Shown here: one piece after another, positions 1 to 52,371 of the stretch
Layout of the letters: each line of letters begins with the position of its first letter
Position numbering within the stretch: the stretch's first letter is position 1
Assembly (NCBI GenBank): GCA_947466955.1
Contig: CANIFM010000002.1
Location: 1 to 52,371 of the forward strand
DNA from: Bacteroidota bacterium
GTDB lineage: Bacteria; Bacteroidota; Bacteroidia; Flavobacteriales; Flavobacteriaceae
DNA: 52,371 bases
Direction: 5' to 3'
Notes under the pieces: generated by a model
The model's input: only the letters and a program-made list of their open reading frames with translations
What the model was told of the DNA's origin: nothing
Database searches by the model: none
Translations under genes and position numbers: made by a program

Positions 1-72
1 ATAACAAATCTATATATTTCAAAATCGAATATTAGATGTAAATTTGTACATACAAATATTGTAACTACAATT

Positions 73-528
73 ATGAAAATTGAAGAAGCTTTAAAATCAA
101 ATGCAACAATGGAACCTTCTCAAAAAGTGGTGCTCAATATCATTTATACCCAAAATGATATTAATGAACGTTTTTCAGAAATTCTTAAGCCTTATGATTT
201 GTCAAGCGAACAATATAATGTTTTACGAATATTACGAGGTCAAAAAGGAAATCCTACGAACATGTGTGTTATTCAAGAACGAATGCTTGCTAAAACCAGT
301 AATACCACACGTTTAGTTGACAAATTACTTTTAAAAGAATTGGTAACACGGACCGTTTGTAAATCAAATAGAAGAAAAATAGACGTTTTAATTACTGAAA
401 AAGGATTATCTGTATTAACAGAATTAGATCCAAAAGTAATCGATTATGAAAAAAAAATAGTTCAAAATTTATCAAATCCAGAATTGGAACAATTGAACTT
501 CCTATTAGAAAAAATTAGAAATCAATAA
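73..528 (+). CDS. MarR family transcriptional regulator
   Basis: 151-aa ORF with winged-helix MarR-like pattern (LSSEQYNVLRILRG...ERMLAKTSNTTRLVDKLLLKELVTR). Confidence 0.9.
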   Translation: MKIEEALKSNATMEPSQKVVLNIIYTQNDINERFSEILKPYDLSSEQYNVLRILRGQKGNPTNMCVIQERMLAKTSNTTRLVDKLLLKELVTRTVCKSNRRKIDVLITEKGLSVLTELDPKVIDYEKKIVQNLSNPELEQLNFLLEKIRNQ

Positions 529-556
529 TAAATAAATAATAAATAATAAATAACAA

Positions 557-1189
557 ATGAGCACATTCTTAGAAAATCAAAATTGGCGTTATGCCACAAA
601 AAAATTCGATGCAACCAAAAAAATCTCTACTGAAGATTTGAATCTGCTAAAAGAAGCAATTCGATTAAGCACTTCTTCTTTTGGATTGCAACTTTACAAA
701 GTAATTATCGTTGAAAATCCAGAATTAAGAGCAAAATTATTGCCAGCTGCTTATGGACAAACTCAAATTACAGATGCTTCTCACCTAATTGTTTTTGCAA
801 ATCAAACCGTTGTAAACGATTCTGATATTGATGCCTATATTAAAAACGTTAGCGAAACAAGAGGTATTCCAACGGAAGCTTTATCAGGTTTTGGCGATTA
901 TATGAAAGGTGCTGTAAATCCAATTCCTGCTGATATGAAAGCAATTTGGACAGCAAAACAAACCTATTTAGCACTTGGTAATTTGCTTAATGCAGCCGCT
1001 GAACTAAAAATTGACGCTACGCCAATGGAAGGTTTTGATGCAAAAAAATTCAATGAAATATTAGGATTAGATGCATTAAATCTTAATGCTGCCGTAATTG
1101 CAACAGTGGGATACCGTCACGAAGATGATGCATCTCAGCATAACAAAAAAGTTCGAAAATCAAACGTGGATTTATTTTTAACACTATAA
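557..1189 (+). CDS. NAD(P)H-dependent oxidoreductase, nitroreductase family
   Basis: 210-aa ORF; NfsB-like features (NWRYATKKFDATKKI, AIRLSTSSFGLQLYKVIIVENPELRAKLLPAAYGQ). Confidence 0.9.
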   Translation: MSTFLENQNWRYATKKFDATKKISTEDLNLLKEAIRLSTSSFGLQLYKVIIVENPELRAKLLPAAYGQTQITDASHLIVFANQTVVNDSDIDAYIKNVSETRGIPTEALSGFGDYMKGAVNPIPADMKAIWTAKQTYLALGNLLNAAAELKIDATPMEGFDAKKFNEILGLDALNLNAAVIATVGYRHEDDASQHNKKVRKSNVDLFLTL

Positions 1190-1213
1190 TTATTAACTAA
1201 AATCAATTAAACA

Positions 1214-1783
1214 ATGAAAAATTTAAAAACAATTGCAATCGCATTATTAGTAGCTTTAGGAACAGTGACAGTAACTGCACAAATAAAAAAAGTTGACGCA
1301 ACAAAAAGTTCAATCACTTGGTTGGCAAAAAAAGCAACTGGTCAACACGAAGGTACTGTAAACCTTAAGGAAGGTGCGTTAACTTTCAAAGGGAAAAATG
1401 TTGTAGGCGGAAATTTCACTGTTGACATGACTTCTATGATAACTACTGACTTAAAAGCAGGTCAAGGAAAAGAAAAATTAGAAGGACACTTGAAATCAGA
1501 AGATTTTTTTGGTACAGAAAAATTCCCAACTTCTACATTGGTTTTCAAAACTGTTGCAGCTAAAGGAAAAGGTATTTATATGGTAACAGCTGATTTAACT
1601 GTAAAAGGAATCACAAATCCTGTAACTTTTGACCTTGCTACAACTGCAAATTCTGCAACTGCAAACGTAAAAATCAACAGAACTAAATATGATATTAAAT
1701 ATGGTTCAGGTAGCTTTTTCGACAATTTAGGTGACAAAGTAATCTACGATGATTTTGATTTAACAGTAAATTTGAAATTCTAA
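1214..1783 (+). CDS. YceI family protein (exported)
   Basis: Signal peptide plus YceI pattern (VDATKSSITWLAKKATGQHEGTV...GHLKSEDFFGTEKFPTSTLVF). Confidence 0.92.
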   Translation: MKNLKTIAIALLVALGTVTVTAQIKKVDATKSSITWLAKKATGQHEGTVNLKEGALTFKGKNVVGGNFTVDMTSMITTDLKAGQGKEKLEGHLKSEDFFGTEKFPTSTLVFKTVAAKGKGIYMVTADLTVKGITNPVTFDLATTANSATANVKINRTKYDIKYGSGSFFDNLGDKVIYDDFDLTVNLKF

Positions 1784-1812
1784 TTCATTAGAATCTTACC
1801 AATTATAATATT

Positions 1813-1841
1813 CCCTGACAAGAAATTGTTGGGGTTTTTTT
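1813..1841 (+). terminator. Intrinsic terminator after yceI
   Basis: CCCTGACAA-gaaa-TTGTTGGGG stem (with G-U pairs) followed by T7. Confidence 0.7.
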
Positions 1842-1848
1842 ATATCTA

Positions 1849-1974
1849 TTTGGGCGAGTCCCCTTCCCTTGAATTGGCATTCAAGGGAAGCGGTCAGGCT
1901 CTGCGCTTGAATCTCTGTTCCACTTTGTTCCACAGAGGATTTCCGCTGCGATCCTTCTCGCAAAAACACAGTGC
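1849..1974 (+). repeat. Interspersed structured repeat, copy A (two hairpins plus CCGCT box)
   Basis: TTGGGCG.. CTTCCCTTGAA/TTCAAGGGAAG hairpin ..CGGTCAGGCTCTGCGCTTGAATCT..hairpin..AGAGGATTTCCGCTGCGATCC; similar copies elsewhere in window. Confidence 0.7.
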
Positions 1975-2052
1975 TTAAATTCAACATATCATAAAAATTC
2001 ATAATTCGTTCAAAATTAAATCAGATTTTATTTTTTCAATTCAATTTATACT

Positions 2053-2060
2053 TACATTTG
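2053..2060 (+). promoter_or_regulatory. Bacteroidota-type -7 element (TAnnTTTG) for trp operon
   Basis: TAcaTTTG 16 nt upstream of the trp leader sORF; no clear -33 TTG seen. Confidence 0.55.
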
Positions 2061-2076
2061 TAATTCAAAATAAATT

Positions 2077-2133
2077 ATGAAAACATTTTTAAATAATACT
2101 TGTTGGTGGAACAGCTTACTTCATTCGTCGTGA
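2077..2133 (+). CDS. trpL: trp operon leader peptide (18 aa, MKTFLNNTCWWNSLLHSS)
   Basis: Short ORF with tandem Trp codons directly upstream of a terminator hairpin and trpE. Confidence 0.85.
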   Translation: MKTFLNNTCWWNSLLHSS

Positions 2134-2173
2134 ACAGTACACTTATAGGTATATTTTAAATCAAATAAATATC

Positions 2174-2208
2174 AAAAAGGGCTTGTCATCACGACAAGCC
2201 CTTTTTTT
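2174..2208 (+). terminator. trp attenuator/terminator
   Basis: AAAAAGGGCTTGTC-ATCAC-GACAAGCCCTTTTTTT: perfect 9-bp GC-containing stem plus A/T extension and U-tract, 25 nt before trpE. Confidence 0.88.
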
Positions 2209-2232
2209 ATACAAAAAATACAAAAACAAATT

Positions 2233-3633
2233 ATGGAAATTTATAAATTCAAAACAACTTACAAGAAAATTCTCGCAGACACCATTACGCCCGTGAGTGT
2301 GTATTTAAAAATACGTGATAAATTTGCCAACAGTTTGCTGCTTGAAAGTAGCGATTATCACGCTAACGACAATAGTTTCTCGTATATCTGTTGCAATCCA
2401 ATTGCGTCAATAAAAATTGCAAACGAAACCATTTATAAAACATTTCCAGATGGAAGTACAAACACAATTGCAATTGATGAAAATTCAAATATTCCAAAAA
2501 TAATCGAGGAATTTACCAATCAATTTCAATCCGAAAACAACGATTTTAAATTCATCAATAACGGATTGTTTGGATATATTTCTTATGATGCCGTTCGCTA
2601 TTTTGAAAATATCGAAATCAATAAAAAAGACAGTGATTTGCAAATCCCTGATATTTATTATGCCATTTATCAGAATATCATCGCCATCAATCACTTCAAA
2701 AACGAAGCTTTTATTTTTTGCCATTCCATCACAGAAAACAATAATATTGAAACAATAGAAAACTTGCTTCAAAACAAAAGTTTTGCTTCGTATTCTTTTT
2801 CAAAAACAGGCGATAAAAAATCTAATTTAACCGATTCTGAATTTATTGATAATGTAAAATTAGCCAAGAAACACTGCTTTCGTGGAGATGTATTCCAACT
2901 CGTTTTATCACGTCGCTTTTCGCAAGGTTTTAAAGGCGACGAATTCAATGTTTATAGAGCTTTACGAAGCATCAATCCATCGCCCTATTTATTTTATTTT
3001 GATTATGGCGATTTCAAAATAATGGGTTCATCACCCGAAGCACAACTAATTGTAAAAGACAGAAAAGCAGAAATTCATCCCATTGCAGGAACTTTTAGAA
3101 GAACTGGAAATGACGAAAAAGATGCAGCACTTGCCAAAAATCTATCCGAAGATGAAAAAGAAAATGCAGAGCATATTATGTTGGTTGATTTAGCTCGAAA
3201 CGATTTAAGCAGAAACGGATACCAAGTGAAAGTCGAGAAATACAGAGAAGTTCAGTTTTTTTCTCACGTAATTCATTTGGTTTCAAAAGTCACAGGTTTA
3301 TTGCACGAAAAAGCAACAACAATGCAAGTCGTTGCCGACACATTTCCAGCAGGAACTTTATCAGGAGCGCCAAAACACAAGGCGATGCAACTTATCGAAA
3401 AATATGAAAAAACGAATCGGAATTTCTACGGTGGCGCCATCGGATTTATGGATTTTAATGGAAATTTTAATCACGCCATTATGATACGTACTTTTTTGAG
3501 TAAAAATCATAAATTGCACTATCAAGCGGGAGCAGGAATTGTATCAGATTCCATTGAAGAAAATGAAATGCAGGAAGTTTATAATAAATTGGCAGCATTG
3601 GATAAAGCATTGAAAATAGCGGAAACGATATAA
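2233..3633 (+). CDS. trpE: Anthranilate synthase component I
   Basis: 466 aa; chorismate-binding motifs (SSPEAQLIVKDRKAEIHPIAGTFRRT, GTLSGAPKHKAMQLI, AGAGIVSDSIEENE). Confidence 0.97.
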   Translation: MEIYKFKTTYKKILADTITPVSVYLKIRDKFANSLLLESSDYHANDNSFSYICCNPIASIKIANETIYKTFPDGSTNTIAIDENSNIPKIIEEFTNQFQSENNDFKFINNGLFGYISYDAVRYFENIEINKKDSDLQIPDIYYAIYQNIIAINHFKNEAFIFCHSITENNNIETIENLLQNKSFASYSFSKTGDKKSNLTDSEFIDNVKLAKKHCFRGDVFQLVLSRRFSQGFKGDEFNVYRALRSINPSPYLFYFDYGDFKIMGSSPEAQLIVKDRKAEIHPIAGTFRRTGNDEKDAALAKNLSEDEKENAEHIMLVDLARNDLSRNGYQVKVEKYREVQFFSHVIHLVSKVTGLLHEKATTMQVVADTFPAGTLSGAPKHKAMQLIEKYEKTNRNFYGGAIGFMDFNGNFNHAIMIRTFLSKNHKLHYQAGAGIVSDSIEENEMQEVYNKLAALDKALKIAETI

Positions 3634-3727
3634 ACCAATTAAAAAATTTAAACAATTTAATATTCAAAGATTACAAAAACAACTAAATTTTCAATCATTC
3701 AATCTTTCAATTTTTTAATACTATACT

Positions 3728-4297
3728 ATGAAAAAAATAATAGTCATCGATAATTACGATAGTTTCACCTACAATTTGGTACACTGCTTAGAAGATTTAA
3801 ACTGCGAAGTAACCGTTTATAGAAACGACGAATTTGACATTGAAGAACTTCAAAAATTTGATAAAATCCTACTTTCACCAGGGCCAGGAATCCCGGATGA
3901 AGCGGGTTTACTCAAAGAAGTAATCAAAGCCTATTCGGCTACAAAAAGTATTCTAGGAGTTTGTTTAGGACAACAAGCCATCGCTGAAGTATTTGGCGGA
4001 AGCCTTATCAATCTTGAAAAAGTATATCACGGAGTAGCTTCAAATATTAAAATTCAAGTGCAAGACGAACCTTTATTTAAAGGTTTAGAATCTGAAATTG
4101 AAGTCGGGAGATACCATTCTTGGGTGGTTAATCCAACTGATATTCCTGAAGTTTTAGAAATCACATCATTAGATGAAAACGGGCAAATTATGTCATTGAG
4201 ACACCGGACTTTTGATGTTCGTGCCGTTCAATTTCATCCTGAAAGTATTTTGACACCGCACGGAAAAAAGATTTTAGAAAACTGGGTTGCACAATAA
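3728..4297 (+). CDS. trpG: Anthranilate synthase component II (glutamine amidotransferase)
   Basis: DNYDSFTYNLVH, SPGPGIPDEAG, GVCLGQQAI, QFHPESILTPHG. Confidence 0.97.
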   Translation: MKKIIVIDNYDSFTYNLVHCLEDLNCEVTVYRNDEFDIEELQKFDKILLSPGPGIPDEAGLLKEVIKAYSATKSILGVCLGQQAIAEVFGGSLINLEKVYHGVASNIKIQVQDEPLFKGLESEIEVGRYHSWVVNPTDIPEVLEITSLDENGQIMSLRHRTFDVRAVQFHPESILTPHGKKILENWVAQ

Positions 4298-4337
4298 ACG
4301 AAGATTTCAATAGCTACATTATTTATATTTAATTAAA

Positions 4338-5330
4338 ATGAAACACATACTTAACCGACTTATTAATCACGAAGTACTTTCAAAATTGGAAGCCAAAGAA
4401 GTTTTGGTAAATATTTCCAACGGGAGTTATAATACAAGCCAAATTGCAAGTTTTCTGACCGTTTATATGATGCGAAATATCACCATTGAGGAATTGGCAG
4501 GATTTCGGGAAGCTTTATTGGAGTTATGTATTTCTGTTGATTTATCAAATTATAATACCATCGATTTGTGCGGAACTGGTGGCGATGGAAAAGACACATT
4601 TAATATTTCAACATTGGCTTCATTTGTAACTGCAGGAGCTGGAGTTAAGGTTGCAAAACACGGAAATTACGGCGTTTCCTCAATTTCAGGTTCAAGTAAT
4701 GTAATGGAAATTCTTGGTGTAAAATTCAGTAATGACAATGCTTATTTGGAAAAATGCATCGATCAAGCTGGAATTTGCATTCTTCACGCGCCACTATTTC
4801 ATCCAGCAATGAAAAATGTTGGCCCTATTCGTAAAGAATTAGCCGTAAAAACGTTCTTCAATATGCTTGGGCCAATGGTAAATCCTTCGTTTCCACAGAA
4901 TCAATTGGTGGGTGTTTTCAACCTTGAATTGGCAAGAATGTACAGTTATTTATATCAAAATACGACTACCAATTTTACAATTTTGCACAGTTTAGACGGT
5001 TATGACGAAATTTCGTTGACTGGAAATACCAAAACCATTACAAATGCAATGGAAGGAATGTTGAAACCCGAAGATTTTGGAGTTTCAATTTTAAAGCAAA
5101 ATGAAATTCAAGGCGGAACTACCATCGAAGAATCGGCTAAATTATTTATGAATATAATAGAAGGCAAAGGAACTGACGCACAGAACAATGTAGTTTGTGC
5201 CAATGCTGGAATGGCAATTGCAACCGTTAATTCACTCTCACCAATTCAGGGATTTGAAATTGCAAAAGAAAGTTTGTTGTCAGGAAAAGCACTTTTAGCA
5301 TTAAATAAATTGCAACAATTAAGCAAATAA
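4338..5330 (+). CDS. trpD: Anthranilate phosphoribosyltransferase
   Basis: DLCGTGGDGKDTFNIST, KHGNYGVSSISGSSNVMEILG, FNMLGPMVNP. Confidence 0.97.
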   Translation: MKHILNRLINHEVLSKLEAKEVLVNISNGSYNTSQIASFLTVYMMRNITIEELAGFREALLELCISVDLSNYNTIDLCGTGGDGKDTFNISTLASFVTAGAGVKVAKHGNYGVSSISGSSNVMEILGVKFSNDNAYLEKCIDQAGICILHAPLFHPAMKNVGPIRKELAVKTFFNMLGPMVNPSFPQNQLVGVFNLELARMYSYLYQNTTTNFTILHSLDGYDEISLTGNTKTITNAMEGMLKPEDFGVSILKQNEIQGGTTIEESAKLFMNIIEGKGTDAQNNVVCANAGMAIATVNSLSPIQGFEIAKESLLSGKALLALNKLQQLSK

Positions 5331-5339
5331 GAATCGATT

Positions 5340-6137
5340 ATGAATATTTTAGATAAAATAATTACAAGTAAGAAAAAAGAAGTGCTTCTCAAAAAATCAA
5401 TTATTCCAATAAATGAATTTGAGAAATCTATACTTTTTGAACGCAAAACCGTATCATTAAGCAACAATTTAATTCATAGTTCTACTGGAATTATTGCGGA
5501 ACACAAAAGACGTTCCCCATCAAAAGGAGAAATAAATTATGCGTTTTCTGTTGAGGAAGTTGTGCAAGGATATGAAAATGCAGGCGTTTGTGGAATTTCT
5601 GTATTAACAGATTCTACCTATTTTGGTGGTTCTTTAGACGATTTAATTTTTGCGAGAGCAACAACAAATCTTCCACTTTTGCGAAAAGAATTCATCGTTG
5701 ACGAATACCAAATCATAGAAGCCAAAGCGTATGGTTCAGATGTAATTTTGTTAATTGCAGCCGTTTTAACTGATAATGAAATAAAAATATTATCCGAATT
5801 AGCACAGTCTTTAGGAATGGAAGTGTTGCTTGAAGTTCACAATTTAGAGGAATTGCAAAAGTCAATTATGCCAAGTTTAAATATGATTGGTGTCAACAAT
5901 CGAAATCTAAAAACATTTGAAGTAGGATTGAACATTAGCAAAGAATTGGCTTCGGAAATTCCCACCGATTTTGTAAAAATTTCAGAAAGCGGAATTTATT
6001 CAATTGAAGCAATCAACGAACTAAAATCGTATGGTTACAAAGGATTTTTAATTGGTGAAAATTTTATGAAAACTGAAAATGCTGGGAAAGCAGCAAAAGA
6101 ATTTATTAGCCCTCTAACCCCCAAAGGGGGAAAGTAA
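5340..6137 (+). CDS. trpC: Indole-3-glycerol-phosphate synthase
   Basis: IIAEHKRRSPSKGEI, GISVLTDSTYFGGS, LLRKEFIVDEYQI, GVNNRNLKTF, ISESGI; C-terminus (SPLTPKGGK) lies in an interspersed repeat. Confidence 0.96.
   Translation: MNILDKIITSKKKEVLLKKSIIPINEFEKSILFERKTVSLSNNLIHSSTGIIAEHKRRSPSKGEINYAFSVEEVVQGYENAGVCGISVLTDSTYFGGSLDDLIFARATTNLPLLRKEFIVDEYQIIEAKAYGSDVILLIAAVLTDNEIKILSELAQSLGMEVLLEVHNLEELQKSIMPSLNMIGVNNRNLKTFEVGLNISKELASEIPTDFVKISESGIYSIEAINELKSYGYKGFLIGENFMKTENAGKAAKEFISPLTPKGGK
6108..6136 (+). repeat. Short palindromic repeat (AGCCCTCTAACCCCCAAAGGGGGAA) forming trpC 3' end
   Basis: CCCCCAAAGGGGG palindrome; inverted copy at 41101-41127. Confidence 0.75.
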
Positions 6138-6257
6138 GAACTAATAATTAAACACGAATTTCACAAATTTCCACGAATTAATCCGTGATAATTAGTGATA
6201 ATTAGTGTTCAAAAACTTAAAATGAAAGAATTATGGACAATCTAGACGTTTCGGCTC

Positions 6258-6307
6258 CCTCTCCTTTGGATTGCTTCGAATCTCGCAATGACAGGGCTGG
6301 GGTGAGG
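6258..6307 (+). repeat. Nested interspersed repeat upstream of trpF
   Basis: CCCTCTCCTTTGG...GGGCTGGGGTGAGG outer element interrupted by GATTGCTTCGAATCTCGCAATGAC, which has other copies in the window. Confidence 0.65.
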
Positions 6308-6922
6308 ATTAAAATTTGCGGAATGAAATTCCCCAAAAACATCCTTGAAGTAGGCACGCTCCTACCCGACTTTATGGGTTTTATTTTCTGGGGAAAATCC
6401 AGTCGCTATTTTGAAGGTGAAATTCCAATGTTGCCAAAATCCATCAAAAAAGTGGGCGTATTTGTTGATGAATCATTTGAAATTGTAGTTTCTAAAATTG
6501 ATAAATACAAATTAGATTGTATACAATTGCACGGAAATGAATCGATTGAATTTTGTCAAAAGCTAAAAGAAATACCAATCGAAATCATCAAAGTTTTTTC
6601 TATAAAAGACAACTTTAATTTTGAAATTTTAAGAGAATTTGAAAATGTTTGCGATTATTTTCTATTTGATACAAAAGGAAAATTACCAGGTGGAAACGGT
6701 ACCACTTTCGATTGGAATCTGTTGAAAAAATACCCGTCAAATAAACCTTTTTTTCTAAGCGGGGGAATCGGAATTGAAGAAATAAATTTACTAAAAGATA
6801 TGAATTTGCCAATTTACGGCATCGATGTAAATAGCAAATTTGAAACAGAACCAGGATTAAAAAAAACAGAATTGTTAAAATCGTTTCAATCACAAATTGA
6901 AATATTAAATTTAAAAAAATGA
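6302..6922 (+). CDS. trpF: Phosphoribosylanthranilate isomerase (probable GTG start)
   Basis: VRIKICGMK.. typical TrpF N-terminus begins at in-frame GTG 6302; listed ORF start 6233 reads through repeat sequence; QLHGNE, LSGGIG motifs. Confidence 0.9.
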
Positions 6923-8100
6923 GCTATCACGTTAATGAAAATGGATTTTATGGGAATTATGGCGGTGCTTTTATTCCCGAAATGTTATTCCCAAATGTTG
7001 AGGAATTGCGCCTTAATTATTTAAAAATTACAGCCGAACCTTCCTTCCAAATAGAATTTGAAGCTTTACTAAAAGACTTCGTTGGACGTCCAACCCCACT
7101 CTATTTTGCGGAGCGTTTGTCTAAAGAATACAACACGAAAATCTACCTAAAAAGAGAAGATTTATGTCATACTGGCGCGCATAAAATCAACAATACTATT
7201 GGGCAAATTTTGGTAGCAAAACGACTTGGAAAAACCCGAATTATTGCGGAAACTGGCGCTGGTCAACACGGCGTTGCAACCGCAACCGTTTGTGCGTTGA
7301 TGGGTTTGGAATGCATCGTTTATATGGGTGAAATCGACATCAAACGGCAAGCGCCAAACGTGGCAAGAATGAAAATGTTGGGTGCCGAAGTTCGTCCCGC
7401 AACTTCGGGTTCAAAAACCTTGAAAGATGCCACAAATGAAGCCATTCGCGACTGGATTAATAACCCCGAAGACACCTATTATATCATCGGTTCCGTGGTG
7501 GGGCCGCACCCGTATCCAGATATGGTGGCGCGTTTTCAAGCCGTTATTTCAAAGGAAATTAAAATACAATTATTCGAGAAAGAAGGGCGTGAAAACCCCG
7601 ATTATGTCATCGCTTGTGTTGGTGGCGGAAGCAACGCTGCTGGAACGTATTACCACTTTTTAGACGAAAATGACGTGAAAATTATCGCAGTTGAAGCGGC
7701 TGGAAAAGGCATCCATTCGGGTGAAAGTGCCGCAACTTCTGCATTGGGTAAAATTGGCGTTATTCACGGCAGTAAAACCCTTTTGATGCAAACTGACGAT
7801 GGTCAAATTACCGAGCCGTATTCCATTTCTGCAGGATTGGATTACCCCGGTGTAGGCCCTATGCACGCTCATTTATACGAAACAAAACGGGCTCAATTTA
7901 TCTCAATTACCGATGAAGATGCTATGAATTGGGGCATCAAATTATCCCAAACCGAAGGCATAATTCCAGCGATTGAAACCGCCCACGCCTTCGCAATTTT
8001 GGACGAAATGAAGTTCAAACCCACCGATATTTTGGTCATCAATTTATCGGGGCGTGGCGACAAAGATTTGAACACTTATATCGATTATTTCAAACTTTAA
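6919..8100 (+). CDS. trpB: Tryptophan synthase beta chain
   Basis: [49 protein letters not shown]. Confidence 0.98.
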
Positions 8101-8221
8101 TTGGGCGTTACCGCAAGTCCTGAAAAAAAATTCAGGACTTGCGGTCGGGCAGTCCGCTGTATCCACAATATTGCTTCGTGCCGAGCAATAATGCGGGATG
8201 CCGCTTCCATCCCTAACGCAC
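8101..8221 (+). repeat. Interspersed structured repeat, copy B, between trpB and trpA
   Basis: TTGGGCGTTA CCGCAAGTCCTGAA/TTCAGGACTTGCGG TCGGGCAGTCCGCTGTATCC - second hairpin - GGGATGCCGCTTCCATCCCTAACGC. Confidence 0.85.
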
Positions 8222-8244
8222 CTCCTAACAACAATACAACTATT

Positions 8245-9009
8245 ATGAAAAATAGAATTTCAAACACATTATTAGAAAATAAAAAATTAATTTCAATTTA
8301 CTTTTCTGCTGGCTATCCTAATCTAAATGACACGGTTCAAATCATACAAGATTTAGAAAAAAGTGGCGTAGATATGATTGAAATTGGATTACCATTTAGT
8401 GATCCATTAGCCGACGGACCAACCATTCAAGAGAGTTCTACACTTGCAATTCAAAATGGAATGACAACCCAATTATTGTTTAGCCAATTGAAAAACATCA
8501 GAGAAACAGTGTCAATTCCGTTATTAATTATGGGATATTTCAATCCGATTTTACAATATGGAGTGGAAAAATTCTGTGAAAAATGTGCAGAAATTGGAAT
8601 TGACGGTCTTATAATTCCTGATTTACCCGTTGCCATTTACGATGAGAATTATAAAGCAATCTTTGAAAAAAACGGGATTTTTAATGTGTTTTTAATTACG
8701 CCGCAAACTTCAGAAAGTAGAATACGCTACATCGACAGCGTTTCAAATGGGTTTATTTATATGGTGAGTTCTGCGAATGTAACGGGTTCACAGTCAGATT
8801 TCGGAACAACTCAAGAATCTTATTTTCAAAGAATTGACGCAATGAATCTCAAAAACCCGCAAATTGTAGGATTTGGAATTAGTTCAAAAACAACTTTCAA
8901 TCAAGCGACAAAATATGCTAAAGGTGCGATTATTGGAAGTGCTTTTATAAAACATTTAACTGAAAACGGAACGCAATCCATTCCTGAATTTGTGAATCAG
9001 TTCAAGTAA
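8245..9009 (+). CDS. trpA: Tryptophan synthase alpha chain
   Basis: MKNRISNTLLENKKLISIYFSAGYPNLNDT; GLPFSDPLADGP; start set at 8245 because the upstream part of the listed ORF is repeat sequence. Confidence 0.95.
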   Translation: MKNRISNTLLENKKLISIYFSAGYPNLNDTVQIIQDLEKSGVDMIEIGLPFSDPLADGPTIQESSTLAIQNGMTTQLLFSQLKNIRETVSIPLLIMGYFNPILQYGVEKFCEKCAEIGIDGLIIPDLPVAIYDENYKAIFEKNGIFNVFLITPQTSESRIRYIDSVSNGFIYMVSSANVTGSQSDFGTTQESYFQRIDAMNLKNPQIVGFGISSKTTFNQATKYAKGAIIGSAFIKHLTENGTQSIPEFVNQFK

Positions 9010-9035
9010 ATCAATTGTTAAATTTATGTTATTAA

Positions 9036-9076
9036 AAAATTAAACGATTGTTTAAATTAAACAATCGTTTAATTTT
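9036..9076. promoter_or_regulatory. 41-bp near-perfect palindrome, probable TetR-family operator
   Basis: AAAATTAAACGATTGTTTAA-a-TTAAACAATCGTTTAATTTT; overlaps a TTG-N19-TAatTTTG promoter just upstream of the TetR gene. Confidence 0.85.
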
Positions 9077-9095
9077 GCGGACATAAAAAATCTCA

Positions 9096-9722
9096 ATGAC
9101 TGATTTCAATGACAAGCAAATTCAAATCCTTCAAGTAGCCGAAACGCTATTTGCAGAGCACGGATTTGACGGGACATCAATCAGAACAATATCCAAAGAA
9201 GCCAAAATTAACATTGCAATGGTTTCCTATTACTTTGGATCTAAAGAAAAATTATTAGAAAGATTGATTTTCTTTAGAACGAACGATTTGAAATTGCAAT
9301 TGGAAAATGTTTCTAAAACAGAAGTATCACCATTAGAAAAAATTGAAAACTTCGTAGAACTTTATATTAATAAAATTGATGCCAACAGAAACTTGTATCA
9401 AATTCTACATTATGAAGTTTCATCGCAAAAACGAACCATCGATTTTAAAGCCTTTACAGAAATTAAAAAAAGCAATTTAGAAACCTTAAAAAGTATTATT
9501 GAAGAAGGACAAAATCAAAATATTTTTAAGAAAAACATCGCAATTCCCTTACTTACACCAACAATATTAGGAACGTATTTTCATTTCCATAGCAATAAAT
9601 CTTATTTCAAAGAAATTTTAAATTTGAAAACCGAATTAGAATATAATAATTATATCAAAACCGAATTAACAACGCACATTCAACAAACAATCAAATCACT
9701 TTTACTAAATGAAAGTCACTAA
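9096..9722 (+). CDS. TetR/AcrR family transcriptional regulator
   Basis: N-terminal HTH: AETLFAEHGFDGTSIRTISKEAKINIAMVSYYFGSKEKLL. Confidence 0.95.
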   Translation: MTDFNDKQIQILQVAETLFAEHGFDGTSIRTISKEAKINIAMVSYYFGSKEKLLERLIFFRTNDLKLQLENVSKTEVSPLEKIENFVELYINKIDANRNLYQILHYEVSSQKRTIDFKAFTEIKKSNLETLKSIIEEGQNQNIFKKNIAIPLLTPTILGTYFHFHSNKSYFKEILNLKTELEYNNYIKTELTTHIQQTIKSLLLNESH

Positions 9723-11040
9723 ATTATTGCTTATTGCAATGGTTTTCATTGGAATTCCATCGCTTAAAGCACAAGAAAAAACAGGTTTAACACTCAATGA
9801 AGCCATCAATATTGTACTTTCCAAAAGTAGCGAAGTTGCCTTGGCATCTGCAAAAGTGGAAACCAAAAAATACGAATCGGAATCGATAAAGAACAATAAA
9901 TATCCAGATTTGAGAGTTTCAGGTCAGTATTTACGCCTTACAAATGCCAATGTAAATTCTAATTTGAATTCCAATTCATCCAATCCGCCATCTTCACCAT
10001 TGGCAGTAAATCAATTGATGCTTGGGCAAATAAATTCCAACTTACCATTATTTTCAGGATTTAAATTACAAAATAGCATTAAAGCTTCAGAGAATTTATA
10101 CCAATCTGAAAAAGCAAAATTGGAACAAACCAAGGAAGCTGTTGCTATGGAAGTTGTCGAATATTACGCTAATTTATACCGTGCTCAAAAAGCCGTAAAC
10201 CTAATTACAGACAATTTAAAATCCGCAGAACAACGCGTATCGGATTTTACTGCATTAGAAAAAAACGGAATTATTGCTCGAAATGATTTGCTGAAAGCGC
10301 AATTGCAACAATCAAAAGTGCAATTATCATTGGACGAAGCCTATAAAAATGTATCAGTTTTGAATTATTATCTCATCACACTTTTAAAACTTCCTGAAGA
10401 CTACAAAATTGGAATTGACGAAAATCAATTTGCAAACAACCAACCGATAAATATTATCAAAAACGAGGAAATTGCATTGAAAAATAGAAAGGATTTGGAA
10501 GCCATTCATTTCATTGAAAAAGCAAGCGAAAACAATATCAAAATCGCAAAAAGCGCCTATTTCCCAACCGTAAATTTAACGGGTGGATTTATTTATTTAG
10601 ATTTAAAAAATGCCTTAACTGTTTCAAATGCTATGAATTTTGGTGTTGGAATTTCGTATGATGTTGCTAATATTTTCAAAAACAAATCCAACGTAAAAGC
10701 TGCAAAAAGTAGAGCATTAGAAGCATCGGAATCAGCCGCTATATTATCAGAAAAAATAAAAATTCAGGTGCAACAAGCCATTGAAAACTATAATTTGGCA
10801 TTGAAACAAAATCTGGTTTACGAACAAGCAATTGGGCAAGCAACAGAAAATTATAGAATTGTAAAAGATAAATACGACAACGGACTTTCAAACACCACCG
10901 ATTTACTAGAAGCCGATGTAGAACAACTGAATTCTAAAATAAATTATGCGTATTCAAGAGCGAATATTATGCTCAAATATTACGAAATGCAATCCGCTTC
11001 AGGGCAATTAACACAATCATTCCAACTTACAAAAAACTAA
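9709..11040 (+). CDS. TolC family outer membrane efflux protein
   Basis: Signal peptide; repeated coiled-coil pattern typical of OEP family (LTLNEAINIVLSKSSEV..., DKYDNGLSNTTDLLEADVEQLNSK). Confidence 0.92.
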   Translation: MKVTKLLLIAMVFIGIPSLKAQEKTGLTLNEAINIVLSKSSEVALASAKVETKKYESESIKNNKYPDLRVSGQYLRLTNANVNSNLNSNSSNPPSSPLAVNQLMLGQINSNLPLFSGFKLQNSIKASENLYQSEKAKLEQTKEAVAMEVVEYYANLYRAQKAVNLITDNLKSAEQRVSDFTALEKNGIIARNDLLKAQLQQSKVQLSLDEAYKNVSVLNYYLITLLKLPEDYKIGIDENQFANNQPINIIKNEEIALKNRKDLEAIHFIEKASENNIKIAKSAYFPTVNLTGGFIYLDLKNALTVSNAMNFGVGISYDVANIFKNKSNVKAAKSRALEASESAAILSEKIKIQVQQAIENYNLALKQNLVYEQAIGQATENYRIVKDKYDNGLSNTTDLLEADVEQLNSKINYAYSRANIMLKYYEMQSASGQLTQSFQLTKN

Positions 11041-11051
11041 TATTTCATACT

Positions 11052-12128
11052 ATGGAAAATCAAAAAAGCAACAAAAAAAACATCATTATAGCCGTATTAA
11101 TTCTATCGGCATTGAGTTACGGAATCTATAAATATGTGCATTCTCTTTCTCACGAAAGTACGGACGACGCACAAATTGAAAAAAATATGAACCCAATTAT
11201 CCCAAGAGTCATGGGATATATCACGAAAGTAAATATCAAAGACAACGATTATGTAAAAAAAGGCGATACCCTTTTCACCATCGATAACAATGATTATATC
11301 GTGAAATTAGAAGATGCAAAAGCCGCATTAATTGCAGCGCAAGGCAATTTTGAAGTTTCAAAAGCCGATGTTGGAAGTGCTTTAGCGAGTGTTTCTGTAT
11401 CGGATGCCAACGTGCAATCGGCGAGTGGAACTATCGAAACTGCAAAAATCAGATTGGGACGAACAACCAACGATTTTGAGCGTTACGAAAATTTATATAA
11501 AAATCATTCTATTACAAAACAACAATACGAGCAAGCTTTGGCGGCAAAACAAGAGGCAGAAAGTCAGTTGCGAATTTTGCAACAACAACAAAAAGCCAGT
11601 ACATTTCAGAAATCGGTAATAATTGCAAAATCGAATGTTTCAAATAAACAAACCGAAGTAGCTTCCGCAAATATTAAACGTGCCGAAGCAATGTTGGCAG
11701 CAGCCAAATTAAACTTAAGTTATACAGTTGTAACCGCAGCAATTGACGGTCAAGTTTCTAAAATTTCCATTCAACCGGGACAATTAGTGCAACCGGGGCA
11801 AGCATTATTTTACATTATCAACAATCAAGAAGCGTGGGTAATTGCCAATTTCAAAGAAACACAATTGGACAAAATGAAAATGGGACAAAAAGTAACCGTG
11901 AAAGTTGATGCCTATCCAGACACCGATTTTCAAGGGGAACTTACTTCCTTTTCACCAGCAACAGGTTCTAAATTTTCTTTACTTCCGCCTGATAATGCCA
12001 CTGGAAATTTCGTGAAAACCATTCAACGATTGCCAGTGAAAATTAGTTTGAATACTTCTAATGATCCTGAAAAAATTAAATTACTACGTCCGGGAATGAA
12101 TGTAAATGTGGATGTTCATTTGAACTAA
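11052..12128 (+). CDS. HlyD/EmrA family periplasmic adaptor
   Basis: N-terminal TM, ESTDDAQIEKNMNPIIPRVMGYITKVNIKDNDYVKKGDTLFTID, C-terminal AGQLVQPGQALF-type barrel. Confidence 0.93.
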   Translation: MENQKSNKKNIIIAVLILSALSYGIYKYVHSLSHESTDDAQIEKNMNPIIPRVMGYITKVNIKDNDYVKKGDTLFTIDNNDYIVKLEDAKAALIAAQGNFEVSKADVGSALASVSVSDANVQSASGTIETAKIRLGRTTNDFERYENLYKNHSITKQQYEQALAAKQEAESQLRILQQQQKASTFQKSVIIAKSNVSNKQTEVASANIKRAEAMLAAAKLNLSYTVVTAAIDGQVSKISIQPGQLVQPGQALFYIINNQEAWVIANFKETQLDKMKMGQKVTVKVDAYPDTDFQGELTSFSPATGSKFSLLPPDNATGNFVKTIQRLPVKISLNTSNDPEKIKLLRPGMNVNVDVHLN

Positions 12129-12163
12129 AAAAACGCCATTAAGTAGCATAACCAATAATAAAA

Positions 12164-13717
12164 ATGGTAGTAGAAGATCAAGATAGTTTAGTAGAATACG
12201 GTTTTAGAAGGGTAATTATCACAATTACAGCGGTGCTTTGTGCCTTGCTGGAAATCGTTGACACTACCATTGTAAACGTGGCTTTGAACAATATGCGAGG
12301 AAGTTTAGGGGCAACATTAACCGATGTCGCTTGGGTAATTACAGCTTATGCCATTGCCAATGTAATCATCATTCCAATGACCAGTTGGTTGTCGCAACAA
12401 TTTGGAAGACGGAATTATTTTGCTACTTCAATCATCATTTTTACCGTGGCTTCCTTTATGTGTGGAAACGCCACAAACATTTGGGAATTGGTCGCTTTTA
12501 GATTTATTCAAGGTTTAGGTGGCGGTGCGTTATTGGTTACTGCTCAAACCATTATCACCGAGAGTTACCCTATTGCTAAACGAGGAATGGCACAAGCTAT
12601 TTACGGAATGGGTGTTATTGTAGGCCCAACTTTGGGACCGCCATTGGGAGGTTATTTTGTAGATCATTTCTCTTGGCCGTATATTTTCTATATCAATATT
12701 CCCATTGGGATCATCGCTACATTTTTGACATTGGCTTTCGTGAGAAGTCCAAAATATGGCGAAAAACTAAAAGCGTCACAAGTCGATTGGTGGGGAATTG
12801 CATTTCTTGCCGCCTTCGTGGGTTCGCTACAATTTGTATTGGAACACGGGCAACAAGACGATTGGTTCAACGACCGAACAATTACACTTTTAACCGCAGT
12901 TTCTGCTTCTGGATTGATGCTTTTTATATGGCGAGAACTCACCTATAAACACCCAATTGTAAACCTCAGCGTATTGAAAAACACCAATCTTAGAGTCGGT
13001 GTAATAATGAGTTTTGTGTTAGGATTTGGGTTGTACAGTTCCACTTTCATCATACCAATTTACACGCAATCCGTTTTGGGATGGAGCGCATTAAACGCAG
13101 GATTAATTTTAATTCCGAGTTCCATAACCACAGGAATAATGATGCCAATGATAGGAAAAATGATACAACGCGGCGTTCCACAAGCCTATATGGTAGCCCT
13201 TGGATTCCTCGCATTTTTCGTATTTACCTATTGGATGCACAACGTAGTCACCCCAGACACAGGCGAAGAACACATTTTTTGGCCACTGATTTTGAGAGGC
13301 GTTGGATTGGGATTACTATTTGTACCCATAACCACATTATCCTTATCAACCTTGAAAGGGAAAGAAATTGGCGAAGGTGCTGCTTTCACAGGGATGATGC
13401 GACAATTAGGAGGTTCATTTGGAATCGCCATCATCACCACATTCATTGCCCGATTCAATCAAGAACACCGTGTAAATTTGGTTTCACACCTCGATAAAAC
13501 CAATTTTGCCGTTCAACAAAGAGTCCTACAATTACAACAAGGCTTTATGAACAAAGGCTTCAGCACCAACGAATCCCTAAACAGAGCCTACCAAGTTATG
13601 GATTATGGCGTGATGAAACAAAGCTCGGTACTGACTTTCGTTGACATTTTTTATTACTTAGGAATCTTGTTTTTGCTGTGCATCCCGTTTGTTTTACTCA
13701 TCAAAAAACGCAATTAG
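12164..13717 (+). CDS. DHA2 family MFS efflux transporter (EmrB-like)
   Basis: 517 aa, 14-TM MFS: LEIVDTTIVNVALNNMRGSL, TAYAIANVIIIPMTSWLSQQFGRR, GPTLGPPLGGYF. Confidence 0.95.
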   Translation: MVVEDQDSLVEYGFRRVIITITAVLCALLEIVDTTIVNVALNNMRGSLGATLTDVAWVITAYAIANVIIIPMTSWLSQQFGRRNYFATSIIIFTVASFMCGNATNIWELVAFRFIQGLGGGALLVTAQTIITESYPIAKRGMAQAIYGMGVIVGPTLGPPLGGYFVDHFSWPYIFYINIPIGIIATFLTLAFVRSPKYGEKLKASQVDWWGIAFLAAFVGSLQFVLEHGQQDDWFNDRTITLLTAVSASGLMLFIWRELTYKHPIVNLSVLKNTNLRVGVIMSFVLGFGLYSSTFIIPIYTQSVLGWSALNAGLILIPSSITTGIMMPMIGKMIQRGVPQAYMVALGFLAFFVFTYWMHNVVTPDTGEEHIFWPLILRGVGLGLLFVPITTLSLSTLKGKEIGEGAAFTGMMRQLGGSFGIAIITTFIARFNQEHRVNLVSHLDKTNFAVQQRVLQLQQGFMNKGFSTNESLNRAYQVMDYGVMKQSSVLTFVDIFYYLGILFLLCIPFVLLIKKRN

Positions 13718-13728
13718 TTTTTTTTTAT

Positions 13729-13862
13729 TTGGGTGCGCCCTCGTTTAGAACGATTTTAGTTACTACGCCATCTGTACTAAACGAGGTCGGGCTATTCGCT
13801 GCAATCTTTGCTGCACTTCGTTCCGCAAAGGATTTCCGCTGCTATCCCTCGCACGAAACCCT
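13729..13862 (+). repeat. Interspersed structured repeat, copy C
   Basis: TTGGGTGCGCC CTCGTTTAG...CTAAACGAGG TCGGGCTATTCGCTGCAATCTTTG-hairpin-CAAAGGATTTCCGCTGCTATCCCTCGC. Confidence 0.8.
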
Positions 13863-13963
13863 TCGATTTAAGAATTATGATTTATAGATTTTAGATTTTA
13901 GAATAACCGAATACACCTTTTCAAATAAAAAGTCATTTTGACGATTTGTAAGTATAATAACGT

Positions 13964-13971
13964 TACATTTG
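13964..13971 (+). promoter_or_regulatory. TAnnTTTG -7 element upstream of cassette sORF/protease
   Basis: TAcaTTTG with TTTG upstream at 13937-13940. Confidence 0.5.
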
Positions 13972-13993
13972 AAAATAAATAACGGAGGTTATT

Positions 13994-14053
13994 ATGGCAC
14001 AAAGCCAACCCTTTTTGGGTAGATTACAGCCATTTTATGGCTGGTATAAATGA
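13994..14053 (+). CDS. Candidate 19-aa sORF (MAQSQPFLGRLQPFYGWYK)
   Basis: ATG right after a GGAGG motif in the loop of AATAAC-GGAG-GTTATT; stop TGA abuts the cassette junction. Confidence 0.45.
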   Translation: MAQSQPFLGRLQPFYGWYK

Positions 14054-14067
14054 GTTGGCAGTAATGC
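14054..14067 (+). other. Left end of putative integron-type cassette (GTTGGCAGTAATGC)
   Basis: 13/14 complementary to GCACTACTGCCAAC at 15229-15242 at the other end of the two-gene unit. Confidence 0.6.
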
Positions 14068-14110
14068 TAACGCAGAATCGACAAATTCAAGAACTTAATC
14101 AATATAATAT

Positions 14111-14764
14111 ATGAACATACAAACTTTACATCAAAAAATTTATACAGTTGGGAGAATTACTCCAACTGGCGTAAAGCTATTAGGAACTTGTTTTTCATTG
14201 AATGAAAGAGGGCTTTTTGCTACAGCGTCACATGTAACAAATAATGATAATACTAATCTCGTAATTTTTATTACCAATAATACAGACTTGACAACTTATC
14301 AAGACACATCAAATAATAGTGGTCAGACTATTCCAGTTTCAATTTACAAAGTTGATCCAATACGAGATATTTGTATTTTGCAAGTTGAACAAAATGTTTT
14401 TTCAGATTTGGTAATTGGAGGAAGTGATGACACAAATGTTGGAGAAAATGTTGGAATAGTTGGGTTTCCACATTGTGTTAATGGTAGAAATGTTTTAACG
14501 TACCAAAACACTGAAATTGGCGCCAAAGTACTAATTGAATCATCAGGAATAAAGTCTAAACATTTAATATTAAATATTCAAACCCGACCTGGACAATCAG
14601 GAAGCCCAATATTTCGCTTGTCAGATTCGCGTGTAATTGGAATGATTATTGGCTCTTACGTCCCAAATTCTGGAGGAAGTATTTCATTGGGTGGAATCGA
14701 CCCTGAAACTCTTCACCAAACTACTCATGCTGTTTCAACGGAATATATAACCAAAATGTTATAA
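14111..14764 (+). CDS. Trypsin-like serine peptidase (S1/HtrA-like fold, no PDZ)
   Basis: Triad context: FATASHV (His), DPIRDICIL (Asp), TRPGQSGSPIF (Ser). Confidence 0.88.
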   Translation: MNIQTLHQKIYTVGRITPTGVKLLGTCFSLNERGLFATASHVTNNDNTNLVIFITNNTDLTTYQDTSNNSGQTIPVSIYKVDPIRDICILQVEQNVFSDLVIGGSDDTNVGENVGIVGFPHCVNGRNVLTYQNTEIGAKVLIESSGIKSKHLILNIQTRPGQSGSPIFRLSDSRVIGMIIGSYVPNSGGSISLGGIDPETLHQTTHAVSTEYITKML

Positions 14765-14766
14765 TT

Positions 14767-15228
14767 ATGGAAGAATTTGACACATTAATTAACGCAGACC
14801 AAGCTGAAATATTAGCTTCTTTAGATGGTTTCCAAGTCGAAATTCTTGAATCATTTCTCATGCAAACTAAAAATGATTATTTAGAAAGCGCAGATAAATG
14901 GTTAAACGCAACAACCGCAAATACTGCTCAATTTGGAGGAGAAACAGGAAAGGCAAAAATCTACAGAGAAAAGTTACTTGATGAGATTGAAAAGTTCTTT
15001 TGTGGCGATGAATCTTATGAAGACGACAGAAAAAAAATAAGTGAAAGTACAGAGAAAACTAAACAATATTTAATTGGAGTTTTATCATCAGCAATTGGTG
15101 CGACGATGGGAGTTGCAGGAACTTTTATAGCTCCGGTTATAGCCTTACTTATAATGAGTATGGGAAAAATGGGAGTTAATGCTTGGTGTGCAATGAGGGT
15201 TGAAATAAAGGCTAATCAGCAGACATAA
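14767..15228 (+). CDS. Small membrane protein with C-terminal hydrophobic Gly-rich segment, unknown function
   Basis: 2 bp after the protease stop; soluble helical N-terminus then YLIGVLSSAIGATMGVAGTFIAPVIALLIMSMG. Confidence 0.75.
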   Translation: MEEFDTLINADQAEILASLDGFQVEILESFLMQTKNDYLESADKWLNATTANTAQFGGETGKAKIYREKLLDEIEKFFCGDESYEDDRKKISESTEKTKQYLIGVLSSAIGATMGVAGTFIAPVIALLIMSMGKMGVNAWCAMRVEIKANQQT

Positions 15229-15371
15229 GCACTACTGCCAACACAGGTTTTGCGCTATTGCGGTTTTAAGGCTTAATTTAAAGTTTGTTTTATATCTTTG
15301 AAGTCAGTGCTTAACCGAAAATTTCGGCATCTTTAGTCCGCAACATCGCAAAGCCTGGGGACGTTAGGTGC
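15229..15371 (+). repeat. attC-like recombination site
   Basis: CTGCCAAC (R''-like), arm CAGGTTTTGCGCTATTGCGG, opposite arm CCGCAACATCGCAAAGCCTG (17/20 paired), then ACGTTAGGT (perfect GTTRRRY). Confidence 0.6.
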
Positions 15372-15422
15372 AAGCGTAACGCCTGTTCAGACATAAACTA
15401 AAGACGAAAATGCCAACGCTTC

Positions 15423-15486
15423 GCAAAATTAAAGTGGTGCAAGCCACTGCACAAGCCGACCCAAATTGCACCACATTTAATTTTGC
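15423..15486. repeat. Large imperfect inverted repeat (~20-bp arms)
   Basis: GCAAAATTAAAGTGGTGCAA / TTGCACCACATTTAATTTTGC around a 23-nt loop. Confidence 0.7.
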
Positions 15487-15650
15487 CCAACCACACCCAA
15501 TGACCACCCACCACCCTGACAAATTGTTGAGAAGTTTGACGACTTCTTTATAACGACTTTGGAAAATTCTTTTTATATTCGCTCGGTGAGTTTTCTTTAG
15601 CAAATGGAAATGAATTAAAATTCATTAAAAAAAAATAAAATAATAGTATT

Positions 15651-16238
15651 ATGAAAATTATCGTCACGAGTTTGTTTATTATTTCATGTTTATTTTTAAC
15701 AAGTTTTAAAAATCCTTCTAAAAATGCAAAGGTTGCAATTTCAACAAAATTAAGTATTGATAACGAAGAGGAAGAATTTGTAGAATTAATGAATGGTAAA
15801 ATCATTAAAGGCAAAGTATCTAAATGCAATGTATTTAAAACTAATAGTTTTAAAGCAAAGGGTTCTGGTGAGGTTGTTATTAATGATGTTAAATATGAAT
15901 ACAATGATGTTATGGCTGTTCAACACAAGAAAAATAGATATAAAAAAAATGCTGACGGAGAATTTGCCAAAAGAACTTATAAAAGTAAAATTAGTGTTTA
16001 CTATACATGGATAGATATTGGTGGTGGAGGCACAACTCGTAATTTTTATTATATACTAAAAGGTGATACTGGAACCTTAGTTGAAATGACTTACGGCAAT
16101 CTCAGAAATATGGTGAGTGATTGCCCTGCTGCTATTGCCGTATTTGATGAATATGACAAACTAACAGGTAGAGCCAAAATGGATAGAAGTATAAAGGTTC
16201 AATATGACTGTATTGATATGTATGATAAGTGTAAATAA
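15651..16238 (+). CDS. Exported protein of unknown function
   Basis: 195 aa with signal peptide (MKIIVTSLFIISCLFLTSF). Confidence 0.7.
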   Translation: MKIIVTSLFIISCLFLTSFKNPSKNAKVAISTKLSIDNEEEEFVELMNGKIIKGKVSKCNVFKTNSFKAKGSGEVVINDVKYEYNDVMAVQHKKNRYKKNADGEFAKRTYKSKISVYYTWIDIGGGGTTRNFYYILKGDTGTLVEMTYGNLRNMVSDCPAAIAVFDEYDKLTGRAKMDRSIKVQYDCIDMYDKCK

Positions 16239-16286
16239 ATTTAAATGCTATTAATTAAAAACAGTAATTAATATAAAAGTCCCCCC

Positions 16287-16316
16287 GCTAGCGCAAGCGT
16301 CACGCTTGTGCCCACA
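16287..16316. repeat. TAGCGC-hairpin-GTGCCC interspersed repeat
   Basis: GCTAGCGCAAGCGTCACGCTTGTGCCCACA; same flanks with a different stem at 17980-18006. Confidence 0.6.
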
Positions 16317-16379
16317 ATGAAATTTAAAAAAATCTATAAATAATTATCAGTTAGAAATTAAAAATAGTACATAATCCGA

Positions 16380-16757
16380 CTTATATTTATTGCAGTCTAA
16401 CTTGTATTTATTGCAGTCCAACTTATAAATCTAGCGGTCTGACTTATAAACCTAGCGGTCTGACTTGTAAACCTAGCGGTCTGACTTATAAACATAGCAG
16501 TCTGACTTGTAATTATGCTTCCTGCATTTGTAGTTATGCTTACTGCATTTGTTATTATGCTTCCTGCGTTTGTAATTATGCTTCCCGCATTTGTAATTAT
16601 GCTTCCTGCATTTGTAATTATGCTTCCTGCGTTTGTAATTATGCTTCCTGCGTTTTTAATTATGCTTCCTGCATTTGTAATTATGCTTCCTGCATTTGTA
16701 ATTATGCTTCCTGCATTTGTAATTATGCTTCCTGCATTTGTAATTATAACTTTTGCT
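16380..16757. repeat. 21-bp tandem repeat array, 17 units plus a degenerate one, two sub-types
   Basis: Units at exact 21-nt spacing: cttRtaaacctagcggtctga (x6) then tttgtaattatgcttcctgca (x11). Confidence 0.95.
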
Positions 16758-16875
16758 GTGCAAAGTTCCACGACTTCGTACACACAAAGACAAGAAAAAA
16801 ACGAATGATTTTAATAATAAAAATTAGCATCTGAAATAAATTCAGATTGACAAAAAAGGGCTTTTTGTTATGCAA

Positions 16876-16903
16876 CTCCGTCAGAGTTCAAAACTCTGAC
16901 GGA
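16876..16903. repeat. Palindromic repeat CTCCGTCAGAGTTNAAAACTCTGACGGA
   Basis: Second, longer copy at 17897-17929. Confidence 0.75.
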
Positions 16904-16991
16904 TTTAGAACATTGGTAAAAATGCTAAAAAAAATCGCAGAGAATCGAAACGTAATTTTTTTTATGTACTTTTGAGTAAATTAATAATTAT

Positions 16992-17291
16992 ATGAACCTA
17001 ATAGAAAATCATAATAAAGACATATTCGATTTATGCAAAACGCATAAAGTAAAATCTTTATATGCTTTTGGTTCTGTTTTAACTGATAAATTCAACAACG
17101 AAAGTGATGTTGATTTGATTGTTGATTTTGAAAATTTGGATGTTTTAGATTATGGAGATAACTATTATAACTTAAAGTTTTCACTTGAAAATATTTTAAA
17201 AAGAAATATTGATTTATTAGAAGAAAAAGCCATAAAAAATCCATATTTTAGAAAGACTTTAAACCAAAATAAAGTGTTGATTTATGGATGA
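16992..17291 (+). CDS. MntA-like nucleotidyltransferase domain antitoxin
   Basis: FGSVLTDKFNNESDVDLIVDF (GSx10DxD minimal nucleotidyltransferase motif). Confidence 0.88.
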   Translation: MNLIENHNKDIFDLCKTHKVKSLYAFGSVLTDKFNNESDVDLIVDFENLDVLDYGDNYYNLKFSLENILKRNIDLLEEKAIKNPYFRKTLNQNKVLIYG

Positions 17292-17623
17292 TACTATTAA
17301 AACTTGGCTTTATGATATTTTAAGTTCCATTAATGAAATCGAAAGTTACTTTATTGAAACACCTAAAATGTTTTGAAATTTATCAAAATGATTTAAAAAC
17401 TAAAAGAGCTGTTGAAAGAAACATCGAAATTATTGGAGAAGCAATGAGTCGAATTCGAAAAGAAAATAGTAAAATTGAAATTTCAAACTCAAGAAAAATT
17501 GTAGATGTAAGAAATAGAATAATTCACGGATATGATTCCGTTTCTGATGATGTAATTTGGGGAATTGTAATTAGAAATCTGCCAGTTTTACAAAAAGAAG
17601 TAGAAATTCTGTTGAACGAATAA
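17284..17623 (+). pseudogene. HepT-like HEPN (DUF86) RNase toxin with +1 frameshift
   Basis: MDDTIKTWLYDILSSINEIESYFIETPKMF* in frame 1 (stop 17374-17376), continuing +1 as EIYQNDLKTKRAVERNIEIIGEAMSRI...VRNRIIHGYDSV (HEPN RX4H motif). Confidence 0.8.
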
Positions 17624-17659
17624 AGCCAAACCGCTCGTATTTACAACATCTAGTTGCTC

Positions 17660-17870
17660 GAAAATGTTATGTTTCGATACCATTTTCGATATGCGAATTT
17701 ACAATCTGTCCCCACAAAGTCAAGAAAAAATAATTGTGAAGAGATTGCCACGTTCCTCGCAATGATATTCTAACACGATTACGGATGCGACACCTAATTG
17801 CCCTCGATACTACTATAAAAATAGAAACTGAAATAAATTCAGATTGACAAATCAAAGGTTAAATTCAGAT
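17660..17870 (+). repeat. Composite interspersed repeat, copy 1
   Basis: Shares ATATTCTAACACGATTACGGATGCGACACCTAATTGCCCTCGATACTACT...CTGAAATAAATTCAGATTGACAAATCAAAGGTTAAATTCAGATT with 17950-18180 and 47243-47412. Confidence 0.85.
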
Positions 17871-17896
17871 TGATAAAATAGGTTTATTTGTTTCAC

Positions 17897-17929
17897 AACT
17901 CCGTCAGAGTTTAAAACTCTGACGGAGTT
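17897..17929. repeat. Palindromic repeat AACTCCGTCAGAGTTTAAAACTCTGACGGAGTT
   Basis: Perfect inverted repeat; copy at 16876-16903. Confidence 0.8.
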
Positions 17930-17949
17930 AAGCGATAATCAAGATGGCT

Positions 17950-18180
17950 CGGATATGTTACGTTTCGATACCCGTTTCGATAGCGCGGATTTGCAATCCG
18001 TGCCCATAAATACAAGAAAAAATAATTATGATGAGATTGCCTTGTTTCCCTCAATGATATTCTAACACGATTACGGATGCGACACCTAATTGCCCTCGAT
18101 ACTACTGTAAAAATAGAATCTGAAATAAATTCAGGTTGACAAATCAAAGGTTAAATTCAGTTTGATAAACCAAAGGTTAA
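17950..18180 (+). repeat. Composite interspersed repeat, copy 2
   Basis: Near-duplicate of 17660-17870 including GCGCGGATTTGCAATCCGTGCCCA and TTACGGATGCGACACC. Confidence 0.85.
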
Positions 18181-18253
18181 ATTCAGATTTTCCAAATAAC
18201 CGAATTAACAAATAACCAAATCAACGAATCCACAAATAAACCCTTCCTAAAAA

Positions 18254-19012
18254 CTATCTCGTAAAAACCAATTTCACATCCGTGGATAAATTAGCATCAA
18301 AACAATATCCTTCATAATTAAACCCTTTCAAATCGTCAATCGTTTGGGCGTTACTATCAATAATATACCGAACCATCAAACCCCTAGCCTTTTTGGCAAA
18401 GAAACTAATCATTTTTAGTTTTCCATCTTTATAATCTTTAAATTCTGGCGTAATCACTGGCACTTTCAACGCTTTTAAATCTACTGCCGAAAAATATTCG
18501 GTACTTGCTAAATTCACTAACAATTCTCCTTTAGCCAGCGATTTGTTTAAAGCAGCGGTAACATTGTTTTTCCAAAATGCATATAGGTTTTTAGCATCAC
18601 CAACAGCTATTTTCGTACCCATTTCCAAGCGGTACGGCTGGATTAAATCCAATGGTTTCAGCACGCCATACAATCCTGAAAGAATGCGCAACCTACTTTG
18701 TAAATCTTCCAATTTATCCAATGGAATCGTGTGTGCATCAATACCTGTATAGACTTCCCCATCAAAAGCAAAGATGGCGGGACGTGCATTTTGTGGAGTA
18801 AAGGGTGTTTTCCAATCTTGATTGCGTTGCCAATTCAAATCTGCCAATTTATCGGAAATATCCATTAAACCTGACAAGTCTTTTGGCGAAAGTGTTTTCA
18901 AAACGCTATGAACTTGTCGTGCTTCCTTTAGAAACTCAGCTCCCGAATAGGTTTCGGTTGGCAAAGGCGTTTCAAAATCCAATGATTTAGCAGGAGAAAT
19001 TACGATTTTCAT
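18254..19012 (-). CDS. yaaA: Peroxide stress protein YaaA (DUF328 family)
   Basis: MKIVISPAKSLDFETPLPTE..., GLYGVLKPLDLIQPYRLEMGTK, ISFFAKKARGLMVRYII. Confidence 0.95.
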   Translation of the reverse strand: MKIVISPAKSLDFETPLPTETYSGAEFLKEARQVHSVLKTLSPKDLSGLMDISDKLADLNWQRNQDWKTPFTPQNARPAIFAFDGEVYTGIDAHTIPLDKLEDLQSRLRILSGLYGVLKPLDLIQPYRLEMGTKIAVGDAKNLYAFWKNNVTAALNKSLAKGELLVNLASTEYFSAVDLKALKVPVITPEFKDYKDGKLKMISFFAKKARGLMVRYIIDSNAQTIDDLKGFNYEGYCFDANLSTDVKLVFTR

Positions 19013-19386
19013 AGTGGTTTTTATTGAAATTCAAAAGTACAAATTAGTATTAAAGATTGCTAATACGTTGAGAATAGTTTTTTCATACAATAAACAAATG
19101 CAATTCTAATTCATAAGATCGCTATATTTCATTGCACAAATCAACAAAAAATCGAATCAACGGAAAACCAATTAATCATTATCAATAAATTTGAAATACT
19201 TTGATTTAAAAAATAATATATTTTGTTTCAAAATTTTATCATAAATTGCACCTTTATTGTCTGAATAATAAATTAAATTCTTTGTTTTTAGAGTTTTTTA
19301 TAAATAATTTAGGAAATAAAAATATACGAAATAGAATAAGCGGGAAGTCGAAAACGTATTTAGAGTAGATAAACAAAAACAAAAAA

Positions 19387-20454
19387 ATGAAAATAAATAA
19401 ATTTAAATTAATAGCATTAATTATTTTTTCGATTATTATCCTAAATTCTTGCTCAAAAGAAAGCGCTGGACCAGCTGCAACAACTGTTGCCCAAGACAAA
19501 CAAAACATATCAAATACAATACATGATTTTTATGGTTGTTTAACCACTTTAGACGACGGCGATTTATCAAACTTTTTATTGTATTCATTATTTAACTCAA
19601 CAAATCAGCATTACAACGATACCTATTTAAAAACTTTGACCGACAAATTTGAATTGCAATTTGGACAATTAGTTTTAAATGATAGAATGCAATTTGCTAA
19701 CAATACAGGTATTTACACTTGGAGCAATACAACTCAATCATGGACAAAAGTAAATAGTTCAAACGTAATTACTTTAAAATTCCCTTCCAGATCAAATCAA
19801 GTTATTGACTCGGAATTATCTTTCAACTCTTATAGTGATGTTCTTACCTCATATAATGCTACTAATTATTGGTTACCAACAGGTGCTAACTTAACGTTAA
19901 AAAGAGATGGAAATTTAGTTTTTTCACTTAATTTAAGTAATGTTACATTTGACACAAGTACAAATTTTACAATGCCAATAAATGCTGATATTTCAATTTA
20001 CACTGCTCCTTTCACTCATACTTTTCAATGGAGAAGGACTTCAAGTACTGAATTTCAGTTAAGTTATAATTCTACAACCCCACAAGGTTGCGGGACTAAC
20101 TCTGTTACAAATTTCAAACTTTATGATGCGGATTATGGAAACATTACATCTGTAAAAGATGATCTAAAAACTGTTAATGGAACACTAATTGAAGGAAATT
20201 TAAAAGTTGTTTATTCTATTAATGTTCAAGCCTTATCAGTATATACAGACCCAACTCCTTCTCAAATAAACAATAATTCAGATGCCGAGGTTTATTATAA
20301 TGATGTGAAAATTGGAGATTTAAGTTATGATGTTATAAATAATAGTTCTGAAATTTTTATTATTTATTCTGATGGAACAAGAGAAAATATTGATGTTTAT
20401 GTTGGTGATTTTCAAAATCAAATAAATACTATTTTCGCTAATTACATGCACTAA
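19387..20454 (+). CDS. Putative lipoprotein of unknown function
   Basis: 355 aa with lipobox (IIILNSCSKE). Confidence 0.75.
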   Translation: MKINKFKLIALIIFSIIILNSCSKESAGPAATTVAQDKQNISNTIHDFYGCLTTLDDGDLSNFLLYSLFNSTNQHYNDTYLKTLTDKFELQFGQLVLNDRMQFANNTGIYTWSNTTQSWTKVNSSNVITLKFPSRSNQVIDSELSFNSYSDVLTSYNATNYWLPTGANLTLKRDGNLVFSLNLSNVTFDTSTNFTMPINADISIYTAPFTHTFQWRRTSSTEFQLSYNSTTPQGCGTNSVTNFKLYDADYGNITSVKDDLKTVNGTLIEGNLKVVYSINVQALSVYTDPTPSQINNNSDAEVYYNDVKIGDLSYDVINNSSEIFIIYSDGTRENIDVYVGDFQNQINTIFANYMH

Positions 20455-20456
20455 AA

Positions 20457-21029
20457 ATGTTTAAAAATTTTATTAAAATAATAGTTCTTTTATTTTCATT
20501 GACTTTGTATTCTCAAAATGAAATAACGAATTTATCCAATCCAAACCTGATAAAACATCAGGTTGGAATTGGTATTTCAAAATTTATAAATTCCGCATTT
20601 TCATCAGACATAAATGCCTATAATATTGAATATAGATATAAATATTCAAACAAAACGTCCTTACGAACAGGAGTAAGCTACGAAAAAGATGATAGTGAAA
20701 ATGGTTTTATAAACAGTGGTGTTAAATTTGGAATTGATAGACAACTTAGAAAATATGAAAAATGGACTTATTATTACGGAATAGATTTATTTGGTAATTA
20801 TTCCAATTATAAAAATATTAATAAAGATATTTATAGTTTTGGTGTTACACCATTGATTGGAATTCAATATAATATCTCACAAAACTTTTCTATTTCAATT
20901 GAACCGATGTTATATATAAAATACAACATCGTTGTTGATAATTTAACATTTGATAGAAATAATAAAAAAGAATGGGCTGAAACTGGGTTGGGAAAACTTG
21001 GATATATTCAATTAAATTTTCACTTTTAA
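20457..21029 (+). CDS. Outer membrane beta-barrel-like protein
   Basis: Signal peptide, alternating amphipathic strands, aromatic C-terminus (YIQLNFHF); 2 bp after the lipoprotein gene. Confidence 0.65.
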   Translation: MFKNFIKIIVLLFSLTLYSQNEITNLSNPNLIKHQVGIGISKFINSAFSSDINAYNIEYRYKYSNKTSLRTGVSYEKDDSENGFINSGVKFGIDRQLRKYEKWTYYYGIDLFGNYSNYKNINKDIYSFGVTPLIGIQYNISQNFSISIEPMLYIKYNIVVDNLTFDRNNKKEWAETGLGKLGYIQLNFHF

Positions 21030-21162
21030 AAAATATTGTTTTTATAAAACATAATATAGTGGCAATTGCTGATTACTAGGTTCAGTTGTATCTATCATTG
21101 CAAGAACGTGGCAATCACAGTGAAGGTCGTAAATCAACAAATAAACAAATCTACAAATAACC

Positions 21163-22212
21163 TTATTCCCCTTCCTCAACTACTTCGTGAGATTTCGAGT
21201 AATTGCGCCATTTATCAATACAATCCTGCATGTCTTGTGGCAATTCCGTATCAAAACTCATCATTTCTCCCGTGGTGGGATGAACAAAACCTAAAGTCTT
21301 GGCGTGCAACGCTTGACGTGGTAAAACCTTGAAACAATTGTCTATAAATTGTTTGTATTTTGTAAAAGTAGTTCCCTTCAAAATTAAATTTCCACCATAA
21401 CGCTCATCGTTAAAAATAGGATGTCCAATGTGTTTCATGTGCACCCGGATTTGGTGCGTACGTCCCGTTTCTAATATGCAAGAAACCAAGGTTACATAGC
21501 CAAAACGCTCCAAAACTTTATAATGCGTTACGGCGTGTTTTCCAATCGTTGGATCTTCAAAAACCGACATTTGCATTCTGTCTTTAACGTGTCGTGCAAT
21601 ATTTCCTTCAATCGTGCCTTCATCTTCTTTGACAGTTCCCCAAACCATAGCAACATATTCTCTTTCGGAAGTTTTAGCTTCAAATTGCTTGGCGAGGTGC
21701 GTCATTGCCGCTTCAGTTTTGGCAATTACTAAAAGTCCTGTCGTATCTTTATCAATTCGATGTACTAATCCCGGTCGTTCGCTGCTATTCATTGGCAAAT
21801 TGTCAAAATGATACGCCAACGCATTCACTAAAGTTCCCGTGTAATTTCCGTGTCCCGGATGCACAACAAAACCTGCTGGTTTATTAATGAGCAACAACGT
21901 ATCGTCTTCATACACAATATCAAGCGGAATATTTTCTGGATCAACACGATTTTCAAACGGTGGATGTGTCAGCATAATCCGAACAATATCCAAAGGTTTT
22001 ACCCTGTAATTTGATTTTACGGGCAAATCATTCACATAAATATCGCCAGCTGTAGCGGCATTCTGAATTTTATTTCGGGTTGCATTTGGAATCAAATTCA
22101 TCAAAAACTTATCAATTCTTAAAAGCAATTGCCCTTTGGGAACATCAAATCTAAAATGTTCAAATAATTCTTCTTCAATCTCGTCAATCTCTGTATTCTG
22201 ATTATTGTCCAT
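21163..22212 (-). CDS. RluA family pseudouridine synthase
   Basis: S4 domain then VHPGHGNYTGTLVNALAYH, GLVHRIDKDTTGLLVIAK, ETGRTHQIRVHMKHIGHPI. Confidence 0.95.
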   Translation of the reverse strand: MDNNQNTEIDEIEEELFEHFRFDVPKGQLLLRIDKFLMNLIPNATRNKIQNAATAGDIYVNDLPVKSNYRVKPLDIVRIMLTHPPFENRVDPENIPLDIVYEDDTLLLINKPAGFVVHPGHGNYTGTLVNALAYHFDNLPMNSSERPGLVHRIDKDTTGLLVIAKTEAAMTHLAKQFEAKTSEREYVAMVWGTVKEDEGTIEGNIARHVKDRMQMSVFEDPTIGKHAVTHYKVLERFGYVTLVSCILETGRTHQIRVHMKHIGHPIFNDERYGGNLILKGTTFTKYKQFIDNCFKVLPRQALHAKTLGFVHPTTGEMMSFDTELPQDMQDCIDKWRNYSKSHEVVEEGE

Positions 22213-22804
22213 TCGGTGTTGTTGTGCTTAAACTGTCAATTTGTTCTTCATATCCTACATTTCCATCTCCAAGAACCAAATCAATTTTGGATGATTTAAA
22301 GATTTTATCGCCCGGATTTAATTTTTTTCCGTTGCAATGCATTTCCATAACCATATCTTTTCCCATATAAGGTTTGTAGGTAATTTCCCCAGCTTCAAGT
22401 CCCAACGATTTCAATGTTGGAACTGCTTGTCGGTATGTTTTTTCTATTAAATTTGGAATTCTCACCATTGTAAAACCTGAAGAATTTATTTTAATATAAA
22501 CCTTTCTGTTTTTCTTAACTCTTGCTCCAGGCATCGGATCTTGCTCTACAACAGTGTGTTTTGGATACCCCGGATTATAATCTACGCTGTCCAAAAGCAC
22601 GTAATCCAAATTCAAATCATCCAACTTGTCTTCCACTTGCTCTTCGTTCAATTTACTAAGATTTGGAACCGTAATCTCATTTCCGTGATCTGTAGTAAAA
22701 GTTAGCCAATGCATAAATAAATAGCCTAAAACAAATAGAATTGTTAACGCTACAAATACTTGAACTAAAAAAACTTTACTCTTTAAATATTCCTTTAAAG
22801 TCAT
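22202..22804 (-). CDS. PASTA domain-containing protein
   Basis: N-terminal TM then PASTA repeats (VPNLSKLNEEQVEDKLDDLNLDYVLLDSVDYNPGYPKHTVVEQDPMPGARVKKNRKV). Confidence 0.9.
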   Translation of the reverse strand: MTLKEYLKSKVFLVQVFVALTILFVLGYLFMHWLTFTTDHGNEITVPNLSKLNEEQVEDKLDDLNLDYVLLDSVDYNPGYPKHTVVEQDPMPGARVKKNRKVYIKINSSGFTMVRIPNLIEKTYRQAVPTLKSLGLEAGEITYKPYMGKDMVMEMHCNGKKLNPGDKIFKSSKIDLVLGDGNVGYEEQIDSLSTTTPNGQ

Positions 22805-22908
22805 ATACTTTTATTTATTGCAAAGATATAAAAATTGTAAAGGGAACTTGATTACAGTTGTGAAATTAGTTCCTAAATATAAATATCTCATTGAATTTAC
22901 TGTGTTTT

Positions 22909-24417
22909 CTAACCAAATAAATCTTCCTCAATCATAAAGCTATTCAAGAAAGTTATTGATTTTTGAATATCATAATGTAGAATTCGATCTTCTTTTACAA
23001 AAGGAACTTCCTCACAATACGATTTCAAGAACATTTCAATAAAATCACTTGACTTTAATGGACGTCTAAATTCAATTGCCTGTGATGCATTCATTAATTC
23101 TATGGCAAGAATTCGCTCTAAATTATCCATAATTCGTAGCGCCTTTGTAGCTGCATTTGCGCCCATACTTACGTGATCTTCTTGTCCATTGGAAGAAACA
23201 ATACTGTCAATACTGGCGGGAGTTGCCAATTGTTTGTTTTGACTTGCAATACTTGCAGCGGTATATTGTGGAATCATAAAGCCAGAATTTAAACCTGGAT
23301 TATCAACCAAAAATGCAGGAAGATTTCGCAATCCTGAAATTAATTGATAAGTTCGGCGTTCAGAAATACTTCCTAATTCTGCTAATGCAATGGCAAGAAA
23401 ATCTAAAGAAATCGCTAACGGTTGTCCGTGGAAATTTCCTCCAGAAAGTATCTGATCACTTTCTATAAATACGTTTGGATTATCTGTAACTGAGTTGATT
23501 TCGGTTTTAAAAACTTTCTTAACATAATCAAGCGCATCTTTTGAAGCACCGTGAACTTGAGGAATACATCGGAAAGAATACGGATCTTGAACATGTGTTT
23601 TCGGTTGTGCAATAATTTCACTTCCTTCTAAAAACTCATTTACACGATTTGCAGTAACAATTTGCCCTTTGTGAGGTCTGATAAAATGAATTAACTCGTT
23701 AAAAGGCTCTTGACGTCCATCAAATCCTTCCAAAGAAATCGTGCCAATTAAATCCGCTAAATAAGAATATTTACTGGCTTTTATGAGGATATGTGTTCCA
23801 TAAGCACTCATAAATTGCGTTCCATTTAGCAATGCCAATCCTTCTTTAGATTGCAAAACAATAGGATTCCAACCAAAATGTGCCATCACCACAGAAGTTG
23901 GTACTTTATTTCCGTTAAATACCACTTCGCCTTCTCCTAAAAGTGGCAATGATAAATGGGCTAAAGGTGCCAAATCACCCGATGCTCCAAGTGAACCTTG
24001 TGTATAAATTATTGGTAATATATCATTATTATAAAAGTCAATCAAACGCAAAACAGTCGCCAATTGCACTCCTGAATAACCGTAACTCAACGATTGTATT
24101 TTCAACAGCAACATCAACTTCACAATTTCTGAAGGCACCTCCTCCCCTGTTCCGCAAGCGTGCGATTTTACTAAGTTTTCTTGAAGTTGAGAAAGATTTT
24201 CATTTGAAATTTTCACATTGCAAAGCGATCCAAAACCTGTGTTTATTCCGTAAATAGCCGTTTCATTAGATTCCATTTTTTTATCTAAATAATCTCTGCA
24301 TTTTTGAATATTCACTCTTGCTTCTTCAGATAATTCAATGGTTTTGTTATGACTTATGATTTCTTGAACTACTTCTAACGAAAGAATATCGGTACTTATA
24401 TAATGAATGCTACTCAT
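22909..24417 (-). CDS. hutH: Histidine ammonia-lyase
   Basis: 502 aa; MIO-forming GSLGASGDLAPLAHLSLPLLGEGEV; GSISERRTYQLISG; SMGANAATKALRI. Confidence 0.9.
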   Translation of the reverse strand: MSSIHYISTDILSLEVVQEIISHNKTIELSEEARVNIQKCRDYLDKKMESNETAIYGINTGFGSLCNVKISNENLSQLQENLVKSHACGTGEEVPSEIVKLMLLLKIQSLSYGYSGVQLATVLRLIDFYNNDILPIIYTQGSLGASGDLAPLAHLSLPLLGEGEVVFNGNKVPTSVVMAHFGWNPIVLQSKEGLALLNGTQFMSAYGTHILIKASKYSYLADLIGTISLEGFDGRQEPFNELIHFIRPHKGQIVTANRVNEFLEGSEIIAQPKTHVQDPYSFRCIPQVHGASKDALDYVKKVFKTEINSVTDNPNVFIESDQILSGGNFHGQPLAISLDFLAIALAELGSISERRTYQLISGLRNLPAFLVDNPGLNSGFMIPQYTAASIASQNKQLATPASIDSIVSSNGQEDHVSMGANAATKALRIMDNLERILAIELMNASQAIEFRRPLKSSDFIEMFLKSYCEEVPFVKEDRILHYDIQKSITFLNSFMIEEDLFG

Positions 24418-24495
24418 AATTATTGTTTTATTACAAGCACAAAAATCCGTAAATACTACTTATAAAGCAAGGTTTATTCGTTTATTTTATGATTA

Positions 24496-25338
24496 TTATA
24501 ATTGTGAAGCAGATTCGAGATAGGCAATTCCAATATTCTCAATAATATCAGAGGCAATAAATGCTTGATAACTCATTTTTGGGGCTGCAATATCGGCTGT
24601 TAATCCGTGTAAATAAACACCTAAAATTGCTGCATCCAATGGTTTGTAAGATTGAGCAACCAAACTTGTAATAATTCCAGACAAAACATCGCCACTTCCT
24701 GCGGTTGCCAATGCTTGATTTCCAGTCGTGTTTTCATAGATTTCATCTTGAAAAAAGATAACTGTTGGCGCACCTTTAACCACAATAATAAGATTGTATT
24801 TATGAGATAATTGTGCTACTCGATACCTTTTGTCTTCATCTGAATCCCATTTTCCAATTAATCGTTCCAATTCTTTTGGGTGTGGCGTCAAAATGGTGTG
24901 TTTTGGTAACAATTCCAACCATTCTATATTTTGAGAAAGGATATTTAATCCGTCAGCATCAATTATTAAAGCGGTTTTGTTGCTTTTTAAGAAATAATGA
25001 AATGCGTGTTGGGTATCCGAATTCTGCCCCATCCCCATCCCTATTCCAATGGCTTGAAATTCAGTTTCGATATTTATAGCTGTCAAATGTTCCATAAAAT
25101 CATCGGTTTCAACCATTACTTCAGGAATTGAAATTTGCAAAATCTCATAACCACATTTTGGAATAAATGCAGTAACTAATCCGCAACCTGTTTTCAAACA
25201 AGCTTTTGAAGCCAAAACTATCGAGCCCATTTTCCCATAACTTCCACCAATAATCAAAGCGTGCCCTTGAATCCCTTTGTGAGTAAATTTATTAATGGGA
25301 CGGTATCTTTTTCTAAATTCTTCTCTATTAATTATCAT
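24496..25338 (-). CDS. nnrD: ADP/ATP-dependent NAD(P)H-hydrate dehydratase
   Basis: [58 protein letters not shown]. Confidence 0.92.
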
Positions 25339-25481
25339 AAAATGATGTTTAAATTGCAATTAAATTTACGACAAATTGACTATTTATTTATTCATTTATC
25401 AAAATAAGTTTTAAAAAATGAGAAATTCATATTAATTATTAGTTTTAAAATAATCTATTATTGAATGTTAGTAATAATTAC

Positions 25482-25489
25482 TACATTTG
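25482..25489 (+). promoter_or_regulatory. TAnnTTTG -7 element for thr operon
   Basis: TAcaTTTG with TTG 18 nt upstream (25461-25463). Confidence 0.6.
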
Positions 25490-25494
25490 AAATT

Positions 25495-25614
25495 ATGATA
25501 CACAACTTGAAATCATATTATCACATTATACCAACCGAAATTACGGTTGCATTTTCGTTTACAACAATTTCTACAATAACTATTACCCCTTTGGGGTACA
25601 TTTTTCACATATAA
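25495..25614 (+). CDS. thrL: thr operon leader peptide (39 aa, MIHNLKSYYHIIPTEITVAFSFTTISTITITPLGYIFHI)
   Basis: Thr/Ile-dense run TTISTITIT just upstream of thrA; short hairpins CAACCG/CGGTTG (25532-25549) and TACCCC/GGGGTA (25584-25598). Confidence 0.75.
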   Translation: MIHNLKSYYHIIPTEITVAFSFTTISTITITPLGYIFHI

Positions 25615-25677
25615 TCCACTTTGTTTCCTTATTTGTAAGAAGAATAAATCACTATTTACCTCATAACAAAACACACA

Positions 25678-28128
25678 ATGAAAATTTTAAAATTCGGCGG
25701 AACTTCGGTTGCCAATGCAAATAACATAAAATTAGTCCTTTCAATCGTTGAAAATACAGTTGCAACATCTACAAAATTAGTGATTGTGGTTTCCGCTTTT
25801 AGTGGCGTTACCGATTTACTAATTTTAGCAGCTTCAAAAGCAGCTTCAAAAGACATTACATTCAAAGATGTGGTTTCACAAATTGAAGAAAAACACAGAG
25901 AAGCTATTGAAGAATTAATCATTACAAGCCATCAAAAACCTTTGTTAGAGGCTATTAATAGCGATATTAATCATCTGAAAACACTTTTAGACGGTTGCTT
26001 TTTATTGGGAGAATTATCCAATAGAACTTCCGATACAATAATGGGATTTGGCGAACTTTTATCTTCCCAAATCATTGCGAAAGCATTGGAACAAAAAGTT
26101 CATAATTCAGGATATAAAGACAGTCGCGAAATTATTAAAACCAACAATCATTTTGGAAAAGCGGTTGTGAATTTTGATCTTTCCAACCAATTGATAAAGG
26201 ATTATTTTAATTCAAATGTATTCAGAGTAACTTTAGTTCCAGGTTTTATCGCCTCTTCAACAGACGGTTATTCTACAACTTTGGGTCGTGGCGGTTCTGA
26301 TTATACGGCTGCTATTTTAGCTGGCGCATTGAATGCTGAATTACTCGAAATTTGGACAGATGTAAGCGGAATGTTTACTGCAAATCCAAAAATCGTAAAA
26401 CAGGCGCATCCCATAGAAACAATTTCTTATCAAGAAGCTATGGAATTGTCACATTTTGGTGCAAAAGTTTTGTATCCACCTACAATTCAGCCTGTTTTGA
26501 AATTGAATATTCCAATTGTTATCAAAAATACATTTGAACCTGAAGCAGCTGGTACTTATATTTCATCTGAAAGAAATGAAAATGAAAACCCAATAAAAGG
26601 AATTTCACACATTGACAATATCGCTTTATTAACGCTGGAAGGTTCAGGAATGATTGGAGTTTCGGGTTCTTCAAAACGATTATTTGAAGTGTTATCCAAT
26701 GAAAATATTAATGTTATTTTTATCACGCAAGCCTCTTCGGAACATTCTATTTGTATTGGAATTTTAAATGAAGATGCCAATAATGCTCGAATTGCTATTG
26801 ATAAAGCATTTGAATTAGAAATTGCTCAAAACAAAATCGATCCAAGTATTGTCGAAGAAAACCTTTGTATCATTGCTTTGGTTGGTGAAAATATGAAAAG
26901 TCACCAAGGATTGAGCGGTAAAATGTTCAGTACTTTAGGAAAAAACAATGTGAACATCAGAGCTATTGCGCAAGGCGCTTCAGAACGAAATATTTCAGCG
27001 GTAATCAACAAACGTGATGTTAAAAAAGCATTGAATACCTTGCACGAATGTTTTTTTGAAGACAACGCAAAACAGTTGAATTTATTTGTAATGGGCGTTG
27101 GAAATGTAGGTGAAAAATTCATTGAACAAATTCACCAACAAAAGAAATTCTTAAAGGAAAATCTTAAAATAAACCTTCGTGTTATTGCTTTATCGAACTC
27201 TCGAAAAATGCTTTTTGACGAAGAAGGAGTTTCATTAAATAATTGGAAAACAAGTTTAGAAAATGGTGAAGTTGCGAATAAAGAATCCTTTATTTCTAAT
27301 GTAATCGCACTCAATTTAAGAAACAGTATTTTTGTAGATGTAACAGCAAATGAAAGTGTTTCTCAAACGTATGCACACTATTTAAAACAAAATATAGCAG
27401 TGGTTACTTGCAATAAAATTGCGTGTTCTTCTGCTTATGATAATTATAGCAATCTGAAACAATTATCAAGAAAATTCAATGCGCCATTTTTGTTTGAAAC
27501 CAATGTTGGTGCAGGTTTACCAATAATTGACACTTTGAAACATTTAATTGCATCGGGTGATAAAGTTCATAAAATTCAAGCGGTACTTTCGGGAAGTTTG
27601 AATTTTATATTCAACAATTTTGACGAGAAAAATTCTTTTCACGATGTAGTAAAAGAAGCTGGCGTTCAAGGATTTACAGAGCCTGACCCGAAAATTGATT
27701 TAAGCGGTGTTGATGTTGCTCGAAAGATTTTAATTCTTATTCGCGAAAGCGGTTATAAAATGGAAATCGAAGATATTGTCAACGAATCTTTTTTACCAGT
27801 TGAATGCTTAGAAACTAAAAATAATGAAACGTTCTTTGCTTCTTTAATAAAAAACGCAGCTCATTTTGAAAACATATATAAAGAAGCTTTGGTAAAAGAC
27901 TGTCGTTTGAAATATGTTGCCAAATTTGAAGATGGAAAAGCAAGTGTAGGATTGCAATTTATACCAAAAGAAAGTCCGTTTTACAATTTAGAAGGAAAAG
28001 ATAATATTGTTCAATTTTACACCGACAGATATGTTGATCAACCTTTATTAATTAAAGGTGCTGGCGCTGGTGCTGCGGTTACAGCTTCAGGAATTTTTGC
28101 CGATGTAATCAGAATTGGAAACGTATAA
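25678..28128 (+). CDS. thrA: Bifunctional aspartate kinase/homoserine dehydrogenase I
   Basis: MKILKFGGTSVANANNIK; ACT domains; GVGNVGEKFIEQI; NVGAGLPIIDTLKHLIASGD. Confidence 0.98.
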   Translation: MKILKFGGTSVANANNIKLVLSIVENTVATSTKLVIVVSAFSGVTDLLILAASKAASKDITFKDVVSQIEEKHREAIEELIITSHQKPLLEAINSDINHLKTLLDGCFLLGELSNRTSDTIMGFGELLSSQIIAKALEQKVHNSGYKDSREIIKTNNHFGKAVVNFDLSNQLIKDYFNSNVFRVTLVPGFIASSTDGYSTTLGRGGSDYTAAILAGALNAELLEIWTDVSGMFTANPKIVKQAHPIETISYQEAMELSHFGAKVLYPPTIQPVLKLNIPIVIKNTFEPEAAGTYISSERNENENPIKGISHIDNIALLTLEGSGMIGVSGSSKRLFEVLSNENINVIFITQASSEHSICIGILNEDANNARIAIDKAFELEIAQNKIDPSIVEENLCIIALVGENMKSHQGLSGKMFSTLGKNNVNIRAIAQGASERNISAVINKRDVKKALNTLHECFFEDNAKQLNLFVMGVGNVGEKFIEQIHQQKKFLKENLKINLRVIALSNSRKMLFDEEGVSLNNWKTSLENGEVANKESFISNVIALNLRNSIFVDVTANESVSQTYAHYLKQNIAVVTCNKIACSSAYDNYSNLKQLSRKFNAPFLFETNVGAGLPIIDTLKHLIASGDKVHKIQAVLSGSLNFIFNNFDEKNSFHDVVKEAGVQGFTEPDPKIDLSGVDVARKILILIRESGYKMEIEDIVNESFLPVECLETKNNETFFASLIKNAAHFENIYKEALVKDCRLKYVAKFEDGKASVGLQFIPKESPFYNLEGKDNIVQFYTDRYVDQPLLIKGAGAGAAVTASGIFADVIRIGNV

Positions 28129-28203
28129 TTCAGTCGTTCAGTTATAAAGCACAGAAGTTAATGACTTTAGACTTTAAGACTTTAGACTTTAATACTTATA
28201 AAA

Positions 28204-29124
28204 ATGAATGAAATAAAAATATTTTGCCCCGCTACAATTGCCAATATTTCCTGTGGATTTGATGTCTTAGGATTGTGTTTGGAAGCTACTGGCGACGAAA
28301 TGATTATTAGAAAAACAGATAAAAAAGGCATCAGAATCACCAAAATCGTAGGCGCTGATTTGCCTTTGGAAACTTCTAAAAATGTCGCTGGAGTTGCTGG
28401 TTTAGCACTTTTAGAAGCTATTGATTATCAATTTGGTTTTGATATTGAAATCTACAAAAACATAAAAGCAGGAAGTGGAATTGGGAGTTCGGCTGCAAGT
28501 GCTGCAGGAGCAGTTTTTGGAATAAATGAATTAGTTGGAAAACCATTCACTCGAAAAGAATTGGTTGCTTTTGCAATGAAAGGCGAGGCAATTGCAAGCG
28601 GAAGCGAACACGCTGATAATGTTGCACCCGCCATTTTGGGAGGAATAACACTGGTTCGCAGTACAATTCCATTAGATATTATTAAAATAGAAAGTCCTTC
28701 TGAATTGTATGCAACGGTAATTCATCCACAAATTGAACTGAAAACTTCAGAAATGCGTGCCGTTTTACAACCGATGGTTTCTTTAAAAAGTGCCATTGTA
28801 CAATGGGGAAACTTGGGAGGATTAATTGCTGGATTTTATACTTCTGATTATGAGTTGATTGGACGTTCGCTTCACGACGAAATTGTGGAACCCTTGCGCG
28901 GTCCATTCATTCCAAAATTCGATGTAATTAAAAAAGTTGCTTTAGAAAATGGTGCTTTGGGATCTGGGATTTCTGGTTCAGGACCTTCAATATTTGCCTT
29001 GAGCAAAGGAATTGAAACCGCCAATAGAATTGCAAAAGCAATGAGTGGCGTTTACGATGAAATGGATTTACCTTATGAAATTCACGTTTCAAAAGTAAAT
29101 TCTGAAGGAGTTAAAATAATATAA
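28204..29124 (+). CDS. thrB: Homoserine kinase
   Basis: CPATIANISCGFDVLGLCLE; GSGIGSSAASAAGAVFGINEL; GSGISGSGPSIFALS. Confidence 0.97.
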   Translation: MNEIKIFCPATIANISCGFDVLGLCLEATGDEMIIRKTDKKGIRITKIVGADLPLETSKNVAGVAGLALLEAIDYQFGFDIEIYKNIKAGSGIGSSAASAAGAVFGINELVGKPFTRKELVAFAMKGEAIASGSEHADNVAPAILGGITLVRSTIPLDIIKIESPSELYATVIHPQIELKTSEMRAVLQPMVSLKSAIVQWGNLGGLIAGFYTSDYELIGRSLHDEIVEPLRGPFIPKFDVIKKVALENGALGSGISGSGPSIFALSKGIETANRIAKAMSGVYDEMDLPYEIHVSKVNSEGVKII

Positions 29125-29134
29125 AGTAACAAAA

Positions 29135-29158
29135 GATTGCTTCGTGCCTCGCAATGAC
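29135..29158 (+). repeat. Short hairpin repeat GATTGCTTCGTGCCTCGCAATGAC upstream of thrC
   Basis: ATTGC...GCAAT hairpin; related copies at 6269, 8170, 17743, 18035, 21094 (minus), 47291. Confidence 0.75.
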
Positions 29159-29164
29159 ATAAAA

Positions 29165-30460
29165 ATGAAATATTACAGTTTAAACCATAACGCACCAAAA
29201 GTTTCTTTTCAAGAAGCTCTAATTCAAGGATTAGCACCTGATAAAGGTTTATATTTTCCTGAAAGCCTCACCCCTATTTCATCTGATTTTTTTGATAAAA
29301 TCGAGACTTTTTCAAACGAAGAAATTGCTTTTCAAGCGATTCAACAATTTGTAGGCGATGAAATTCCTGAGGAAAATTTGAGGCAAATTATCACTGAAAC
29401 TTTGTGTTTTGATTTTCCATTAGTGAAAGTAGAAAACAATATTTATTCATTAGAACTTTTTCACGGCCCTACAATGGCTTTCAAAGATGTCGGTGCGCGA
29501 TTTATGTCACGCTGTTTGGCGTATTTTAATTCAGATAAAAAAGGAGCTAAAAACACTGTAATCGTTGCTACTTCAGGAGATACTGGAGGTGCTGTTGCCA
29601 GTGGTTTTTTAGGTGTTGAAGGCGTTGACGTTGTCATTTTATATCCTTCGGGGAAAGTAAGTGATATTCAAGAACGACAATTGACAACTCTCGGACAGAA
29701 CATTACGGCACTTGAAGTTGACGGTGTTTTTGATGATTGTCAGGATATGGTTAAAAAAGCTTTTTTAGATGAAAGTCTGGACTATAAAAATCTAACATCT
29801 GCAAATTCCATCAATATTGCCCGTTGGTTGCCACAAATGTTTTACTTTTTCTTTGCTTACAAGCAATTGAAATCAGAAAATAAACCTTTGGTATTTTCTT
29901 GTCCGAGTGGTAATTTTGGCAATATCTGTGCTGGTATCATTGCAAAAAAATTAGGATTACCAATAGAACATTTTGTAGCTTCTACCAATGTAAACGATAC
30001 GGTTCCACGCTTTTTAGAAGATGGATTGTATGAACCAAAACCTTCCAAAGCAACGATTTCTAATGCAATGGATGTTGGAAATCCAAGCAATTTTATTCGG
30101 ATTCAAGAAATGTATAAAAATGATTTGTCGGAATTCAAAAAAGACTTTTCTTCATTTTCATTTACAGATGCCGAAACCGAAGTTGCTTTACAAACAATCT
30201 ACAAAAACTCAGGATATATTGCCGAACCTCACGGTGCTGTTGGGTTTCTTGGTTTGAAAAAGGAATTACAGAATCATCCGAATTCAATTGGAATTTTCCT
30301 TGAAACAGCGCATCCAATTAAGTTTTTGGACGTGGTTGAACCTTTTTTAAATGTAAAACTTCCTATTCCAACCCAAATAGAAAGTGTTTTGAATAAGGAA
30401 AAGTTGAGTATAAAAATCAAAACCTACGAAGATTTCAAAGCGTATTTGAAGCGAAATTAA
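29165..30460 (+). CDS. thrC: Threonine synthase
   Basis: MKYYSLNHNAPKVSF...; HGPTMAFKDVGARFM; VATSGDTGGAVASGFL; start moved in from 29144 because upstream codons are repeat-derived. Confidence 0.95.
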   Translation: MKYYSLNHNAPKVSFQEALIQGLAPDKGLYFPESLTPISSDFFDKIETFSNEEIAFQAIQQFVGDEIPEENLRQIITETLCFDFPLVKVENNIYSLELFHGPTMAFKDVGARFMSRCLAYFNSDKKGAKNTVIVATSGDTGGAVASGFLGVEGVDVVILYPSGKVSDIQERQLTTLGQNITALEVDGVFDDCQDMVKKAFLDESLDYKNLTSANSINIARWLPQMFYFFFAYKQLKSENKPLVFSCPSGNFGNICAGIIAKKLGLPIEHFVASTNVNDTVPRFLEDGLYEPKPSKATISNAMDVGNPSNFIRIQEMYKNDLSEFKKDFSSFSFTDAETEVALQTIYKNSGYIAEPHGAVGFLGLKKELQNHPNSIGIFLETAHPIKFLDVVEPFLNVKLPIPTQIESVLNKEKLSIKIKTYEDFKAYLKRN

Positions 30461-30507
30461 AATGTGGAAATTTCATAAATACGAAAATTAAAACCAATAT
30501 TTTTTTT

Positions 30508-30665
30508 ACTCTTTGTTGCCAATTCCAGCTTTCCACTTCAAGATTTTTCCATAAAACGTTTTTTTCTAAGGCAAAAAAGGAGCTTCTTTGGTCGCTCTTT
30601 TTTGCCAATAAAAAATACGTTTTCTCAAAAAAATGCTTTCCGTTTCAATCTGGGGCACAATTCCG
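30508..30665 (+). repeat. Interspersed structured repeat, copy F, with ~30-bp-arm hairpin
   Basis: CAATTCCAGCTTTCCACTTCAAG - AAAACGTTTTTTTCTAAGGCAAAAAAGGAGC / GCTCTTTTTTGCCAATAAAAAATACGTTTT - GCTTTCCGTTTCAATCTGGGGC. Confidence 0.65.
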
Positions 30666-30879
30666 AGACAACAGAAAATTAGATTTTAAAAGGAATTTCA
30701 GAGGATTTAAACCTAAAATCCGGAATCTAAAAACTACTTTTCCATTGTCAATATCATTCTTAATAACTTTGGATTTAAAATATTTTAAACCAAATCGAAT
30801 TTCACTATATTAGCACACTCGAGGACTGAGCGAAATGCAAAGACCGAACAGAACGCAGATAAATTCAGTAAACTTTATA

Positions 30880-32742
30880 ATGTCAGATCAAAATCAATAT
30901 ACCGAAGACAACATCCGTTCACTCGACTGGAAAGAACACATCCGAATGCGTCCCGGAATGTACATCGGAAAACTCGGTGATGGTTCGTCCCCAGATGACG
31001 GTATTTATATTCTTTTAAAAGAAGTTCTCGATAACTGCATCGATGAATTTGTTATGGGAGCCGGCAAAAACATTGAAGTTACCATCAAAGATAAAACCGT
31101 AACTGTCCGTGATTATGGACGTGGAATTCCACTTGGAAAAGTGATTGACGTAGTTTCCAAAATGAATACAGGGGGAAAATACGACTCGCTTGCCTTCAAA
31201 AAATCAGTAGGATTAAACGGAGTTGGGACAAAAGCCGTAAATGCGTTATCAAATTATTTTCGGGTAGAATCTGTTCGTGACGACAAACAAAAAGCCGCAG
31301 AATTTTCAGCAGGAAACTTAGTTCTCGAAGAAGATATTGTAGAAACTACCAAACGAAAAGGAACCAAAGTTACCTTTATTCCAGACGAAGCTATTTTCAA
31401 AAATTATAAATTCCGTTATGAATATGTAATTAGAATGGTAAAAAACTATTGTTATCTTAACAATGGTTTAACCATTTTATTCAATGGTGAAAAGTATTTT
31501 TCAGAAAACGGACTTAGAGATTTATTAGAAGAAACCATTCATGCCGATGATTTGGAATATCCAATAATTCACTTGAAAGGCGAAGACATTGAGATTGCTT
31601 TAACACACAGTAAAACTCAATACAGCGAGGAATACCATTCGTTTGTAAACGGACAAAATACGACTCAAGGAGGAACGCATCTTGCTGCCTATCGGGAAGC
31701 AATCGTGAAAACCATTCGAGAATTTTATAACAAAAGTTTTGAAGCTTCCGATGTGCGAAAATCGATTGTAACCGCAATTAGCATCAAGGTTATGGAACCT
31801 GTTTTTGAGTCGCAAACCAAGACCAAATTAGGTTCTACAGATATGGGTTCGGAAGCAGGAATGCCTTCGGTTCGTACGTTTGTAAATGATTTTGTAAAAA
31901 CCAAATTAGATAATTTCTTACATAAAAACCCACCAACTGCAGATGCTTTGTTACGCAAAATTCTTCAGGCAGAACGGGAACGTAAGGAACTTTCGGGCAT
32001 TAGAAAATTAGCCACCGATCGTGCAAAAAAAGCCAATCTTCACAATAAAAAATTAAGAGATTGTCGGGCACATCTTCCGGACACAAAAAATCCTAAATGT
32101 TTAGAAAGCACCCTTTTTATCACTGAGGGAGATTCTGCTTCTGGATCGATTACCAAATCACGCGATGTGAATACCCAAGCAGTTTTCAGTTTGCGTGGAA
32201 AGCCATTGAATTCGTATGGAATGAGCAAGAAAATTGTTTATGAAAACGAAGAATTCAATTTGCTTCAAGCAGCATTAGACATTGAAGACGGTTTAGAAAA
32301 ATTGCGATACAACAATATTGTAATCGCAACTGACGCCGATGTCGATGGAATGCACATCCGATTACTATTGATTACTTTCTTCTTGCAATTTTTTCCAGAA
32401 TTGATAAAAGAAGGCCATTTATATATTTTGCAAACGCCACTTTTCAGAGTTCGAAATAAAAAAGAAACCATCTATTGTTATTCAGATGAAGAGCGAAAAG
32501 AAGCAATCGAAAAATTGAAGCCAAAACCAGAAATTACGCGATTTAAAGGTTTGGGAGAAATATCACCAGATGAATTCAAGAATTTCATTGGAGAAACCAT
32601 TCGTTTGGATCCCGTTATGATGGACAAAAACACCTCAATCGAGCAATTATTGTCTTTTTATATGGGAAAAAATACGCCAGACCGACAAGAATTTATCATC
32701 AAGAATTTGAAGGTGGATTTAGATGTTGTTGAAGCGAGTTAA
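30880..32742 (+). CDS. parE: DNA topoisomerase IV subunit B
   Basis: [58 protein letters not shown]. Confidence 0.93.
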
Positions 32743-32765
32743 ATTAAAAGATTCAAAGAAATTAA

Positions 32766-35453
32766 ATGGACGAAGAGAATAGCATCCCAAATGAAGAAGA
32801 ATTTAACGAAGAGTTAAACAAATCTGCAATGGAAGAAGGCTTTGAAGATATAAAATCTTCAGAAGGAAAGCATTTTTACGAAAATGACGAGGACGGCAGC
32901 GATACCATTACCAAAGTTACAGGAATGTACAAAGATTGGTTTTTGGATTATGCTTCTTATGTAATTTTGGAGCGTGCTGTTCCTGCAATTGAGGACGGAT
33001 TTAAACCAGTTCAACGCCGTATTATGCACTCGCTTAAGGAGTTGGACGATGGTCGTTATAATAAAGTTGCCAATGTTGTTGGTCATACAATGCAATACCA
33101 TCCCCACGGAGATCAGAGTATTGGTGATGCTATGGTGCAAATTGGACAACGAGAATTATTGATTGATTGTCAAGGGAACTGGGGAAATATACTTACGGGA
33201 GATAGTGCAGCAGCTTCTCGATATATTGAGGCACGATTATCAAAATTTGCTTTGGAAGTTTTATATTCTCCAAAAATTACCGATTGGGGAGTTTCTTATG
33301 ATGGTCGTCGGGCTGAACCTAATAATTTACCCGTAAAATTCCCGTTATTGTTGGCTTCTGGAGCCGAAGGAATTGCTGTTGGACTTTCCACAAAAGTATT
33401 GCCTCACAATTTTAATGAATTAATTGATGCTTCCATTAAAATATTAAAAGGAAAACCATTTCAGTTATTCCCAGATTTTCAAACAGCTGGAATTGCAGAT
33501 ATTTCCAATTATAATGATGGATTACGTAGCGGAAGAGTTCGTGTTCGTGCTAAAATTGGTCAATTAGACAAAAATACGTTGGTGATTACCCAAATTCCGT
33601 TTTCTACAAATACGACTACTTTAATAGACAGTATTTTGAAAGCCAATGAAAAAGGGAAAATCAAAATCAAGAAAATTGAAGACAATACTGCCGCTGAAGT
33701 TGAAATTTTAATTCATCTTTTCCCTGGTGTTTCGCCAGATAAAACCATCGACGCTTTATTTGCTTTTACCGCTTGTGAAACTTCGGTAGCACCTTTAGGA
33801 TGTGTAATTGAAGACAATAAACCTTTATTTATTGGTGTTTCTGAAATGTTGAAAATTTCAACAAACAGAACTGTTCAATTACTAAAAAGCGAACTCGAAA
33901 TTCAATTGAGTGAATTAGAAGAACAATGGCATTTTGCGTCGTTGGAACGTATTTTTATAGAACAAAAAATATATCGTTTAATTGAAGAAGAAACTACTAA
34001 AGAAGGTGTAATTTCTGCAATTGACGAAGGTTTGAAACCACATATAAAACATTTAAAACGAGCCATTACCGAAGAAGACATTTTGCGTTTGACCGAAATT
34101 CGGATTATGCGTATTTCTAAATTTGACAGTAATAAAGCCCAAGACAAAATTGAATCTTTAGAAGGCGATATTGAACAAGTAAATCACGATTTAGCCAACT
34201 TAATCGATTTTGCAATAGCATTTTTCACACGCCTAAAAGAGAAATACGGAAAAGGAAGAGAACGTCAAACAGAACTTCGAATTTTTGATGATATTGAAGC
34301 TACAAAAGTGGTTTTGAGAAACACCAAATTATATGTAAATAAAGAAGAAGGATTTGTCGGAACAAGCCTTAAAAAGGACGAATATGTTACAGATTGCTCT
34401 GATATTGATGATGTAATTGTATTTCTACGAGATGGAAAAATGATGATTACCAAAGTCGATGCCAAAACATTCGTCGGTAAAGACATTATTCACATCACTA
34501 TTTTTGACAGAAGCGACAAACGCACGATTTATAATATGATTTATCGCGACGGTAAATCAGGACCTTCATACATAAAAAGGTTCAATGTTTCGGGAGTTAC
34601 ACGTGACAAACCGTATGATTTAACGAATGAAAAACCAGGTTCTCAAGTATTGTATTTTTCTTGTAATCCAAATGGTGAAGCCGAAGTAATTACTATTTTA
34701 TTGCGCCAAGTAGGAAGTGTCAAAAAACTAAAATTCGATATTGATTTTGCAAAATTAGCCATCAAAGGTAGAACCTCAAAAGGGAATATTGTGACCAAAT
34801 ATCCTATCAAAAAAATTGAACTCAAAGAAAAAGGGATTTCTACATTATTACCAAGAAAAGTTTGGTTTGATGATACTGTTCAAAGATTAAATGTAGATGC
34901 ACGTGGCGAATTGTTAGGAGAATTTAGACCAAGCGATAAAATTTTAATCATACAACAATCAGGAAAACTGAAAGTTATCACGCCTGAATTATCAACACAT
35001 TTTGATGAAGATATGGTTGTACTAGAAAAATGGATTCCTAAAAAACCTATTTCCGCTATTTATTATGATGGAGAAAAAGAGCGTTATTTTATAAAACGTT
35101 TCTTAGTAGAAGTAGAAAACAAGGAAGAAATTTTCATTACGGAACATCCAAATTCACAATTGGAAATCGTTTCAACAGATTATCGACCGGTTGCAGAATT
35201 AATTTTCAATAAAATTAAAGGAGTTCAAAAAGAAAATTTAACCGTTGATATTGAGTCTTTCATTGCTGTAAAAGGCTTTAAAGCACTTGGAAATCAATTG
35301 ACAACTGATAAAGTAAAACAGGTAAATTTATTGGAATCTTTGCCGTATGAAGCCCCCGAAGAAGTAATTCCAGAGGAAATTGAAGTGGAAGAAACAAACA
35401 TTAATGATTCGGAAATTCAACTTGATGACGACGGACAAATAACATTATTTTAA
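32766..35453 (+). CDS. parC: DNA topoisomerase IV subunit A
   Basis: DYASYVILERAVPAIEDGFKPVQRRIMHSL, HPHGDQSIGDAMVQIGQ, ASRYIEARLSKFA. Confidence 0.94.
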   Translation: MDEENSIPNEEEFNEELNKSAMEEGFEDIKSSEGKHFYENDEDGSDTITKVTGMYKDWFLDYASYVILERAVPAIEDGFKPVQRRIMHSLKELDDGRYNKVANVVGHTMQYHPHGDQSIGDAMVQIGQRELLIDCQGNWGNILTGDSAAASRYIEARLSKFALEVLYSPKITDWGVSYDGRRAEPNNLPVKFPLLLASGAEGIAVGLSTKVLPHNFNELIDASIKILKGKPFQLFPDFQTAGIADISNYNDGLRSGRVRVRAKIGQLDKNTLVITQIPFSTNTTTLIDSILKANEKGKIKIKKIEDNTAAEVEILIHLFPGVSPDKTIDALFAFTACETSVAPLGCVIEDNKPLFIGVSEMLKISTNRTVQLLKSELEIQLSELEEQWHFASLERIFIEQKIYRLIEEETTKEGVISAIDEGLKPHIKHLKRAITEEDILRLTEIRIMRISKFDSNKAQDKIESLEGDIEQVNHDLANLIDFAIAFFTRLKEKYGKGRERQTELRIFDDIEATKVVLRNTKLYVNKEEGFVGTSLKKDEYVTDCSDIDDVIVFLRDGKMMITKVDAKTFVGKDIIHITIFDRSDKRTIYNMIYRDGKSGPSYIKRFNVSGVTRDKPYDLTNEKPGSQVLYFSCNPNGEAEVITILLRQVGSVKKLKFDIDFAKLAIKGRTSKGNIVTKYPIKKIELKEKGISTLLPRKVWFDDTVQRLNVDARGELLGEFRPSDKILIIQQSGKLKVITPELSTHFDEDMVVLEKWIPKKPISAIYYDGEKERYFIKRFLVEVENKEEIFITEHPNSQLEIVSTDYRPVAELIFNKIKGVQKENLTVDIESFIAVKGFKALGNQLTTDKVKQVNLLESLPYEAPEEVIPEEIEVEETNINDSEIQLDDDGQITLF

Positions 35454-35456
35454 AAA

Positions 35457-35484
35457 GAAAAGTCACTTACGAGTGGCTTTTTTT
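35457..35484. terminator. Bidirectional terminator between convergent parC and terC-like genes
   Basis: AGAAAAGTCACT-tacg-AGTGGCTTTTTTT. Confidence 0.75.
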
Positions 35485-36256
35485 ATTTCTTATTTTTCTT
35501 CATTTTCATATTCAAAACTTCTACTAAAAGCGAGAAGGAAATTGCAAAATACAAATAGCCTTTTGGCACCACATCCACATGATTTCCAAAAAAGGAAGCG
35601 TTTGCTAAATGCGCAGATTCTGTAATTAACATAAACCCAATTAACACTAAAAATGTTAATCCTAGTATTTGAATGGAAGGATGCTTATTTACGAAAATTC
35701 CAACAGGAACTGCAAACTGCATCATAATCAAAACGGATATTACAACCGCCGTAATCATTATATAAATTGCGCCTTCAACGCCATTTGTCATTCCAACAGC
35801 CGTTAAAATACTGTCAAATGAGAATACAATATCAATCAAAATTATTTGCACAATCACGTTTGAAAAGGACTTAGTAGCAGATTTTCCCAACTCTTTTTCT
35901 TCGTGTCCTTTTTCCTCTACTTTTTCGCGAATTTCATTGGTGCTTTTATACAATAAAAACAATCCTCCGAACAATAAAATCAGGCTTTGGCCAGTAATTT
36001 GAGCTGAAAACCAAGTGTAATTAAAAGTGTACCAAGGTTCTTTCATAGCAATCAATACAGATATCCCCATCAAAAGAGCAATACGCATAAACATTGCCAA
36101 AAACATTCCGATTTTTGTAGCTCTTTTTCGTTTCTCTTCGGGTAATTTCCCCGTGGCAATCGAAATAAAAATAATATTATCAATTCCTAATACGATTTCT
36201 AAAAATGTCAACGTTAATAAGGCAATCCAGGCACTTGGGTTTAAAAAAACTTCCAT
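35483..36256 (-). CDS. TerC family integral membrane protein
   Basis: LTLTFLEIVLGIDNIIFISIATGKLP; IVQIILIDIVFSFDSILTAVGMT. Confidence 0.93.
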   Translation of the reverse strand: MEVFLNPSAWIALLTLTFLEIVLGIDNIIFISIATGKLPEEKRKRATKIGMFLAMFMRIALLMGISVLIAMKEPWYTFNYTWFSAQITGQSLILLFGGLFLLYKSTNEIREKVEEKGHEEKELGKSATKSFSNVIVQIILIDIVFSFDSILTAVGMTNGVEGAIYIMITAVVISVLIMMQFAVPVGIFVNKHPSIQILGLTFLVLIGFMLITESAHLANASFFGNHVDVVPKGYLYFAISFSLLVEVLNMKMKKNKK

Positions 36257-36301
36257 TTATTTAGGTGTAAAATTTGATTTATTACTAAAATTTTTGGTAA
36301 T

Positions 36302-36670
36302 TTAAAGTTTATTAGCGATTCCTTTTTGCTTTTCGTCACTTCCAATTATTCCAAATTCAAAGGTATAAGAATTTTTCGTAGTTGACACTATTCTCATACT
36401 AATTGCCTTTTTTTCTTGTATGTTTTTTGGGTGTAATTTCTGCAAAACGAACTCGCAATCATTCACCCAACGAACCGTCGCTGTATCGGTTTTACCCTCG
36501 TAAGTCTCGATTTGTAATGTTTCTGTACGCTCAAAAACTGTCGTTTTCTTAACGCCATTTACGACAAAATCAAACTGAAACTTGCCCGTTTTGAAGTCCT
36601 TGCAATTTCGTTCTACATCATAACACGATGTCAAAATCAATAATGAGACGAAGAATACTATTTTTTTCAT
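36302..36670 (-). CDS. Putative lipoprotein
   Basis: 122 aa, lipobox LLILTSCYD. Confidence 0.75.
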   Translation of the reverse strand: MKKIVFFVSLLILTSCYDVERNCKDFKTGKFQFDFVVNGVKKTTVFERTETLQIETYEGKTDTATVRWVNDCEFVLQKLHPKNIQEKKAISMRIVSTTKNSYTFEFGIIGSDEKQKGIANKL

Positions 36671-36689
36671 TTTTATTTTTTTTTGAAGC

Positions 36690-36757
36690 TATTTCCTGCT
36701 GTCATTCCAAATCCTCGCTAAAAAGCTCGGGATTTTCCCTTCCATCAGGGCTAGTTG
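36690..36757 (+). repeat. Interspersed structured repeat, copy H
   Basis: TTTCCTGCTGTCATTCCAAATCCT-hairpin-GGGATTTTCCCTTCCATCAGGGCTAG; matches reverse complement of 48150-48226. Confidence 0.6.
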
Positions 36758-36789
36758 TTTTAGTGCTTTATTGTATTTTTTCTACTTTT

Positions 36790-37329
36790 TCACGCTTTTT
36801 TATCTTGTGAGAATTTTTCATCATTGTAATTCTTTGATTTATTCTTCTTTATTGATAAACTTTCCCACTCACTATTTTTTAATTGTTTTGCATAAAAAAC
36901 TATTTGTCCAATATGATATGGATAATGTGCTAATTGTCTATTAATTGCTTCAATTACAGTGTGTTTTTCATTTCTAATATAAATGATTTCAGATAATTGT
37001 TCTGGTTTTAAAGAGAAAAGTAACTCAAAAAAACAATCCCAACCTTTATTCCAAAAAATCATTAGTTCCTCTTTTGTTTTTATAGTTTCTTCAAACTCAC
37101 TATCACGATTACGCCATTCTTTTTCACCATCGGAAGTAAAAAAATCAGTCCAGCGTGAAAGCATATTTCCTGAAATATGCTTCACAATTGTTGCAATACT
37201 ATTGGAATCTTCATTTGTTGAAATAAAAAGTTGTTCTTCTGCCAATTGATTTATTGCTTTTTCACCCAATGTTTTATAATATATAAATTGGCTTTTTGCA
37301 CTTTCTAAATAAGAATCAGATATACTCAT
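36790..37329 (-). CDS. DUF1572/DinB-like family protein
   Basis: FIYYKTLGEKAINQL..., SIATIVKHISGNMLSRWTDFFTSDGEKEWRNRDSEFE, INRQLAHYPYHIGQIVFYAK. Confidence 0.8.
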   Translation of the reverse strand: MSISDSYLESAKSQFIYYKTLGEKAINQLAEEQLFISTNEDSNSIATIVKHISGNMLSRWTDFFTSDGEKEWRNRDSEFEETIKTKEELMIFWNKGWDCFFELLFSLKPEQLSEIIYIRNEKHTVIEAINRQLAHYPYHIGQIVFYAKQLKNSEWESLSIKKNKSKNYNDEKFSQDKKA

Positions 37330-37330
37330 A

Positions 37331-37903
37331 TTACTCAATTTTAATATCATATTTATCCAATAATCCAACGATTCCCTGCGTCGAAAATTTTGCTTTCCTC
37401 ATCGGATTAAATTCTGGGTCAATTTTGAAATTTTGCGCCAACGTAAAATCAGCAGCAGCCAATTGTGTGTCATTAAAAATAGCACCTTCCAGATTGCTAT
37501 TCTCAAAAACAGAATTTGATAAATTTGCACCGATAAAAGTTACTTCTTTCAATGACGAGTTCATAAATTTTGTTTTCAACATTTTTTTATTCGCAAACGA
37601 GGCATAATCTAAAACACATTCTTCAAAACTGACATTAAATAAAAAGTCGTCACATTCATTGAATAATATTCCGAGCAATTTACAGTTTATAAAATCCACT
37701 GTTTTCAATCCCGTTCCTCTCAAATTGGTCATTGAAAGATTGCAATCGAAAAACTCGCAATCGATAAAAGTATTATTTGAAAAATCACTATTTGAAAAAT
37801 CGCAATTCTTGAAAACACAACCTTCAAACTCTCTGTTGTTGACTCTTTTATTAATAAAATTGACTTTTTCAAAAGTCTTATGAACGTTAATTAAATTTTC
37901 CAT
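37331..37903 (-). CDS. Pentapeptide repeat-containing protein
   Basis: A(D/N)LXX-type repeats: FKNCDFSNSDFSNNTFIDCEFFDCNLSMTNLRGTGL. Confidence 0.92.
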   Translation of the reverse strand: MENLINVHKTFEKVNFINKRVNNREFEGCVFKNCDFSNSDFSNNTFIDCEFFDCNLSMTNLRGTGLKTVDFINCKLLGILFNECDDFLFNVSFEECVLDYASFANKKMLKTKFMNSSLKEVTFIGANLSNSVFENSNLEGAIFNDTQLAAADFTLAQNFKIDPEFNPMRKAKFSTQGIVGLLDKYDIKIE

Positions 37904-38125
37904 TTATTTGCCGAATAGACTTTTCATTATTGTATTTAAACCTAAAAATAGCATCACCATTGCCGTAATACAAATCGCAATTCCAATTCCCAATATCAAA
38001 TAAAATGCAGGTTGTAACTTATTTATAAAACCAAAATGAATAACGGCCGGACCTATAAATAAACAAGGCAAAGCAATTGTAATAAATTTTATTCCTTTGT
38101 TCAAAAGTTCTTTATCGGTATTCAT
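37904..38125 (-). CDS. Small two-TM membrane protein
   Basis: 73 aa: FITIALPCLFIGPAVIHFGF, YLILGIGIAICITAMVMLFLGL; in line with the murQ cluster. Confidence 0.75.
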   Translation of the reverse strand: MNTDKELLNKGIKFITIALPCLFIGPAVIHFGFINKLQPAFYLILGIGIAICITAMVMLFLGLNTIMKSLFGK

Positions 38126-38126
38126 C

Positions 38127-38948
38127 TTACTTATTTTCAGTTAAATAATGGTCAACCGCTTTTCTAACGCTTCCATATTTTTCTAATAATTCTGAGCCAA
38201 TTTCGTAGTTTACAGGAATTTCACCCATAATCATTTTTACGCCACGATCCACTAATTTGCTGTTGCTCAATTGCATATCAACCATTTTATTTCCCTTGAC
38301 TTTTCCTAATTGAATCATTGTTGCCGTTGAAATCATATTCAACACTAATTTTTGTGCTGTTCCTGCTTTCATTCTCGAACTTCCGGTTACAAATTCGGGA
38401 CCAACTACCACGTCTATTGGGAATTTAGCTGTTTGCGAAAGCGGACTTTCTGCATTACAAGAAATAGAACCTGTAATAATATTATTTTCATTGCACGCTT
38501 TCAAACCTCCAATAACGTAAGGTGTAGTTCCTGAAGCTGCAATTCCGATAACAACATCATTTTCAGAAATGGCGTGTTCTTGCAAATCAATCCAGGCTTG
38601 TGTTGGATTATCTTCGGCATTTTCTACCGCTCTGCGAATGGCTTTGTCACCACCAGCAATGATTCCGTTTACCAAATCAAAAGGCACTCCGAAAGTTGGC
38701 GGACATTCTGACGCATCAACAATTCCTATACGACCAGAAGTTCCTGCACCAATATAAAAAAGTCGTCCTCCCAGTTGCATTTTAGCTACTATTTGAGCGA
38801 CCAAAAGTGAAATTTGTGGCAATGCTTTTTCAACAGCAAAAGGTACAGTTTTATCTTCCTGATTGATATTAAATAACAATTCCTGAACCGACATTTTTTC
38901 TAAATGTTCGTATTTTGAGGATTGTTCGGTGGTTTTTATAAATGTCAT
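38127..38948 (-). CDS. murQ: N-acetylmuramic acid 6-phosphate etherase
   Basis: GRLFYIGAGTSGRIGIVDASECPPTFGV, AASGTTPYVIGG, TGSSRMKAGTAQKLVLNMIST. Confidence 0.97.
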   Translation of the reverse strand: MTFIKTTEQSSKYEHLEKMSVQELLFNINQEDKTVPFAVEKALPQISLLVAQIVAKMQLGGRLFYIGAGTSGRIGIVDASECPPTFGVPFDLVNGIIAGGDKAIRRAVENAEDNPTQAWIDLQEHAISENDVVIGIAASGTTPYVIGGLKACNENNIITGSISCNAESPLSQTAKFPIDVVVGPEFVTGSSRMKAGTAQKLVLNMISTATMIQLGKVKGNKMVDMQLSNSKLVDRGVKMIMGEIPVNYEIGSELLEKYGSVRKAVDHYLTENK

Positions 38949-38956
38949 AATAAAAA

Positions 38957-39307
38957 TTATCGGATACTTTCGATGTGAGTTTCTTTCGCAATTATTAATT
39001 TAGAGGAACTAATTTCGGTTTTTAATTTATCCCAATTGGCATTAAAATAATCGTACAATTGCTTTAATGAATAATTACCTAATTGAAAAAAAATAACCTT
39101 AGGTGTCTTTTCAGAAACTAAAAAGCGATTATAAAAATCCACATCTTTAGTTAGTATCACACAGTTATTTTCAAGCGCATAATTCCAAATTTCAGTATCT
39201 GTCATTCGAAGATTGATGTCGGAAACAAAAATAAAATCTGCATTATTGAAAAAACTAAAATATTTAGGCAAATTTACATCAACTAAAAATGACAAATGAA
39301 TATCCAT
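38957..39307 (-). CDS. DUF5615-like PIN-fold protein (putative toxin)
   Basis: FLVDVNLP...DTEIWNYALENNCVILTKDVDFYNRFL pattern; paired with the DUF433-like gene. Confidence 0.8.
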   Translation of the reverse strand: MDIHLSFLVDVNLPKYFSFFNNADFIFVSDINLRMTDTEIWNYALENNCVILTKDVDFYNRFLVSEKTPKVIFFQLGNYSLKQLYDYFNANWDKLKTEISSSKLIIAKETHIESIR

Positions 39308-39309
39308 AA

Positions 39310-39549
39310 TTAACTTGCTAATTGAATGTCATTTTTCTGATTGGAAAGATTTTTTAATGCAAATGCAATGCACGCTTGAATATCTTCTTTTTCAAGAAAT
39401 GGATAAGCTTCTAAAATAGTTTCCATAGAATCACCCGCAGATAAGTATTGCAAAATGGTTTCAACAGTAATTCGCATTCCACGAACCGTTGGTTTTCCAT
39501 TACATACGTCTGGGTTTATCGTAATTCTTTCTAATACAGATGTTTCCAT
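39310..39549 (-). CDS. DUF433-like protein (putative antitoxin)
   Basis: ERITINPDVCNGKPTVRGMRITVETILQYLSAGDSMETILEAYPFLEKEDIQACIAFA. Confidence 0.88.
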   Translation of the reverse strand: METSVLERITINPDVCNGKPTVRGMRITVETILQYLSAGDSMETILEAYPFLEKEDIQACIAFALKNLSNQKNDIQLAS

Positions 39550-39590
39550 TGTGATTGTTTTTACAAATTTAGTGAATATTTCAATAGTAT

Positions 39591-40271
39591 TTAAATAAAA
39601 TAAGCCATTGCTATTCCTAAAATAATCATTGAAATTTTGGCAATATTAAATTTGTGTCCTTCGCTGCTTTCAAAAATTATGGTTGAGGAAATATGGAACA
39701 AAATTCCAATGACAACGGCCGTAATTTCGGTGTAATAATCGTTTAAAATGGGGAAAATATCCGAAAGTAACGTTCCCAAAGGCGTCATAATTGCAAAGGA
39801 AATCATAAACAAGAATATCGCTTTTTTATTCAATTGTGCATTTACAAAAAAGGTGGTCAAAATGATTGCGATTGGAAAATGATGAATGGCGATTCCTAAT
39901 GCCAACTCGTGTTGGTGACTTACCGGAAAACCTTCTAAAAGTGCGTGAATACACAAACTTATGAATAAAAGCCAAGGCATTTTGAACATTTTTTCGTGAC
40001 CGTGAACGTGACCGTGTTCTGCACCTTTTGAGAAAAATTCTAAGATGATTTGGAACAAAATTCCCAACATTATATACAATCCAACCGATGAATTGTGTGC
40101 TTCATATAGATTTGGCAATAAATGCATTACTGTTAATGATAGCAAGAAGGAACCACTGAAAGCCAATAGTAATTTTAAGTTTTTCTTGGCTTCTGGTTTT
40201 AGGAATAATGCAAAAACATATCCAATTAAAACGGATAGTAAAGGTAATAATAAGGGAAAATAAGTGTTCAT
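39591..40271 (-). CDS. ZIP family metal transporter
   Basis: Multi-TM; HALLEGFPVSHQHELALGIAIHHFPIAIILTTFF metal-site pattern. Confidence 0.88.
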   Translation of the reverse strand: MNTYFPLLLPLLSVLIGYVFALFLKPEAKKNLKLLLAFSGSFLLSLTVMHLLPNLYEAHNSSVGLYIMLGILFQIILEFFSKGAEHGHVHGHEKMFKMPWLLFISLCIHALLEGFPVSHQHELALGIAIHHFPIAIILTTFFVNAQLNKKAIFLFMISFAIMTPLGTLLSDIFPILNDYYTEITAVVIGILFHISSTIIFESSEGHKFNIAKISMIILGIAMAYFI

Positions 40272-41035
40272 TATTTGAAAATCATTATTAATCTTTCACT
40301 TTCTAATTTATGGAATTTTTTCAAGCGATAATCACCGAAAATATCCAATAAATAAATATCGGCTTGTTCCATCATCAATTCGAAATCTTGTAAAGTTAAG
40401 GCTTTTACTTTTTCGGTAAAATGATATTTTTCGCCGTTATCTTCAAAATCTATTTCTTTATAAATATGATTGTCTTTTAAATATCTTTTGATGTGAAAGT
40501 CAATATTTTCAACTGTTTTCACTTCGTCTGGAACTAAATTAGCCAAGACATTTGGCACGTTCATAAAGTCAATTACTGCAAATCCATATTCTGAAATGCT
40601 TTCTTTGATTGCTTTTAATGTCGTTAAATTGTCTTCATCATTTTCAAAGTATCCAAAACTTGTAAATAAATTTAATATCGCATCAAATTTTTGTTCGAAT
40701 GGTTTTCGCATATCGTGTTCAACAAAATGCAAGGTTTCATTCTCAGATTTTTTTGCAAAAGCGATACTATTTGATGACAAATCTGCACCCGTAACATCAA
40801 ATCCTAATTGGTTTAAATAAATGGAGTGACGTCCTTTTCCACAAGCCAAATCTAAAATTTTCGCATCTTCTGGAAGGTTTAAATAATGAACGATGGTGTC
40901 CATAAACAACTGCGCTTCTTCCTCATCGCGTTCTTTGTAAAGGATGTGATAATAAGGCGAATCGAACCAAGAGGCGAACCAATTTTGTGTTTTAGAATTT
41001 GCAGTTTGAGAGTTTGTATTTTTTAAATCTGACAT
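40271..41035 (-). CDS. Class I SAM-dependent methyltransferase
   Basis: AKILDLACGKGRHSIYLNQLGFDVTGADLSSNSI. Confidence 0.93.
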   Translation of the reverse strand: MSDLKNTNSQTANSKTQNWFASWFDSPYYHILYKERDEEEAQLFMDTIVHYLNLPEDAKILDLACGKGRHSIYLNQLGFDVTGADLSSNSIAFAKKSENETLHFVEHDMRKPFEQKFDAILNLFTSFGYFENDEDNLTTLKAIKESISEYGFAVIDFMNVPNVLANLVPDEVKTVENIDFHIKRYLKDNHIYKEIDFEDNGEKYHFTEKVKALTLQDFELMMEQADIYLLDIFGDYRLKKFHKLESERLIMIFK

Positions 41036-41100
41036 TTATCAATTTGAATTTCATTTAAAATGCAAATTTAGACTATTTTTGCCAAATATAACGTTAACAA

Positions 41101-41127
41101 TTCCCCCTTTGGGGGTTAGGGGGCTAT
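41101..41127 (-). repeat. Short palindromic repeat, inverted copy of 6108-6136
   Basis: TTCCCCCTTTGGGGGTTAGGGGGCTATG, abutting the start codon of the next gene. Confidence 0.8.
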
Positions 41128-42298
41128 GGAAAATTTTAAAATGATTGCCAAAACCTTTTTTGGTTTTGAAGAAATCTTAGCAAATGAGTTGAAAATGCTT
41201 GGTGCGCAAGATGTTGAACAAGGTGTGAGAATGGTTAGTTTCAAAGGGGACAAAGGTTTTATGTACAAAGCAAACCTCTCTTTGAGAACTGCTTTAAAGG
41301 TATTAAAACCGATTTATTTTTTCAAAGCTACGAACGAACAAAATTTATACAAAGGCGTTCAAGGCGTTAATTGGTCGAAATTTATTGGTGCAAACCAAAC
41401 TTTTGTGATTGATGCAACGGTACATTCTGACAATTTTAATCATTCTGAATTTGTTTCCCAAAAATGTAAAGATGCTATTGTTGACCAATTTAGAGATAGA
41501 ACGGGACAACGCCCAAGTATTGATAAAATTCATCCAGATTTAAGAATTAATATCCACATTGATAAAGACCAAGTTTCAATTGCCTTAGATACTTCAGGAA
41601 ATTCATTGCACCAACGAGGTTACAGAACGGCGACAAATATTGCACCTATTAATGAAGTTTTGGCTGCGGGGATTTTATTGCTTTCTGGTTGGGATGGTCA
41701 AACCGATTTCTTAGATCCTATGTGTGGTTCGGGAACTTTCCTTGCCGAAGCAGCTATGATTGCGTGTAATATTCCAGCAAATATCAATAGAAAAGAGTTT
41801 GCATTTGAGAAATGGAACGATTGGGATAATGATTTATTTGATTCAATTTTGGAATCATTAATGAAAAGAGTTCGTGAATTTCATCATACTATAAAAGGTT
41901 TTGACAAAGCCCCAAGTGCTGTAAATAAAGCAAAAGACAATATCAAAAATGCCAATTTAGACGAATATATCACTATCGAAGAACGTAACTTTTTTGATAC
42001 AGAAAAAACATCAGAAGGAAAATTGCATATCGTTTTCAATCCACCTTATGATGAGCGTTTGGATATTCATATGGAAGAATTCTATAAAAATATTGGCGAT
42101 ACGTTAAAGAAAAATTATCCTGGTACAAACGCTTGGTTCATCACAGGAAATTTAGAAGCTTTGAAATATGTTGGATTAAAACCATCTCGAAAAATCAAAC
42201 TTTTCAATGCAAGTATTGAAGCCCGTTTGGTGAAATACGAAATGTATGAAGGCAGCAAAAGAACGAAGTTTCAAGTGGTAGAAAATCCTACAGAATAA
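41126..42298 (+). CDS. THUMP domain class I SAM-dependent RNA methyltransferase (RlmL/YpsC-like)
   Basis: KTFFGFEEILANELKMLGAQDVEQGVRMVSF, FLDPMCGSGTFLAEAAMIA, IVFNPPYDERL. Confidence 0.92.
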   Translation: MENFKMIAKTFFGFEEILANELKMLGAQDVEQGVRMVSFKGDKGFMYKANLSLRTALKVLKPIYFFKATNEQNLYKGVQGVNWSKFIGANQTFVIDATVHSDNFNHSEFVSQKCKDAIVDQFRDRTGQRPSIDKIHPDLRINIHIDKDQVSIALDTSGNSLHQRGYRTATNIAPINEVLAAGILLLSGWDGQTDFLDPMCGSGTFLAEAAMIACNIPANINRKEFAFEKWNDWDNDLFDSILESLMKRVREFHHTIKGFDKAPSAVNKAKDNIKNANLDEYITIEERNFFDTEKTSEGKLHIVFNPPYDERLDIHMEEFYKNIGDTLKKNYPGTNAWFITGNLEALKYVGLKPSRKIKLFNASIEARLVKYEMYEGSKRTKFQVVENPTE

Positions 42299-42316
42299 TA
42301 TTTTAATTTAAGAATT

Positions 42317-42553
42317 ATGACAAAATTACAAGTAAAAGCGTTTGTTTTTCAATTGTTGAGTTTTGCAACTTTGTTTATTTTGGGGCGCTATTTAATAGAA
42401 AGTTATACCAATTTAACTGGACTTTGGATACCATTTACGGCATTTGCGGTAGGAACACTTTTGGCGCCTAAATTTCAAGCGGTAAAAACAAATGACGGAG
42501 AAAAGTTATTTATGAAATGGATGTTTATTAAAGGAATAAAAGAAATAAAGTAA
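42317..42553 (+). CDS. Small membrane protein of unknown function
   Basis: 78 aa with two hydrophobic segments, 18 bp downstream of the methyltransferase gene. Confidence 0.7.
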   Translation: MTKLQVKAFVFQLLSFATLFILGRYLIESYTNLTGLWIPFTAFAVGTLLAPKFQAVKTNDGEKLFMKWMFIKGIKEIK

Positions 42554-43285
42554 TTATTTCTTTTTTGCCACTTTTTTTGGTGAAGATTTCGTTTTATATA
42601 TTGGCAAAAAGTAAGAAACGGTGTAGTTAAATCCAACACCAAAATCGCCATTATACGTTCGGTTGAAACCTGGAATATATAAATTATCGAAATTTTCAGG
42701 TTTGGTATTTGAAAGTATTTTATTCATTCTAACGCTGAAACCAACGTAGATATTTTTCAATACCTCTGCTTTCATTCCAACAACAACTTCAAGCCATTGC
42801 GCTGACAATCCATTGAATGTTTCTCCAGAAACAACTGTTGGCGCTTCAGGGAAATAAGTTGAAGTATTGTATAATTTATAGGAGTTAAGTTGCTGACTGA
42901 ACGTACTTGCACCGTAACGCAATCCGATAAAAACCATATTTCTCATATCCAACCAATTTTCGTAGGAATTATAATCAAAACCAGCTTTAATGTAGGTTCC
43001 TTTTGCTGTGGTATTCAACCTGTCATCTTCAGTAGTTTTGTTTTCATTTCCTAATTCGGCTGCTAAATAATAATTTTTCGTGAGTCGGTAATCCCCAACA
43101 AATTCAATTCCTTTGTAATTTTTATCGTAAAAAGAACGGGTCAATTTGAATAAATCGGCACCAACTCGAATTCCAAATTTTTCAATTTTTGGAGGAATAC
43201 TGTCTGTTTTTTTCTGTTGTGCATTTACTAAAAATGACAGCAAAATTAGTGCAATACTAAAAGTAAATTTTGATGTGTGTTTCAT
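42554..43285 (-). CDS. DUF6048-like outer membrane/exported protein
   Basis: Signal peptide, beta-barrel-like pattern (GIRVGADLFKLTRSFYDKNYKGIEFVGDYRLTKNYYLAAELGNE). Confidence 0.7.
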   Translation of the reverse strand: MKHTSKFTFSIALILLSFLVNAQQKKTDSIPPKIEKFGIRVGADLFKLTRSFYDKNYKGIEFVGDYRLTKNYYLAAELGNENKTTEDDRLNTTAKGTYIKAGFDYNSYENWLDMRNMVFIGLRYGASTFSQQLNSYKLYNTSTYFPEAPTVVSGETFNGLSAQWLEVVVGMKAEVLKNIYVGFSVRMNKILSNTKPENFDNLYIPGFNRTYNGDFGVGFNYTVSYFLPIYKTKSSPKKVAKKK

Positions 43286-43757
43286 TTTCAGTTGTTATAT
43301 TTGAGGTTGCAACAGTAATATTTTGAATCCAATATCCGTCAGGAGTTGAAGTTTCAGTTTTAATAAATGGAGTTGTTGGGTCTAATGTGAAAATAGTTTT
43401 ATAGCCACAAGCTCTCGATACAAAGATATTTTGTCGTGTATAATTGAATTGCAGAAAATCTTCATTATCTATAGTTACATCCGTGCTATTCAGTATCAAA
43501 CTATATTTAGTTATATCTTCATTTGTTTTTAATGGCAATTGGATTTTACTTTCGCTTACAAAACCAATAATAGCCGTACTTCCAACTTCTTTAACTGCTA
43601 AATTGGTTACGTTTTTTAATACTGTTGGATGTAAAACATCGTAGAATTCTATGATTAATTTTGGTGTTGTAGCAGTAGTAGCATCACAAATATCGTCCTT
43701 CTCACAGCTTGAGAATGACATTGAAAGCACAAGAATAAGTGGTAATATTTTTTTCAT
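43257..43757 (-). CDS. DUF6452-like lipoprotein
   Basis: Lipobox LSMSFSSCEKDDICDATTATTPKLIIEFYD; overlaps the next gene by 29 bp. Confidence 0.7.
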   Translation of the reverse strand: MKKILPLILVLSMSFSSCEKDDICDATTATTPKLIIEFYDVLHPTVLKNVTNLAVKEVGSTAIIGFVSESKIQLPLKTNEDITKYSLILNSTDVTIDNEDFLQFNYTRQNIFVSRACGYKTIFTLDPTTPFIKTETSTPDGYWIQNITVATSNITTENETHIKIYF

Positions 43758-43803
43758 TTTGGCGGATTCTAATTGATTTAATATACGTAAATTTCAAAAT
43801 CAG

Positions 43804-44577
43804 CTATTCTTTTTTTATAGCATCTTCATATTTTTCACCAACGACTTTCCAATTAATAATATTGAAAAAAGCATCAATATAATTTTTCCTTTTATTTTGA
43901 TATTGTAAATAATAGGCGTGTTCCCATAAATCTAACGCTAATATTGGAGTTCCCGATACGATAGCTTTTGGCATTAAAGGATTGTCTTGATTGGTTGTAT
44001 TAGTAATTTGTAGTTTTCCCGTTTTATCAACAATCAACCAAGCCCAACCAGAACCAAATTGTCTGTTTGCGGTATTTTTAAATTGATTTTTAAAACCTTC
44101 AAAGGATCCAAAATCATTGTTAATTGCAATTGCCAAAGTATCTTTTGGCTGACCTCCAGCTTTTGGTCCAATACACTCAAAAAACAAACTATGGTTGAAA
44201 TATCCACCCGCATTATTTCTCAAATTCAAACTATCTGCAACCGATTTTGACAATATTTCTTCAATGGTTAAATCTTCATATTCAGTGCCTTTTATAGCTT
44301 TATTTAGACTATTTGTATATGCTAAATAATGTTTGGAATAATGAAGTTGCATAGTTCTTGCTTCAATTTCAGGAGAAACAGCATCATAAGAATAGGGTAA
44401 TTTTACAAGTTCAAATGAACCCTCATCTGCTTTAACATCATCAGGTGAACCAACCGTAAATTTTTCAACTGCTGAAGGAAGTGGTACTTCAACAACCTCT
44501 GTGAGTTTTTTATTGTTACACGATACTACTACTAAAAGTATAGAAAAACACAATAAATACAAATATGTCTTTTTCAT
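43804..44577 (-). CDS. Fe/Mn superoxide dismutase, predicted lipoprotein-anchored
   Basis: Lipobox LVVVSCNN, then SOD motifs LPYSYDAVSPEIEARTMQLHYSKHYLAYTNSLN, GSGWAWLIVD, LDLWEHAYYLQYQNKRKNYIDAF. Confidence 0.9.
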   Translation of the reverse strand: MKKTYLYLLCFSILLVVVSCNNKKLTEVVEVPLPSAVEKFTVGSPDDVKADEGSFELVKLPYSYDAVSPEIEARTMQLHYSKHYLAYTNSLNKAIKGTEYEDLTIEEILSKSVADSLNLRNNAGGYFNHSLFFECIGPKAGGQPKDTLAIAINNDFGSFEGFKNQFKNTANRQFGSGWAWLIVDKTGKLQITNTTNQDNPLMPKAIVSGTPILALDLWEHAYYLQYQNKRKNYIDAFFNIINWKVVGEKYEDAIKKE

Positions 44578-44583
44578 GATGAT

Positions 44584-44853
44584 TTATTTTTTATGTAATG
44601 AAAGTATATTTTCTATGTAAAGCTCCTTAGCTTCATCCATTGATAAATGACTGATTTGCATCCAAGCATTTGTTTTAAATGCATTTCTCAAATCAAAATT
44701 TGAATTTTGATTGCTATTAAGAGTACCGAAAGTTGCTTGTTTATAATAGGCATAAAGACGCAATTGCACATCTTGAGGCAATGATTCTTGTGCCATATTA
44801 GAAGCAATTTCAACAGCCTCCGCAAATCTAGTATCTAAATCTTTTTCTTTCAT
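44584..44853 (-). CDS. Acyl-CoA-binding protein family
   Basis: RFAEAVEIASNMAQESLPQDVQLRLYAYYKQATFGTLN... ACBP-type pattern. Confidence 0.82.
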   Translation of the reverse strand: MKEKDLDTRFAEAVEIASNMAQESLPQDVQLRLYAYYKQATFGTLNSNQNSNFDLRNAFKTNAWMQISHLSMDEAKELYIENILSLHKK

Positions 44854-45506
44854 TACGATTTAATCGCAATTATTGTTTTCCCACCAATTGCTTTGTCATT
44901 CAGTTTTACATTGATTTTTGTTCCTAATGGTAAGAACAAATCTACTCTTGAACCAAATTTAATAAATCCTGCGTCTGTTCCTTGAGTCACATGCATTCCT
45001 TCTTCAGCATAATTCACAATTCTTCTTGCCAAAGCCCCTGCTATTTGTCGGTACAAAACTTCACCAAACACACGGTTTTTAATTACTACAGTGGTTCTTT
45101 CATTTTCTTCACTTGCTTTTGGATGCCAAGCAACAAGGAATTTTCCAGGATGATATTTGCTAAATTTAACTTCTCCATTCAAAGCATATCTTGTTACATG
45201 TACATTTATTGGGGACATAAATATAGAAACTTGAAGTCTTTTATCTTTAAAATACTCTCCTTCAAACACTTCTTCTATAACAACAACTTTTCCATCAACT
45301 GGCGCAATAATATGATTGTCATTAATTTTAACTGTTCTTACAGGATTTCTAAAAAATTGTAAAATCAAAAGTAAAAACAATAATACAGTAATCTCTACTA
45401 CCTTCTGCAACCAAATAGTAGCAATAAATGTGTCTGCTAATAATAAAAACGCAACCGTTAATGTTGTTGCAATTAAGATAATCTTTCCGCCTTCTTTGTG
45501 AAACAT
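44853..45506 (-). CDS. psd: Phosphatidylserine decarboxylase family protein
   Basis: IIAPVDGKVVVIEEVFEGEYFKDKRLQVSIFMSPINVHVTRYALNGEV; KFGSRVDLFLP processing region. Confidence 0.93.
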   Translation of the reverse strand: MFHKEGGKIILIATTLTVAFLLLADTFIATIWLQKVVEITVLLFLLLILQFFRNPVRTVKINDNHIIAPVDGKVVVIEEVFEGEYFKDKRLQVSIFMSPINVHVTRYALNGEVKFSKYHPGKFLVAWHPKASEENERTTVVIKNRVFGEVLYRQIAGALARRIVNYAEEGMHVTQGTDAGFIKFGSRVDLFLPLGTKINVKLNDKAIGGKTIIAIKS

Positions 45507-45935
45507 ACTATACTATTAAAATTTTAATTACTTGAAAATAAATGTTTTAATTGGGATTCCAAACAATTAAAACCCATTATTTTCTACTGAATTTTGTACT
45601 ATTTTAGAAATTAATTTCCAAAATGTTAAAAATAAAATCCAAAGTTAACAAATATACTTTGTCCTTACTATTAAATATGTTGCTTTTACTATTTTTTTTA
45701 ACAATACTTTAATCAAACGAAATAAAATAGCTTAGTTTCTTTTGGACATGAATATGAATAAAAATGTAGAAAAAAAATAAAAAAGAGTCAGCATTTCTCA
45801 TAATTAGCAGGAGCATATAGTAAGCTTTAATGCAAAACATTAACTAATTTTTTCTTGAAATCGTTTTGCAATTGACTGTACGAAAATGTACCAATACCGG
45901 ATAACGTGGGTTTAGAAATTTATACATACAAATCC

Positions 45936-46898
45936 CTAAAAATAACGAACTGCTCTTACAAAACCAGAAACACCTATTAAATAAGCGTCAGGTCTCACAT
46001 AATAAACATCATTACTAGCATCATAATCAAGAGCAAAAGTGTAAGCACTCGAATCACCACTTGGAGTAAAATTCATTGTTGATGTCCAGTAAAAATATTG
46101 ATCTGGTTGATTATCAGAAACAATAGTAAAATTATATGCCGAATAATTATAAAACAATTTAGAAAGTTCCTCTCGACTTGGTAAAAACCAATCCGTAAAA
46201 CCACCGCCATTGTAATCTCTTGCAATTTTTGCTGCATAATTTGGTGCAGTTCCTGCAAGTGAAACAATTGCATTGGTATTTGTCAAGCCTGATCCGATAG
46301 CTGAAACCGTAATTGGTGTTTCAGAACCCCCATTAGCCCAAGGAATTCGAGTGCTTTGGTCTTGATTTGCAACAATCAATCCGTGTAATTCACCTTCAAC
46401 GTATCTAGAATCTCCGGGAATAAACACATATCCTAAAATACCTCCTTGAAAAGCACCTCCAACAGTTGGAGGAACAGCAGCTGTTGTAAAAATTATTTCA
46501 TCTCCATAAGCAGTTCCGATATCATTTATAGCATATGCCCGAAGATGGTAAACTGTATCTGGGGATAAATTTGTTAAATTACTTGAATAAATTCCAAAGG
46601 TACCAGTATCAGATAAAACAGTATCTAAAGTTGTTGGTGAAGCAGAAGTACTCCAACAAACGCCTCGTGAAGTTATTGCTGAACTACCTTCACTGGTAAC
46701 ATTTCCACCACTTATTACTGAAGTCGAAGTTATTGAAGTGGCAATTATTGTAGTTACTATTGGACTTGAAATTACTCCTGATGCCAGTCCTCCAATCATA
46801 TTTGTCCAATCGGTACCATTATTTACTTCAAGTTCCCCAGAAATACCACAATCTGTGCACCAAATTATCAATCCCGCAGAGTGGTAACTTTTCGTGTT
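45936..46898 (-). pseudogene. 5'-truncated surface protein gene (FN3-like repeat + DUF1566/Lcl-type C-terminal domain)
   Basis: Reads SYHSAGLIIWCTDCGISGELEVNNGTDWTNMIGG.. with no ATG and an in-frame stop shortly upstream; FN3-like SRGVCWSTSASPTT..LSPDTVYHLRAYAINDIGTAYGDEIIF; C-terminal DWFLPSREELSKLFYNY. Confidence 0.7.
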
Positions 46899-46943
46899 TT
46901 TTACTTTTTAAACACTTTAATTTTAATTAAAATATTCTTTTAT

Positions 46944-47092
46944 TTTGGAGCGCATTGTCCTCTTGTATTTGGAATTACAATTCCCGCTTTTGGCTATATC
47001 TCTTCGCTTCGCTGCGAAGATACCACCTTAAATGAAATTCACTGAACTCCAATTAAAATAAAAGTATAGGGAAGTAATCGGGGCTGAGGAAA
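46944..47092 (+). repeat. Interspersed structured repeat, copy G (diverged)
   Basis: TTTGGAGCGC..CAATTCCCGCTTTTGGCTATATCTCTTCGCTTCGCTGCGAAGATACCACC..ATCGGGGCTGAGG. Confidence 0.5.
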
Positions 47093-47242
47093 AATTTGTT
47101 TTCTTACTTTTATTTTTTTTGTTTAAATCTATTATCTTTTTTTATTAACCGCAAAGAGCACAAAGTCTTACTTAAAGTTCGCAAAGTTTTTTTATCACAA
47201 ATTCGCCAACAACCAACAACTATTTTTAAACCATATAAAGGT

Positions 47243-47412
47243 GGATTTTTAATCCGTGCCCAAAAATACAAGAAAAAATAATTGTGATGAAACTGCCTCG
47301 TTCCTCACAATGATATTCTAACACAATTACGGATGCGACAACTAATTGTCCTCGATAATAAAATAAAAATAGAATCTGAAATAAATTCAGATTGACAAAA
47401 CAAAGATTAAAT
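47243..47412 (+). repeat. Composite interspersed repeat, copy 3
   Basis: GTGCCCAAAAATACAAGAAAAAATAATTGTGATGA..GATATTCTAACACAATTACGGATGCGACAACTAATTGTCCTCGATA..; cf. 17660 and 17950. Confidence 0.85.
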
Positions 47413-47511
47413 ATCAGACCCCTCGGATATGTCCCACAACGTATAGGGCATTTGCACAATATATATTAAATCTAATTTACTTGTGTTCGGTTGAGAGTCA
47501 TCCGACAAGAA

Positions 47512-47861
47512 ATCAATCGTCGGCAGGTTGGATACTCAGTATCTGAGTAGAAAACAATCGTCGGCGGGTTGGATACTCAGTATCTGAGTAGAAAACGATT
47601 GTCGGCAGGTTGGATACTCAGTATCCTATGAGAAATCAATCGTCGGCGGGTTGGATACTGAGTATCTGAGCAGAAAACGATTGTCGGCGGGTTGGATACT
47701 CAGTATCTGAGCAGAAAACGATCGTCGGCGGGTTGGATACTGAGTATCTGAGCAGAAAACGATTGTCGGCAGGTTGGATACTCAGTATCTGATGAGAAAT
47801 CAATCGTCGGCGGGTTGGATACTCAGTATCTGAGTAGAAATCAATCGTCGGCGGGTTGGAT
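47512..47861 (+). repeat. 41-bp tandem repeat array (about 9 units)
   Basis: Anchor TCGGC(A/G)GGTTGGAT at 47520, 47561, 47602, 47643, 47684, 47725, 47766, 47807, 47848: invariant 41-nt spacing. Confidence 0.97.
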
Positions 47862-48149
47862 CACCCTTTTCTGAACTCTAATAAATTATTTTTGAAAGGC
47901 TTTTTTGATTTTTTTTAAAAAAATCTGAAATAAATTCAGTTTGAAAAATCAAAGGTTAAATTCAGATTATCTAAGGGTTAATTCGGTTATTCGGAAAATC
48001 TTAAATCTTAAATCATAAATCGAGGTTAGCATGAATGGTGGCAGCGGAAATCTTCTGTGGAACAATCCATTTTATAACGTTTGATTTTAATCTAATGGAA
48101 TATAAGTATCGCAGCTTTGCATAAGTTATTATGAAAATCTAAACGTGAA

Positions 48150-48226
48150 TTAGTAGCCCTGACAGCAGCGGCATCCTGTTGTGGCGGTGTTCGCCACAAG
48201 AGATACAGCGAATGGCAGGAAGAATA
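48150..48226 (-). repeat. Interspersed structured repeat, copy E (inverted); partial copy D at 48037-48068
   Basis: GTAGCCCTGACAGCAGCGGCATCCTGTTGTGGCGGTGTTCGCCACAAGAGATACAGCGAATGGCAGGA. Confidence 0.75.
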
Positions 48227-48277
48227 GTGAAAGAAAAATAAAACGTGTGCTTCAAGAAAAAAAACAAGCTAATAAAT

Positions 48278-48316
48278 AAAAAAACGAATTTGAAATGAAT
48301 CAAATTCGTTTTTTTA
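48278..48316 (-). terminator. Terminator downstream of BadF/BadG-type kinase gene
   Basis: AAAAACGAATTTGA-aatgaa-TCAAATTCGTTTTTT. Confidence 0.75.
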
Positions 48317-48338
48317 TATAATAATACTTCCTGAATTC

Positions 48339-49187
48339 TTAATTCAATAAATGAAATTGAATCAAACCGTCAATTGGTCTTCTAAGTACATTTCCAATCG
48401 TTAAACCATTGAATTCCAAAACCTCTTTTAATTCTTCTTTTAGATAAAAAGCAATTGACCCAATAAAATGAACGGGCACTTCTTTGCAATTTTCATATTG
48501 AGTAATATAATTTTCTACAAAAACTTGCATGTCTTTTCTAACTAACTTTTGACAATATTCTTCGTCTTTGTGTTGAATTAAAAACTTTGCAAAAGTCGCC
48601 ATATAGGCATTGGGATTTGGTTCTTTATATAAATTGTGTTTGATTACATCCGCTTCTAAATCGTATGCTTTTTCAAATTTCTTTGCCAAAGCAGCTGGCA
48701 TTTTACCAAAATAATAATCCCGAATTAGTTGTCGTCCAAATTGGTTTCCACTGCAATCATCCATTGCAATATAGCCCAAAGATTGTACTTTTTGATGCAA
48801 AATATTTCCATCAAAATAACTGCAATTTGAACCTGTTCCTAAAATACAAACTATTGCTTTTTCATTTTTGGGAGTTGTTGCATAAACCGCTGCATACGTA
48901 TCTTCGTGAACCACAATTGTAGCGTTTGGAAAATACTCTTGAAATACACCGTGCAAAAAATTTTTCATTCTATCGGTTCCGCAACCAGCACCATAGAAAA
49001 ACAAATGAGATACACTTTCTCTGTTTAGGGAAAGATCGAAACGGTCATTTAAACGAGAAATAATTTCTTCTTTTACAAGAACTTCAGGATTTAATCCTAA
49101 TGTTTGTGTTGTAAATAATATTTTTCCAGTTTCATCTATAGAAATCCAATCGGCTTTTGTAGAGCCGCTATCAACTAATAATTTCAT
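48339..49187 (-). CDS. BadF/BadG/BcrA/BcrD ATPase family, N-acetylglucosamine kinase-like
   Basis: MKLLVDSGSTKADWISID; FFYGAGCGTDRM; VCILGTGSNCSYFDG; MDDCSGNQFGRQLIRDYYFG. Confidence 0.88.
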   Translation of the reverse strand: MKLLVDSGSTKADWISIDETGKILFTTQTLGLNPEVLVKEEIISRLNDRFDLSLNRESVSHLFFYGAGCGTDRMKNFLHGVFQEYFPNATIVVHEDTYAAVYATTPKNEKAIVCILGTGSNCSYFDGNILHQKVQSLGYIAMDDCSGNQFGRQLIRDYYFGKMPAALAKKFEKAYDLEADVIKHNLYKEPNPNAYMATFAKFLIQHKDEEYCQKLVRKDMQVFVENYITQYENCKEVPVHFIGSIAFYLKEELKEVLEFNGLTIGNVLRRPIDGLIQFHLLN

Positions 49188-49217
49188 AATTTAAAGGTAT
49201 TAGGCGTAAATAAATAC

Positions 49218-49248
49218 AAAATCCCCAAACAAAAATTTGAGGATTTAT
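49218..49248 (-). terminator. Probable terminator of gapA
   Basis: AAATCCcCAAA..TTTGaGGATTT inverted repeat just 3' of gapA, T-rich on the minus strand. Confidence 0.5.
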
Positions 49249-49255
49249 ATTTTTA

Positions 49256-50272
<1,017 letters not shown>

Positions 50273-50355
50273 TTAGGCAATAAGTGATAAACTTTATGCC
50301 GGTTATAAATATTGATTAATTTAAATTTTCTATTAAAGTCAGTGACTTAAATATT

Positions 50356-51342
50356 TTATGTTGACATTATGTCTGAAACTCTTAATAATTCCAAATCAAT
50401 TTCAGTATGTCCTTTTATGGCTTGTTCCAATGGAGTTAACGTTATTTTATCTCCCAAAATTCCAACCATATAATTTGATTTTCCTTCTAATAATGCTTCT
50501 ACAGCTTTTACGCCCAATCTACTTGCCAAAACTCTATCAAAACAAGATGGTGAACCACCACGTTGCATGTGCCCTAAAACAGAAACACGAACATCATATT
50601 CAGGTAAATTGGCTTCTACATAATCTTTAAGTTCAAAAATATTTTTACCAATTTTATCCCCTTCAGCAATTACAACAATGCTTGAAGATTTTCCAGATGC
50701 TTTACTTTTTTCTAAAGATTCTAACAAACGTTCTAAGCCTAAATTTTCTTCGGGAATAAGAATTTCTTCAGCACCTGCACCAATTCCTGCATTTAAAGCA
50801 ATATGACCAGCATCTCTACCCATGACTTCCACTAAGAATAATCTGTTGTGAGAACTGGCAGTATCACGAATTTTATCAATTACGTCAATAACCGTATTTA
50901 GCGCAGTATCGTAACCTAAAGTGTGACTTGTTCCAAAAATGTCATTATCAATAGTTCCAGGAATACCCATCACTGGAAAACCAAATTCGCTATTGAAAAC
51001 CTCTGCACCTGTGAAACTTCCGTCACCACCAATAATTACAAGTGAATCTATACCTGCTTTTACCAAATTATTGTATGCTTTTTTTCTGCCTTCAACGGTC
51101 ATAAATTCTTTAGACCGAGCAGTTTTTAGAATAGTACCTCCTTTATTGATAATGTTATTCACACTTCTTGGTCCCATTTCCTTAAAATCACCATCAATCA
51201 TACCTTCATATCCACGATAAATACCGATACATTCTATGTTGTGAAAGGCACAAGTTCTAACAACAGAACGAATGGCAGCATTCATTCCAGGAGAATCTCC
51301 CCCAGAAGTCAAGACCCCTATTTTTTTTATTGTATTACTCAT
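50356..51342 (-). CDS. pfkA: 6-phosphofructokinase
   Basis: IGVLTSGGDSPGMNAAIRSVVR; GGDGSFTGA; PGTIDNDIFGTSHTLGYDTALN; GHMQRGGSPSCFDRVLASRLG. Confidence 0.98.
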   Translation of the reverse strand: MSNTIKKIGVLTSGGDSPGMNAAIRSVVRTCAFHNIECIGIYRGYEGMIDGDFKEMGPRSVNNIINKGGTILKTARSKEFMTVEGRKKAYNNLVKAGIDSLVIIGGDGSFTGAEVFNSEFGFPVMGIPGTIDNDIFGTSHTLGYDTALNTVIDVIDKIRDTASSHNRLFLVEVMGRDAGHIALNAGIGAGAEEILIPEENLGLERLLESLEKSKASGKSSSIVVIAEGDKIGKNIFELKDYVEANLPEYDVRVSVLGHMQRGGSPSCFDRVLASRLGVKAVEALLEGKSNYMVGILGDKITLTPLEQAIKGHTEIDLELLRVSDIMST

Positions 51343-51521
51343 TTTTTGCGTTTTAAAATGTAAACTTACTATAATTCACTCTTTAAAAAAGTGGATTTTT
51401 TATTAAATTAATAAATTGTTGAAATTCAAACGTTTTCGTTGATAAGTTTTTAAAAAACGAGACTAACCTACTTATTTTTATAAACTAAATTCTCAAATTT
51501 ATTTTAAATAATAGAACGATT

Positions 51522-52371
51522 CTAATCGCCATCTTTATTCAAAACTCCCTCAATATTTGCTTTTTCAGTTTTTGAAGATTTACTTTTTTTAGTTTTAAAA
51601 ATAATTCCATCAGACGGAACGTCAGAATCCAATTGAGTGTTCGCTTGAATTACTTTTTTAGCGGGATTTTTCTTCTTGAAAATTATATTTACCAATTCCT
51701 TAAAGGTGTCAAAATCTATTTGATATGAAATTCCTAATCCTTGTGTATATCCAATTCCTTGTCCAATATAACTTATGTCATTTTCCTTATTAAATACTCG
51801 TAAATTGAGGGTTCCTTCTTCATTTACACGATATTGAACTTCAACATCGCCTACAACTGCCGATTGATTTATTCCACCAACAGGAACTCCTAATTTTCCA
51901 TTAAAAGTTATTTTATCGTTAATTTTAGAGGAAACTGTTACTCCAAATCTACCATCTGTTTCGGTGCCAGGACGTTTGTCTGCTAAAACATAATCTATTC
52001 CTAAATTGAATTTTCCTTCTTCATCTTTAAATATATCATTGAATAACCCACTTGCCTTTTCAAATAAATTTCCTGTCAAATCCGATTGACTAACACCAAC
52101 TTGACTTAAAAAACCACCTGAAGAAAGCAAATATAACGCTTGTTTTTGTCGGGCATCTTTATCATCTAATTTGTACTGAATCTCAGATTTTAATACGGAA
52201 CTAACTGTTGGAAAATTAATTAAAAAATCAGGTTCTGGATTGCTCAAATTCCCTTTAATTCCGATAACAACTTCTACAGGTACTTTTTTATTAAATGAAG
52301 GATTGTCTAATAAAACAGCCGGATTTGCTGTAGTTTCATACACCGCTTCTAAATTCAAAATAGCACGAAGC
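51522..52371 (-). CDS. Translocation/assembly module TamB-like protein, C-terminal part (runs off window)
   Basis: PVEVVIGIKGNLSNPEPDFLINFPTVSSVLKSEIQYKLDD..QALYLLSSGGFL; open at window edge. Confidence 0.82.
   Translation of the reverse strand, partial: LRAILNLEAVYETTANPAVLLDNPSFNKKVPVEVVIGIKGNLSNPEPDFLINFPTVSSVLKSEIQYKLDDKDARQKQALYLLSSGGFLSQVGVSQSDLTGNLFEKASGLFNDIFKDEEGKFNLGIDYVLADKRPGTETDGRFGVTVSSKINDKITFNGKLGVPVGGINQSAVVGDVEVQYRVNEEGTLNLRVFNKENDISYIGQGIGYTQGLGISYQIDFDTFKELVNIIFKKKNPAKKVIQANTQLDSDVPSDGIIFKTKKSKSSKTEKANIEGVLNKDGD

Follow-up and report, generated by a model that had tools for sequence, protein, structure and literature searches.

A PDC-M35-type protease gene pair in a probable integron-type cassette at a flavobacterial attI site

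Genes and features of the locus

The DNA studied here (the window) is a stretch of 52,371 nucleotides of contig CANIFM010000002.1 from a member of the Flavobacteriaceae (assembly GCA_947466955.1). It carries a two-gene unit, genes A and B, that is bounded on both sides by sequences resembling integron recombination sites (Table 1).

Table 1. Features at the cassette locus (window coordinates)
Feature	Position	Strand	Evidence or remark
3' remnant of an integron-type tyrosine recombinase gene (QIKSHFDDL, then stop)	13922..13951	+	In-frame C-terminus match to relatives
attI site with putative promoter (TTTG...TACATTTG), leader peptide and two hairpins	13952..14054	+	Multiple alignment; crossover after G14054
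attI leader ORF (MAQSQPFLGRLQPFYGWYK, then stop)	13994..14053	+	Stop codon abuts the crossover
Cassette 5' end (GTTGGCAGTAATGC)	14054..14067	+	Complementary to 15229-15242; crossover between 14054 and 14055
Gene A, trypsin/HtrA-fold serine protease, PDC-M35A	14111..14764	+	Pfam Trypsin_2, PADLOC, Foldseek
Gene B, 153-aa helical protein with C-terminal hydrophobic helix, PDC-M35B	14767..15228	+	PADLOC, AF2 model
attC-like recombination site (GCACTACTGCCAAC ... GTTAGGT)	15229..15369	+	Crossover between 15363 and 15364
Right flank, dispersed repeat	15364..15560	+	Directly behind attI in relative G1190 (L082); repeat in many genomes of the genus

The window additionally contains an Rfam Flavo-1 RNA on the minus strand (13781-13857; 54.5 bits, gathering cut-off 42), with a 78% similar repeat copy at 1892-1965, a 21-bp tandem repeat that is open on both strands and likely non-genic (16465-16789), and an MNT nucleotidyltransferase/HepT-like toxin-antitoxin pair (16992-17623), which lies 1.6 kb downstream of the cassette. 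A 41-nt tandem repeat (D2; 47459-47909) is flanked by the dispersed repeats D3 and D4, copies of which are also present at 17693-18189.

The protease and its helical partner

Gene A encodes a 217-aa protein of the chymotrypsin/HtrA fold class that matches Pfam Trypsin_2 with 63.8 bits (cut-off 27.6). An earlier, sequence-only reading of this DNA had recognized a trypsin-like protease from the contexts of its catalytic triad, and these residues, H41 (ASHV), D86 (DPIRDICIL) and S163 (GQSGSP), are indeed intact and unchanged in all 19 aligned sequences. The nearest folds found with Foldseek are those of HtrA/Deg/V8 proteases (E about 1e-10), and the NCBIfam HtrA models score the protein at 16-19 bits against cut-offs of 450-470, values that leave it outside the HtrA/Deg family. 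Since Trypsin_2 is the sole domain found in the 217 amino acids, with no PDZ domain and, as judged by eye, no visible export signal, A is probably a cytoplasmic protease. The protein also weakly matches the RT-Protease, HamA1 and LmuA models (37-53 bits); a search of the INPHARED phages with A gave no match.

Gene B starts 2 bp after the end of A, and the AlphaFold2 model of its product is all-helical, with 10 helices and a mean pLDDT of 87. The helical, soluble N-terminus and the hydrophobic C-terminus that had been proposed for this protein are borne out by the model and by hydropathy, and a hydrophobic segment of the membrane type is predicted; only one helix, however, is clearly of membrane grade. 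This strong stretch has a KD19 value of 2.08 (1.8-2.7 across 20 of 20 aligned sequences) and is preceded by a weaker one. Outside the hydrophobic helix, W45, E73 and Y84 are invariant. The motif T53-x-x-F56-G57, which is strongly conserved, lies in the least ordered block of the model (residues 51-60, mean pLDDT 54); because this motif is conserved although the loop is predicted to be flexible, the T-x-x-F-G-G loop (residues 53-58) suggests itself as a candidate recognition or cleavage site. The model of B matched no fold in the PDB (E <= 0.001) or among the viral folds of BFVD, no profile in the PDB matched the protein, and no structural relatives were found among pore formers; its assignment as a gasdermin, a colicin or another known fold was therefore rejected.

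Both proteins match the PADLOC models of PDC-M35 over their full length (PADLOC-DB 2.0.0), PDC being short for phage defence candidate (PMC11514479, PMC12753311). Residues 5-217 of A cover positions 3-216 of the 216-residue PDC-M35A model (316.5 bits), and residues 1-146 of B, which adjoins A, cover positions 1-145 of the 148-residue PDC-M35B model (174.1 bits). Judged by these profiles, the pair is almost certainly a member of PDC-M35. Neither a paper on PDC-M35 nor a published functional test of it was found in the literature searched.

Cassette boundaries and the attC-like site

The sequence-only reading had placed the two genes in an integron-type cassette with complementary ends and an attC-like hairpin. 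The two ends (14054-14067 and 15229-15242) do pair, with one mismatch in 14 positions; of 300 random 71/72-bp pairs drawn from the contig, 11 had no more than two mismatches, and the complementarity by itself is thus only moderately unlikely. The cassette claim was therefore tested by comparison, which delimits the exact cassette to 14055-15363 (1309 bp). The same layout of the ends is found in a cassette of Polaribacter that carries the pair (GTTAGCTGTAAT / ACTACAGCTAAC).

The hairpin holds up as well: when compared with shuffles, it has a z value of about -2.6 to -3.0, and copies of the site with 77-78% identity are present elsewhere in the same genome, one of which (L004, 10636-10775) folds no better than shuffles. 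About 60 attC-like sites of Polaribacter, together with one site at L057, gave a mean z of -3.10 versus -0.40 for the control. The core sites, GTTGGCA and TGCCAAC, deviate from the strict GTTRRRY/RYYYAAC consensus, and only GTT/AAC is conserved across sites. A second attC was not found downstream of 15364 within the window, so that the pair constitutes a lone cassette here. Elsewhere in this genome (G000), attC-like sites occur on contig C17 (L004, ~10636-11520) and on contig C151 (L005, 2532-4222), where the cassettes encode RelE/ParE-like and hypothetical proteins.

The attI site, the lost integrase and the platform of relatives

Upstream of the cassette, the window keeps only the last codons of a recombinase gene, followed by an attI site whose putative promoter was assigned from the Bacteroidota consensus. 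Complete recombinases of relatives end in QIKSPFDDL or QIKSPFNDL, in each case followed by the stop codon, and the leader ORF of the attI site has a related counterpart at L079 (MAQSQPKLGRLEPFYGWYK, two copies). When the flanks of the cassette were joined and searched in 250 genomes of the genus, the left flank proved to be conserved and to end at the G^TT crossover. In relatives, a complete recombinase of ~347-374 aa is located directly upstream of the same attI and in the same orientation, an arrangement present at no fewer than eight loci of the genus (L087-L091, L094-L096; platform loci of the window genus as a whole, L087-L096). In G1190 (L082), attI is joined directly to an element that resembles the right flank and starts with TTAGGTGCAAGCG; we regard this junction as a probable empty site.

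The closest homologue of the pair, with 82% identity in A, resides in Polaribacter sp. Hel1_85 (platform loci L054/L055/L058/L020/L059), where the pair is one cassette amid ~60 attC-like sites that all lie on one strand. On one contig, this array begins directly behind a tyrosine recombinase gene, and it also holds a type II restriction-modification (RM) pair and AbiGi- and PDC-S11-like genes.

No match to the integrase was found at E <= 1e-30 in the genome to which the window belongs (88% complete), and a 303-aa recombinase encoded on its contig C6 was rejected as an IntI candidate, because Xer-like recombinases of ~300 aa in other genomes reach the same TIGR02249 score. Taken together, the attI site, the integrase remnant, the probable empty site and the loci of relatives argue that the pair is the first cassette in an integron whose integrase has been lost, and an integron-type cassette at attI is, on these comparisons, very probable.

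As to the class of this platform, the recombinases of the relatives match NF040815 (XerA/integron integrase) near its cut-off. TIGR02249 scores them at 188-214 bits (cut-off 265), aligning to position ~178 and then only from ~238 onwards, and residues 190-242 of IntI4 (2a3v) are left unmatched. The IntI-specific additional domain, which serves to define integron integrases (PMC9668308), is therefore absent, and the platform appears to be an integron-type element of Bacteroidota that departs from the canonical IntI integron. No description of such a platform was found in the literature searched, a search that had subscription journals and preprints outside its scope. One may ask whether the carrier is an integron at all or another hairpin-bounded mobile element, a reading that could invoke both the reduction of the core sites to GTT/AAC and the missing domain of the recombinase. 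The order of recombinase, attI and cassettes, the mutually complementary cassette ends, the G^TT crossover, the structured sites, the co-directional array of ~60 sites and the probable empty site all speak against it, and we consider it very unlikely.

Distribution and co-occurrence of the two genes

A scan of the GTDB representatives with A revealed at least 19 loci in Bacteroidota, Bacillota, Actinomycetota, Chloroflexota and Pseudomonadota, a count that is a lower bound on the number of relatives. In every intact relative found through A, including those from the genome and viral scans (L016 and L039 among the viral contigs) and both plasmid hits, B follows directly 3' of A, usually overlapping it or within 5 bp; the exceptions are one locus at a contig end and one at which A is a pseudogene. 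Conversely, A is present at all strong hits of a search that started from B; a remote B-like protein of 164 aa in G902 (L065; E = 2.7e-10) has no protease gene adjoining. The close co-occurrence on which the sequence-only reading had staked its proposal was thus found, and the evolutionary distances of A and B co-vary (r = 0.94; matched by 0 of 2000 permutations), which argues that the pair moves as a unit. Its distribution is rare and patchy: it was detected in 2 of 297 Bacteroidota genomes and in 13 of 5426 E. coli genomes.

Two loci preserve one partner only. On a Klebsiella plasmid (L018; NZ_CP058136.1), A is intact and B (within 4246-4743) is truncated before its hydrophobic helices, cut near position 4565 by unrelated DNA that runs into aadB; at L036, B is intact and A is frameshifted, a frameshift that may be an assembly error. 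Because such single-gene remnants exist, neither gene alone appears to be obviously lethal, as one would expect if both genes plus a trigger are required. Since unrelated sequence truncates B before aadB, the position of the plasmid pair beside this gene was rejected as independent evidence for a cassette.

Defence context

Several relatives of the pair have defence genes as neighbours: type I RM systems at L026 and L029 and, by reading of translations, in G274, a DpnII-like type II RM system at L033, AbiL and an Avs2-like gene at L032, and an Old/GajA-like gene at L024. These neighbours were recorded locus by locus and are no measure of enrichment. At some other relatives the neighbours are housekeeping genes (L021, and L022 with a gene resembling that of seryl-tRNA synthetase).

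In the two E. coli genomes that were opened among the 13 positive ones, the pair lies between the genes for the P2 replication endonuclease (gpA) and the portal protein. It likewise adjoins the P2 portal gene at L039, where the gpA replication gene precedes it, and on the viral contig L016. An E. coli P2-like prophage copy of the pair is represented by WP_001350593.1 and WP_000560513.1. The gpA-gpQ slot of P2 is a hotspot known to house many tested anti-phage genes, old and tin among them (PMC9122126, PMC9519451). A protease pair is not mentioned in the main text of PMC9122126, nor a trypsin or serine protease in that of PMC9519451.

The earlier suggestion of a candidate defence module thereby gains good circumstantial support from the PDC-M35 match, the defence neighbours and the P2 hotspot, and no housekeeping role for the pair was found. 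On this comparative evidence, we regard an anti-phage role as likely. The copies in the phage-exclusion slot of E. coli prophages make the catalogue entry PDC-M35 testable by standard phage assays.

Possible mechanism and alternative explanations

The best explanation that we can offer, and one that we hold tentatively, at somewhat under an even chance, is that a PDC-M35 anti-phage module forms the first cassette of an integrase-less integron in a Flavobacterium-like host. The pair would be expressed from the attI promoter, and A and B would be made in step and form a dormant complex; phage infection would release or activate A, which would then cut B, perhaps in the T-x-x-F-G-G loop. The freed C-terminal helices of B (residues 99-151) might enter the inner membrane and arrest the infected cell. 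If the pair does serve in defence, we would give membrane damage by B following the action of A an even chance. A membrane-disrupting partner activated by the protease, and hence programmed death, as the sequence-only reading had envisioned, is compatible with the data and is our preferred mechanism; no sensor domain was found in the pair. The earlier interpretation as a whole is partly supported.

Within a defensive function, the roles of the two proteins could also be reversed: A may itself be the effector and cut essential host or phage proteins, with B acting as a membrane anchor, folding partner or inhibitor/sensor. This possibility, which falls well short of an even chance and is nearly as likely as the preferred membrane-damage model, accords with the fact that trypsin-like domains serve several defence families as an effector or a switch, and with the weak matches of A to the RT-Protease, HamA1 and LmuA models. 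The single strongly hydrophobic helix of B and its invariant residues W45, E73 and Y84 outside this helix, which would suit a protein-protein or ligand surface, fit it as well; the Klebsiella plasmid argues against it, as intact A is carried there with a truncated B and is thus not freely toxic without full-length B, unless it is unexpressed.

Explanations without a direct anti-phage role appear weaker to us. An addiction module of the toxin-antitoxin kind that stabilizes the cassette array would be in keeping with the translational coupling of A and B and with the RelE/ParE-like gene that adjoins an attC-like site on contig C17 of the same genome, but either partner has been lost naturally (L018, L036), the pair is also found where there is no array, in prophages, on plasmids and in islands, and A is an enzyme and not a typical labile antitoxin; we deem this improbable. 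More improbable still is a function in envelope protein quality control or regulated proteolysis, with A as a cytoplasmic HtrA-like protease brought to the membrane by B. The nearest solved folds to A are those of HtrA/Deg proteases, but no PDZ domain or signal peptide is visible in A, and the very patchy occurrence in Bacteroidota and E. coli as well as the residence in prophage accessory slots and cassettes are unlike those of housekeeping genes.

Should B prove to be a membrane protein that a protease activates, the cell death known from gasdermins would also be reachable by an all-helical, non-gasdermin protein. A bolder reading, which we consider possible yet doubtful, is that a distinct class of integrons in flavobacteria and their relatives, with a XerA-like integrase that lacks the IntI-specific domain and is co-directional with the cassettes, and with a leader-peptide attI, shuttles defence cassettes such as PDC-M35, the protease of which activates a new, non-gasdermin membrane-acting killer. 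If this were true, such integrons would be expected to be missed by standard integron finders. The setting of the pair itself points to a family of Bacteroidota integrons with an integrase devoid of the usual recognition domain, so that their cassettes, including those with defence genes, may be under-counted.

Comparison with known systems

With chromosomal integrons, the platform shares an attI beside the integrase (in relatives), the G^TT crossover, structured attC-like sites, co-directional cassettes and a leader peptide at attI. It differs from them in its integrase, which is XerA-like, lacks the IntI-specific domain and shares the orientation of the cassettes, and in a core consensus that is reduced to GTT/AAC.

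Bacterial gasdermin and CARD-NLR systems likewise place a trypsin-like protease gene beside a potential membrane-acting partner; B, however, is all-helical, has 153 aa and shows no match to a gasdermin-like fold, and the unit in the window contains no CARD, NLR or ATPase gene. A trypsin-like domain is common to A and to Lamassu LmuA, Hachiman HamA1 and the RT-protease fusions, whereas the SMC, helicase or reverse transcriptase partners of these systems are absent from the unit. The P2 old/tin locus resembles the pair in the slot that the E. coli relatives occupy, while the proteins themselves differ. The closest correspondence is to PDC-M35 of PADLOC, with which both proteins agree over their full length, in gene order and in coupling; the pair is thus already catalogued, and its setting in an integron cassette is what the present locus adds.
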